In this document: piece after piece, positions 1 to 64,000 of the stretch
Numbering within the stretch: position 1 is the stretch's first letter
Layout: every line of letters starts with the position of its first letter
Assembly (NCBI GenBank): GCA_030765065.1
Contig: CM060990.1
Coordinates: 464,240,321 to 464,304,320, forward strand
DNA length: 64,000 nt
DNA from: Deroplatys truncata
Lineage: Eukaryota > Arthropoda > Insecta > Mantodea > Mantidae
Direction: 5' to 3'
Notes under the pieces: model-generated
Databases searched by the model: none
Seen by the model: the letters and a program-made list of their open reading frames with translations, nothing else
What the model was told of the DNA's origin: nothing
Translations under genes and position numbers: made by a program

Positions 1-290
1 GGCAATGGGCAAAGGTATGTGAGTATTTAATTTCATTTAATAAACGGTGTTCCATCCACGTTTGGAAGTCTTAATTATGGTAGAATAGAATCTTTCCTTT
101 CCCTTTAAGCCAGGCATTGTGTTGGTGTAGCAATTATTTTGGGATTTAACTTAGCTGCGTCCTCGTCGTTGCCTCGTGATTTGAAGTTCTTTGTTTGATT
201 TAACGATCCCTCTCGCAAGCGAGTAGCTCCCATCTGTAGTTGAAAAATAAATAAAGAGAGGCATACGACAATTGGCGGTGGCGCCAGGCA
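1..290 (+). mobile_element. possible 3' part of an LTR plus primer-binding site
   Basis: The window opens in AT-rich sequence with an AATAAA signal near position 39. A TGGCGCC-type primer-binding-site-like motif lies near 280-290, just after a CA-rich boundary. A gag-like start codon lies about 1.1 kb downstream at 1410. This arrangement would fit an LTR that began before the window. No second LTR was found, so the call is weak. Confidence 0.25.
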
Positions 291-1409
291 TAATTGAATT
301 TGTTGTGAGATTTTCAAGTGTAAAAATTTTTTTCCCTCTAAAATGTAACGGTTTGTGGTCCTCCACGTGGTCGCGAAAAATCTAAATTTGTTTCTGGCAT
401 AAGGGTAAGGATTTTTATGCTTTAATTTGTGATTCTCTTATTCTAAATTTTGTTACTATCATATCTAAAAGTCTTGTTTCGAAATTTTAATTTTGAGCTC
501 ATTTTTGCATTTTTCCATTGTCTGCCGGCGTGACGCTAAAACTTCTGACTCCATTTTCCCCTTGTTTTGGCTTCATTTCCTTTAAATTGTATTGCTGTGC
601 TAAGTGGTTCGTGCTGGTTATTTTCAAATATATTTTTGTGAAAGTTGAGTTGTGAAACGAGTGAGATAACGAGCGAGATATTTGTAGCTTTGAAAATGTG
701 CTCGTCACGTGTTGGCCATCTAGGTGAAAATCTTGTTTTCTGTGCTTATTAGCAGTGGTTCTGGAAACTTATAACTTTATATTCCAGTGATTGTGATTTC
801 TAGCTGTTTACTATACTTTTCTGGGACATTTTTCGTGTAACTTTTATGTACGCACGTGTGTTATGTAATTCCCGCGTGGTCGTGCATTTCAGCAATAATT
901 TTAGCTTGTGAAACCAGTCTTCCTCAGCACGTGTTTTGGCGCGTTTATTTGCGTGTGTATATCAGATCAGATACATTTGTTTTAAGAAAAAAAAGAGAGA
1001 AGGAATTTTTGTGTGCTACGTATAAATTGCAAGTCTGTATTCTGCTCTTTTTGAGATAATGTTAGCGGTGGTCACAGTAGGTGTGACGTGGTTTTTTTAA
1101 CTTTCAGTTCGAGGTTTCTCACTGAAGCTATCATTTTGTTTTCTTCCATGTGTTCATTCTGATTAAAAATCTTGGTATTGTGTCCAAGTGGCTTGCGTGT
1201 CATGCTTGTGTAGACGTGTGTTGGTATACTTTTCTGATATTTCGCCGCGGGCGCTTAATTGTATTCTTTCTGGAACTGTTTTATTTGGCTATGTTCTGAT
1301 CTTGCTACTTACATTCATGTGATGCTATAAGTGTTTAGTTTGGTGTAATCTGTATTGCTTTGTCATACTGTTTATTTACTGGTTGCCTAAACTTTTGTTC
1401 TGCAATCAT

Positions 1410-1736
1410 GCCTAAGCGACTTACTGCACAGAAATCTGATATAGCAATTGCTCCAGTTAGCGAGCACAGTGAAGAGGAATCTATGTCCAGTGTTAGTACG
1501 CCTGTTGTTACTCATTATCAGTGATGTCTTATCCGCCCGGCGTGGCCAGTGCAACGCAGTCAGCTGTCTGTCGCCCGGTCATTGACCCCTCTTACTTTGA
1601 GAATTCCAGCACGTTGTCGGCGTATGAGTTACTTTAGAATTTTGAAATGTTCGCTACTACTGCTAATGGCCGCTCTGAGAAAATGATAATGATGATAATT
1701 TTGCTTCACCGTTGCCAAGTTTGGTTTATTTAATTC
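1410..1736 (+). pseudogene. gag-like remnant of an LTR element (tentative)
   Basis: An open frame begins at ATG 1410 (MPKRLTAQ...) and is rich in acidic and serine residues. It stops after about 38 codons, near 1524. Plausible coding sequence then continues in another frame with further stops (around YFENSSTLSAYELL). Its position behind a long leader and a TGGCGCC-like site suggests a retroelement gag N-terminus. No zinc knuckle or protease is visible downstream, so this is an inference from position and composition only. Confidence 0.25.
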
Positions 1737-2304
1737 CGCAATGCATATTTTTAGGGGAAAATCTTTCGCAGTTACTCATGTAAGTAAAAGTTTCAGGAGC
1801 TACTACCAGCCTTGCTAGTGTCTTCGCCTAATTAGGTTTGATGTGCCTTCTAATATGGACCGGTACGATGTGGGTGTTGATGAACCAGCTGTATGGTGTT
1901 ACCAGATTTTGGAAAACTGCACTGGAATTTTTTTGGTAAAAAGAGTAAAAAGAAAAAATATAACCTGTAAGTATGTAAACATTGTGAGTGCTAAAGTTTG
2001 GACGATTGAAACAGTTTTACAACTCACACAGGTATGCTAAATTTATTGTTTCACTGACTGATGCTTAATTAAGCTATGCTTTTAGGAATATGTGATATGA
2101 ATGTCTCTGCTAAATTACAAGTGTATTATTATTTTGGGTGTAACTTAAATTTTAAATTATGTGTTCGGAACTGCAAATCATTTGTTTTGTTGTATTATGC
2201 TGCAGGAATGTGTTTCATGTGTACTATGTGCTTAATTGAGCTTTCATTTTCAGGAATGTTCTGTGACAGTATTGTTTTGAGTAATGATGGGATGTTGTTT
2301 TGTT

Positions 2305-2655
2305 GCATTCGATTTGATTTGATATGATTTGATTTGATTTGACTCGATTTGATTTTGGGTTTCATAATGATGCTGTGATCTTTATTTGCAGAAAATTGTT
2401 ACATGAATAGTGTGTGTATGTATGTGTGTATTTGAGGTTATGTGATATATGTGAGATTTGCCTCAGTGGGAGTGCCAAAGAGTAACCCCGATGGCGTAGT
2501 GTGAGGTTATGTGAGAAATATGAGTTGAGATTTGCCTCGGTGGATGTGCGTAAGAGTAACCCCGACGGTGCTAATGTGAGATGAGGAGAGATGAGAAGAG
2601 ATGAGATGATGTTAGCTTCGGCGGAAGTGCCACAGTGTAACCCCGACAGTTGAAG
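2305..2655. repeat. GATTT microsatellite followed by a ~80-bp tandem triplet
   Basis: A GATTT-type microsatellite runs at about 2309-2352. It is followed by three imperfect copies of a unit whose core reads like TTTGCCTCRGTGG...GTAACCCCGAYGG, at about 2452-2494, 2527-2570 and 2609-2650. The gaps between copies are G/A-rich (GAGATGAG-like). No gene is seen in 1740-3255 otherwise. Confidence 0.6.
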
Positions 2656-3255
2656 TGTATGAATGTGTTGATTTTTTCAGGAGGGCTACATGTACCTGGA
2701 AAGTTGATATGATGTGATGATTTTAGAGATTTTGGCTTATTGGTGTTGCTGTAACGTGCCCAATATAGCGTGTGTGATGAATTCACACGAGAGATTAAAT
2801 GGATGGAAGTGATTGTAATGTGAATAATTTTTTTTTCTGATTATGCAACAAGTTTATTACCATCTTAGATAGCAAATTTTAATACCAACTGTTTTCCAAC
2901 TTAATTTTGATTCGGAGGATGTGGATGCAACAGTATAATGTCATGTTATTTGTGTCATTCCTGAAATTTTAATGTGATTTCTTGAAGGTTATGCCTATGT
3001 TAGATGTTTTGAATTTGCAGCATGGTAAATGAGACACGTAAGTGAAGATGTTTTGTTTTGAAGAGAAAATTGAAAGTTGAGATAAAAATGCTAATGACTG
3101 AAGTAATGATGCTGATTGAAATAGTGCTGATGATGATGATGATGATTATGATTGAGTTGATGATAATAATGAGATGAGGAAGATAGTACTGTGGACGAGA
3201 AACTGTATTAGTGACAAGAGTATGACAATAGTAGTTGAAACCATGTCACGTGGCG

Positions 3256-4350
3256 TACCTTTTAAAGTACAAAACAGTACGTCCATATTATCACAACAAT
3301 TTAAACAAGGAAAATCTGTTGTGCACTTGTATCACTTGTTGTCGGGCAAGAAGGAAATTCTGTATTGTTGACATTCTCTTGAATTTCGCATTTTCCATGC
3401 CTGACCTTTCTTCTCTTGTGCCTCACCGTAACACTATCTACTGCATCCTGCAACATGTATTATTCTGGGGTCATGTGTAATCTTGGTATATAACCTGGGT
3501 TATCAAGCTCTCTCGTAGGTGGAAATTAATGAAATGCCGAATACAGACACGTGAATATTTTGTTGGAGTCCAAGGATTTCTATCAATTGCGTCTCTCCTC
3601 AAGACGATGATCCAAGTTTTCGTCTATTTGCATGCTGTTTTTCGTTTGGAAACCAGAAAATCGTTCCAGGGGTACAACATTTGTATGTAAAATTACACCC
3701 AACGACAGAACAATTATTGTTCCTCTTGATGCTATATTAATCACCAACTTCATCCTAACTAAAACATTTATTTTTTATAGTAGGTGTTGCGCTCTGGCGG
3801 CAATTCTGGCGACTTGCGTATGGAGTAATAAAAGATAAATGTTTTAGTTAGGATGAAGTTGGTGATTAATATAGCATCAAGAGGAACAATAATTGTTCTG
3901 TTGTTGGGTGTAATTTTACATACAAATGTTGTACCCCTGGAACGATTTTCTGGTTTCCAAACGAAAAACAGCATGCAAATAGACAAAAACTTGGATCATC
4001 GTCTTGAGGAGGGACGCAATTGATAGAAATCCCTGGACTCCAACAAAATATTCACGTGTCTGTATTCGGCATTTCATTAATTTCCATCTACGAGAGAGCT
4101 TGATAACCCAGGTTATATACCAAGATTACACATGACCCCAGAATAATACATGTTGCAGGATGCAGTAGATAGTGTTACGGTGAGGCACAAGAGAAGAAAC
4201 ATCAGGCATGGAAAATGCGAAATTCAAGAGAATGTCAACAATACAGAATTTCCTTCTTGCCCGACAACAAGTGATACAAGTGCACAACAGATTTTCCTTG
4301 TTTAAATTGTTGTGATAATATGGACGTACTGTTTTGTACTTTAAAAGGTA
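3256..4350. repeat. 1.1-kb foldback: 516-bp inverted arms with 63-bp loop
   Basis: Positions 3256-3771 reappear as the reverse complement at 3835-4350 with only scattered mismatches (for example CGACAGAAC versus CAACAGAAC). The loop 3772-3834 is unrelated to the arms. Open frames inside mirror one another and are not treated as genes. The right arm ends about 180 bp before a DDE_4 transposase remnant in the same orientation. The foldback may therefore be a duplicated 5' part of that transposon or a separate foldback element. Terminal target duplications were not identified. Confidence 0.85.
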
Positions 4351-4532
4351 ATTGTGACGCATAAGTTCGGACAAATCTGTAGTTACCTCGAGTGGACAAA
4401 CAGAATATGACAGACTGTTTAAATCGATTGTGGTGTTCAAGATAAGTTGACAGATTCTAATTCATTTCATGGATACAAATCAATACAAAATAACGACGAA
4501 AACTCCTCTGCATAAAAGGTGTAACATTAAAT

Positions 4533-5327
4533 GTGTTTAACAGTGTGTTATCACTGATACCATGTGTTAATTCCAGGTGTTCGTTAAGCAAAGAAAATAT
4601 GCTTTTTCTCTTTCTCATAAAAATGAAACTAAGAATCAGTTTTGCTTCAATTGCGGTGATTTCTAACTGTCACAGAACAACTGTTTCCACTAGTTTCAAA
4701 TTTATTATGCACCATTTGTACGAAAAAACTGCGGAATGGGTATTTTGGCCTCAGAGATCTATCATCTAGAAAACTGTGCCCAACTCATTTAAAAAGCATT
4801 TTGAAAATTGTTCCTGTATCATAGACTGAGTGAGGTTAATTGTGAGAAATCTTCAAGTTTGCGGCAACGCATTTTAATGTTTTCTCACTACAACAATGGT
4901 TTCACTATTAAATTCCTTGTTGCCACTACACCATCAGAGTTTATGCTTTATTTCAAAATGTTACGGTGGGAGGGTACTAATAGCTACATTACTGTTGCTT
5001 GTGGTTTACTTAACTATATTCCAGCAGGCGATGTCGTAATTTGCGATAAAGGTTTCCCCTGAATTAAAATCTGCATTAACGAAAATACGCTGTAATGGTG
5101 ATGGCACCTTTCGCACTTACACCTCAGTTTTCTGCAGAAAAAGTAGAAAACACTTACGACAATGCATGTGTGCGTATTCATGTAGAAAGATCCATTCAAA
5201 GAATGAAAAATATAAAATTTTAAGCAACAAAATCACAATTGGTTTATTACCACTTATCGATAAGAGAGTTCATATTATTGGAGTCTTAGCTAACTTTGGC
5301 TCGCCAATTATTAAGGCACATGTGTAA
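4533..5327 (+). pseudogene. DDE_4 (Harbinger/PIF-type) transposase, broken
   Basis: A DNA transposase that would cut and paste its own element. The N-terminal helix-turn-helix region reads as a long open stretch (SKENMLFLFLIKMKL... to HLYEKTAEWVFWPQ). It is followed by the first catalytic Asp region (CIID then an in-frame stop), the block NNGFTIKFLVATTPS, and the second Asp in DKGFP at about 5045-5060. The third acidic residue is in HVERSIQRMK near 5180-5210. The frame changes at least twice and several stops are present, so it is inactive. The order and spacing of D, D and E match DDE_4 superfamily transposases common in insect genomes. No terminal repeats were assigned. Confidence 0.75.
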
Positions 5328-5642
5328 ATCACATTATATTGTAGCAACCAAAGTATTTGATAAATTTTGTTGCTGTAAAATTAAAATACATGAACATCTA
5401 AGTTATGAATGCAGTTATCTCGTGAAGTTGCTCTACCTGTTGTATTGACTGTTGGTAAATTACAGGAAGATAATGCAAGAATTAAAATTTTTCTAGTGTG
5501 GGAATAATGTCAGAAAGGAAGTCTTCATTTCTAAGTACATTGACTTTTACAGATCCCTTAGGAGAGTAAACAAATAAGTCACATGACTTGATATTTAATA
5601 CTTACAAAAATACTTGTATTTGTGTGAAAAAAATGTGAAATT

Positions 5643-5851
5643 CTCTCATTCGTATTTCACCTTCACTGATAAATAAAGATAAGGTACGTTGATAATGTTT
5701 CCTTGCATTATTGGCTTTTCTCGACGAGAGAAAGTGCATCTAATTTCCAGCAGAGTACAACCATTAGAAGTTAATGCTATCCCATCTGGACTACAGCATA
5801 GCCAGGGTTGTTCTTCTTTAATGCACACTCCTCCGACTTGCTGCTGGCAGG
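5643..5851 (-). pseudogene. YqaJ-like recombinase/exonuclease fragment
   Basis: The minus-strand frame contains PWLCCSPDGIAL followed by LLEIRCTFSRREKPI. This is the signature of YqaJ-type (lambda-exonuclease fold) nucleases: the SPDG turn and the catalytic E-x-K/R pair of the family. Only about 60 codons are readable, ending near 5646. Upstream on the same strand is a Jockey fragment, and then exons of a SWIM-finger gene at 6789-7807. Proteins combining SWIM and YqaJ domains are common transposon-linked genes in arthropods, so these pieces may be one gene split by an insertion. Confidence 0.6.
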
Positions 5852-5884
5852 CTGTGGTTCAGTCCAAGTGAATGTTTGCTGCGT

Positions 5885-6790
5885 GCCCATCCTCAACAAG
5901 GTTTTACCGCAGGATGTCTATTACAAAGTAAAGGTTATTAAGGATGGCGGTTTTAGTTTTAGAATGGTATGATGGATAGGAGGTAGCATGTAGCTCCTCG
6001 ACAGCTGTCTTTTAGGATGCAGCGGTATTTCTGCACCCTGGTGGAATGTGATTGCAATACTCAGCTTGCATTGGCTAGGGGTTTGTAATTTGGAGACCAA
6101 CCAACTCTTGGTTGGATTTGCATGGAGGTTAGCTTTAGCCGCTGTTGGTGACACTCCGTTGTTATCTGGTATGCCCGCATGCCATACGGGGAAGCCGATG
6201 ACGCCGAAGACGGCGAGTATTAGGGTTGTAATCCCCAAGAGATCTGACCAGGGCACTCCGATGGTTTGGTAAACAAACGTAAAATGTTGATGCCCGGCGC
6301 CTAATTTTATCTTCCACATATGGAAGAGATGAGGCTTCATGAAGCAGTTTCACGAGGAAAGCGCGGCCGACAGAGTAGATGGACCGGAGTCCTCTACTCT
6401 GCGCCCGTTGTAGCCATAGCAGCCAGCTGTCTGCGGCCATGCCTCAGACCTCACAGGCATACAGCATGAGGGGGATTATCAGGGCTCGGAAAAGGTGTAA
6501 CTTCAAGCGCACAGGCACCTCGGACCTCAGCATCGGGTACAAGGGAGCAATTGCCCCCTGCGCCCGGGCAGAAATGTCACGGATGTCCTCGCGGAAAGTT
6601 AGACCCTTGTCCAACTTTACTCCCACGTAGGTGATCGAATTCCTCTATTCGATTCTTCGGCCTCGATAGCAAAATGTGGGGCAGTCTGCGGGGTGTGGCG
6701 CTTTACTAGCAGCATGGCGTGGTTCTTGTCCGCTTGCACACTCCTGGGCGAATTTCACCACATTGTGATAAGTAGCACTGACTCACTGCT
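5885..6790 (-). pseudogene. Jockey-type LINE reverse transcriptase fragment (C-terminal part)
   Basis: The minus strand encodes the segment after the polymerase active site of a Jockey-clade RT. It shows a KAMLV/KRHTP-like stretch, then GVKLDKGLTFREDIRDISARA (6560-6626), a LLYACEV-like block, and LQRAQSRGLR...VRSLGDYN down to about 6200. Two frames and several stops are used, so it is dead. The YxDD core and endonuclease are missing, as expected for a 5'-truncated LINE copy. It lies between SWIM exons and the YqaJ fragment, as if inserted in that gene. Confidence 0.75.
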
Positions 6791-7807
6791 ACGTCTTCGT
6801 TAGTCCTGCCATTTCTAACAGCAGGAGAACTGATGTGTTAATTTTGAAGGAACAACCTTGCCAGTTAATAATATTCACAATTTTGCGATGTTTTAATTCT
6901 GTGAGTTTGCTGACTGGCAGATACTGTTTTCCTCTCCTGGAACCATGCACGCAACCTGACTGCTCCCTTTTCTGAAATGCAATATCACATTTCTGGCTTG
7001 CTGTCACTTTTACATTTGCATAATAAAATTGATGCACACTCTCAGACTGCATAATTTCGAAAATTACTGGTATATTCCTAAATTTCAAACCATACAAATT
7101 AGCCATTGAATGGCATCTAATCACTTTATAAACAAACTGGCTTTCAATTGTACAACAGTTCACAAAATGATTCTTTTCACCTTGTTCAACTGCTCCGCTT
7201 ATCAATTGTTCCACAATTGAACTTGAAATTATGGAAGTTACATTTTCGCGTTCTTCTTTTAGTATGCGAGAGAAAGACAATTAATGTTTTTTATTTTTTC
7301 TAAAAACTCTTTCCTAGGAAAAGTTCCTTTTCAGTTTCCGTCTAGTAAATCCCTCATTCCAATGTTTTATCTTGGAACATTTCTTGGATAGTTTCACTTT
7401 TTTAATATAGGTTGTAACAGGAATTTCTTGAGTTTTTCTATTATTGGAGAGTGGTTGTTTATGAGTAATCTCTTTCACTATTGATGAAAGAGCACAATGC
7501 TTACAACATTCTGATAGGCCTTTACATGCACATTCAACTTTCATGATGTTCCTGCCAGAATCCATCTGAAAATAACATTCATATACAAAATAACACAACG
7601 CCGCATGAGTAAAGCATGTGTATTGTTATAAACCTCAATAACTATTGCATACACGTTGTTAAATAAGCATGATGCAACATTTGTGTATATAACTAGAAAA
7701 TAAATAATAAGGAATCTTACTTTGATTTTAACAGAATAAGGTTGCTGATTGTCACTGGTTTCCCATAAACACTTGCCAGATATTTCTTCTTCTAATCTTT
7801 CTTTCAC
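6789..7807 (-). pseudogene. SWIM-type zinc-finger gene remnant with an intron
   Basis: An upstream piece (7807-7721) reads MKERLEEEISGK... and meets a GTAAG donor at 7716-7720. An acceptor CAG at 7566-7568 joins in phase to an exon starting at 7565. The joined frame runs into CACKGLSECCKHC, which fits the CxCx(n)CxH pattern of SWIM fingers. A second open block at 6789-7280 has the same strand, no stop for 163 codons, and the segment YLPVSKLTELKHRKIV. It has no recognisable domain, and the link between the two blocks is not proven. SWIM plus YqaJ architectures support a relation with the fragment at 5643-5851. Confidence 0.5.
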
Positions 7808-7809
7808 GT

Positions 7810-10590
7810 CAAATATATGTGGACTAATTTGAAGATTTGTGCCTTTTTTCAGAGTGGAAGGTCTGAAATATGACGAGTCCCATTTTATTTTCCGAAACCC
7901 AACACACTACATTTGATCGTAAATTAGTTTCAGCAGCCATATCTCAATTTTGTGCAATCTTTGCTTAGAAGGGACGAATACAAGTCACAAAATGTATGCG
8001 GCATTGCACACAGTTGCAGTACTCTCCCGAAAATACTTTTCCGCTAGAGGCGCTTGCAGTGGAGATCGCTGCAGTAGCACGAACCCTTTAAGGTCAGTAA
8101 AGTATAAAACAAAAGTATGATTCAACAGGAGAGGTGTTGAGTTATTTCTCAAGCTATCATGTAAACACGCCATACCGCACGAATATTGTTGCAACAAGAC
8201 TGAACAAGAAAGAACTGAATCACTTTTGTGTATTTTCATGCGATACAAGCACCAAAGAAATCCTGATATCCTTTAAAAACACTGATAGCCATGTCGCCTG
8301 CCCTGACAATGTGATCGTCAGAACAAACAAAAACAATTTGGCTGTTGAAATAATTTCATCTAGAGTGAAACACTGTTAATATAGGATTCGTAAAGAAATG
8401 ATACAAGAAAGCAAGAACTGCTATAATTAGAGTTCGGCGCAATGGGCGCTAAAAACTTAAAAATAGGCAAGTAAATAGGCACTACTACAAGTTTAAAATA
8501 GGAACTAATATGGGCACTATCAATAATAATAATAAACATTGAAGTAGGCACAATCATTTATTCATTTACCACCTAAAAACACATACTGACATGACAGAAC
8601 AGTATAGAAATATTAAATAGCCATATACCATATATTAAATTCATTACATTACACTATTCTGGAAGTGTAAACTGTAAACATTATGCCTTTAAATTTGTAC
8701 TCTTCAGTTACCACATACTATAATCAGTTTGTAACTAATTTTTCTCTTGAATACGGTTTTCACTCCCACGCCGGTTTGTAATTGTTATTGAGCCTGTTAT
8801 GTATTATTATTATTAAACAGGCTATTGTTGCGTTTGCATTAAAATAAGTCTTGTCTTTTTAGGCCAGTGCTATGTTTTCGTCCACATGAGAAGTATAAAA
8901 GAATAAATCCATCGTATTAATGAACAAAACGATGAGTTAATTCTAAACTGATTATTTCTCATTTGTAAACCGATAGTTTTTTGTAGTTCTCAATTTACCG
9001 TACGCTTTATTGTGGTAAGAAGTCGCTATTTTATTGTTGCACGAAAGAATTCAACTGCCGACGTTAGGAAAGTAATGCCGATATTACAGACTTTTCCAGG
9101 CATGTTGTCAGGCTTGGCTAATTGGCTCAGAGTGCAAAATATTAATTGCAATACGAGGGTTAACATAAAATAATAAATAATATTAACAAATAACCGCCAG
9201 TAACAAACTTAATTAAATAGCGATAGACAAAAACCCTGATAAAGTTGTAATTACAAACAGGTCATAATAGGCCCTTAAGCTATGAAAAGGCACACAGTAT
9301 GAAAGTAGGCGATTATAGACATTATAAAATTAGCATATTTTACTGCAGTATGCATGACACACACACATAAACACACACACATATATATTTCTTTCTACAA
9401 TTCTAAATAAATAAACTAAATAGGCAATTGGCGAGAACCATGGGCGTCGACAGGAGTATTCCAAATTTCTTATTCCCGGAATTTACGTAAGATTAGTATA
9501 TAATTATACTAATCTTAGTTTTTAGATACATTCGCTAGTATGGACCACCTATTAGTGTCGCTTTGTCCATGCGTCCGTCCGCACGCATCAAATAAGTTAA
9601 GAATCGCTGAGCTTTTTTATATAGTTTGGAGAAAATTTGTCGACGCATTTAAAATTTGGTTAATCTCGGTACAACTTTAAGGTTAGTTTTTATGGAGAGC
9701 ACCCTACAATATTTAAACTTTTATACCTACCAATGCACATAAGAAATTGAGATTTTACTTTTTCTATATTTTTGTTTTTCTATATTTTTCTGTGTTTTCT
9801 ACTTTTTGCACTATTTTATATATTTAAAATATGATTAAAATTGGTGCAAAATTATGGGTAGTGCGGATTATTAGTTTCCTAAAACTATAACTACTATTTT
9901 TAGGATTGTTTCCAAAAATATCAACTGATTACCAGAATGCAAGAGCATATGTCGCAAAAGCACCCAAAATGTAACACAATGCCTTCATCTTGTTAGTTAT
10001 GCCACTCACTACTACAGTCATATCGGCAGCAGTACATTTGAAACGACTGGGGCCGATTTCGTCAAATACACATTTACAGAAGTACGTAACAATGCCTTTA
10101 GATTAAAACAAATGAATATGTTTCACAAACGTACATGTATGCATCATTCTAACAGTTATTATTTTATGAAATCGCATTTGTTTACATCTTATGGAACATG
10201 GATTCCTCGGAACACATTTTCTTTTCTTACATCCATATTTTTGTATTTTACATTTAAATGTTTACTTGCATGAAATAAAACCGTGCTGGTGATCTTTTTT
10301 TCTATTTTTTCTTTTTTTTAATTATTTATTTATTTTAATAGTTCGGATCAGACCCATTCAGTCTGACCCTATTCCAAAAATTTCTGTCTTGAGAAGAATG
10401 TATTGTTCATGTAACAATTTCTGTCATTGTTGTCAGGATTATGTACCACCTCTTAACTTGCTTATGTTGTTCATTTAACGTCAAGCTTTATTATTGTGGG
10501 GTAAAAATGCACCAGTGCGCGGGTGCACACACGCATACACGCATGCGCACACATAATACGTAATATGCTTCCGGACTCTTTACCAGGGAA
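7810..10590. other. AT-rich stretch without a recognised gene
   Basis: No supported coding sequence was seen. Contents noted: a perfect 13-bp hairpin at 9488-9517 with a 4-base loop, an AC/AT microsatellite near 9357-9390, and T-rich runs around 10,285-10,335. Short open frames here lack domain signatures and conserved structure. Confidence 0.5.
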
Positions 10591-10600
10591 TAAAATCTAA

Positions 10601-10687
10601 TAAAAATCCCTTCAACACTCGGAATCAAACCGAGTAACTCTGGATATGGAGGTTGACAGACTAACCACTAGGCTACAATCGGAGCAT
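10601..10687 (-). repeat. tRNA-derived SINE head or tRNA relic
   Basis: On the minus strand an A-box-like TAGCCTAGTGG is followed about 35 bases later by a B-box-like GGTTTGATTCC flanked by a T stem (ACTCGG/CCGAG). The acceptor ends do not pair, so it is not a functional tRNA gene. It is more likely the 5' head of a SINE or a decayed tRNA. Confidence 0.55.
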
Positions 10688-10774
10688 GTTAATTGTATTT
10701 CATTACTAAAATTTACAATATATCTTGAAATTACGACCATAATTTAAATAAACCCTGAGGGTTAAATTCTCAGC

Positions 10775-12505
10775 TTAGTTAAAAATCAAATTCTCCTGAA
10801 AATAATGTTGACTGCATACTGTAACTTCTTCTATCGCTTTCCTCTTCTGAATGACCGTTCTACGGTACATGTTGTAGCAGGAAGTGTCAGTCCTATGTAA
10901 TCGAAAGGAAGTTTTTTCATCAAGTGAGGATGGAGTACGATAGTAGAGAAAGCGTTCTGTATGAAGAAAAAAAGAATTTTTAGGGTTGTGGTTAGGGAAT
11001 CTAAATAGGGAAACAATATAGAACATCTGAACTGCTCCTCCATACCTGCTGGATGGTTAGACCGATGCATTTGTCTAGGCACTTTTCGCGGCACACTGAG
11101 TTCTATGCATAGTTTACTCGAAAAGTCTTCCAAGGATTTCTCAAGTTGATGAAGATTTCAACTACTCTCTTTTTGTGATCCTCAACCAGGCTACCAGCTG
11201 CAATACATGTTCTTGTACGCCGAGAAGTTCAATTTCAATTCCCTGAAGAATGTTAGCCACGGGCTTGAACTGGGAAGAGTATTTTGCAATGATGTGTAAT
11301 AACACCAGAAATACAGAAGTCGAGGCTGAGCAAACCACATATGTGCACGCTGTCGTGTTTTGTTGCTTCCATTAACTGACAATGTTTGGAGAGCTTCAAT
11401 AATGGCAGCAAAATGCTTTGAAAATATGCGAATGGCTTTATATTTTGCATTCCACCTGGTTTTACATAATAGAGGTATGTTTGGAATCAATTTTCTTCGA
11501 ATGGAATTTCTCGGAAAAATTTGATTACTTCTTTCGCTGTTCCGATACAGTTTCTTATTTCCTGAATACTGTTGAGGTCATTGACTTCTAAATTAAGATT
11601 ATGCGCACTGCAATAGAAAAATAGAGCCTTTGATTATTAATCTCTAATAAGCGTTTGCACTCCGTTTTCATTACCAGCCATAGCGGAGCAACCGTCGTAT
11701 CCCTAGCCCATAAGCTTGTGCATGTCAACACCAGCTTAAGTTATAAACTTTGTAATGGTGTTTGCTATACTATTAGCACTCAGATCATTAAGTGGTGTAA
11801 ATGCAAGAAATTCTTCTCGAACAATATAAGCTCTGTTATTCCAGTCCACAACGCGCACCCATATAGAGAGCTCCTCTTTTCCTGCTATATCTGCGGACTC
11901 GATAGCTAGCACTGAGAATGCACTACTTTCATTGAGTAAAGAAATCAATGTCTTCTGAACAACCTGTATGCAGATTGTAATTAGTTCATTTCGAATTTGA
12001 ACAGAACTGTATTTAGCGTTTCCGCTACAGGTGATCTTTTAAGATGGTGTCCCCTGCATCGATTCTAAAATCCAGCAGATCACGGAAAATGGCGAAAGAT
12101 GAATTCTTACTGCGAAGAGGTAAGTTACGAGTTCCACAGAAAACAATGCAAGAAACTATAGGATAAAGCTTTTGCCTGTTTTCTTCAATTTCTCTTTTGT
12201 AAGCATATCTATCTGTTGCGTCACAGTGCGTGATTCATTTTTCATCACACACATAAAGTTGCTAGATTTATTTGCAGCCTCGTGATGCCAAGATGACTTC
12301 ATAATATGCTCTGGTACTGCCTCATGGAAATTCTTGTATTTAGTAAAAGCGAAACTATAAATGCACTTTGAATAAAACGATGCACTTCGGTTGAAAGATC
12401 ACGCAATGTCGACTCAAAGCACCTTTCTGTTGCGGAATATACCAGCCAAGATGAGTAATCAGCAAGCCATTGTAATCGGAATTGCCCATTTCCTATTGCC
12501 ACATC
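10775..12505 (-). pseudogene. hAT transposase with TTF-type finger, broken
   Basis: Read on the minus strand, the order matches hAT transposases of the ZMYM6/THAP12-like ('52 kDa repressor') group. It runs: a TTF-finger-like start (WLVYSATERCF, ~12,430), SWHHEAANKS, and a catalytic-region block SADIAGKEELSIWVR with VREEFLAF (11,736-11,948). Next come GYDGCSAMAGN (~11,680), LCKTRWNAKYKAI (11,440-11,480), and a C-terminal dimerisation segment LPATTCTVERSF (~10,860). There are many frame changes and stops. The intact protein would be about 550-700 residues. No terminal repeats were found. Confidence 0.75.
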
Positions 12506-13209
12506 CGATTTGAAGTTATATGTTGTGGAAGGTGTCTAAGGGCTGTTGATAGGTTCATACCTTAAGTCGGTGCTTACTGTTTGACTGTAGTTTAAATAAC
12601 ATCCTACATCCAGAATATTAACACCCCTACCTGCATAGCAAATATATTCCTCGTTCACTGAATTTGATGAACATGCTGCTCCTTAGGTGCGGTGGCTGTA
12701 GCAGTAAGAACCTGCGAAGCATCGTCTCGCTTATCTTCTTTCTCTTAAAAAATGTCCTAATATTCATGCTGATGGTCACGAAAAGTATAAATAAAACACT
12801 TATGGTAATGACCGTCAATACCACGACACAATTCGTGATCACCTGCACAGGAATAAGTGTGTTTTAGAACTGAACTGAACATACCACAAGAAAGCAAAGT
12901 AACTTAGCGAATATAAACTGCTAAGTCATGACTATGCGAGTGTTGTTGCATTGTTATGTTCTTTACAAGTTAGCGAGAAAGCATCAAATTTCCTTGTTCC
13001 TTCGACTGCACAAGAAAATGCGGATCTTGTGCATAGCTTCTGTTTCAAATTGTCTACTGTAAACAACATGAAACTGGCACCACTTGAACCACTATACTGC
13101 AAAATACGAAATCACTTGTCAATGAATCGCAGACCTAAGAAAAGAAACAGTTGTTGTTACAGATTATAAAATAGTCTAAATATAGCAATGATGAAGACGA
13201 CAGTAAGGA

Positions 13210-13250
<41 letters not shown>

Positions 13251-15700
13251 AAATAAACATTATTGGTAATTCCAGGGAGGGGCATTTCCCCCCATTGCCC
13301 TTCCTCCCTTGCCTACGGTCATTGCGAGGATTAATTATAATGCACAAAGATGTTGACATACTTGACGTTAACAGTCACATATCAATGCTCATTGTTTCAA
13401 CACTTAATATCAAATGGTGGGCATCAGTGACTGGCCTCATTTATATTATGTTTATCTCTACATTTAAATGTAAATTACATACGTTTCCAATCGCTAGGGG
13501 CTGCAAATTTCATACACCATCATTCATCATTAAGGAAATAAATGTGAGAGCGTAAATGGTTTACAGTGTTTACTCAAAATACTCCATTAATTTTAATTTT
13601 CCAAAGGACATGGGTAATGCAATTATTGGTGATCATAAAGGATATAAGTATATTCCACTTTCCGACCTTAGTCTATACCCGGCCCTTTGTAACTTACCAG
13701 ACAGAATTATGTCCGCAATATGTAAACACATCATTATAATTCACATCAACATACATATGGACGAAAAAATCACTCAGGTTCTCACTGTGAGCAGTTTGTT
13801 TTGGGAAATACTTCCTTTCATATGTGAGCAGGAAAAAGTACATACTGCACAATATTCAGGCCTTTTTTTCTGTTTGGGCCTTCGTGTGACCTTTCTTTGC
13901 AATGTTTTGCATTGCTTACATTTCCTCGCGGTCCTTATCATTTAGGCTCAAATGTAGTAGTGAAGCTGATGATGCAAATGATGAAGTAGAAGTAGAAAGT
14001 TACAATGGTTACAGAAGCATATCTAACATATTATCCTGTTCCTCCCGCTTTAGTTCATTACTTTCTACCACATCCTCGTTCTTGGTATCATGAATAACAT
14101 CTTCATTTTCACCTTTGGAACTATCGACTAAATCTTGTTCATGCGTATTACAACCATAGTTCTTATACTCCTTTGCGATTTCTTTTTCTCCGTTAAACTC
14201 TGCATATAATATCTGTTAGCAAATATTTTCCAACAGACTGAAAGTGGGCCTTCTAACTGCAATGTTTATTGATTACTATATGAGAGAGTAAAATCCAGAA
14301 TGCACATTTATTGATAACAATCACTATAACTCAACAGCGAATTGCCCACGAAAGCAGATTTTTTCCCACAATATGTGCAACACAACAACAATAAAGATCA
14401 TGAAGCCACAAAACAAATTTCTATGGAATGAAAAAGATACGAAAAACGTTGCTTCCAATCAGTCACTGAACACTGTTATGTAAATGTTCATAAATAACTG
14501 AAGACCGACTACAAGCTGCCCGGTTATCAGAAGAGTGATTGTGCGTGTTCTTTATTCACGACTTTAGAAGTATGTTAGCTTCAGTCCCAACCAGAGAGCT
14601 AATGTTTTAATCCCCCGAGTTAATGTTTTAAAGTTTTAATGTAAAAATCAATGAAACTAATTAAACAGCTATTCTCTCAGATAGCAAAATAGCTTTTGAA
14701 AAACGTAGGCCAAGAGCAAGTTAATCAGGCAGCAAATGCTTTGATAGTAGTCGCAGAAGTTGAAAATTTGTTATCAGCTAACAAGCCTAATACAGTACGC
14801 AAGTTCAGAGAAAAGTAATAGAAACAGTGTGTATAGGTTTGGTCAGGTATGTTGTAGAATGATTTGTCTTATTTTTCACATTGTTTAATTTATTGAAGAC
14901 CCTATACTAAATGAATAAATCGAAATCAGTATGGCCATACAGTGTGAATGTGAATATCTCCTTACCAAGGCCATTTAAAACCAATGGTTGTGAATACAGT
15001 GATTGCAGCTAAAAATAAACATTGTGCTCTGATGCTCAAAAATGTATGGAAAATAGATTCGACGAAAATGAACAGAACATGTAAAGAAATACGCATAAAA
15101 AGGATTACTAGTCCATAAATAATCTAACGTCATCATTTCACCTAAAGATATAATTCGAAGCATGAAGAAAGGAGTTACGAGTGTATATATACATAACATT
15201 TGCTCTTAAACTTCCAAATGAGGTCCAGATTTATGCTGGGTAAACTTAAGGTTGCATATTGCTGGAACTTAAAATTTGTTCGCAACTCTTACAAGTAGGC
15301 AAAAAGTTCGTTAATTCAATACTTCAGGCAGTCCAACAGTAGTGCAGGCATTTGTACAGAGTCCCCAAAGAAAGCTCCCAGATATTGTCTTATTGACTTA
15401 GGAACCAATAAACAAAGAAACAGTAATAGCGTACAAATGACGAGGAAGGTGTTATAGCATTTATTTTAACAATAATCAAACGATTTTAACAGCAGTCACT
15501 TCCTTCTTATATTAAGCATTTCTAGAAAATGCTGCAAGCGATCGTGGCTGCCCGTTGTTCTGCTTAGCGGTTGGAATTCAATTGTTACTCGCATTACTTT
15601 CGAATAAATTATCTCTTCTAATCCCTACATATTTTGTTTCAATTCTGAGCTAGTGTAATTAAATTACATTCTAGTTTTAATTTTCTAGATGAATTCAACA
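12506..15700. other. intergenic, with (AAT)n microsatellite
   Basis: A (TAA/AAT)n microsatellite runs at about 13,208-13,249. On the minus strand at about 13,945-14,210 there is a run of ~80 open codons rich in Glu, Asp, Asn and Lys (around YKNYGCNTHEQD) that may be a coding relic of unknown origin. Nothing else is supported. Confidence 0.4.
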
Positions 15701-18458
15701 GCAACGGCATCAAAACATCTATAGATTGTTCAACGGAGGGGGACAACTTGGCACCGCAACCTACAGAGTGCCTACAACCCCCCAAGAGGAAGGGATGAAG
15801 TAAAGGAATCACACAGGAGGCTACAGGCCGTAGGCAGACAGGCCACGAGGCGCGGAAGTCCCTAGCATTTCAAAGTTTGCAGCCCCGTGTGTCACCGCCG
15901 GAGCCGTCGAGAGAGGGCGAAGAACCACCCTTCAGTCGAACTATGATGTCCACGAAGAGTGTTCTTTCCAATGAGCAAACATCCGCGTCATCCACGAGAC
16001 CTAGAAGCACATCTGAAAGATCAGAAAGAAATGGAATGAAAGGGAAATTACGGAAAAGAATTCGTGGTAGAGAAGAAACCACCCCAGCATTCCCCTATCG
16101 ACCCCGGGGAAAGAGTGGAAAACCCATAATACGCCATATCATTAACATTGTCATTACCAGACGCACTGTTGTGCTGTATTGTTGCTACCAGACGTAGCAT
16201 TATTGGGTCTCCGTAGTTATATTTCGGCTTGACGGCCTTTCCTGTTGGCGCGGACAACGCCAAAGGGAAAGATTTGTTTGAAATTGTCTGGTATGACGTC
16301 AACCCTGTCTGGCTTTGGCTAGACACGGTTGGTGGGGGCAAGTTAGCGTCACACGAGAATAAGTGGTTGTTGGAATCAGTCGTGTGTGGCCGGTCTACGG
16401 TCTGGGGCATCTCCCTCCATCCTGTTTCCGTTTTTAACTATGTAGAGAAGCCAAACGTTTTTGTGAATAAATTCCAGATAATGTGTGTTATGTAATCTTT
16501 CAATGTAATATAAGAACCCACGCCTTCCCCTTAAATTTACACACCAAGGTCCCGGACTTTTTGCTGTCAACGAGTTGCACCCCCTATCCCATGTGCGTGT
16601 TGGGGTGACCTAAATTAATCATTTTCTGTAACTTTATCGGCCTTCATCCCAACATGTAACATTTTTGTTGGAGGTGGCCGTGTGGGTTTTTTTTTGTTGT
16701 GGGAGTGCTCTAAATAATTGCGATATTTTGTGATTATGACCACGTGGCATGTGCATAAAGTTCTGTAATTCAAGGTAAGTTTTGTGAAATATAAGCATGT
16801 GTGGGATATCTTTTTTGTGTGTGGGTGTGTGTCGTGAGTTTTTAATATGACAGAAATTTGGCAGGATTGCGTACCATGCTTATGCAGCATCTTTTGGCCT
16901 CATAACAAAACGGTTACATTTGAAATTCTAAATTGTCTTTCCAGAGGTCGGCGTGTTGGTTTCTCTTTGGCGCAGCAAATTTTTTTTTTCGTGATTCTTT
17001 TGGATCCTTTTATCAGCTAAATGGGGTACGAAGCTTTAAGTTATTGCCGCCATCGAACGGCAGAAAGAAAACTGACATTAAAAAAAACTAATGTAGCATG
17101 AATATAGAACTTTTAAGGGTATTAAAGGAACTAAAACAAAAGGTTCTTAACCTTCGTATATATTTCTACATTTAATTACATTATATTTGATTTTTGTGCC
17201 AAAATTCAACATATCAAGGCTTTAATGGTACCCCGCTAGTAAGAACATGGAAAGTAGCTTCTAATGTTACCCTTAGGTAATGCGGCCATATTTTGAGGAA
17301 TGTAAAGTACCCTGCCAATCCACTGGCTAGAATAATGCCCGAAGAGGCTACGCTGGCAGACGGTGGGGCTAGATTGGCCAGTACCAACATAAACAACTGC
17401 ATTCCATTATGGGTCACCTCCTATGCACGTCAGTATACCTCTGGTCTTCGCATTGTCGTTTTTTGTCCTCGTTACTTGTGTGTCAATTACTGAGCTACTG
17501 GTTGTTTTTGCCCACTTTATTCTTGTAACCGTTATAACAATATAAATGTTCACTTTTTCTATTGCTTCTTCGATCTGAAATTCTGCGTTACGTTACTTTT
17601 TTTTTAGTTTGAACTGTGAACGTACATTGAACCAGAAAATTGTTATCTTAACCACCAATTAAAAGCAAAGAACTGTTTTCCGCTTAACCATACACACCCA
17701 TGCTCTCTCAGCTGTTTGAAATGTGACGAGAATGAATGAATAGGGTGGAAATCACGAAATGTAAGGACATAAAAGGGAAACGAAAACAAAACAAAGGAAA
17801 GAAAGCACTGAAACGAGTATTCCCACTCTTTCCGAAATAGATGAAGCTTTATTTGGCATATTATTAAGAGCTGCTCGACTCTGTTGACGAGAGGGAGGTC
17901 GAACAAACCTCGACGTTCTTGTTCCCCCTTCTAATGACAGGCATTGGTTGACGTAAGCGTTAACTCTCTTAATACTGTACATGTTTGTGACGGATGAGCT
18001 GGACGGTAAATAAACAAGCCAGCCTTTGCATCAGGGTGCATACTGCTCGCCCATCCGTCCAACTCCTCTTAACTAGACGCCAAACTCCAGGCTCCCGGCT
18101 TCTATTCTGATTCGCTGTAATCAGGTTACGTGCACACCCCACGGCACTGTTAGCATTGGTTCTACGGAACTTCAATTACAACTTAACATTCGGGGAAACA
18201 AAAGCAAAGGTACCCTTGATAGATCACATGACTTTTTCTCTTGTCCCTATTTACCGTCGGCGGATCATTATTACAGAGCCGTTGAATAGAGAAAAGGAGA
18301 GTGTGTTGCATCTGAGCAAGTTTCTACGTGTCTACTTTTTGCCTCAGATCCCCAAACTGAAAAATCTTATGTGTTACATTCACACGACTTTCTCTACCTA
18401 CTAAAGTCTATTTTATATAGATTGCACAAAATATTCTTACGAAAGTTTTTTATTTATC
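15701..18458. other. unassigned stretch, partly GC-richer
   Basis: Positions 15,720-16,650 are richer in G+C than the surroundings and contain overlapping open frames on both strands, such as a Ser/Arg/Glu-rich one at 15,877-16,197. No domain is recognised. They may belong to an old LTR or UTR. At 17,214-17,417 on the minus strand there is a 67-codon hydrophobic frame with one or two possible membrane segments that I cannot name. No RNA gene was seen. Confidence 0.3.
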
Positions 18459-18472
18459 TTATTCGACTTAAA

Positions 18473-18859
18473 GGCGGCGCCGTGGCCGAGTGGTTAGACC
18501 GCTCGCCTCCCACCGAGGCGGCCCGGGTTCAATCCCAGGGACCTGCATGTGGGATTTGTGGTGGACGAAGCGGCGTCTGGGCGGGTTTTCTCCGGGTTCT
18601 CCGGTTTCCCCCGCCATTCATTCCACCAACTGCTCCATCATCACCTTTCCTTTCATCCATTTCACCAACATTTCGTTTCATCTACTTCCTTCATCCCATA
18701 CCAGGCATCGGGCTGATCACCCATCCTGGATGCTCTGTCTGATCCATGAGTGTCTGCTCCTCGACGGGCCTCTGACCCCAGGCACCCGCTTGTTAGTCCT
18801 GGGGGTGTAAGTCCTATATAAGAGGAGGGTAAACAGATAATGAATAATGAATGAAAAAA
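18473..18859 (+). mobile_element. tRNA-derived SINE with perfect 14-bp target duplications
   Basis: The head has an A-box-like TGGCCGAGTGG and a B-box-like GGTTCAATCCC separated by normal tRNA spacing. It is followed by a body with the stretch GGTTTTCTCCGGGTTCTCC and a short A-rich, TGAATAATGAATGA-type tail. It is flanked by identical 14-bp copies of TTATTCGACTTAAA at 18,459-18,472 and 18,860-18,873. This is a hallmark of LINE-mediated insertion and gives exact element limits. The central stretch resembles, from memory, the conserved core reported for MetaSINEs. The A- and B-box type suggests a Ser/Leu-like tRNA ancestor. The perfect duplications suggest a fairly recent insertion. Confidence 0.93.
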
Positions 18860-18873
18860 TTATTCGACTTAAA

Positions 18874-21800
18874 TCGAAATAAACCTTTGCAGACATAGTT
18901 TCAGTACACATTTCGTTGAAGGTTGAAGGGGGATACAGAGAACCAAAACGATAGTCAGATGCTTAAAAGAATAGTCGCTATATTGTAGCCTAGAAATTCC
19001 TACGACATCGCTAGAAACAACTAAATAGCGACAGCACTTAAAATGACGAAGTATTGAAAAATTCAAACCAATTACAACGGATATCTGGGAAACGGATTTA
19101 TTTGAAATAAATCGTGTGCTTTAAAGAGATCTACATTTCAAGCATAATACATTCTTCTCTATCTCTTATGGTTTACCAGTTATACAAAATTATACAAAAT
19201 TGAAAAGGACTTCACAGGCTATTCCCAGAAAATTTAAGATATACCTTTTATTTTCCATGCAAATATCTTAAACTAAGGTATTTTAATTTTAATTAAAATC
19301 GTTGTAGCCATTTTTGAGAAAATCGAAGATTTCGAAAAATGTTCCATGCAAAGGGTAGTTTGGGGTGGGTGGATTTTCCTGGAAATGCTTGTATCGCAAC
19401 TTTGCAAGATGTTGAACCTAAATATCAAGTTTGGTGTTTATCGGACATTTAGTTTTTGGTTATGTTGTTCACAGGCATACACAAACACACACACGGAGCT
19501 TTTTTAATGCATTATTTGAATTCCAAGGTCCTCAAAAGATGTATTTCGGATGAAATATGCATATCGAATATTTGTGTGGAATGCCATATCTTCTCTATCT
19601 ATCAGGTACATGCTAGAGAGAGTAAAACAGCCACCTATACCTTCTTTTTATACATCACAGGGACAGCATCAAGATATGTACGAGATATGTGTGAGTCACA
19701 GACAGCTATTTAGCAAACCTCTGGACTGAATACTCGCTATGTGGTCAATAACAGAACGGGTTTAATATAACCTGATCCCTTGTCCTCATACACTGTGACT
19801 ATATCAAGTGTACGATGAATCGCAACGATTTATTTAACAAATGATAAAAAAGAGGTACGTATCAGTAGAAAGAAACAACAATGGGTAAAATGAATGTGTC
19901 AATTGGGTTTCCTTTTAGTATTAACAGAAAATTATGAGGACGAAGCAATGCAGATTATTCTCAGAATATAAAAATTCACCTTCTTATAATTGTTTTGCTT
20001 TTTGCTATAATACCATGGGTTTGCTTACTCTTGTCCATATATATTCAGCATATTTAAAAGGTACAGATATAGTGAAATAATTATTAGTCGGCCACGATAT
20101 GAATGAACTTGAAGAAGGGCGCCACTGTATTTTGTTGATAATCAGATAGGGCCCTCTGGATACCTTAACGGACCTGACAATGACATACAAAATGGCGGCC
20201 ATATGTGGTGGGAATTTGGGAAATACTTTAAACGGCGCTTGTCTATAAGTACAGCTCCTCTGCAGTAAAATATAACCAATGTGGTGTAATGACATGAATT
20301 TTGTGTAGATAAATGCTGTGTTATACATAAAAACGATGTCTTAAAAGGAAACTAAATGCAAATTTAACATTAAATGGTGACCATTAAAATATATAACAAA
20401 CAACACTCATGCAGTCTACAGTTTTGTATGCGGGAACATAACAGCATAAATACGATGGCTGATTTAAAAAAATGTTGTTGGAAATGCACCATTCTGCAGT
20501 TCAATCTCTTTCTTGGAACTGTTACAACAGAACCATCATCACAAATAATTTATCCCTTTTTTAACAAAGTTGGAAGCAAAATGATGTATGAATACAGATG
20601 AATCCTTCGAAGGCGTAAAGTGTTCACGATTTATGTATCTGATCCGTTTACTTTGAAATCTTTATCTTTTGGAAATATGAATATCGGTACCAATGGTACC
20701 TTCCATAGCAACGCTCCCGTATATGAGAATCACCCGGACTCACTATACACATAAAACACACATATCCACAAATATTTATTGTATACCACAAATATACATA
20801 TTTTAATATATTTTATGACACAAATTAAAACTGCAGATAACACATTTTAAAGCATTTATCACAATTATTTACACCTCTGTTTATTATAACCAAAGTTCAA
20901 TTTACACCCGGGAACACAACATGTAATATTTTAGGTTAAGTATATTTATGACGTCCCCAACTGTAACAGTTTCTTCTTTATATCACCACAGTATAACCGT
21001 GACACAAACTACATCCTCAAATAGATAAATTATAAATATAATATATATTATATACTTTACATTTAATGTAGGCATAGTCTACATGGAACATATTAGTAAA
21101 CATAAGTAACACGTGAAAAGCACAGGGCACAGAAAACACATTATTCCTGTTTCCGAAATTGCACAAATAAAGGTTCTCAACCACTATTGCTTCACTAATG
21201 TGATTACAAACTGTCGCAGTTACTAAAATACTATATATCACAGGCATCGAAAACTCAACACAGCAGCCAGTGCATGTAAATACATCAGAGATCACCACCA
21301 ACTACGGATGCCATTTTTCTCAATTTCGAACCCAGTGTCAGGTCCGTTGTTTCTAGACGGCTCTGAATCAAGGCTTGGGATCAAAATACAACTCGAGCTT
21401 TCTTTACCTGACTGTCCTTCCGATGCCCCGCCTACTTGCTTCGTAACTGTTTAGTTCCTCTTCCCACCGTACGCACTCATATCGTAGCCGACTAGTACCT
21501 AATATACCACCACATTTCACTTAAATTAAAGTCTGATTATATTCGCTGATTCATTTCTTTTTATTTTATCTTCGTTTAAGAGGGCTACTAAAGTGTTATG
21601 TTTTCTTATAATATTAATGCTTATTTTGTTAACAACACAGAGGGAAGCTTTTTGTTCCTACTTACTTATAACTTGCGGTCTAACCTGATATTGCAAGGAT
21701 GCATTCTATAAGTAAGGAGTTAAAATAAGTAGAGGGATCTTTTTAAAGTCTTGAGTATCCTAAGTTTTCACTCAAGCCTATAGCGTAAGAGTCCAAATTT

Positions 21801-22953
21801 ATGTTCATTTGGTCAAATGCTGTAAATGTGCAATCAAGCGGTTGAATGTACGAGTATCGTTGGTTGTATAGAAGTTTGAAGTTTCTGAAGCTGTGTATTT
21901 TTCTAGGTCAAATGAAATGCGTGCTCTGACTGGACAACCCGTATAGTTTTCTCTATAAGGGATTTAAAATAAAGGATAAGTGTAGTTTTTAAAAATTTGG
22001 ATGTATTATATGACTGGAAATAAGGGCTATAAAGAAACCCATGATTTTTGCCAGGCCCAAAAGTAAAATTGTGCAATATTCTTTCCATATGGGTTAAATA
22101 GTGCAGAGTCCTTGGTCCTATTGTACAAGCGTATGAAGAGTTCAAAGGATGGTTCAAAGAGGTTGATTTGTATGCTAGGATTTAAGAATAAGTTTCGAAA
22201 ATAAAGAGGCGGAAATTATGGAAAGTTGTAGGATAGCTTATCATTTTACCAGCTTCTAAAACCCAAGTGTAGGAGTGTTGTCAAAGTCATACTAAAAATG
22301 CTACTTGATAACAAAGGTCAGCGAAATAAGAGGGAAATTGGTGATATGAACACGATATGTAACTCCCCCTGCAATAACTCAATTTTAAAAGATTTTAAGT
22401 ACCTTCATTTATGGCTTTGGATTAGAAGTCATTAAAAATCTGCTATGTTTCCAATAAGATGCCAAAATACTCTTTCATATTTACATTCAATGAAACAGGA
22501 TTGAAATAGAGTAACATGAATATGAATTCTATCCTAAACTACCCAGTTTAAAAACTCTGGGAAACATTTTATTGTCTACGTCCGTACAGAAGAACATTGC
22601 TTTTCAACGGTGAAAGAGTAATCAAAGTGTGTCATCAATGTGTGATCAAATAATCAAACATTTTCCCTCGCTCTCTGTGTGTTTCTTTTATAACATCAGT
22701 ACAGCTAGTTTTCAAGTTATAAACAACGCACAGCTTTACTTACACTTCATTTATTCTATAGCTTTCTTTAAATACGTTATATTCGTAATACCACATAGTC
22801 TATCTGAGACAAGAACGATCCTGTTGTAAACAAAAAGGGGGAGCGGACTCAACTCGCCAGTGTTAGACACTACACGTGTGCACATAACTTTTGCAACAGT
22901 AGTTGTAGCAGCGCTAAATTCTTGACAATAAATCGAGTAAAGCATTGACGGTT
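18874..22953. other. AT-rich intergenic DNA
   Basis: No gene, RNA or clear mobile-element signature was found. Open frames up to ~107 codons (20,005-20,328 minus) have no recognisable motif. A TTAGG-like motif near 20,930 is isolated. Confidence 0.4.
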
Positions 22954-22984
22954 AGTAGGTAAATATAGAGGGAGCTGGCACAGT

Positions 22985-24030
22985 TTTTTGCGTTTATATG
23001 GGAAAAGATAGGGAAAACGATGGTGGATGCGGAGGAAAATGCGTTTATATGGGCGAGATAGGGAATACGAGGATTGACGCTAGGCTAGACTGGTAGAATG
23101 AGGGGGAATGCGGTTTATATGAGACAGATAGGGAATACGTGGAGAGGTGCTAGGCTAGACAGAGGCTGAGGAGTAGAGTATGGTTTATATGAGAGGTGTA
23201 GGAAAAGGAGGAGAGGTATTAAGCTAAGGAGGTTGAGTATGCGTTTATAAGGAGACGAGAAAACGGAGAGATCCTATGCTAGAATAGACAGATGTTGAAG
23301 GTAGAATGTGTTTTATATAGGTTAGATAGTAAACCAAGGAGAGATACTCAGCTAGACAGGGGAGGGAGAGGAATACGCTTTATGAGAGGTAGGGGATACG
23401 AGGAGAGATGCTAGACTAGACAGTGTTTGAGAGTAGAGTATGCGTTTATATGTATGAGAGGTATAGGAACAGGAGGAGAGGTATTAGGCTAAGCAGGTTG
23501 AGTATGCGCTTTTAGGGTGAGACGTGAAAACGGAGAGATCATCAGCTAGACAGGGGCAGGAGGGGAATACGCTTTATGAGAGGTATGGGATACGGGGTGA
23601 GATTGCTAGACTAGACAGAGGTTTAGAGTAGAGTATGCTTTATATGTATGAGAGGTATGGGGTCAGGAGGAGAGGTATTAGGCTAAGGAGGTTGAGTATG
23701 CGTTTATAAGGAGAGACGGGAAAACGAGGGTAGATCTAGGTTCGGAGAGCGTTCAAGGAGAAAAATGCGTTTATATGGGAGAGATGGGGAAAACGAGAGG
23801 AGATCCTAAGTAGAGAAAGGATTCAAGGAGGGGGAATGCGCTTTATATTTAAGAGGTAGGAAATACAAGGAGAAGTGCTACACTAGACAGAGATCAAGGA
23901 GTAGAGTATGGTTTATATGAGAGGTATAGGAACAGGAGGAGAGGTGTTAGGCTAGACAGATACTGAAGGAGTAACAATATGGGTTTATATACAGGAGAGA
24001 TAGGGCATAGCAGGGGAGATGCTAGACTTT
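22985..24030. repeat. degenerate 60-70-bp tandem array, left arm
   Basis: About 15-16 imperfect units start with GCGTTTATATG and continue with a GAGATAGGGAATACGAGGAG-like part and then GCTAGACTAGACAG. Unit length varies between about 50 and 75 bases. Some units have a TATGAGAGGTATAGG variant. The right arm has the mirrored array at about 37,620-38,650. Confidence 0.85.
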
Positions 24031-24129
24031 GAAAGTGACTTTAGACGCGGTCGTCACGGGAAGCTGTTTGTTGTCAATGATGGACCACTAATTCTAGGTA
24101 GCTCCAGCACGTAACCCACTCATTTTAAA

Positions 24130-24735
24130 AAGGTAGCCAGAAATGGGAAAAAGGTGACCCATAAAGGGAAAAAGGTGACCCATAAAGGGAAAAAGTGACT
24201 GCTCAGGGAAAAAGGTGACCTGCAACGGGAAAAAGGTGACCCACAAAGAGAAAAAGCTGACCCTAAAGGGAAAAATGTGACCCATAAAGGGAAAAAGGAA
24301 ACCACAAAGGGAAAAAGTGACCATCAAAGGGAAAAAGGTGACCAGAAAAGGGAAAAAGGTGACCAGCAAAGGGAAAAAGGTGACCATTAAAGGGAAAAAT
24401 GTGACCCATAAAGGCAAAAAGGTGGCCCACAAAGGGAAAAAGGTGACCCACAAAGGGAAACAGGTGATCCATAAAGGGAAAAGGGTTACCAGCAAAGGGA
24501 AAAAGGTGACCAGCAAAGGGAAAAAGGTGACTCATAAAGAGAACAAGGTGACCAGCAAACTAAAAAAGGTGACCAACAAGGGAAAAAAGGTGACCAGCAA
24601 GATGAAAAAGGTGACCAGCAAAGGGAAAAAGGTGACCAGCAACGGGAAAAGGTGACCCGCAGAGGGAAAAAGGTGGCCAGCAAAGAAAAAAGGTGACCCA
24701 CTCAGGGAAAAGGGCAGGGAAAAAGGTGACCCTCT
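24130..24735 (+). repeat. 21-bp minisatellite, left arm (~29 units)
   Basis: The unit is GGGAAAAAGGTGACCvariable, with the variable part CATAAA, CAGCAAA or CACAAA, repeating every 21 bases. Since 21 is a multiple of three and the unit lacks stops, long open frames arise in several frames (KGKKVTS-type repeats). They are a by-product of the array, not evidence of a gene. The mirrored right-arm array is nearly twice as long. Confidence 0.92.
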
Positions 24736-24739
24736 CTCG

Positions 24740-25200
24740 CTAAAAGGTAAGTAACTCAGTATCACAGGATAGGGCAGATTCCGGGAAACGGATATAGCAT
24801 AGTTCCGTATGATTTCACAGGTAATTTACATAGCAACGTAGGTATTTGGCGATTCAAGTATCATAGGTGCTTAGAGTAACTCAGCTAGTATCACAGGTGG
24901 CTATATTACAGAGGTGACTGCATCATAGCTGTGTATGAAATCACAGGTAATTCAGACAGTGTCTAGGTATTTGGGCGATTCAAGCATCATAGGTGTTTAG
25001 AGTAAATCAGCTAATATCCCAGGAGGCTAGATTCCATGATCAGGGTTTCGTATCAGAGCTATTTAATGTAATTTCACTTGATTCGAGTAGTATCACAGGT
25101 ATTTAAGTCATTTTAACAGGTAATTCAGATATTATCACAGGTACTCATGGTAATATAGAGAGCAATTAGATTATAAACATTTCGCATCCAGCGTTACAGC
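24740..25200. repeat. ~130-bp degenerate tandem repeats, left arm
   Basis: At least three imperfect copies of a unit with GATTCAAGTATCATAGGTG, CTTAGAGTAACTCAGCTA and ATCACAGGTAATT. The mirrored copy in the right arm is at about 35,975-36,400. The stretch between this and polB (25,200-25,496) holds no recognised gene. Confidence 0.75.
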
Positions 25201-25496
25201 ATTTTGTATACCTTTTTCTAAATCTTACAAACCTTTTATATGTTAAACAGTTAGTGGACGAGGCTGAGAGGGATAAACTGCATCTGGGTTTACAAAATGA
25301 AAAGCTATGCATCAACATACCTTAATTTAGTACGTCGTACGTGCCTCTCCCCTTTTATCTAGGCTTGAGACTAGCACTAGGATTGCTCCTAATGGCAGGG
25401 TTAACACCTCCCCTTCCATGTTCTTCTTTCCTCATCGGAGGGCTGCTAGTTGCATACACAGCACGTGAGTAAACTTAATTTTTGAAGATTGTAGAC

Positions 25497-28400
25497 TCAC
25501 GAGGAAACCTTCATCTTCTACTTGCATTCTCTTAAGCACTGTCTGTAATACTGTAAAGTCCATACGCATAGGGTAGTTACTCCATCCTCGGCAATAACTC
25601 TTTTATCATCAAAGGGATTCAATGTAATTTTATTCACTTGTACTGTGGTAACAGCGTGCTTTCGCGATAGGATTAGATTCATGTGCTTCTGATGATTTCA
25701 CAGGATTTAAGACAGTCTGTGTAGCTGTCAAACGAAATGTACTGCTTAATAGGGCTACGTTTTATACATTTAATCGTTTTATCATTGATCCTTGAATATC
25801 TAAGGCATACATCTTAGGACGTAGTCCAACAAAGCGTAGGATGATTTTGCTATTAGTCTCATCTTTAAATTTTCCCAATTCCTTCTTGTTCTGAGTAGAG
25901 TGACATATATGGTTGGCAGGGTAATCAGCTGTATCGAGATGCTCAAGAAAATGTAGCTTGTCCTGGTACACATCTTCAGTTGTAACACGATGATTGAACG
26001 AATCAGTGTCCATATACATAAGCTTCAGGCTTTCAGCTCCATAATAAGGCAACAACACGTCGTAATGATAGTTATACATTAATGTCTTGGAGATGTCCAA
26101 CACATTCATACCAATGTATATAGGCTTGTTGAATACAATCTGACGAGAGGCAATATGTACAGCAGCTAGATTAGCAGCATATATCGTCCTGTCGATAAAC
26201 GTAGGCTTGGCGATCAGTTTCTCTAGAGTTTTTTCATTGGTCACCAGTCGTATATCCACATGGTTACGCAGGTTCTCCATAGTTTTTCCACACATGGCGT
26301 TGTTAAAGAGTTTGTAGAGATCCTTCTCGAAGTCATTTGCAGCTTGTTGTCGTAGCCTGTTGTTAAATTACACATAAGGTTTCAACCACCGAGACTGTAG
26401 GAATTGTAGCACACGATGGCTTTTTGTTAGTCATAGTCCATGACTAAGAGCTTGCTTCAAAGCCATATAATGCACTACATACTTATTTCGAGGTCCAAGA
26501 TGAGGTATCAGTTTCCTTGTAAATGCTTCCAATGGTTTCATACACTCAGGCAGGAAAGGTAGATCGTTGTGTAGATCGTGAAGTTCTGCAGGATACTCGA
26601 TGTGGACTTCTAATATGCACCCATGAGGATCATCTTCTTGTAGTGCTTCTAAGTTGATTTCTTCAGGTGACACCCACTGAAATCCACTATAAGGAAGGGC
26701 GTGACACATTGCCCACCCATATTGGTTATTAGCGTCCTCGTATGTGATAAATTGGGCTGGTCTCGACGAAGCAAACTTATCCCTGTAAGTGTTATTAGCC
26801 TCAGGATACCGATGGGAAACTTGGCATAAACCTCCTCTTATACCTGATTCCACCATGAGTAGTTGATTATAATCTTATAACAGTTCCAGCTTAATTCCTG
26901 TATACAATAACATGGCATCCCATGTAAGCCCTGGAGAGGTAAAATAATGGGCAGGATCAACTTTGTGTGTTTTGAGGGTTTGCTCTCTGAAACGTCTCAA
27001 AGATATCAGCTAGGAGTAGTACATCTGAGGTTAAGTAGAGATCGCTGTACTCTCCCAGGTTTCTCACATTAAACAGCTCCCACACATTTCTAGCATGATC
27101 GTAGTCAGTATCAGTAATTTCTTCTTCATTTAATCTATTGCAGAAGGATTCTTTAGGAGACAAGCAGGTCTCGTTCAGGGCATCCCATGACGTAACAAAA
27201 TCATATGGAAATACACCCTTACGGGTCATCAACTTCAATTTGTCTTCTCCAAAGTACTTTAGTGTTTCAGGATATGAGGTTAGATTTTTCGCCAACCTAT
27301 CCAAGCTTGTACTGAGGAATCGGAAGCTGTCCACAAATCGAAGCTTTATATCTCCTACATACTTGGTGAATGAGATATAGCTTTCTTCAGAGTTAGGAAT
27401 TACCTCCACACGTTCACTTGTACAACCCAGCTCCTTAACAATGAAATGAGAGTCATATCCGCTAAGGTTATGCATGAGGACTGGTGTATATTTAGGTGTT
27501 TTACAGGCTAAATTACATTCATTATTAAGACTTCCACGATATTCACCGCTGATGTGATCATGGTCGCGTACTTTATAGTTCTCTTCTGTAAAGGGTTTTC
27601 CACACAAGTAGCATGCTGAAGAAGACTGAAAATCCTTTTGCTGTTGATCCGTAAGTTTCAGAGGCTTAGCAGATTTGTATGTATTACCAATCATTTTTGC
27701 AAGAGATTTCAGGTACAGCATAAGCTTCTGAGCTGCATCAGCACCACGATACACATAGGGTTGCTTAGGAAGACCAGTTTCGAGATGTTCAACACTGGAT
27801 GTAGGCTTCACGTAAACACAGAAGCTCATTGGTGTGTGCTCTTGATAAGGGATTGTATAGGAAGTTTCAGGATTGGGTATACACGTATGGCATGGAGTGA
27901 GAATACTCTCAAAATCCGCATAGATGACATAAGGTACTTTCAACATCCTCTCAACATTTTTAAACTGAACAATTGATTTCTCCTTGCTAGGCATAACTAC
28001 CTTCGCAACACCATGTTGATTACAGATTGATGTATCTTCTTGTAGTTTTTCCAGCTCACTTTGCCCGCTCTGATCATCAAAATGTGTAAAGCAGCGCTTA
28101 CAGGTATAAACACGCCCATTACGTTTAGTCTTCTGACATCGAACGAGTTTCTCAAAATTCTTTATATATACGTGGTGATGTTTTCCACTACTGTCATTCA
28201 ATAGTAACAGGTCACAGTGTTCAGCTAGTTCAATGTCTACAACCTTTATCGGATACACTTCGTGCTTCTCATCCAGCCCGAAAACGTTGATAGACATCTT
28301 GTTAAGCTTCTCAAATTTAAATATTTGTGAAAGTGGTGCAGGGTACGAAACACAGCTGAAGTCGTACTTACTTTGAAGTTGTTTGTATTTGTTCACCCGC

Positions 28401-29185
28401 TGTGCATTCTTCCCTATGAATTTAGCTAATACGGAGTACATGAACCATTTCTCGTCGGTAAAGTTCTGGATATTTATACACGCTTTTCTTGCTTCAACAG
28501 ATGACGGTAGTGGAATGTAGCTACTTCCTCGTAACGGGTTGTACTTGTTGATACGAAGTCGAACCCCTTCCACAGCAAGCAAAGCCCAGTTGCTACCCTT
28601 AAGCTGAGACTCCTCCATTTCAGTCACAAATTTTTTGAATTTCGCTTCCAACGTTGAATCCAGATCTGTTTCTAGGAAAACAGGATGAATCCTGGGTTTA
28701 AATGTTTTGTCACAAGTTTCACCGATACTGTTAACAAATCGACACTCAGCCAGCAGATTAATTTTAACACTCTTGTAAATGCTAAGTTCTTTATGCACAG
28801 CCTGGATTATGCGTTGTTTTGCCTCATGGAGATACATATTCAGGTCCTTAGGTGATTCACATCGTATAAAATACGATTTCAATCGTCCTTCGAATGAAGT
28901 TTCGTATTCTTTCATATCACAGTCCTCCATTGTTGACAGTAACTGATGTTTAGTTGGCTCCAATCTTCTTTTCTTCTGAGGTCTGTTTATTTCACACATA
29001 TCTTCGTGTCGCTGACCCTTATAACCATCTTTGAAGGTTACATTACAATGCATGTATTTGAAGAGCTTCTTACAAGTCAGCTCGTGTCTTCTCTTGTCAT
29101 AACCTCGGAGGAACTTCTTCCCACATTTTCCGCATGCATATCCAGTAGCGCTTGGAATAATATCCTTATACGCTGAGTTATTCAT
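25497..29185 (-). pseudogene. polB: protein-primed type B DNA polymerase, left-arm copy
   Basis: Polinton/adintovirus-type DNA polymerase that would replicate a linear genome using a protein primer. It starts at ATG 29,185 (MNNSAYKD...). The first 742 codons are intact: two Cys/His finger-like motifs at about residues 18-66, exonuclease motif I YADFES (~423), an endonuclease-VII-like CYLCGKPF...DHDH block (~525-550), and NLSGYDSHF (~575). Beyond a one-base insertion near 26,990 come motif A EDANNQYGWAM, motif B NNAMCGKTMEN and motif C MYMDTDSF, with stop codons between them. One of these, TAA at 26,368-26,370, is shared with the right copy. The C-terminus ends at 25,497. Total span is about 1,229 codons. 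A TATA box lies upstream. Confidence 0.9.
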
Positions 29186-29344
29186 CTTTATTCTTGATGT
29201 GATAACGTATTAATCCTTCTTCTAGGGAAATTTAGGCCTCTTCACCTTGATAACACTTTAGAAAGCTGATTATTCTTGGAGAGAACACGATGTTAACACC
29301 TCAAGACTAATTAGCACAATGAAGTCCAATGCCCTAGATCACCA

Positions 29345-29352
29345 TATTTATA
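29345..29352 (-). promoter_or_regulatory. TATA box for left polB
   Basis: TATAAATA on the minus strand lies about 160 bases before the ATG at 29,185. The same box is mirrored at 31,794-31,801. A perfect CRE-like TGACGTCA sits further upstream at 29,470-29,477, inside a tandem pair of ~28-bp CACRCCCAGARRCAGGATGT-type units. Confidence 0.55.
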
Positions 29353-29832
29353 GAGGGAGCACGAACCTTTCAGATCAATCATAAACTCGCTCCATAACCA
29401 GCTGTTTATGATCGCGCAACGTGTATTAACCCCAGTCATATAACCTCACGCCCAGAAGCAGGATGTTTATGACGTCACACCCAGAGACAGGATGTCTGGT
29501 AGCATCAAACACGTTTAAACTCGTCTCGTAACTACCTGTATATGCTGTCACACCAACAAGAGAAGTATTCCCACACGCTCATTCAGTCAGATGTTCCATT
29601 CAACGCCTACCACCACCCATTACACCAAAGCTAGCACAATCTCAAAGGCCTAAAAGGTAACGTAGAAGATTTTCTCCCTTGTTTAATTAACTATATGTAT
29701 ATACTACATTATTTCACGTTTTCATTCCCTTTTCAATTCTTCCTTTCCATCTTCCCACAGAAAAAACATTACATTTGACTACAATCATGAGCAAAGCAAT
29801 TTTTCCAGAGTTACAGAGATTCTAAGCTTCTA

Positions 29833-31313
29833 GAATCGAACTCGGTAATACTTTTAATAAATGTATTTTTAGTAACTTAGCTTCCCCGCATCAGCATCTA
29901 CCATTTAATCTTTACTCGAACCTGATAGGATTCATAGGCTTGAAGATATATGAAATCACCCCTTCGGGATTCGATCTGAGTACTTTAAAGTAGTTATTGT
30001 CATGAAAACGATATTTAGGGACTAGGTACTCTGTTTACCTTATACCTAACATGTCTATCTAAATTAAATTACGAATTATTAAATTTGCAAGTTAATTCCA
30101 TTGAATCAGTATTCAAACCCAGAACACCAGGAACAAAATAATTTATAATATTAGTCTGACATGTTAAGCAAAGCTGCATGCAGTTACATCATCGATCTAA
30201 GTGATATATTGTAGTGTACAGAGGAAAATTAACAGAGTCATTAAAAGATGGGGAATCGAACTAAGGACAACTGTTTGACAATTATATACAGCGTTAATTT
30301 TCCATCATAGGAGCTATCAATTATGCTTTAGTCCACTCCACTATGCCTTGCATAGTTCCCGAGATAATAAAGTTTTAAAAATTAAGGATCGAAACCAGGA
30401 CGTCAGGTATCTAATTACACATCCCCAAGATACTACCTAACACCGTAAACGCAACCAAGTTTATTTAGTGCCTTTATCTTAATTAGTTTAGGAGTTATTA
30501 AATTTATAAATAAATTACATTTTATCGGTATTCGAATCCAGAACAGCAGAAAACAAATTATTTACAATATTAGTTTGATATGTTTAAAAGAGCTGCACAC
30601 AGTTACAGCATCAATCTAAGTGGTATATTCTAGTGTACAGTGGAAAATTAAGGAAATTACTGAAAGATCGGGATTCGAACTAGGGACAACTGATTGGAAA
30701 TTATATATAATATTAATTACCCATCACAGGAGCTATCAATAATGCTTTATTCCACCTCTCTACCTTTCTTCGTTTCCGAGATAATGGAAATTTAAAAATT
30801 AAGGTTCGAATCCAGGACACCAGGTACCGAAATATAGATTCAAATCAAACTACCTAATGGCGACAATGTAATAAAGTTTATTTGGTGTCCTTGTCTTAAT
30901 TATTCTCTGAGTTATTCGAAGATGAATTTCTAATCACTCCTAGGATTCGAACCCAGGCATACCGGTCAACTTGGAACAACACCTTAATGACGCGGCGCAT
31001 TCCAAAGAATTGATTAGTTTTTATCCTATTGTTCTACTGATTCAATGGAATTTACTTGCAAATTTAATAATTCGTAATTTAATTTAGATAGACACGTTAA
31101 GTATAAAGTAAACAGAGTACCTAGTCCCTAAATATCGTTTTCATGACAATAACTACTTTAAAGTACTCAGATCGAATCCCGAAGGGGTGATTTCATATAT
31201 CTTCAAGCCTATGAATCCTATCAGGTTCGAGTAAAGATTAAATGGTAGATGCTGATGCGGGGAAGCTAAATTACTAAAAATACATTTATTAAAAGTATTA
31301 CCGAGTTCGATTC
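29833..31313. repeat. central array of T-arm-like TTCGAA motifs, 130-145-bp spacing
   Basis: Motifs related to GGTTCGAATCC or its complement occur near 29,833, 29,966, 30,111, 30,253, 30,386, 30,530, 30,672, 30,803, 30,943, 31,170 and 31,303. Most successive distances are 131-145 bp. Best copies: GGTTCGAATCCAGGACACC (30,803) and GGATTCGAACCCAGG (30,943). Units fall into three alternating types, so that about 30,106-30,520 and 30,525-30,940 form a direct ~420-bp duplication. The asymmetric spacer 30,112-31,034 is the loop of the giant palindrome, and the outer motifs are already in the arms. Complete tRNA folds are not evident. Flanking A-box-like TAGCTCCTGTGATGGG occurs in one type. Confidence 0.75.
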
Positions 31314-31793
31314 TAGAAGCTTAGAATCTCTGTAACCCTGAAAAAATTCCTTTGCTCGTGATTGTAGTGAAATGTAATGTTTTTTCTGTGGGAAGATGGA
31401 AAGGAAGAATTGAAAAGGGAATGAAAACGTGAAATAATGTAGTATATACATACAGTTAATTAAACAAGGGAGAAAATCTTCTACGTTACCTTTTAGGCCT
31501 TTGAGATTGTGCTAGCTTTGGTGTAATGGGTGGTGGTAGGCCTTGAATGGAACATCTGACTAAATGAGCGTGTGGGAATACTTCTATTGTTGGTGTGACA
31601 GCATATACAGGTAGTTACGAGACGAGTTCAAACGTGTTTGATGCTGCCAGACATCCTGTCTCTGGGTGTGACGTCATAAACATCCTGCTTCTGGGCGTGA
31701 GGTTATATAGCTGGGGTTAATACACGTAGAGCGATCATATACAGCTGGTTATGGAGCGAGTTTATGATTGATCTAAAAGGTTCGTGCTCCCTC

Positions 31794-31801
31794 TATAAAT
31801 A
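31794..31801 (+). promoter_or_regulatory. TATA box for right polB
   Basis: TATAAATA with an initiator-like TTCATTG about 30 bases downstream (31,823-31,829), and ATG 31,961 about 130 bases after that. The CRE-like TGACGTCA is at 31,669-31,676. The mirror arrangement matches the left arm. Confidence 0.55.
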
Positions 31802-31960
31802 TGGTGATCTAGGGCATTGGACTTCATTGTGCTAATTAGTCTTGAGGTGTTAACATCGTGTTCACTCCAAGAATAATCGGCTTTCTAAAGTGTTATCAAG
31901 GTGAAGAGGTCTACATTTCCCTTGAAGAAGGATTAATACGTTATCACATCAAGAATAAAG

Positions 31961-34900
31961 ATGAATAACTCAGCGTATAAGGATATTATTCCAAGCGCTA
32001 CTGGATACGCTTGCGGAAAATGTGGGAAGAAGTTCCTCCGAGGTTATGACAAGAGAAGACACGAGCTGACTTGTAAGAAGCTCTTCAAATACATGCATTG
32101 TAATGTAACCTTCAAAGATGGTTATAAGTGTCAGCGACACGAAGTAATGTGTGAAATAAACAGACCTCAGAAGAAAAGAAGATTGGAGCCAACTAAACAT
32201 CAGTTACTGTCAACAATGGAGGACTGTGATATGAAAGATTACGAAACTTCATTAGAAGGACAATTGAAATCGTATTTTATACGATGTGAATCACCTAAGG
32301 ACCTGAATATGTATCTGCATGAGGCAAAACAACGCATAATCCAGGCTGTGCACGAAGAACTTAGCATTTACAAGAGTGTTAAAATTAATCTGCTGGCTGA
32401 GTGTCAATTTGTTAACAGTATCGGAGAAACCTGTAACAAAACATTTAAACCCAGGAATCATCCTGTTTTCCTAGAAACAGATCAGGATTCAACGATGGAA
32501 GCGAAATTCAAGAAATTTGTGACTGAAATGGAGGAGTCTCAGCTTAAGGGTAGCAACTGGGCTTTGCTTGCTGTGGAAGGGGTTCGACTTCGTATCAACA
32601 AGTACAACCCGTTACGAGGAAGTAGCTACATTCCATTACCGTCATCTGTTAAAGCAAGAAAAGCGTATATAAATATCCAGAACCTTACCGACGAGAAATG
32701 GTTCATGTACTCCGTATTAGCTAAATTCATAGGGAAGAATGCACAGCGGGTGAACAAATACAAACAACTTCAAGGTAAGTACGATTTTAGCTGTGTTTCT
32801 TACCCTGCTCCACTTTCTCAAATATCTAAATTTGAGAAGCTTAACAAGATGTCTATCAACGTTTTCGGGCTGGATGAGAAGCACGAAGTGTATCCGATAA
32901 AGGTTGTAGACATTGAACTAGCTGAACACTGTGACCTGTTATTATTGAATGACAGTAGTGGAAAACATCACTACGTATATATAAAGAATTTTGAGAAACT
33001 CGTTCGATGTCAGAAGACTAAACGTAATGGGCGTGTTTATACCTGTAAGCGCTGCTTTACACATTTTGATGATCAGAGCGGGCAAAGTGAGCTGGAAAAA
33101 CTACAAGAAGATACATCAATCTGTAATCAACATGGTGTTGCGAAGGTAGTTATGCCTAGCAAGGAGAAATCAATTGTTCAGTTTAAAAATGTTGAGAGGA
33201 TGTTGAAAGTACCTTATGTCATCTATGCGGATTTTGAGAGTATTCTCACTCCATGCCATACGTGTATACCCAATCCTGAAACTTCCTATACAATCCCTTA
33301 TCAAGAGCACACACCAATGAGCTTCTGTGTTTACGTGAAGCCTACATCCAGTGTTGAACATCTCGAAACTGGTCTTCCTAAGCAACCCTATGTGTATCGT
33401 GGTGCTGATGCAGCTCAGAAGTTTATGCTGTACCTGAAATCTCTTGCAAAAATGATTGGTAATACATACAAATCTGCTAAGCCTCTGAAACTTACGGATC
33501 AACAGCAAAAGGATTTTCAGTCTTCTTCAGCATGCTACTTGTGTGGAAAACCCTTTACAGAAGAGAACTATAAAGTACGCGACCATGATCACATCAGCGG
33601 TGAATATCGTGGAAGTCTTAATAATGAATGTAATTTAGCCTGTAAAACACCTAAATATACACCAGTCCTCATGCATAACCTTAGCGGATATGACTCTCAT
33701 TTCATTGTTAAGGAGCTGGGTTGTACAAGTGAACGTGTGGAGGTAATTCCTAACTCTTAAGAAAGCTATATCTCATTCACCAAGTATGTAGGAGATATAA
33801 AGCTTCGATTTGTGGACAGCTTCCGATTCCTCAGTACAAGCTTGGATAAGTTGGCGAAAAATCTAACCTCATATCCTGAAACACTAAAGTACTTTGGAGA
33901 AGACAAATTGAAGTTGATGACCTGTAAGGGTGTATTTCCATATGATTTTGTTACGTCATGGGATGCCCTGAACGAGACCTGCTTGTCTCCTAAAGAATCC
34001 TTCTACAATAGATTAAATGAAGAAGAAATTACTGATACTGACTACGATCATGCTAGAAATGTGTGGGAGCTGTTTAATGTGAGAAACCTGGGAGAGAACA
34101 GCGATCTCTACTTAACCTCAGATGTACTACTCCTAGCTGATGTCTTTGAGACGTTCAGAGAGCAAACCCTCAAATCACACAAAGTTGATCCTGCCCATTA
34201 TTTTACCTCTCCAGGGCTTACATGGGATGCCATGTTATTGTATACAGCAACTAAGCTGGAACTGTTACAAGATTATGATCAACTACTCATGGTGGAATCA
34301 GGTATAAGAGGAGGTTTATGCCAAGTTTCCCATCGGTATCCTGAGGATAATAACACTTATATGGATAAGTTTGCTTCGTCTTGACCAGCCCAATTTATCA
34401 CATACGAGGACGCTAATAACCAATATGGGTGGGCAATGTGTCACGCCCTTCCTTATTGTGGATTTAAGTTGGTGTCACCTGAAGAAATCAACTGAGAAAC
34501 ACTACAACAAGATGATCCTCATGGGTGCATATTAGAAGTCGACATCAAGTATCCTGCAGAAGTTCACTATCTACACAACGATCTACCTTTGCTGCCTGAG
34601 TGTATGAAACCATTGGAAGCATCTACAAAGAAACTGATACCCCATCTTGGACTTCGAAAGAAGTATGTCGTGCATTACATGGTTTTGAAGCAAGCTCTTA
34701 GTCATGGACTACGACTAACAAAAAGCCATCGTGTGCTACAATTCCTACAGTCTCGGTTGTTGAAACCTTATGTGTAATTTAACAACAGGCTACGACAACA
34801 AGCTGCAAAGGACTTCGAGAAGGATATCTACAAACTCTTTAACAACGCCATGTTTGGAAAAACTATGGAGAACCTGCGTAATCGTGTGGATATACGACTG

Positions 34901-35648
34901 GTGACCAATGAAATACCTCTAGAGAAGCTGATTACCAAGCCTACGTTTATCGACAGGACGATATATGCTGGTAATCTAGCTGCTGTACACATGGCCTCTC
35001 GTCAGATTGTATTCAACAAGCCTATATACAATGGTATGGGTGTGTTGGACATCTCCAAGACATTAATGTATAACTATCATTACGACGTGTTGTTACCTTA
35101 TCGTGGAGCTGAAAACCTGAAGCTTATGTATATGGACACTGATTCGTTCATTCATCGTGTTACAACTGAAGATGTGTACCAGGACAAGCTACGTTTTCTT
35201 GAGCATCTCGACACAGCTGATTACCCTACCAACCATATGTCACTCTACTCAGAACAAGAAAGTATTGGGAAAATTTAAAGATGAGGCTAATAGCAAAATC
35301 ATTCTACGCTTTGTTGGACTACGTCCTAAGATGTATGCCTTAGATATACAATGATCAATGATAAAAAAGATTAAATGTATAAAACGTAGCGCTATTAAGC
35401 AGTACATTTCGTTTGACAGCTATACAGACTGTCTTAAAACCTGTGAAATCATCAGAACGCACATGAATCTAATCCTATCGCGAAAGCACGCTGTTACCAC
35501 AGTACAAATGAATAAAATTACATTGAATCCCTTTGATGATAAAAGAGTTATTGCCGAGGATGGAGTAACTACCCTATGCGTATGGACTTTACAGTATTAC
35601 AAACAGTGCTTAAGAGAATGCAAGTCTAAGATGAAGGTTTTCTCGTGA
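31961..35648 (+). pseudogene. polB: protein-primed type B DNA polymerase, right-arm copy
   Basis: Mirror copy of the polymerase at 25,497-29,185, ~1,229 codons, same start and stop. The frame is kept from 31,961 to about 35,240 but is interrupted by in-frame stops at 33,758 (TAA), 34,382 (TGA), 34,493 (TGA) and 34,775 (TAA). A frame change follows near 35,240-35,280, then a TGA at 35,352. Visible motifs: finger-like Cys/His pairs (18-66), exonuclease I YADFES (D423), an endonuclease-VII-like CYLCGKPF (~525), motif A EDANNQYGWAM (~815), motif B NNAMFGKTMEN (~960), and motif C MYMDTDSF (D1059). The TAA at 34,775 is present at the same codon in the left copy; the others are private. Not functional. 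Confidence 0.9.
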
Positions 35649-35659
35649 GTCTACAATCT

Positions 35660-36404
35660 TAAAAAATTAAGTTTACTCACGTGCTGTGTATGCAACTAGC
35701 AGCCGTCCGATGAAGAAAGAAGAAGATGGAACGAGAGGTGTTAACCCTGCCATTAGGAGCAATCCTAGTGCTAGTCTCAAGCCTAGATAAAAGGGAAGAG
35801 GCACGTACGACGGACTAAATAAAGGTATGTTGATGCATAGCTTTGCATTTTGTAAACCCACATGCAGTTTATCCCTCTCAGCCTCGTCCAGTAACTGTTT
35901 AACATATAAAAGGTTTGTAAGATTTAGAAAAAAGTATACAAAGTGCTGTAACGTTGGATGCGAAATGTTTATAATCTAATTACTCTCTATATTACCATGA
36001 ATACCTTTGATACTATCTGAATTACCTGTTAAAATGACTTAAATACCTGTGATACTACTCGAATCAAGTGAAATTACATTAAATAGCTCTGATACGAAAC
36101 CCTGATCATGGAATCTAGCCTCCTGGGATATTAGCTGATTTACTCTAAACACCTGTGATGCTTGAATCGCCCAAATACCTAGACACTATCTGAATTACCT
36201 GTGATATCATACACAGCTATGATGCAGTCAGCCTCTGTAATATAGCCACATGTGATACTAGCTGAGTTACTGTAAGCACCTATGATACTTGAATCGCCAA
36301 ATACCTACGATGCTATGTAAATTACCTGTGAAATCATACGGAACTATGCTATATCCGTTTCCCGGAATCTGTCCTATCCTGTGATACTGAGTTACTTACC
36401 TTTT
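35660..36404. repeat. right-arm spacer with ~130-bp degenerate repeats
   Basis: Mirror of 24,740-25,490. Short frames here, including one rich in Leu at 35,673-35,861, are mirrored in the left arm and have no recognised domain. Confidence 0.7.
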
Positions 36405-37515
36405 AGCGAGAGAGGGTGACCTTTCTCCCTGCCCTTTTCCCTGAGTGGGTCGCCTTTTTTCTTTGCTGGCCACATTTTTCCCTTTGCTGGTCATCTTTTT
36501 CCCGTTGCTGGTCACCTTTTTCCCTTTGCTGGTCACCTTTTTCCCCATGAGGGTCACCTTTTTCCCTTTGCTGGTCACCTTTTTTCCTTTGCTGGTCACC
36601 TTTTTCCCTTTGCTGGTTAACTTTTTCCCTTTATGAGTTACCTTTTTCCTTTGCTGGTCACCTTTTTTCCCTTTGCTGGTCACCCTTTTCGCTTTATGGG
36701 TCACTATTTCCCTTTGCGGGTCACCTTTTCCCTTTGCGGGTCATCTTTTTCCCATTATGGGTAGCTTTTTCCCTTTGCTGGTCACCTTTTTCCCTTTATG
36801 GGTTACCTTTTTCCCTTTGTGGGTCTCCTTTTTCCCTTTATGGGTCACCTTTTTCCCCTTTACGGGTCACCTGTTTCCCTTTGCTGGTGCTCGTCACGTT
36901 TTTCCCTTTGCTGGTCACCTTTTTCCCTTTGCTGGTCACCTTTTTCCCTTTACTGGTCACCTTTTTCCCGTTGCTGGTCATATTTTCCCTTTACTGGTCA
37001 CCTTTTTCCCTTTGCTGGTCACCTTCTTCCCTTTGCTGGTCACATTTTTCCCTTTACTGGTCACCTTTTTACCTTTGCTGGTCACCTTTTTCCCTTTGCT
37101 GGTCACCTTTTTCCCTTTGATGGTCACCTTTCTCCCTTTGCTGGTCACATTTTTCCCTTTGCTGGTCACATTTTTCCCTTTACTGGTCACCTTTTTCTCT
37201 TTGCTGGTCACATTTTTCCCTTTACTGGTCACCTTTTTCCCTTTGCTGGTCACCTTTTTCCCTTTGTGGGTCACCTTTTTCCCTTTATGGGTCACCTTTT
37301 TTCCCATTACGGGTCACCTTTTTCCCTTTGCTGGTCAGCTTTTTCCCTTTGTGGGTCACCTTTTTGCCGATGCAGGTCACCTTTTTCCCTGAGCAGTCAC
37401 TTTTTTCCCTTTATGGGTCACCTTTTTCCCTTTATGTGTCGCGTTTTTCCCTTTATGGGTCACCTCTTTCCCTTCATGGGTCACCTTTTTCCCTTTGCTG
37501 GTCACCTTTTTAGCA
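36405..37515 (-). repeat. 21-bp minisatellite, right arm (~53 units)
   Basis: Unit GGTCACCTTTTTCCCTTTGCT and variants, the complement of the left array. The array is ~1.1 kb versus ~0.6 kb on the left. This is the main length difference between the arms. Long Phe/Leu/Pro- or Lys/Gly/Val/Thr-rich open frames up to ~248 codons are artefacts of the 21-base period. Confidence 0.92.
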
Positions 37516-37619
37516 TGAGTGGGTTTCGTGCTGGAGCTACCTAGAATTAGTGTTCCATCATTGACAGCAAACAGCTTCCCGTGACGACCGCGTCTAAAGT
37601 CACTTTCAAAGTCTAGCAT

Positions 37620-38650
37620 CTCCCCTCCTATTTCCTATCTCTCCTGTATATAATCCCATATTGTTACTCCTTCGGTATCTGTCTAGCCTAACACCTCTCC
37701 TCCTGTTCCTATACCTCTCATATAAGCCATACTCTACTCCTCGATCTCTGTCTAGTCTAGCACTCGTCCTTGTATTTCCTACCTCTTAAATATAAAGCGC
37801 ATTCCCCCTCCTTGAAGCGTTGCTCTACTTAGGATCTCCTCTCGTTTTCCCCATCTCTCCCATATAAACGCATTTTTCTCCTTGAGCGCTCCCCGAACCT
37901 AGATCTACCCTCGTTTTCCCGTCTCTCCTTATAAACGCATACTCAACCTCCTTAGCCTAATACCTCTCCTCCTGACCCCATACCTCTCATACATATAAAG
38001 CATACTCTACTCTAAACCTCTGTCTAGTCTAGCAATCTCACCCCGTATCCCATACCTCTCATAAAGCGTATTCCCCTCCTGCCCCTGTCTAGCTGATGAT
38101 CTCTCCGTTTTCACGTCTCACCCTAAAAGCGCATACTCAACCTGCTTAGCCTAATACCTCTCCTCCTGTTCCTATACCTCTCATACATATAAACGCATAC
38201 TCTACTCTCAAACACTGTCTAGTCTAGCATCTCTCCTCGTATCCCCTACCTCTCATAAAGCGTATTCCTCTCCCTCCCCTGTCTAGCTGAGTATCTCTCC
38301 TTGGTTTACTATCTAACCTATATAAAACACATTCTACCTTCAACGTCTGTCTATTCTAGCATAGGATCTCTCCTTTTTTTCGTCTCCTTATAAACGCATA
38401 CTCAACCTCCTTAGCTTAATACCTCCCCTCGTTTTCCTACACCTCTCATATAAACCATACTCTACTCCTCAGCCTCTGTCTAGCCTAGCACCTCTCCACG
38501 TATTTCCTATCTGTCTCATATAAACCGCATTCCCCCTCCTTCTACCACTGTCTAGCCTAGCGTCAGTCCTCGTATTCCCTATCTCGCCCATATAAACGCA
38601 TTTTCCTCCGCATCCACCATCGTTTTCCCTATCCTTTCCCATATAAACGC
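37620..38650. repeat. degenerate 60-70-bp tandem array, right arm
   Basis: Complement of the array at 22,985-24,030, with CATATAAACGCAT and CTGTCTAGTCTAGC blocks in each unit, about 15-16 units. The order of variant units can be matched between arms, so the array was present before the arms diverged. Confidence 0.85.
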
Positions 38651-38870
38651 AAAAAACTGTGCCAGCTCTCTCTATATTTACCTACTCTGGTTACTTATTA
38701 GGTTACTTAGGTTAGGTTACTTCAAGGTGTTACAGAATTAATATTGTGGTATATAAGAGAGACTTTATTAATTTAATTGGGATGTTATGTATTATTTCAT
38801 GATTTGGCAGTTGGAGGTGTAGGTTTGGATATGACCGGTAATGGTCGTTAAGTATCAAATAGCTGATTAA

Positions 38871-39240
38871 TGTAACGGCCCCGTAGATCTTTCTAGAGCA
38901 TGTTGCTCGAGAACGACTCACTACGCATGCGCGATTAGAGCGTCTTGCGCGGTGGTTGGTACATTGGCTAGGCATTCAGCTCCTTCTGGCCGAGTGGGAA
39001 GCAAACTCGGCTGTGTTTACTCCTGGATAACCACCTTGGATTCACCGCGTGTAAATATGTGAGACAATCTTTATTATAATAAACCTGTTCGGTATGTGAA
39101 CTCAGCTTTACTAAGTGTTCTTGTAAACTGTCTGATCCAGCGTGATTTCCCTTCCTTTCAGTGCTAATGTAATCTTTTGAAATGTGCTACTTTTGTACAG
39201 ATTGGATACCTTAGTGCCAAGTGAGTGTCCCCTAGTTACA
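38871..39240 (+). mobile_element. probable solo LTR (370 bp)
   Basis: Begins TGTAACGG and ends CTAGTTACA, giving 6-bp inverted termini TGTAAC/GTTACA. It contains an AATAAA signal at about 39,077 and a GC-richer 5' half, as in a U3-R-U5 layout. No internal retroelement sequence follows. A clear target duplication was not found (TTAA before, TTAT after), so strand and status remain tentative. Confidence 0.5.
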
Positions 39241-40071
39241 TTATGTCGTGAGCTTTGTGGAAAAGATACCGATAGTATGTATCAATATTTCATGTAGTAG
39301 CATAATGGTTACGCTGCGGTGTTTCTTTCTTAAGCATCGCAAAATAATCTGCAATCACTTGCCTCTCGTCACTTAAGGCTTGCCTCTGCTGTGTTTTATT
39401 TCGGCAGATTGACGGCCTTTTCCATGATGATAAGCTTCAGCCTTCAAGTTATATAAGTGTTCTGGGCTAGTGAAGTATGCGAGAGTTGTGGGGAATACGG
39501 TCTTAAATTCAGAGGCTACTCTGCACGATAAACAGTAATCTCTGAATAAGCATTCACCTCGAGACCTACTTTGTTCCGAGAGGGGCGCATGGTATAAAAA
39601 TACAACTTATGTTTTATATATAACTGTTTTATTAATAATAAAATGTCAATCTGCATATTATTTAACAATAATAAGTTTATAGTGTATAACTGTTCTGTCT
39701 TCGGTTTAATATATGTCTCTACGCTTATGTAGGCATATGCTGTTGTAAGCATTCCTTTTAGAATTCGCGGACCTAAACACATCTGTGGTGTATGTGCAGG
39801 ATACAGAGAAATCAGTCTTAAAACATTTGTAGACTTTTCTCTCCCTGAAACTAATACGCGCTGAGCAGTAATTAGAAAACTACTCCCTATGCTGTACTTC
39901 TTAGACGCGGTTATTGTGTGAAAATAAATAAAAGAAAACAATCATCAACTTTCCTCCACCAATCAGGGCCTAAGAGCGTTCCGCCTCACTGACTCTATCT
40001 CTCTGTCTCTTTCTTCCCTCCCATTTGTTTACTAGAGGGTCGTTATAGTTTGAAACAGATTATAGTAGGTA
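39241..40071. other. intergenic between solo LTR and Polinton
   Basis: No recognised gene. A 141-codon open frame on the minus strand (39,516-39,941) has no domain signature and is AT-biased. Confidence 0.4.
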
Positions 40072-40523
40072 AGTAGGAGTAAACTGGGGATTTTAGCACA
40101 CTTTACTGATTCAGTAACCCCAACAATGTTATTATATGGCATGAACCTGATATAGAAACCCCTACAATGTTAAAAGAAGTTTGTACTACAATCCGCTTAT
40201 GTTTTGATAGGTTGTATATGTATGTGAAGGAGGTTTTTTTCTCTTTGTGCTCATCGATTCTCTCTCTCTCTGTCCTGTGCTAAAAAGAGTTGTGTGTAAC
40301 TACATGTGCTACAATCCCGCTATGTTATGATAGGTTGTATGTGAAAGAGATTTCTTTGTCCTCATTGCTTCTCCTTCTCTCTCTCTCCTGTGGTAAAAAG
40401 TTGTGTGGTGCAATAATGGAACTACATGTGATACAATCCTTTTAAGTGCGTGTACGTATTCTCATGTGCATCAGTATCCAAGAAAAGAACTATTTTCTCA
40501 TCGCATCAATGTAACCCTCCCTG
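40072..40523 (+). repeat. left terminal inverted repeat of the Polinton
   Basis: Matches the complement of 59,319-59,667 from AGTAGGAG to about CAATGTAACCCTCCCTG. It is longer than the right copy because a ~125-bp internal unit (CTACAATCC...CTACATGTG, about 40,188-40,440) is duplicated here. Confidence 0.9.
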
Positions 40524-40704
40524 AAAATCACATGTGTGCGTGTGCTTCTCAGTACGTTATTGTTTACGAATGTATTGTGTAAATCATGGAAAATTATTAT
40601 ATTGATCGTAAGAGGATGATAAGTCTGGGTTGGAGGATGACGCTAAATATGGAATGAAAAATACGAAAAGTGTATGACAACACCTCTCGAATGCAAGAAC
40701 GAGC

Positions 40705-41425
40705 ATGTTCAAACTCCCCCCACAAAGCACGATATGTGAAACGAGAACGGATCTGAGATCAGAGTCAACTGTGAGCCGCACGATGAATAGTGAAAATATC
40801 AGAATCACGAGTGATAGCGACAATTGTTGCTGGGTGAACCTCAATGAGTACGAGCAAATGAAGCAGCATTGTCTCGATAAGCATGGGGAAATATGCGATG
40901 GCGATACATATATCATCATCTGTAAGGAACTATCACAGCATCAACAGATGTCGTCATTCTTCCGTTGTGAAGAATGCTGTAACGAGTATCTCAAAGCAAA
41001 AGGGTAAGTAAGTAAAGAACATGTGATAGCATAAATGTTGTAGTGGAGAAAAAAGATAGCTAAGCAAAAAAATGTGTATTTTTTACAGAATGTCCGATGG
41101 AGAAGATGTGCCACCGCACCGCGACGTGGATCGGTTGGTGTCGACGTCCGAGCCCGTGGAGGAGAAAGAACGTGAATAAGAAGAAGAAGAAGAAAGGTAA
41201 GCAGAATCATTGTGAATAAAAAGAAAGGGGTTTTTAATGATGACCCATGTGTTAAAACAGAGATCTTGTGTATATGTCTACAGGTCCGAAAAGAAGCCTG
41301 AGAAGAAGAGGAACAAGACAAAGGTCGTAAACAAGAAGAAGATGTTGGAAGCCTCTCGAGAGAACGTTATAATACTCATCTTTGATCCCATTCCAGAAAA
41401 GTCGGAGAAAGCTGAATCCAAATAG
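40705..41425 (+). pseudogene. spliced Polinton gene of unknown function
   Basis: Three exons join in phase. 40,705-41,003 ends before GTAAGT and encodes MFKLPPQST... to a Cys-rich FRCEECCNEYL. 41,089-41,196 lies between TTTTTTACAG and GTAAG and is acidic. 41,284-41,425 follows TATGTCTACAG and is a very basic KKPEKKRNK region. The joined product would be about 182 residues, with acidic then basic tail segments suggesting a nuclear protein. One TAA at 41,177 interrupts exon 2, just before a run of GAA codons. Two consistent introns with good sites in a mobile element are notable. I cannot assign a function. Confidence 0.5.
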
Positions 41426-41431
41426 TGTGTT

Positions 41432-41812
41432 TATGCTCGACGACATCTCCATCAGCTCCAAGCATCTTGTGAATATAGGCCTGCATTACGAACTCGCATC
41501 CCTTTTCATCAAAACAGTTGACGAAAGTTTTGTATACATAACAAAAAGGACTGGCAGATAATAGTTCAAAATATAGCTGTGATTGAAACGTATGTGAAAG
41601 ACGGCAAGCTTCCTCGTTTATCGTACAGTGAGAATATAATCTATGCATATAATATAACAGTGGATATGGATAAAGTTAATGAAATAGCATTTGTGAATAC
41701 GTGTCTAAACGAAAATGTCATAAACCTGGACATTGTTGCAATAGCAGGACTGAAGAGACCAATTCATACATTGAAATATATTTATCTCAATTGCATGGCG
41801 TTCATAAATTAA
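41432..41812 (+). pseudogene. unknown Polinton frame, broken
   Basis: A 42-codon frame from ATG 41,432 (MLDDISISSK...) stops at two adjacent stops (TAA TAG). A second 77-codon frame from 41,579 (MIETYVKDGK...) follows on the same strand. Both look compositionally coding and could be one older gene between the spliced gene and the capsid gene. No domain recognised. Confidence 0.35.
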
Positions 41813-41991
41813 TGTGTTCATACGATGTTGGAGGTAGGAGTGTCAAAAAAAAGTCAAAGGAGATGTATGCTAAAATCAATAAAAATATAGTATAAATGTT
41901 TTATCCCATTCTTTATTGATAAAAACAAGATACGTTTTCATTTCTTATATCATGGATTGAACAACATGAGTTAGGGGTTTATCGTGAATAA

Positions 41992-43197
41992 TTAAACAAA
42001 ACAAAGATGTTTGTGCAGAAGATTTGCCGATGCTTGAACTTGCAATGTGATGTTAACGGCTACAGTCACGGTCTCCTCCGGTTGATGAGAACAGTCGATG
42101 ACGAATAGTGGTGCATATTTCAGAAAATCGCTTCTCTTCAAAAGAGGGTAATTTTCTTTGCCATAATAAGAGTATTGAAATTTAGAATACTGGCCATTCA
42201 GAGATACAGACTTTGAATTTATAAAATCGAAATTCATGTCATGATACGGATAACATTCGCTGTTGAGATAAAGCTTCAGATTGGTGATATTGCAGTGATC
42301 AAAGATAGAGCTATCTTTAGTAAGGTAGTTCAATCTGTCGGTCTGTGCACCTACTATGACAAAACGCGGTTTCTCAAGCTTCGATATCGTTGCAACGTTC
42401 CACGTGAACGCTTTAGTCTGCGGTACTGCAGTTGAGTGTGAAGGTCCAGGGTTCGAAAGGCAACGAGCAGCGGGCGATCTGACTTGACGAGTTTAAGTTT
42501 CTCCACCCTCTCGGCATCGGAGCGTCTAAGTACGGGCGGTTTAGTTTAATGATAGACGGATCGTTGCCCTTCCAACAATTACTGGAATTTTTGGATCTAA
42601 TGAGAACGACTTCTAACTTGCTATTAAGTATGAGCTCCTTGTGCTCGTCTGCAAAACCCAGAAGCATCGAAACAGGAACGATAGCGTTGAATACACCATT
42701 CCATGCGTTCACAATGTCTATAGCTTCTCCGGGATAGGTCCAGCCGACGTTCTGCAGGTGATTGGAGTCCAAAGTGTTGAGAGCTGCATAGTTGCGCATA
42801 GTCGTAGAAATTCTGGGATTTCTCGTTCTACCTATAGTAGTACCATTCATATCTAAACGAACTTCATCAAGCAGAAACGCCATGGCATTGTTGGTCAGTT
42901 TTGCAGACGAAGCTTCACCAGTAGGTTTTGTCATAGATCCTTCTATGTAGAGGTAACTTCTGCTAGGAAGCGTGTACAAATCCTCGACTTGGCATGGTAT
43001 TCTAATTTCATCATTCACATCCAGAGCAGATGTATTGTTTGGTAAGAAGACATGTTCCACTTCCTTACTAATCTTATCGTCAAAAGTCGGAACTCCGGTC
43101 ACATCTAAAACATCCATTACAGAATCTTGAACCCCATTCGCTCGAGGAACTCTCGGTTGGATGGTGTTAGCAGTTTGCGCGTTGAAGACTGAATCGG
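41992..43197 (-). pseudogene. MCP: Polinton major capsid protein (double jelly-roll), broken
   Basis: The main shell protein, forming hexon-like trimers. The N-terminal part is open to 42,413. It contains NGVQDSVMDVLDVTGVPTFD, NDEIRIPCQVEDLYTLPSRS, LYIEGSMTKP and NNAMAFLLDEVRLDMNG, all typical of Polinton capsids. The C-terminal part is a separate frame (42,333-41,992) with DHCNITNLKLYLNSECYPY, YYGKENYPLL and APLFVIDCS. A frame change lies between 42,333 and 42,413. The start is uncertain: in-frame coding extends upstream of Met 43,117 to about 43,197 without an ATG. It lies directly downstream of the penton gene on the same strand. Confidence 0.88.
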
Positions 43198-43236
43198 TAT
43201 TAATCTGAGAGAAGCTTTTTATTATAGTAATGCCTT

Positions 43237-43941
43237 TTAAAATTTATTCCCATTCCGTCTTATGTGTACTCTCACTGTAATAGTTTCGTTCCTGAAGTCG
43301 AGCGTATTCCCGTTCTGATCTACCACTGGAATGCTGAGATGATCAATGAGATTCGTGTCGATGATGGGTATATATATGACTGGGCGGTTCCTGCGAGATG
43401 TGGTAGACCGGACGAACCGATGGGAAAAGTTCGTAGAGAGAATGCCCGCTTTTATCGTTGATGAAGGAAGGGTGGCAAGGCTGCATTAGATGCGTATGAT
43501 GCTGACCTTAAAGATGTTCACCAGTTTGTCAGAATCGGTCAGTACACCCGGCTCCGCTGTGCGCTTGCCGGTGAAACCGGGAAGAGAGCCCACCGATCTC
43601 TCTCGAGTGAAATCGATAACGCAGGAGCACCGAACCTCAGCCTTCATGGTGTTATTATTGGGATGAAGAAAAAAGTCATTGCTGACTTTGAGTCTATCCT
43701 TGAGGAAGGTGTTTATATCTTCTATTCCATATGTTCCAGGTGGAATTTCGATGGTTTCAAGTTTTCCATCTCGCGGAAAATGGAAAATGTTACTGGTAGG
43801 ATCAACATTTGGTATCGAGTAAAATGTCTCGAAATTCAGTAGAGCAATCTCGTAAACTTAATTAGGATCCAGATGGAGTGGCGGATTCAGATGGGAAGAG
43901 AAACTAGAATCAGATGCGCTCACAGTGATAGTGTAACTCAT
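43237..43941 (-). pseudogene. Polinton penton protein, two nonsense codons
   Basis: Vertex (penton) protein of the capsid. A 705-base frame from ATG 43,941 (MSYTITVSASDSS) to TAA at 43,237 is kept in phase. It has an early in-frame TAA after LHLDPN and another TAA after VSIIRI. Family-typical blocks are visible: YEIALLNFETFYSIPNV, ETIEIPPGTYGIEDINTFL, NNNTMKAEVRCSCVIDF, and near the end IYIPIIDTNLIDHLSIPVV and FRNETITVRVHIRR. About 234 codons is near the usual size. It sits between protease and major capsid genes, the usual virion cluster. Confidence 0.85.
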
Positions 43942-43985
43942 TTTGACCATTCGAACATCCTGTCGAAACTGTTTTATTACAGTAA

Positions 43986-44345
43986 TCATAGATGAACACA
44001 AATGACCGAATCGAAATTCTGATACCTGTGTCAGTTATACATGACCTTAACATCGTCGAGATAGGATTCGATCTCTTTTGGAGGTTTCAGATTGCCGAAA
44101 CTGTCAAAATAAAACGCTAAATTTCCATCCTTGCGTATAGCAACCCAACGGGTACCGGGATTCTGCGAGCTGTCTAAATTGACGACGATCCTCTCTGCAC
44201 GTCTAGGTCTTAGAGTTAGTTTATCTAGCATATATACGCCTCTAAAATTAGGAATGCGTAGACGTTTAGCAAAAGCTTCAATCTCCGCACCGCTTAAGGC
44301 TTTTTCCGGGATATGTGCAGACATCGCCCCGAGTTTTTTGGACAT
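43986..44345 (-). pseudogene. adenain-like cysteine protease, broken
   Basis: Capsid-maturation protease of the adenovirus type. From ATG 44,345 the frame shows LRIPNFRGVYMLDKLTLRP, then NPGTRWVAI, where the family has the catalytic His in GTHWV; here it is Arg (residue 66). FYFDSFGNLKPPKEIESYL follows with Asp81. An in-frame TGA at 44,031-44,033 breaks the protein. Beyond it the same frame continues with RYQNFDSVICVHL, whose Cys at 43,998-44,000 aligns with the catalytic Cys. The start overlaps the end of the PLA2 gene by about 50 bases in another frame. Confidence 0.85.
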
Positions 44346-44961
44346 AGATACAAGCCCCTTTCCTTCCTGTGTCTTCCACCTCCCTTCTTAAGACCTCTGC
44401 CCTTGTCCGTGGCTAAGGCTTCCATGTGCTGATTGTGACGAACCAGCTCGTTCAGTTGCTTCTCCGCAGCACGTTTCTTATTCACTGAGATAGCGATCAG
44501 TGCGGCTCCACCTGCCAAGCTATCCGCACTACCCAATGCCGCCAAAGGCGGTATCAAAGGTAAGATCCCGCCTGTAGTGGCTGGTATTATTCTCTTCCGC
44601 CGCTTGCGCAATCCAGCGCCCATGGCCAGCTTTCCCTTCATGATCGCGGTCACCATGAGTCTAGCGGCAAACTTTCCGCCAAAAGTAGCTTCGACAGACT
44701 GCGTTCGATTCCAGGCTTTTTCCACAAGTACCCTATCAGCCAAATGCCTCAAACCCGTGTCCCGATGCGTGGCGTAGGCGATATCGTGTTTTGGACACGC
44801 GGTGTCCAATCCGTTTATAGGCGGATCCCCTCCTGCAAGCGTTTATGTAGCTTAGTTCCAGGACCGCAGTACCTGTAGCCGGGCAAATGAGCCTCAAACG
44901 GTAGAGAATTAATCAAAGAATTAAGTATTTCGGAACCCTTCCGAACGCGTCCAGAGCTCAT
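44294..44961 (-). pseudogene. minor capsid protein with phospholipase A2 domain
   Basis: From ATG 44,961 (MSSGRVRKG), a helical leader is followed by the parvovirus-like PLA2 calcium-binding loop YCGPGTKL and then, after a one-base frame change near 44,823, the catalytic helix CPKHDIAYA. A Gly/Ala/Leu-rich segment (GGILPLIPPLAALGSADSLAGGAALIA, positions about 44,470-44,570) could interact with membrane. The C-terminus is basic, then GRGLYL-like. In capsids this lipase is thought to help leave the endosome. Its ATG is 54 bases from that of the ATPase on the other strand, leaving a short divergent promoter region rich in TATA-like sequence. Confidence 0.8.
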
Positions 44962-45015
44962 GATACACTAGGAAAATAAAAAGCGAAATATATAACTTAT
45001 AATCTTAGTCCCACG

Positions 45016-45710
45016 ATGGAAGTAGTGAAGCAAAAGTGCTCGTTACCTATACATGTTTTAGACTTCGACAATGACATTCACGAGGGAAGGCACTGCTCTC
45101 TCTTCCCGAGCAACGTCAGAGGCTCATTCTGGGTAGCTCAAATGCGGGAAAGACGAATATCTTACTCAACCTGCTAATCCACGAGAACGGTTTAAAGTTC
45201 GTGAATCTTTACATTTACTCGAAATCACTGCATCAACCGAAATATCAGTACCTGTTCAAAGTGCTGAAAACCATACCCGATATAGGAGTGTACACGTTCG
45301 AGGACGGTGTAAAAGTACTGGAAACCTTCGAAGTCAGAAAAAAATCCATATTCGTATTCGATGACGTCATCAACGAGAAACAGGGTAAAATAGCTTCCTA
45401 TTACAGCATGGGCATATACCGTAACGTCGATGCTGTATACCTATCGCAGTCTTATGCACAGGTACCCAAACATGTAATTAGAGACAATGCAAATATGATC
45501 GTGCTCATCAGACAAGATAATCTCAACTTAAAGCACATATACGACGATTACGTAAATACTGACATGCCATATACGGAATTCAGAGAGCTGTGTAAGCAAG
45601 TATGGGAGAGTAATGAGGGATCGAACTCAGGACCCTTTGTTGTCATAGTACCTGTATTCCCGCTGAATGAAGGACGATACAGAACGGTTTCGATGTATTT
45701 ATCAGAGTGA
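45016..45710 (+). pseudogene. DNA-packaging ATPase (A32/FtsK-HerA type), frameshifted
   Basis: Motor that pumps genome DNA into the capsid. From ATG 45,016 (MEVVKQKCSLPIHVLDFDND) the frame changes once at about 45,105-45,120. It then carries Walker A GSSNAGKT (45,133-45,156) and continues to Walker B SIFVFDDV (~45,350). Next are YLSQSYAQVPKHVIRDNAN, the typical sensor region, and the end at 45,710. Length (~230 codons) is usual for Polinton ATPases. Apart from the single frame change it is open. Confidence 0.88.
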
Positions 45711-45739
45711 ATAAATAGAGAGTATCGCTCATTACAGCT

Positions 45740-46294
45740 ATGAGTATCGACAGATTCGGATCGCGCAGGATCATCCCGTCCAGAGGTGTGCTTAATCGTT
45801 ATATCATAAATTGAGATGACACGGGAAACTAGCAATTCAAGAAAAAACGATTATGCAACATTCAGGATCCTGAAGAAGACTATAATGCAACGACTAAACA
45901 CTATGTGGATACGCTTACGACTATCGTCGAGCATCGAATGCAGACGTTCACCGAAAACACTTCATATCAGCGTATGGGCGAATTTGAAGCTATGCTTAGG
46001 CAGCACGTGCAAACATCGCTCGAAGGGCAACATCAGAGGCTAATGGAATACCTGAGTAAACATGCCCTCAAACGCAATGCAGAAAATAATGTCATTCTGG
46101 ATACGATAAGAATGAAGGTATTATTGCCTCCAGTTCACGATCATGCTGTTCCGAATAAAAAATATATTTTAGATTACATGAATGCACGCACGCCGCTTCC
46201 CGATTCCAACGGAAACGTTTCCTTTCGAAAGAAACGGATAAGGGAGATAACCGATCCCGTGGACGATAACGATGCCGCAACTAAAAAATGTTAG
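45740..46294 (+). pseudogene. Polinton fibre-like virion protein, two stops
   Basis: ATG 45,740 opens MSIDRFGSRRIIPSRGV. After in-frame TGA and TAG codons near 45,812 and 45,830 the frame continues with QFKKKRLCNIQDPEEDYNATT. This resembles the 'NKRLxNVxDPxxxxDAVN' repeat found at the N-terminus of fibre-like proteins of arthropod Polintons and of phage tail fibres. A helical middle and a basic C-terminus (KKRIREITDPVDD) follow to 46,294. It is 29 bases downstream of the ATPase, same strand, suggesting a common transcript. The role as fibre is inferred. Confidence 0.6.
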
Positions 46295-46606
46295 ACATTT
46301 AGTTGTAAAGGAAAATGCCGAAACACAGACAGCTTTAAACCTAACTCTAGCTTCTATGCCTCAAGAAACTGTTGCAGCAGTAGATAAAATCTGGAAACCG
46401 TGGTAAACCATCAAAGCCCGATGGATAGGTACCTAACCTCAACTATGAATAATATTAATAGTCTTAAATCACATGTGGGTGTAATAAATGCTATTTTAGG
46501 ACAACTGGGAGGACAGCTCATCATTAAATTGCAAATCAAACCGTACAGAGGTAACTCACAGAGATACATGCTATCGTCGGGACGAATACTACAAATCTTC
46601 GGTTAG
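46272..46606 (+). pseudogene. unknown Polinton frame after the fibre-like gene
   Basis: A frame from ATG 46,272 (MPQLKNVRHLVV) overlaps the fibre-like gene end and stops after ~44 codons. A second frame at 46,400-46,606 follows (MVNHQSPMDRYL...GQLGGQLIIKLQIKPYRG). The second piece resembles small basic virion proteins sometimes seen here, but I cannot assign it. The Gypsy insertion begins about 200 bases downstream. Confidence 0.3.
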
Positions 46607-47330
46607 CGGAGAGGTGATTGGCTGCTCTATGATTTCCTCACCGCATCCCAATACGAGAATGAATGCAATGTTTGCAATAACGATAAGCTGGTTGAAAGTT
46701 AGCCTACACCGTCATGATAGACGATAAGTTGACCTTCAAGGGCTCCAGTTAATCGTGCTAAAGATGGACATATTATAAGTATCGAATTGAAAACCTCCTA
46801 TATATTGTAGTGGTATTATTCATTTGCACACGTATTTAACACACGACATAATCTCGCCACTATTTACTGGCTCTGGTTTAATGTGTTTAGACATTAATCT
46901 GACATTACAACTTTTATAGCAAATACTGTACCCTGAATTATTTAGTTACTATTACAAAATGGTTTACTTTCTTATATTGTTGACAAACATTTATGCATTC
47001 AAGAATTTTTGTAATTATTAAACATATTTACCAAAATATTCACCCTCTACACAAATATATTTACATCTCTTAAATCTAGACACTGTTTCACATTATCTGA
47101 TTGCTACATAAGTATTTGTTTTAATTATTTTTACCCCATTTTTGTTGTTTTGTACTTTATATTTAAAATACTATTTGAATTATACCTACGTACTTTTACT
47201 TTAATATAACATTAAGTTTCAATTATTACATTCTTCATTTCAAATGCTGTTACAGTTTACTTCGAAAATGTTATTTTTCCCTTTTAAATATTTATTTTTT
47301 TGTTCTGAATTTATTTCTGTTTTCTCATTA

Positions 47331-47355
47331 TATATATATATATATATATATATAT
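47331..47355. repeat. (TA)n microsatellite
   Basis: About a dozen TA units lie downstream of the gag remnant on the minus strand. The stretch 46,827-47,538 is AT-rich and otherwise carries only a decayed continuation of gag. Confidence 0.9.
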
Positions 47356-47538
47356 AGCTAACCCTCTTACATTCCAATACATTGCTCTGCAGTTCAGCTT
47401 TAACTATCCTGAATTTACTAGCTTTTTAGCAGTCATTGCTATTCCCCCTCCTGGATCAAATTGTGTATGCCTAAGCATTACTCGTAGCTGTATCGTAACC
47501 TTCCAAAATTTGTTCATGGATAACCTCTTAAAGTATTC

Positions 47539-48507
47539 CTATGAAATTTCGTCCCAAGATATAATTTGAAAACAATCTAAAGTTTTCTGAACCACACGTC
47601 TTTTAACAACTGTCATTTTCAATTCTTCTGGTATGTTTTTAATCTGAGAGTACTCTGACAAGTCTGTAATAAATTGTACTGGATGGGAGTTTTCATTCTG
47701 AACAGCTTGGTACTTGTTAATTTCAGAAGTTAGCTTTTGATTATTTATTGGCAAAACTTTAACTTCTTCGGACAATTTATTTCTTTGCGTTTCTGATTCT
47801 TTCTGAATTTCAGATATCTCCCCTCTGAAATTAACTTGCGCCTGATTTAAATCTACATTCGTAACCTCTTTCATCTCTCTTACCTCACTTGAAATGCTAC
47901 TCATTCTACTACCTGACTCTGTACATTCTACATCAACATATTCACTTTTAATATTAACCTCACTTTCTTTGTTAGATATTTCCCTGCTCATGACTAACAT
48001 TTTCTTTGAAACTTCCTCTATCTCATTTGCTATCATTTCCTGATTTTCATTTCTTATTCTTGTCATACTGCTATCTAGCTCCATAAATTTATTTTCCATA
48101 TCTTCCCTGTTTTGATCTATTTTCTTTTCTAATTTCTCATTGCTCTTACCAATATCTTCCCTTAATTCCCTATGACTCTTTTCCATATTCTGAGTTAATT
48201 TTTGTTCTAATTTCTCACTATTCTGAGTTAGTTTTTGTTCTAAACTCCTATCAAAATTTTCCCTTAATTGATCTGTAAAATTTCTCAGCATTTCCGTCAT
48301 CATACTAGCATCAAAATTAACATTTCCTGCTATTCTATTCTGACTTTCTTCATTAACATTTCCTCCCTCAAATCCTACATTGTTTGAGCTATTTTCTGTA
48401 CCCTGTATTGAATTAAAGCTAACTGTTACATTATCCCCTTCCATAATTGTTTCTTCAATATTATTAGTAGCCATTGTTCTCTTAATCCTGCCACTCCTCA
48501 AGTACAT
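47539..48507 (-). CDS. gag: Gypsy-type Gag, N-terminal part
   Basis: A 322-codon frame from ATG 48,507. It begins MYLRSGRIKRTMA, a start seen in many insect Gypsy Gag proteins. It then has a long coiled coil of Glu/Lys/Asn repeats (LEQKLTQNSEKLEQKLTQN region, about residues 95-200), and ends with CFQIISWDEIS, which is the beginning of the capsid-domain helix region. Decayed coding continues beyond the stop (EYFKRLSMNKFWK), so the true Gag was longer and this copy is truncated by a stop. No zinc knuckle follows. It would form the retroelement particle. Confidence 0.65.
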   Translation of the reverse strand: MYLRSGRIKRTMATNNIEETIMEGDNVTVSFNSIQGTENSSNNVGFEGGNVNEESQNRIAGNVNFDASMMTEMLRNFTDQLRENFDRSLEQKLTQNSEKLEQKLTQNMEKSHRELREDIGKSNEKLEKKIDQNREDMENKFMELDSSMTRIRNENQEMIANEIEEVSKKMLVMSREISNKESEVNIKSEYVDVECTESGSRMSSISSEVREMKEVTNVDLNQAQVNFRGEISEIQKESETQRNKLSEEVKVLPINNQKLTSEINKYQAVQNENSHPVQFITDLSEYSQIKNIPEELKMTVVKRRVVQKTLDCFQIISWDEIS

Positions 48508-48861
48508 TTGTTTGTTACAATTTTTTTAGGATAAAAAAAATTACTATACTCTGACCTTTGTGATGCTGTCTGTTGATGTTGCTTTGATGTCCAGCTTCCT
48601 GCCCCTCTCACCTAGATGTATATGTCGCTTCTGCGTCGTATTATGATGAATCTACGTCGTCTTGATGTTTTTGTGTCCTGTAGTTGAGTTTCCCTGTTGC
48701 CTTTTAATCTCGGAATTACGATGTCCACTCATCCGCGTCGTCTGTCGTTCCTGTAGTTGTTTCTGGAATCTGCGTCTTGTAGTTCAATTCACTGCTCCAT
48801 TTGCTCCACGTCCTGGTTCCTTCGCCCCTTCCTAGTTATTTCACTCCTTCCTGGTTAATTC

Positions 48862-49011
48862 GCCCCACGTTGGGCGCCAATTTGTAGTGGTATTATTCAT
48901 TTGTTTGTCGAGCCCCACGTTTGGGAGCCAATTTTGTGGTAGTATTATGGTTTGTTTGTTAGCCCCACGTTGTGGTAGCCAATTTGCGATGGTATTAGTG
49001 TTTGTTTGAAA
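48862..49011 (-). repeat. three 50-bp tandem copies spanning the primer-binding site
   Basis: Copies start at GCCCCACG at 48,862, 48,912 and 48,962. Each has a GCCCCACGTTKGG..GCCAATTT core (the complement of the primer-binding site and LTR end) followed by TGGTATTAT..TTTG. Only the first copy has the complete TGGCGCCCAACGTGGGGC. Confidence 0.85.
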
Positions 49012-49931
49012 GAATGCTACTGTTTATCTGCCGCACGTATAAAAGACAATTTGTCGCGGTCACTTCGTGTTATCTTTTACTGAGCGCCTATTATTGTATT
49101 TAATTTTGAGTTCACTGTCCTCCGGCTAGCTATGATCTCTCGGTCAAGCACTTATCTTATACAGGTGTGTAAACGGAAAGGAGTTTTTATCCAAAGATAA
49201 CACTGATAAAAGAATTTGTTTTATACTTTTATTGTCTTAACGCATTATTCACTTTCACATATTAATCTTGACACTCGCCAAACTGAAACTGTTATAATAA
49301 CTTATTTACTGCACATTATTAATTCGCGTACTTCAACTTTTTGTGTAATTAACTTTACGACACTTGAGATTTTTCATAACTTTGCTACGCGTAACCTGCG
49401 AATCGATAAACTATGCTATGTATTCACCATGACTGTTTCTGTTGAACTCAGCGACGTGTAATGCACAAATGTTTCCGATGGACTGGAGGAATCTACCTCA
49501 GACTTAGCCCTTTTTATACTCCCACACCCCGATATGCCTAAAGATTATAACCGAGCTGCTATTGGTTAATAAAACGCGCCAACATTAGCGTCTATATTTA
49601 TATCCAATGAAAATTATGAACACATATGCTCTAGGGAAAATATTCCCGTAAATTGCTAAGAAAAACGCGCCAATATTACGTCATTTGCTCGTCTCTAATA
49701 ATGATAAACAGCTCACCCCCTCGCTACATTACTGCACGCTATTATTGTCAGTTTCAGTAAGGCCGTATAAACCCACTTCTCGACAATGCTTACAATCATC
49801 AAACATCTCAAATCAATGTCACACAACAATGCATATTCACATTACAATTACTCTTAACATTTACATAATTTGGGATAAAAATTACTGCGTCAATATTGAC
49901 AGCAACAGTTTAATTTGGCATTCATCTTAAG

Positions 49932-50667
49932 ATGGATTTAGAAGGCATCAGACTCAAGCAGTCCATCGCTCGACACAGTAAAGCGATAAGAGAAAAATTA
50001 CGTTCCCTGAAGGGTCTCAAGTTCGAAAACCAACGTGTGACGTCCGAGGTTCTTCAGCCCGTCACCGTTCTTCTGAAGGATATAATAAAGAATCAATAAA
50101 CGCGCAAACCCCTCTCTCACCCCGAAGAAGCCGACATCCTTGCGAATTATCTGAAGAAGGTTCAAACAGTTAGCGGCAGCGATCTGGACGTTACCTTTGG
50201 AGTACGGCATGAAGATGGGGATTATAAGATAGGAAATAAATTAATTACGTTTGCAGATAACAATGTTCAGATGGGAGATGAGACTTATGCGACTATCCCG
50301 CGGCTGTACGAACTATTATTCAAGCGCGTACCTCAGACCTCATCGTATACGGAAGACGATCTGGATATTTATTCTCAGATTTTGAAAAAAAACTCTAGTT
50401 CACAGACAGGACTACAGAAGAAGCGGTAGTCTGAGATCAAACAAGGGGTATAAATATAAGAATATCATACGCAGGCTAATCGACACTAAGACTGGTTCCG
50501 GTTTCGTATGGAAGGAGCACGTTCCTAATAGGAAGTTGGATTACGTATACTGGTCCGGTCCTAATAGTCTGATTCGCAGACTCAGATTGCTAATTGCATC
50601 GAGGGAGGCTGGCAATTTGAATCATACAACGGAAATTCAAGAGATCGTCTCAGAATTGAAAAACTGA
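49932..50667 (+). pseudogene. conserved Polinton protein of unknown role, broken
   Basis: From ATG 49,932 (MDLEGIRLKQSIARHSKAI) the helical start reaches an in-frame TAA at 50,097. The same frame then continues through DVTFGVRHEDGDYKIGNK, YATIPRLYELLFKRVP and YTEDDLDIYSQIL to TAG 50,427. In the next frame it continues with VPNRKLDYVYWSGPNSLIRR, LRLLIASREAGN and IQEIVSELKN to 50,667. This is the widely conserved arthropod Polinton protein upstream of integrase ('DPNELVDRLRLL..ASxxAGxxxHxNEI' type). It ends 12 bases before the integrase ATG, so co-transcription is likely. Function not known to me. Confidence 0.65.
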
Positions 50668-50678
50668 AAAATAATAGC

Positions 50679-51595
50679 ATGATTAAACGAAACATCGCTA
50701 ATGAATTACATTCCCCCGCCAGAAGGAAATTTCTGCGCAGGAAAATAGTTAGCAAAGGTCTTAATGACTTATTACAAATAGACCTTATTGACATGATACC
50801 ATACTGAAAACAAAACAGAAACTATCAGTACATTCTTATTACTCTTAATTTTTACTAAAAAAATGCCCTATGCAAGACCTGTAAAAGACAAGACCGGAGT
50901 GAATGTTACAAAGCAATGCGAGATATACTGGAGGATCTGGATACATCGCCTAAGAATATTCAATCCGATAATGGCAAGAAATTTTACAATAAGCATTTCG
51001 ACAACTAATGACCAGCTATGGAATTAATCACTATAGCACATTCAGTGTCATTAAAGCTGCTGCTGTCGCACGTTTAATAAGAACGCTTAAAACTATGATG
51101 CATAAGAAATTTTTGGCTAAAAGTTCATATAAATGGCTGGATCTCTTGCGAAGAATCATTAACACCTACAACACTACTTACAATTCGACGATTCAGATGA
51201 AGCCTCGCGACGTCAGGAACAACGATCTCCTCCTCACGGTGTATCGTCGTGATGTTTTGAGGTACGAAGAGAGGAACGCCAGGAGGTTCAATGTTGGAGA
51301 CAATGTGAGGATCTCTAGGCATAAGGGTCTACTTGAGGAAGGTTACGCACCTAATTGGAGCACTGAAATTTTTCGCATTGTCAGGGTAAGACACACAGTC
51401 CCACCCACCTATCATCTGGAAGATGGCGAGGGAAAGGAAATACAAGGTGGATTCTACGGTCATGAATTATTAAGAACTCGGCACCCTGACACATATCTCA
51501 TTGAAAAGGTTTTAGGATGACAAGGGAACAGGTTATTTGTCAAGTGGCTAGCCTTTCCAGGAAGTGAATGGATAGGAAGAGATACTGTATTGTAG
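50679..51595 (+). pseudogene. INT: Polinton integrase with chromodomain, broken
   Basis: DDE integrase that would insert the element and create 6-bp duplications. From ATG 50,679 the frame shows ELHSPARRKFLRRK and QIDLIDMIPY (first Asp), then in-frame TGA and TAA. QSDNGKKFYNKHF (second Asp) comes next, then a frame change near 51,000. After it, the segment NHYSTFSVIKAAAVARLIRTL has Ala where the family has the third catalytic residue (xxVERxxRTL). WLDLLRRIINTYNTTYNSTI and the SH3-like FNVGDNVRISRHKG follow. The end, YLIEKVLG, an in-frame TGA (51,518) and RLFVKWLAFPGSEWIGRD, is a chromodomain. It converges on PolB. Confidence 0.88.
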
Positions 51596-51779
51596 AAGAT
51601 GCAGCTAAGACATTAGTAAAAAAGAAACAAAGCTGTAAAAGTGAAGGATTTGGGATATGGTATATTATGCTGTATTATTTTTTTCGTTCTTAAGAAATAA
51701 AACTAAAATAATGAATTGTTATTATTTCTATAACTTTTCCGTGTTTAAACAATACAGACACCACAAACTGACAATATGA

Positions 51780-52650
51780 AATTTAAAAAATACCTTTACT
51801 GTTACAAAAGTGTGTATCAGTGCATCTGTGATATGCATTCATAAAACGACACATACCTCTTGTTTTTTTTAACTATACAAATATCATAAACTAATAATAA
51901 CCCAATAACGTTATAAAAAGTGAGTATCTGTGTAGTAGGATCTGTAATGTATAATTCATATATCACATGAGACATATACATAAAGTTAAACGTAGCATAA
52001 TATATCCCCCTATTTTTGAACTACACAAACACATTAAACTGATATGAAGAAAAAAATTTTTTTTTACAATTACAAAAGTGCAGTAGGATTTGTGATATAC
52101 ATTTAACATGTGACGCAGCAAGCATCATAAAGCAAAATCGAGTTGAATCGGGAAAAAATACAGCTTTTACCGTTAGAAAACTATCTGTGCCATAAAAAAA
52201 TTTGATTTTGCAAAAAAAAAATCAGGTAGGATAGTTTCACCCTTTTTACCGTTACAAAAGTGAGTATCAGTGCTATACATAACATGTAACAGAACAAACA
52301 TCATATTTTTCTCAACTTTAAGTATCATACTAAACCACTTTGGTTTAAGCTTGCATTACTGTTATACATGTCATAAAACAAAAACACTACGATTTTACAC
52401 GAACTACCATAACAAAACCCTCGAGTTTTTTGCATTATGTTTCTTATGCAGAATTAATGAAATAGCACCAGAAAAAAAGGTCTCGAGTTTCCTTTTAAGC
52501 TTGCATTATGTTTCTTAAGCAGAATTACGTGAAATGTAATCATAAGCAAATAATGTAAAACAAATTCTCTCTTCAGCGAGAAAAAACGTTATAATCCAAA
52601 CAGGATAGTTTCATCCTCTTTACCGTTACAAAAAGTGTTATAATGTTCTT
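51780..52650. repeat. degenerate 120-160-bp repeats between integrase and PolB
   Basis: The block TTTACCGTTACAAAAGTGAGTATCAGTG and variants recurs near 51,790, 51,911, 52,065, 52,245 and 52,614, each followed by an ATA-rich part with CATGTGACR-like ends. A second pair, GCTTGCATTATGTTTCTTA, occurs near 52,430 and 52,500. No coding sequence is seen. Confidence 0.65.
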
Positions 52651-52737
52651 AAGCAGAATTGCAGTGTATAACAGACACACAATTTCTCTCTAGTTGTGCT
52701 CAGAGGTAGAAGGATTTGTAGGAATAGAATAATGTCC

Positions 52738-55700
52738 TCAAGCTAAGGTTTTATGCATTTTTTCAATCATATAACGTTTGGTATCAAGCCCTCTCAATGC
52801 AATTTTGTTCATTTCTACTGTGTGAACCTCATGCTTATAACTTCGGAATGTTATTTGTTTAGCGAAATGTGCTACGTTCATGTCATTGAGACAGGATAAG
52901 TAATCCTCGAAAGTTATTGAACGCATTGCCATCTTTGAAATTCCCTTCGACTTTTTAATTAATTCCCCATCGAAACGGTATGCATATAATTTCGATCTTA
53001 ACACTGCGTATTCTGTCATTATTTTACCAGATAATTCATCTTTAAATAAACCCATTACTTTTTTGTTTACCAGAGGTATCGAATATATGTTATCGGGTGG
53101 ATAATTGCTTGTATCGAAATACCAAAGATTAGTTTTGATAAATTCGTAAACACTGTGCTAGTTTCAAACAGAAATGAATCTGTATCGGTATAATTTAAAG
53201 CAGATCGTTTAGATTTTTTTCAGAATGTTGCAATAAAAGTTATATATTACATATTTAGAAATATCAAGTATTGCCTGCCCTATGTATATGGGTTTACACA
53301 TGTGAATTTCTTCCCTCGACATCTCGATCCCCACAAGGTTCTCGTTGAATATGATCTATCGTGAAAACGTCTGACGTGATATTAATTTACGTGCCCGTTT
53401 CCAACTGGAAAAAAGACTAAAATCGCTATACTTGCGTACGTTTTCAATAAATTTACCATAAACGCAATTATTCATTTTTTTCTATAAATGCTGTCCAAAT
53501 TTTGTTTTTTTCTTGAGCACGTTTGGCAGCGTTCAAGTCTATATATGTGTTTAACCAAAATGATTGTTTGTAAGCCAGTGCTCTATGTATGCGTTTCAAC
53601 CTCATTCCTAATTCTACACATTGCTGCAGATTACGGTAATGTAGCACATAATTAGACTTATCTGATAGTGTCGCTAACAGTTTTTTGCTTTTATCCTTTG
53701 GAGGTATCTCGCTCTTTGGACACAATGGAAGTCATTATGACTGTCCTGGATTTCTTTAGGATATTTCAGATCGACTTCGAGCACATATCCCGTTTCCGAA
53801 TCTGATGGTACGGTTAAGAAATCTGTTGCGTTAATTTCATCTCTACTTAGCCACCTGAGTTCACCGTAAGGCATGGGACTCCTACCCATTCCATACCCAT
53901 ATAAGCTTGTGCATTCTAAAAGTGCTAAATATTTAGATGATAATGATTAGTTGTAATTCTGCATGTACTTGTTATTCGCTTTGGAGCATCGCTTGGACAC
54001 AATACAAAGCCGTCCCCTTATTCACGATTCGAAAAACTCTAACATATCTTTGTCTGTGATTAGTGATATTTTAGTCTTTGTTGATTTCAGCATTGCATCA
54101 AATCCAACCCTGGTATAGTATAATAGTGACTGGATCCAGTTTATATAAATTTAGACATATTTCTCTGAATTTTTTCAAAAAATGTCTGTTAACAGCATTG
54201 TGTCGGTCGTAACGTATAGACGTCTGTATTCGCCTAATGTTTAATATATAATTCTCTCCATACTGTTTGTGCATGTAAATAGTCTTGTGTTACTATGTTA
54301 TCAAATTGTGAAATATCAGGTAACGAACTATCTTTCAATTTCTCTACGCAATCCAGATAGGTGTATGGAAATACACCTTTGCGTCTTATTAGCTGTTGAT
54401 GTATGGGATTTTCGTAAGCTCTGTTTGTACTTTTAAAATCCTCAGGGTTTAGCATATCAGCTAAACTGCCCAATTTATCATCGAGGAATCTATAACTGTC
54501 AAGAAATCTAAAATATATCGATTTTCCATTAGATGAGTATCTCTTACTGAATGATAGATAATTTTCTGATGTTTGTGAAACGCACGGTATCGGTTCTCGA
54601 TCCTAAGCAAGATTCTTCACGAGGAATTGTGAATCATAATTTGATAAGCAGTGGAAAATCACTAGTACGAAATTTGGTAATTTCCTATTCAAATTACACG
54701 AATTGTGTCCGGGACCTATGAATTATCCAGAGATGTGACAGCGGTCTTTGAATTTTAAATGGTCTGACTCAAATTTGCGTTCACATAGATGACAATAATC
54801 AGTGCTTTTTAATTTCCTCTCATCATCTTCTGTCATATTTAACTCTTTGTTTTTTGAGTAAATATCACTTACATCGTCTGCAATTAATTTTAGTTCACCG
54901 AAAAAATCTTGAATTGCATTAGGCCTTTAAAGATTTTGAATTTTGATAAGGAATCGTCATATTGACGTACGAGATTTAGAGATATTGACACCGCTTCGTG
55001 TCTCTGTACCGACCGCGTCCAATTGTTCTCTACAGAGGGCTGGCAGGAATGCACTTTTTTAAGTATCGATTCAATGTCTGCATGTAGTATGAATGGAACG
55101 GGAGAACATTTGGAAAATGAATTGAATACAACCGTGTCATCTTTCCCTAGTTCAGGCATGCTAACAACTTGCGATTTCATGCATCTCAATTTATGTTTGA
55201 CTAGGGTATTTTCATTTGAAAAATATTTCAAGCAGCCTTTACATATACTCGTTTTACACTTGTGTTTAGATAACTGCATCGCCAATAGTCGAGAAAGATT
55301 GTTTATTAAACAATAGTATGATCTACCTTCCTTAGTGATTCTTAATAGGTTCACGTGATGCTCTTTAACTTTGGAGGTTTGGTATAGCGGAATAATTGAA
55401 CATTGATCTATACCATATACAGTGATCCATATATTACCATCTTGTTTTTCAAATTTATGGACGTCATCTAAGGATACTGGAAATTTTATTCTCGTGAAAT
55501 CAAATTCTTTAAACATGTTGTACTTGTTATAAGATTTAACTCTATTAGCATTACGCTTTACTGGGTATTTGGATGCAAGTAGACAACATCCGAAACATTC
55601 ATTATCAGTCTTTTTAATATTCATCACTGATTTCTTATATTTTATGAACTCAGGCACTTTTATGTGACAACCCACATTTAAAGGATCGTAGTAGCAAGCA

Positions 55701-56310
55701 TTTAGAATTAACGAACATATTTGAAATAGAATTTTCGAACTACCTTTCGATTCAAATGTTTCAATATTCAATAATATGGGGTGTTTAAGTTTATCCTCAT
55801 ACCATTCACTAATATTTTTACCCTGTAATATAGGATGCATCTTACTGTTGAAATTAAACGTCTCGATTTTTTCGTTTTTTCAGGGGCCTGAATAATGTAT
55901 CCGCATACTAACGTAGCACAACACTTTATTCTTGATGCATGAAGACAGAGATTGCTCCGAATTTCATTGCTGACCAGGGGTTCACATTCATCTAGAAATG
56001 ATTCCGGATCAATGATCTCCAGAGTATTTTCTATCTGACTTGTATAGATCCGATTTTTAAATGCAGATTCTATTTCGACACATGCAAGATCCTTTGTATT
56101 CCTCTGTTCACTCACCAAATCGATTCTCGCATTCTTCGCCACGGATGCGCCAGCGACTTCGGGATCGAAACCCGTCCTCTTTACAGCCGAATCAACTCGG
56201 GTATTATTATTAAATATCGCATACATACATTCATCTGAAAATGATAATACAAATAGCGTATTAGTATTCGTGTCACTCCAAATGCATAGTCGTGAACTTT
56301 TGTTTAACAA
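52738..56310 (-). pseudogene. polB: Polinton protein-primed DNA polymerase, heavily broken
   Basis: Read from 56,310: an N-terminal region (MLNKSSRLCIWSD...), then after a frame overlap near 55,800 ISEWYEDKLKHPILLN, CNLL-type Cys pairs and FILHADIESIL (exonuclease I, ~55,090). An endonuclease-VII-like DRCHISG...HNSCNLN block lies at ~54,700, then SNYDSQFLVKNL, FLDSYRFLDDKLGSLADML and RRKGVFPYTYLD. The motif A region LLECTSLYGYGMG (~53,900) has Glu where Asp is usual. A WLNTYIDLNAAKRAQ segment and motif C YTDTDS (~53,170) follow, ending with GLFKDELSGKIMTEYAVLRSKLYAY and TA-rich DNA. At least six frame changes or stops. About 1,150 codons. Distinct from the palindrome's PolB. Confidence 0.88.
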
Positions 56311-56379
56311 CGGTTAACGTCTATTTGATCACATGTATAAATAAAATTAGAATTATTTCCTCAAAAAATACTTGAAATT

Positions 56380-56960
56380 TTTAAAACATGCACAATTGTT
56401 TGATTAAGCTGGAAAAAACTTTATTCACATATTTGATATGTTTGATATATTAAGCTGACATCTCAAAGAATAAACATTCTAGCACAAATTGTATTTTTGT
56501 ACAGTGAGTGAAAACAAACATAACAGTAATTCAATTTTTTAAACATGCACAAATGTTTGATTAAGCTGGAAAAAGTTAATTCACATATTTGAAATTATTT
56601 TCGAAGGAAATGTTTGACATTCCTAAGCTCACATCTGATTTTTTTAAATGCTGAAGAAAACGTAAACATTCTAGCACAAATTGCGAGAAAACAAATATTT
56701 TACATGTATAAATGTTTTTTTTAAGTTGAAAAAACTATTCACATATCTGTTATAGCTATTTTTTCTATGAGGTTTAATAATAAAAAAATAAAGTAAACTT
56801 TTTTAACACATGTATAAAAACAATAAGAGTTTTTTCTTTAGTTTTTCCAACGCTAAAATGAATTTAAATACTACTAGATACATGTTCGATTAAGCTGCAA
56901 TAATTTATTCCTATGTTTGACAAAGCTGAAAAATCTATTTTTTTCACTGTGATTATCTCT
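56380..56960. repeat. degenerate ~160-bp repeats upstream of PolB
   Basis: Blocks like ACATGCACAATTGTTTGATT followed by AAGCTGGAAAAA and TATTCACATATTTGA recur near 56,384, 56,544, 56,702 and 56,870. The whole 56,311-57,460 stretch is AT-rich without supported coding sequence, except possible terminal exons of the next gene. Confidence 0.65.
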
Positions 56961-57818
56961 TATACACAAATATGTCTGATACGTTCTTTTCTTTTAAGCT
57001 GAAATCTATCTGGAAATAACGATTTTTTAATGTATACTTTAAAAATCTTACACTTTTTGCTCATGGTTTTCTGTAGTGTTTATATTTCTGGGGATATCTT
57101 CTTGTTTTATTGCACTGTCTGAAAAAATGATACAACAAACAGTAAATAAACTTATTTTTTCAAACAAACATCTGTAAAAAAGGAACACATATATATTTTG
57201 TTATTCACACATTCATGATAATGTTCTAGGCTGACATTGCTTTTTTGTTTCATACAAAAATAAAGCACATTATTATTTTAAACTGAGTTTATAGTTTTCG
57301 TAGCTGGAATATGATTTTTTTATGATTATAAATGTGTAAATATGACTATCTCAACAAAACCGATAAAATAAAAGACTACATGATTTTACTTAAAACGGAG
57401 ATTATTTTTGTAAGTCTATAATATTTTCCAACATACATTCCAAAAAAAATGAATTACATACCTTGCTTCCTTCCAGATTCTGCCCTTGTGTTGGAGATGT
57501 ATTCGCTGCTATCTGAAATGGTACAATGCTATATTGTATCAGCAAGTTTTTTATACAGTATCTGTTGTTTCTTAATCTGAGAAAGGAAAATCATTTTGTA
57601 ATATTTCTCTAACACATTATTATTATTATTTGATGTATATATGCCACACATTCATCTTTTTTTAAAGTGATGCAAATTATCGTTCAAAGCTGAGTTTTTT
57701 ACCTTTAACACAAGCAAAGAATTTTTTCTGGTTTAAGACAAAAATGATTAAATACATCTATGACTTTTTCCCATATTAAACGTTATTGTAACAGATTTGT
57801 AAGTTTATATAATAACTT

Positions 57819-58316
57819 TTAAGGTACCTTTAGCTGTAAAAAAGATATCTTATGACGGTTATATCCACTCGGGAGGCTTTTCTGACCCATATACACAAGC
57901 TGGTATCCTCCAGGGTTTGTTGCATCTTTCTGTTCTGCTGACATGTTTTTAAATCGTTCCGGCAGAAAGATTTGATATTTTTCCAGATTTAGAACTATGC
58001 GCTCTCCGGTTCTTGTACACACTGTCTTAAGTCCATTTATTTTGAATGGGACGTTCATCTCCAAATCTGCAAGTTTTTTCGTAGGTAGAATAGGTAGAAT
58101 CTGCAACATATTCAAACGTGTTTCAACAAGAGTTTAGTACAAGAGCTGTTTTTATATTTTAGGTCAAACATATTTTCAAGGATTTTTAGTACAAGCACTT
58201 TCAACGCAAATATCAGTCTCAATAGACTTGCACGAGTATACAAACTTAACAAGCAAAAAACACGAGAACAAAACTGAATGTTGTATAGCAAAAAAAATTG
58301 TTCACTTACCATCCAT
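57819..58316 (-). CDS. small spliced Polinton protein, possibly OB-fold-like
   Basis: A tiny first exon ATGGATG (58,310-58,316) ends at a GTAAGT donor. An acceptor CTTGCAG before 58,066 joins it in phase, giving MDDLEMNVPFKINGLKTV. The coding part then runs open through GERIVLNLEKYQIFLPERF to KISFLQLKVP at 57,819, or to a GTACCT donor at 57,823-57,828. A 51-base candidate exon with AG and GTATGT limits lies at about 57,469-57,519, and a further piece with a TTTTTCAG acceptor near 57,120. Similar ~100-residue proteins ('TKYGxxxxLxLxxxxxFLPKRF') occur beside PolB genes in arthropods. A single-strand-binding role is only a guess. It shows no nonsense codon in the main exon. Confidence 0.45.
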
Positions 58317-59318
58317 GTTTGCTGTCTTCTCTCCTACACTGATGACACTGGAGGGATTTTCATATCCTTATATATAAGCTGTTTTGACCTCATTTCACTT
58401 TAAAGTTGTACACCCACCCCCACCCCTCCCATGGCTCACATATTATGTCTTATATATTATGCATCACCGATCACACTCGCACAGATACTATGATCTTAGT
58501 TCTTAAATATTAAGGTTTTATACAAAATACGTTAATCGATAATGGGGGGATTTTCAATCGAAGATTCCTTAGTGGTATCATAGATGCGCGCGCAACTCTT
58601 TGCCTATTGGCGGGCCTTCATTCGATAGGAGTGCCGGCTTCATAACTGTTTTTCTTCTTTTTTAGTTGAATTATTAATACACGCGTGTACACAGCTGCAT
58701 GCATTATATCCCGTTAATTAATTTTTTTCGTCGGGTGTACGTGAGCAAAGTACACATGTACATGCATTTGTTCATAGCTAATTATACTCTGGGAGCATAT
58801 TCACCAGGCCATCTTGTACTTTAATAGATTTAGTCTCAGACGTATAATTACGACCAGTGGACGGTACCTTCGCATCTTTTTTTATTTTTTACCTTGTTAT
58901 ACGTATCTGCCTGCCTGCCGATAATTATAGTGCAGGAGAAATACCATTCGTCATATTCCCTAGAATAAGGGTTTTCTCTCGAACCTATAATTACGGTCCG
59001 TAGAGAGATACTGCACGCTTATAGACATTGTTTCTAAGCCGGCAGTTGAACTTAAACTGCATTATTAATTTTTTTTTATTTTTATGCTCGAAATCATGCA
59101 TTGCCAATGTTTTAACTGTGGGTTGCTTTTTGTATTATGCTTAATGTGTGATCAGATAACTGCACATAGCGTAATTTATACACATCGGTCATGCATTACA
59201 TTGCTTTTCTATCGTACTTTGACGTGGTGGAATAACCATAGAATCTCGTAAGATGCATGAGGAGTTTACATTTTTTAGTTGGATACTGATGCACATGAAA
59301 ACACGTACACGCATTTAC
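58317..59318. other. AT-rich region inside the right end of the Polinton
   Basis: No coding sequence supported. A short GC-richer segment at 58,380-58,640 upstream of the small spliced gene may be its promoter. At 59,281-59,313 and 59,363-59,398 there is a tandem copy of GATACTGATGCACATG-type sequence next to the terminal repeat. Confidence 0.4.
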
Positions 59319-59667
59319 CAGGGGGCGGTACATTGATGCGATGAGAAAAATGGTTTTTTTCTTGGATACTGATGCACATGAAAACACGTACACGCACTTA
59401 CAGGGATTGTAGCACATGTAATTCCATTGTTGCAACACACAACTCTTAACCACAGGAGAGAGAGACAGAGAGAAAGAGAGGGAGGGAGAAGCAATGAGAA
59501 CAAAGAAATCTCCTACACATACAACCTATCATAACATAACGGGATTGTGGCACAAAATGTCTTTAACATTGTAGGGGTTTCTATATCAGATTTATGCCAT
59601 ATAATAGCATTGTTGGGGCTACTGAAGCAGTATTTTACTAGGCTAAAATCCCCAGTTTACTCCTACT
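59319..59667 (-). repeat. right terminal inverted repeat of the Polinton
   Basis: Complement of 40,072-40,523, ending CCAGTTTACTCCTACT. Mismatches and small indels are frequent (roughly one in eight to ten bases by eye), showing an old insertion. It carries one copy of the ~125-bp unit duplicated in the left repeat. Confidence 0.9.
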
Positions 59668-59673
59668 CAGGTG

Positions 59674-60540
59674 TCTTTTATTGTGTATGCATAAAAAATT
59701 TCGCTATTCTTCTCTTTCCTTGTAATACTCAGAAGCAATAAACAACGGGTAAGTGCTAACATAATCCACACCTCATAGCAAATTAAGGGAGGGCAAGAGG
59801 ATTGGAACTCGTATGTAGGGAACTCGGAGATGCAAAGTTCCTGTACCTGATGGCCGAGCGGCATATCTTTCGTTGTTATTCATCTCTACTAAATACGTTA
59901 TTGTTCCAAGGCTTCAGCATTTGAAGCTGCTCTTGAATTGCTACTCATTGCATGTCAGAAGTCTGTCTGAAGCTTATTTCAAGCGTAATTAAGTACTTTG
60001 GTTTTCTGGGTCTACTTCTTCCGGTGTAGGCGACGTCCAGGGCACTGTTTTTTTTTGGCCACCAGGACGCACTACGCCCTGATGAAGCCACATCATAGGA
60101 TAAGCGAAACAATGACAAAACTATGTCTCTGGACACCGTCTACACCAGATGAAATAGACCTAGTAAACTTTGATGCCGGCCGTGGAAGCCTAAGTAAATA
60201 AAATAATTATAAAATAATGCTGATAAATTATTTCCTATCCTGGTGTATTAGGTAAGAAATCCAAATATTTATCAGTAATCTCTGTTACAATTATTTCTAA
60301 CTTCACCTATTGGATATTCCCCAAGAAACAGCAGCATCTCTGGAACACAACGCTATTTTTCAGTTGATATGCGTCATCAGCGGATGGGGTAGGAGCTATA
60401 AGAAACTAGTTGATGTATTGAGTTGTCTCATAAGTTCGTTCGTTTTGCTCGCAATAGCGCCTGAAAACCCTGAACCCTCTGTACACTCAAGTTATCATAG
60501 TTGCCTAACCACCCCTACAACTTAAAGGTCAACAACAGAC
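59674..60540. other. intergenic
   Basis: No supported gene. An A-box-like TGGCCGAGCGG at about 59,852 lacks a matching B-box, so no tRNA is called. Confidence 0.4.
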
Positions 60541-60543
60541 TCG

Positions 60544-61512
60544 CTATTGGATATATCGGTGTGTGTTTGTGACTGACGTTGGATGGAACAGCGTGAACTT
60601 GTGTTTACACACTATGGAAATGATGACAAAGGTAAGGTGGTCCACCATCTGGTCAACATACTTGAAATGGCGGTCATCGAAGAAGGCTAGGGGAGAATAC
60701 AGATCCCATTTCGCCTTACTCATTTTCCAGTTGGGTGCACGTGACGGTGAGACGTGACGTAAGGGCAAGCTGATAGCGCAAAGTAAATGATTGCTGGAGG
60801 AGGTGTAAGAGACGACGTTCTATTGAAAGCAGTGTGCAAACTGTGCAGAGCAGACGGATAAATACAAGTGTGAGAGGTAAAGGAAGTATTGAAAACACAA
60901 GTGGGTTACCGGTGTTCAAAATAGAAAGGTGGTTCTGTAAGAAGAAATCCGCAAGAGGTGTCCCCCTCGCGCAAGCCCTCGTCGAATCCCAAAGGAGCTG
61001 GTGGGCATTAAAATATCCCAACAGAAGGTAGGACTGTGGGAGATCTGACAACACATATGTAATATTCGCGATTGTGAAGAAGGATGAAGGTGGAATGTAG
61101 ACGCTATATATGGAAAAAAAACTCAGATACTGCTAATACATATAATAGCAATAGCTTGCATGGTAGTGAGAAGTGCGAGAGGCTGGTAATAAACATAATC
61201 CCGAATAAGGAGCATGATACCTTCATGTGCAGGAGTGCCTTTCTTCGGTGCATGATCACAGCACACCCGAGTGTAGTTCCGGATATCAAAGGTAGTCTGA
61301 GGCCACAGCTTAGTCAGCTAGAGCAAACGAACACAATTACGTAACAAGGGTTGAAGTTCCGCTCTGTGCATACGTACACAACGTACATTCCAAATCAGTA
61401 CGGACATCTGGAAAGCAATAAGCGTTTTATTTATTGGATATTCAAAGTGACCTTTTTGTTCCTTGTGGGGCTCAGAGATTTTGGTTGGATCTGGTAGTGA
61501 TCCACAGACCAT
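60544..61512 (-). pseudogene. Jockey-type LINE endonuclease fragment
   Basis: Apurinic-like endonuclease domain at the start of a LINE ORF2. On the minus strand it begins near 61,420 with MSVLIWNVRC and HRAELQPLL (the NxxG/N-type start of the domain). At about 61,050-60,960 come SYLLLGYFNAHQLLWDSTRA, where the family has GDFNAHH (Asp is Tyr here), and LADFFLQNHLSILNTG. Near 60,540-60,760 is the ANWKMSKAKWDL...FFDDRHFKYVDQM region before the RT. Several frames are used and the RT itself is absent. It may be the 5' half of an element related to the RT fragment at 5,885-6,790. Confidence 0.75.
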
Positions 61513-61611
61513 TCGGAGGTAAAGACTATGCCTTCAGGTGCTGGAACGGATTCCAGAGCTGTGAATCGATTGGCTGTAGTAGTTGCCCGGCAAACATTCC
61601 GCCGCTTGCAG

Positions 61612-61839
61612 CTAGACCCAGGAGCATCCTGGTATTGTGACCTCCAAGGAGGAGAGGAGAGCGCTTTTTCTACTGCCTTTCCTAGTTGACGGTGGAACTT
61701 TCACAAAATCCTTCCGGGTGTTCGATGTCTTAAACTTCCTCGGTGAGGCTTGAAGTGTAACTACCTTTGGTGTAAATGGAATAATGGACTGGCTGGCTTT
61801 ACATGTCTTAGTGTTGGAGCTTGGTGTTGATGGTGTCAT
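61612..61839 (-). pseudogene. possible LINE ORF1 C-terminus
   Basis: A 75-codon frame rich in Ser, Thr, Pro and Lys (MTPSTPSSNTKT...) lies just upstream, on the same strand, of the Jockey endonuclease. Its position and composition fit the end of ORF1, but no zinc knuckle is visible, so the call is from context. Confidence 0.35.
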
Positions 61840-64000
61840 GTAACTTCGGAAGCCGCAGGGATGATTAATTTAGAACCGTGGCCTACAGCACGGTCTTGAA
61901 TTGCTTTCCACGGGTACTCTCCAACAAAAGAGAACAGTTCTGCCGTTTCATGCAATATTTAACTGTTCTAAGTATTGCGTCCACGCCCTTTTACATAATG
62001 AATGGTTTCGCCTCCATAAAATATTATCCCTCTTCCGTACGTGTGATTATTAAGTAACAGAGGTTGACGGTGGTGTTACTTCCATTTCAAAAAATCTATG
62101 GTACTTATTTGAAAGGTTAGAGTAAGTACCTCCATGATGGGAAACATCTTCCACCACTGCAACCGTCTTCAATCTAGAGCTCTAGCTCCCCGGGTGTCAC
62201 CCCGACTTGGGTGAATGGCCTATCTATATCAATGTCACCCCTGGGTAACACCCCCCCGGTATAATGGCAGAAGGTCCCAATCACCATCTGGAGTTGGCAG
62301 CTGTATAATGACAGAGGGACCCAATCACCTTCGGCAGTTGGCAGCTCGCGCAAGGTCAGTTGAACAGTGGATATGTATGCAGCCCTACACAACGATAAGG
62401 TTATGCGGAATGACACCTTTATCCAGTCACAGGCTGCACACTAAGGTGTTCGAGTGTCCCTCACACTGCGTACAACGGAGTTTAACGTGAAGGAAAAGGA
62501 GAACAAAAAGGGGTCAAGCACGTGTGTACCAATATTTAGGCGTCCCGCATGCAAGGAAGGCCAGCAAGGGAAGAATAAAATTAACGGCGAGAGGGTGTGC
62601 ATGAATGACATGAGTAAGAAAGGACTAATGAGGAAAAAGCGATGAACGGCGAAAGGCGGAACGTGAAAATAAATGGTATGGAACGCAAGGGAGCCTTCCT
62701 TATGTCCCCCCGGTCACTACAAGGAAGGACTCCTCTGCTGTTTATTACTTGAAGTTATTAATATTAACAGATTGCTGCTATGGTATGTCTCCTCGCCAAA
62801 CTCTTATTCTATGAAATAGCGTGGAACTGAAATCTCTTAATGCTTCACATTGGCAATGACGCACATAACACATAATTTTGCTGCTGGTCGTTTAAGTGAG
62901 TTTGGGAACCATTGAACTGCATATCGCATTTTGGGGAATGTTGGCTTTGCAGATTTCAGTTCCTACCGACATCCCTATATGTTACAAGATATCTGCAAGG
63001 GATTTAACTAATCCGATTATCTGTCACTAAGTTAGAATAGCATTGTTGATATATTCTAGGGTACAAATTTGTCCCACTATACTTCCAGTAATTAAAGAAA
63101 TGCATGCTCCAACTCGCATCAACCAATTTTATCGTTTTAAGCAATTTTCGCCAAATGGCGCGTATCACCCAACAATTGGTTTTTTCTCGTAGTGGGGTAT
63201 CAGGTGATATTCTCATCTAAAGTACCCATCTACCTTAGCATTACTAGGTCTGAAACATACTTAGATTTCAATTAGATTTTTTTCTGAGTAAAAGTCGTAC
63301 TCGACACTTACGTTACTCATACTTTAAACAATATCACATGAAAGTAATTCACTAATATTCCCTTACGTTTTTCATGTCGTATTCCTTTATGTTTGCACAA
63401 AGCAAAATGAAATACAATGAGCGTAGTTCACCCGGAACATTCAGTGAGTATGCATCAACTAAATCAGGCAAGCCCAACCGTAACCCGTGCGAGTTAGCGA
63501 ACTTTAGCCTCTGAACACCTCTACCTCCTTGACGTGAGGGGAAAGTTCCAACGGACATGCTAGCCCAGGGTTGCTCAACCCTGCAGCACGTGCTCGTTTC
63601 CCCTACACATGCTATTTTCCCCCCACCAGTGACCAAGGCAACGAGAGACAGACCTAGTAGTCAGACGGAGTAGTAGTAGGGGACCCATGTTAAGATGTTT
63701 CTTTCAACAACAGGTGATTGCAGAATATGTGAAAAACAAAATAAGCATCCCAATTTAAATGCTAGCAATTGTAATGTCCTTACAATTTTGTAGTTTCTTT
63801 GGACAGTCTTAAATAATAACTGTGGTTTTGTATTATTGTTTTAGGGAAATTAAGCTCTTAAATTGACACAGGACGACGTTGTGTGACCTGGTGTTTTCAA
63901 CAGATCTATTTGATTATTTGGATAATTTCAATGCATGCTTGCAGGGTACAAATCAAAACAGTGTGTTTAGTTGGCGCCGTGAACACATTTATGGCACAAT
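61840..64000. other. unassigned end of the window
   Basis: A tandem pair of ~50-bp units (TATAATGRCAGARGGWCCCAATCACC followed by GTTGGCAGCT) lies at about 62,260-62,347. No RNA gene or conserved coding sequence was found. A TTGGCGCCGTGAACA motif at 63,971-63,985 resembles an LTR-element primer-binding site. If real, an LTR lies just before it and an element continues beyond the window. Confidence 0.35.

What the first reader, a model, noticed from the sequence alone, without database searches (positions are those of the whole stretch)
22954..38686. A 15.7-kb palindromic Polinton-like element made of two outward polB arms
Seen: two ~7.2-7.7-kb arms that are reverse complements over their full length, a sharp ~0.9-kb loop, AGTAGG/CCTACT termini and a degenerate 6-bp duplication. 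Known: Polintons have inverted ends and 6-bp duplications and replicate by protein priming, and protein-primed linear genomes such as adenovirus can form copy-back or snap-back deletion genomes. Inference: this is an integrated copy-back Polinton that kept only one end and polB, mobilised in trans by another element's integrase. I know of no description of a Polinton this long that is entirely palindromic with PolB inside the repeats.
Basis: partly seen in the sequence, partly recalled or inferred. Interest (0 to 1): 0.92.

Follow-up and report, generated by a model that had tools for sequence, protein, structure and literature searches.

The report
Self-mirroring polymerase transposon family
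An animal genome carries a large family of mobile DNA elements that are almost perfect 17-kb mirror images of themselves, with a viral-type DNA polymerase gene in each half, and they appear to spread as mirror images instead of becoming so after insertion.

Summary
The palindrome is real. Arms 22954-30111 and 31035-38686 are reverse complements (96.5% of aligned bases), each with an outward-reading, broken family-B DNA polymerase gene. It is not a one-off. In the same 4.29-Gb genome polB DNA lies as divergent inverted pairs at 13 of 29 loci hit. The family's inner end runs into an inverted second arm at 38 of 39 loci hit (capped lists). Ends are AGTAGG...CCTACT. A perfect 6-bp target duplication flanks 22 of 27 copies checked and 9 of the 12 known to be palindromic, so palindromes integrate as units. 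Of 21 centres examined 14 share one ~100-bp asymmetric spacer, 5 are deleted there and 2 were not reached. The two arms of a copy are sisters in 10 of 10 pairs, 0.03-3.1% apart. The window copy is an old member whose lost centre made the 0.9-kb loop. The modelled PolB of a relative best matches protein-primed polymerases. Best reading: a polB-only, Polinton-like element that propagates as a palindrome, probably through a snap-back hairpin, with integrase in trans. No such family appeared in the literature listings.

The parts
22954..30111 (-). left arm of the palindrome (polB sense on the minus strand)
   Evidence: self-BLAST and global alignment to the complement of 31035-38686
31035..38686 (+). 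right arm of the palindrome
30112..31034 (.). loop: inner part of the left arm whose right-hand partner, with the central spacer, is missing in this copy
   Evidence: matches the inner arm of L050 and both sides of centres L039-L043; a 2-bp TA is shared at the junction 31034/31035
22954..22983 (+). left terminus AGTAGGTAAATATAGAGGGAGCTGGCACAG
   Evidence: family terminus found 418 times
38657..38686 (-). right terminus, inverted copy of the same 30 bp
   Evidence: exact hit to the family 30-mer at C16:464278977-464279006
22948..22953 (+). left half of the degenerate target duplication (ACGGTT)
   Evidence: 4 of 6 with the right half
38687..38692 (+). right half of the degenerate target duplication (CTGGTT)
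24127..24711 (+). 21-bp satellite array, about 28 copies, left arm
   Evidence: TRF
36448..37511 (-). 21-bp satellite array, about 51 copies, right arm
   Evidence: TRF
26957..29185 (-). left polB, N-terminal piece: zinc-finger-like start (by eye), Endonuclease_7, first part of DNA_pol_B_2
   Evidence: Pfam, Endonuclease_7 E 2.3e-6 and DNA_pol_B_2 E 4.8e-13
26431..26874 (-). left polB, second piece (motif A region DANNQYG; motif name recalled)
   Evidence: no Pfam hit
25762..26367 (-). left polB, third piece (NNAMCGKTMEN and YMDTDSF; motif names recalled)
   Evidence: no above-cutoff Pfam hit
31961..33760 (+). right polB, N-terminal piece, ended by a stop absent from the left arm
   Evidence: Pfam Endonuclease_7 E 1.6e-6
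33761..34384 (+). right polB, second piece
   Evidence: Pfam DNA_pol_B_2 E 9e-12
34778..35278 (+). right polB, third piece
   Evidence: no Pfam hit

Best explanation
The window holds an old, centre-deleted copy of a transposable-element family whose usual propagating form is a near-perfect palindrome of about 16-18.5 kb. Two identical outer ends carry the integration termini, each arm carries a protein-primed-type polB gene reading outward, and an asymmetric ~100-bp spacer lies in the middle. SHOWN: palindromes are integrated as single units with 6-bp target duplications; many insertions share one centre; the two arms of a copy are each other's closest relatives. INFERRED: each cycle passes through an extrachromosomal palindrome. 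A displaced strand folds into an ~8.5-kb hairpin with the spacer as loop and is copied from the single open end, or by self-priming at the AGTAGAAATAAAATG / CATTTTATTTCTACT stem. Mismatches between arms are repaired in the hairpin, so every new insertion starts with identical arms. Integration uses an integrase supplied in trans, probably by a Polinton. After insertion the arms drift and centres are lost by deletion, as in the window.
For: Palindromic pairs at 13 of 29 loci hit by polB DNA, all divergent (40 of 10,754 candidates scored; two short rows at C6:66.04 Mb dropped before counting). Inner end: 34 of 39 loci in inverted pairs, 31 of those 34 with gaps of 49-97 bp (one partner only 40 bp long); 4 of the 5 unpaired run into an inverted second arm (40 of 5,968 candidates scored). 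Centre-flank 23-mer: 210 + 200 exact hits, control 0; the first 15 unpaired loci of the list all run into the inverted second arm, 11 with an intact centre. Perfect 6-bp duplications in 22 of 27 copies, and in 9 of the 12 known to be palindromic; control 0 of 380 mismatched flank pairs perfect. Same spacer in 14 of 21 centres examined, 5 deleted there, 2 not reached. Arms sisters in 10 of 10 pairs. Window arms differ by 3.1% in polB, so this is no read chimera. Modelled PolB of homologue P0003: phi29 polymerase first, densovirus-labelled, adintovirus and bidnavirus-like polymerases first among viral models.
Against: No extrachromosomal form or transposition was observed. Sister arms could also come from gene conversion inside chromosomes. 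The spacer by itself hardly folds better than shuffles (z -0.6 to -2.3), so the hairpin step rests on the arms. No integrase donor was found. The polB dN/dS signal is mixed: 0.30 pooled between copies, but 0.71, 0.94 and 1.68 in three of the eight between-copy pairs printed. Only one monomer-like copy was read in full, and the searches scored a small part of the candidates. The window's own duplication is only 4 of 6.
Confidence: 0.72

Rival explanations
1. One reading: each palindrome is a separate copy-back product of a normal, non-palindromic Polinton that is still the replicating parent.
For: Arms are near identical in young copies. Different copies have different loop boundaries: window 30111/31035, C16:454 29346/28611, C16:252 28576/27048. 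L050 is a monomer-like copy with 336-bp inverted ends and a perfect duplication.
Against: Independent events would not give the same ~100-bp centre at the same base in 14 of 21 examined centres and in 11 of 15 sampled 23-mer hits. No copy with an intact non-palindromic inner terminus was seen: 38 of 39 loci and 15 of 15 sampled hits continue into an inverted arm. L050's junction lies where the spacer begins, with short filler, as a deletion would leave it.
Confidence: 0.13
2. The palindrome is an ancient state, and the arms are kept alike by gene conversion inside chromosomes and not at each replication cycle.
For: Arms of a copy are sisters in 10 of 10 pairs; long inverted repeats are known to convert (recalled).
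Against: Window arms have drifted to 3.1% and C16:454 arms to 1.5% in polB. The two satellite arrays of the window differ by about 22 units. Conversion is therefore not keeping arms equal in old copies.
Confidence: 0.1
3. Two separate head-to-head insertions, or a host inversion/duplication after insertion.
For: Weak duplication (4 of 6) at the window flanks.
Against: 9 of 12 palindromic copies carry perfect outer 6-bp duplications, and copies share one centre.
Confidence: 0.02
4. Assembly artefact (fold-back reads joined into a false palindrome).
For: Palindromes are a known failure of some libraries (recalled); 5 of 9 arm pairs compared outside the window are 99.6-99.9% identical.
Against: 250 mismatches and unequal satellite arrays between the window's arms; outer duplications fit the second end of each copy; the same central spacer in unlinked loci.
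Confidence: 0.01

Closest known systems
Polinton / Maverick transposons (polintoviruses)
   Same: Size class, AGT-type ends, 6-bp target duplications, a protein-primed-type family-B polymerase, inverted ends (PMC8097293 and PMC4028283, passages read).
   Different: Intact vertebrate Mavericks have inverted ends of 46-1,447 bp and a conserved gene set with integrase and capsid genes (PMC8097293, passages). Here the inverted repeat is the whole element and polB is the only gene recognised. The 742-aa N-terminal PolB piece aligns with the eight PolB loci of the same genome that I fetched (L001-L008) over only 96-101 residues at 31-33%.
Bidnaviruses and adintoviruses
   Same: Polymerases labelled densovirus, adintovirus and bidensovirus are the top viral structural matches to the modelled relative; bidnavirus PolB and terminal repeats are thought to come from a polintovirus (PMC4061559, passages).
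   Different: They are viruses with capsid genes, and bidnavirus end repeats do not form hairpins (PMC4061559, passage). The passages read do not describe any as palindromic.
Snapback / copy-back genomes (AAV snapback genomes; adenovirus examples recalled)
   Same: Self-complementary genomes, symmetric or asymmetric around a fold-back point (PMC8235507, passages).
   Different: Those are subgenomic products beside a standard genome; here the palindrome is the common, multi-copy, integrated form with one shared centre.
Foldback (FB / Galileo) transposons (recalled)
   Same: Very long inverted repeats with internal tandem arrays.
   Different: Different coding capacity and, from memory, longer target duplications; no polB.

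Membership tests
[quoted passage not shown]
   DNA_pol_B_2 in window pieces; model of a homologue (P0003) matches phi29 polymerase first. Priming itself not tested; sequence searches against PDB gave no polymerase hit.
Polinton / Maverick | 6-bp target site duplication | tested here: met
   22 of 27 copies perfect, 3 of 27 five of six, the window 4 of 6, one copy 1 of 6
Polinton / Maverick | AG/AGT-type terminal inverted repeats of ordinary length | tested here: not met
   AGT ends are met, but the inverted repeat spans the whole element
Polinton / Maverick | RVE integrase gene | tested here: not met
   None recognised in the window, L050 or L052; the only long non-repeat frames are polB or its antisense. 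Not tested across the family.
Polinton / Maverick | capsid, ATPase and protease genes | tested here: not met
   No further long frames in window, L050 or L052; by eye none of the 38 A32-ATPase hits of the genome lies between terminus pairs listed (150 candidates scored). Not tested across the family.
Bidnaviridae / adintovirus | PolB of this clade plus capsid genes | tested here: inconclusive
   Closest viral PolB models, but no capsid gene seen in the copies read
Snapback / copy-back defective genome | derives from a standard non-palindromic parent in the same population | tested here: not met
   No such parent at 39 inner-end loci or 15 sampled centre hits; the search is not exhaustive

The most novel reading that the evidence does not exclude
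A transposon lineage whose life cycle depends on being a palindrome. The mobile unit is a hairpin-dimer DNA that copies and corrects one arm against the other every cycle, with a conserved central site acting as a turn-around end (comparable to a viral hairpin telomere). This would be a new kind of protein-primed, snap-back replicating element that has outlived any non-palindromic parent.
Probability: 0.45. Interest if true: 0.92.

Novelty: new variant of a known kind. Interest (0 to 1): 0.82.

Why it matters
Long palindromes are unstable and normally seen as accidents. Here, by extrapolation from 410 centre-flank hits, of which 14 pairs and 15 single hits were looked at, some 200-400 genomic sites carry one with a shared centre; sampled copies have near-identical arms and clean target duplications. 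That makes it testable whether a protein-primed DNA element can live as a hairpin-copied palindrome, and whether inter-arm repair keeps a selfish gene intact. It also adds a natural system for studying palindrome stability, because centre deletions of different sizes are preserved in sister copies.

Tried and rejected
Rejected: two insertions or host inversion (outer 6-bp duplications, shared centre); assembly artefact; a tRNA or known RNA in the window despite GGTTCGAATCC-like motifs in the inner region (0 tRNAs; 0 Rfam matches); a strongly folding spacer (z -0.6 to -2.3; the z of -7.9 to -10.5 includes the arms and says nothing about the spacer). An empty site for the window was not found: the last ~277 bp of the left flank before the junction are matched by none of the other 39 places listed (40 scored of 2,495 candidates), and the right-flank search did not complete. 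One scan of IMG/VR with the window PolB piece found no relative. Sequence searches against PDB found no polymerase. The similarity of the centre to the element's terminus is strong in some copies only: 0 of 500 mononucleotide shuffles reach the score in 6 of 23 centres (L039, L041, L058, L064, L065, L107), but 3 to 176 of 500 do in the other 17. I therefore treat it as a lead. The polB-selection test was mixed.
Full report
WHAT IS THERE. The window lies at C16:464240321-464304320 of a 4.29-Gb genome with no name attached. The two arms 22954-30111 and 31035-38686 are reverse complements along their whole length: 96.5% identity of aligned bases, 250 mismatches, 500 gap columns, 492 of them in a 21-bp satellite array with about 28 copies on the left and 51 on the right. 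From outside to inside each arm has a 30-bp terminus, about 1.1 kb of diverged repeats, the 21-bp array, polB reading outward, and an inner stretch without long frames, built of diverged ~425-bp repeats. PolB is broken in both arms: three pieces on the left and three on the right, with one stop present only on the right. Pfam finds DNA_pol_B_2 and Endonuclease_7.

IT IS A FAMILY. PolB DNA from the window matches 29 loci among the 40 candidates scored (of 10,754 first-look candidates); 13 of the 29 are divergent inverted pairs (two short rows at C6:66.04 Mb were dropped before counting). The other 16 showed one arm in that capped list; three of these have the palindromic centre (C2:36, C1:194702, C1:190), and the rest were not settled. 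The family terminus (30-mer, up to 2 mismatches) occurs 208 + 210 times, control 0 + 0. Among the first 100 positions listed I read off 26 terminus pairs by eye, 3.1 to 25.4 kb apart, 10 of them 15.9-18.5 kb.

PALINDROMES INTEGRATE AS UNITS. Of 20 of these 26 pairs, 16 have a perfect 6-bp duplication, 3 have five of six, and 1 (C16:693998035) has one of six; 0 of 380 mismatched flank pairs were perfect and 5 of 380 had five or six matches. The 20 were all pairs whose ends had not yet been fetched, chosen before their flanks were seen, except two on C1 (C1:198.97 Mb, nested; C1:224717230, one end fetched). Six further copies are perfect: C12:167, C16:311 and C9:172 (GATGTG, ATTGTA, TTTCTA, read by eye) and L050, L051, L052. 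The window has 4 of 6. Total 22 of 27 perfect. Twelve of the 27 are known palindromes by their centre or arms (C12:167, C16:311, C9:172, C16:252, C14:95, C2:36, C1:190, C16:203, C16:227, C1:194702, C13:128, window): 9 perfect, 2 five of six, the window 4 of 6. The others are shorter forms or not settled.

ONE CENTRE. In copies with an intact centre the arms run inward to a spacer bounded by AGTAGAAATAAAATG and CATTTTATTTCTACT, about 100 bp in all. I fetched 16 centres: five from polB pairs (L039-L043), and 11 midpoint pieces, of which six held the centre (L058, L060, L061, L063-L065) and three were completed by shifted fetches (L125-L127); in two (L057, L062) the piece did not reach it. Five other polB pairs already showed a deleted or rearranged centre in hand: window, C16:454, C14:205, C1:133, C6:66. 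So 14 of 21 have the same centre, 5 are deleted there and 2 are open. Independently, the inner end of L050 hits 39 loci (40 scored of 5,968 candidates): 34 as inverted pairs, 31 of them 49-97 bp apart, the rest 103, 208 and 1,688 bp, one partner only 40 bp long; 5 are unpaired. Four of the five run straight into an inverted second arm with a deletion; the fifth is L050 itself. An exact 23-mer at the centre flank occurs 210 + 200 times, control 0. Of the 100 positions listed, 28 form 14 pairs within 200 bp. The first 15 unpaired loci in list order (two hits at C1:85.83 Mb counted once) all run into the inverted second arm, 11 with an intact centre and 4 with a deletion there (for L117 and L124 the continuation was matched by eye). 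No non-palindromic inner end was seen in these samples.

DERIVATIVES, INCLUDING THE WINDOW. L050 (8.7 kb) looks like a monomer with 336-bp inverted ends at 96.7%, but its second end begins where the spacer would begin, with short filler. That fits loss of one arm. L051 (3.1 kb) and L052 (9.9 kb, loop inside polB) are further deletion forms. The window's left arm runs to about 50 bp from the centre, and its right arm begins at the counterpart of 30111. The lost piece is therefore about 1.1 kb across the centre, with a 2-bp TA shared at the junction. The 0.9-kb loop is thus arm sequence that lost its partner.

ARMS EVOLVE TOGETHER. In a FastTree of 34 polB stretches, the two arms of all 10 complete pairs are sisters, with support 0.895-1.0. 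Within-copy divergence is 0.03-3.12%, against 0.29-3.95% from the first arm to the nearest other copy. The most diverged pair is the window (3.1%), which also has the most worn duplication of the 12 known palindromes. The dN/dS contrast is not clean: within-copy total 0.47, between-copy pooled 0.30, and the eight between-copy pairs printed range from 0.24 to 1.68. I draw no strong conclusion from it.

THE POLYMERASE. The best database relatives of the 742-aa piece are mostly ~1,200-aa proteins; the nearest named ones are from Nilaparvata lugens, Halyomorpha halys and Rhodnius prolixus at 47-48% identity, and farther ones from molluscs and corals. An AlphaFold2 model of one unnamed homologue (P0003, 46% identical, mean pLDDT 87) matches phi29 DNA polymerase first, including the complex with terminal protein, and among viral models densovirus-labelled, adintovirus and bidensovirus polymerases. 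PDB sequence searches found only zinc fingers or chance hits. The eight other PolB loci fetched from this genome (L001-L008) align with the piece over only 96-101 residues at 31-33%.

HOW IT MOST LIKELY WORKS. Shown: unit integration, shared centre, sister arms, centre and arm deletions. Inferred: replication as a linear palindrome with two identical origins; displaced strands fold on themselves into a hairpin; copying and mismatch repair of the hairpin equalise the arms; an integrase from another element inserts the product. The self-priming stem at the centre is a plausible way the form arose. Snapback genomes of AAV show that such molecules can replicate (PMC8235507, passages read).

NOVELTY. 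Seven literature searches in open PubMed Central text (I saw listings only, the top 7 to 25 of 7 to 157 papers each) showed no palindromic Polinton or Maverick family; two searches looked for snapback precedents. Intact vertebrate Mavericks have inverted ends of 46-1,447 bp (PMC8097293, passages). Subscription papers, preprints and repeat databases were not searched.

Noticed in passing
window 3256-4350: A second, unrelated palindrome: 1.1 kb that matches its own reverse complement at 95.9%.
   Followed up: no
L107 (C16:697486630-697487030): A centre whose terminus-like stretch reads GCGCA, like the GCGCAG variant of the outer termini; centre and ends may co-vary.
   Followed up: no
L054 (C1:224717200-224723000): First half of a 10.6-kb element with GCGCAG-type ends that shares the outer repeats but holds long direct repeats offset by ~550 bp and no long polB frame in that half.
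   Followed up: no
window 29186-31034: Inner region of diverged ~425-bp repeats with GGTTCGAATCC-like motifs resembling a tRNA B box (motif recalled); no tRNA or Rfam match.
   Followed up: partly
G000:C1:291345576-291350028: Five centre-flank hits in 4.5 kb, a complex or nested locus.
   Followed up: no
L003-L006 and similar places: Other PolB families with frames of ~1,280 aa at many loci with nearly equal scores, possibly recently active full-size Polintons.
   Followed up: no
G000:C16:417497523-417522931: A 25.4-kb element with family termini and a perfect 6-bp duplication (GACAAA); content unknown.
   Followed up: no
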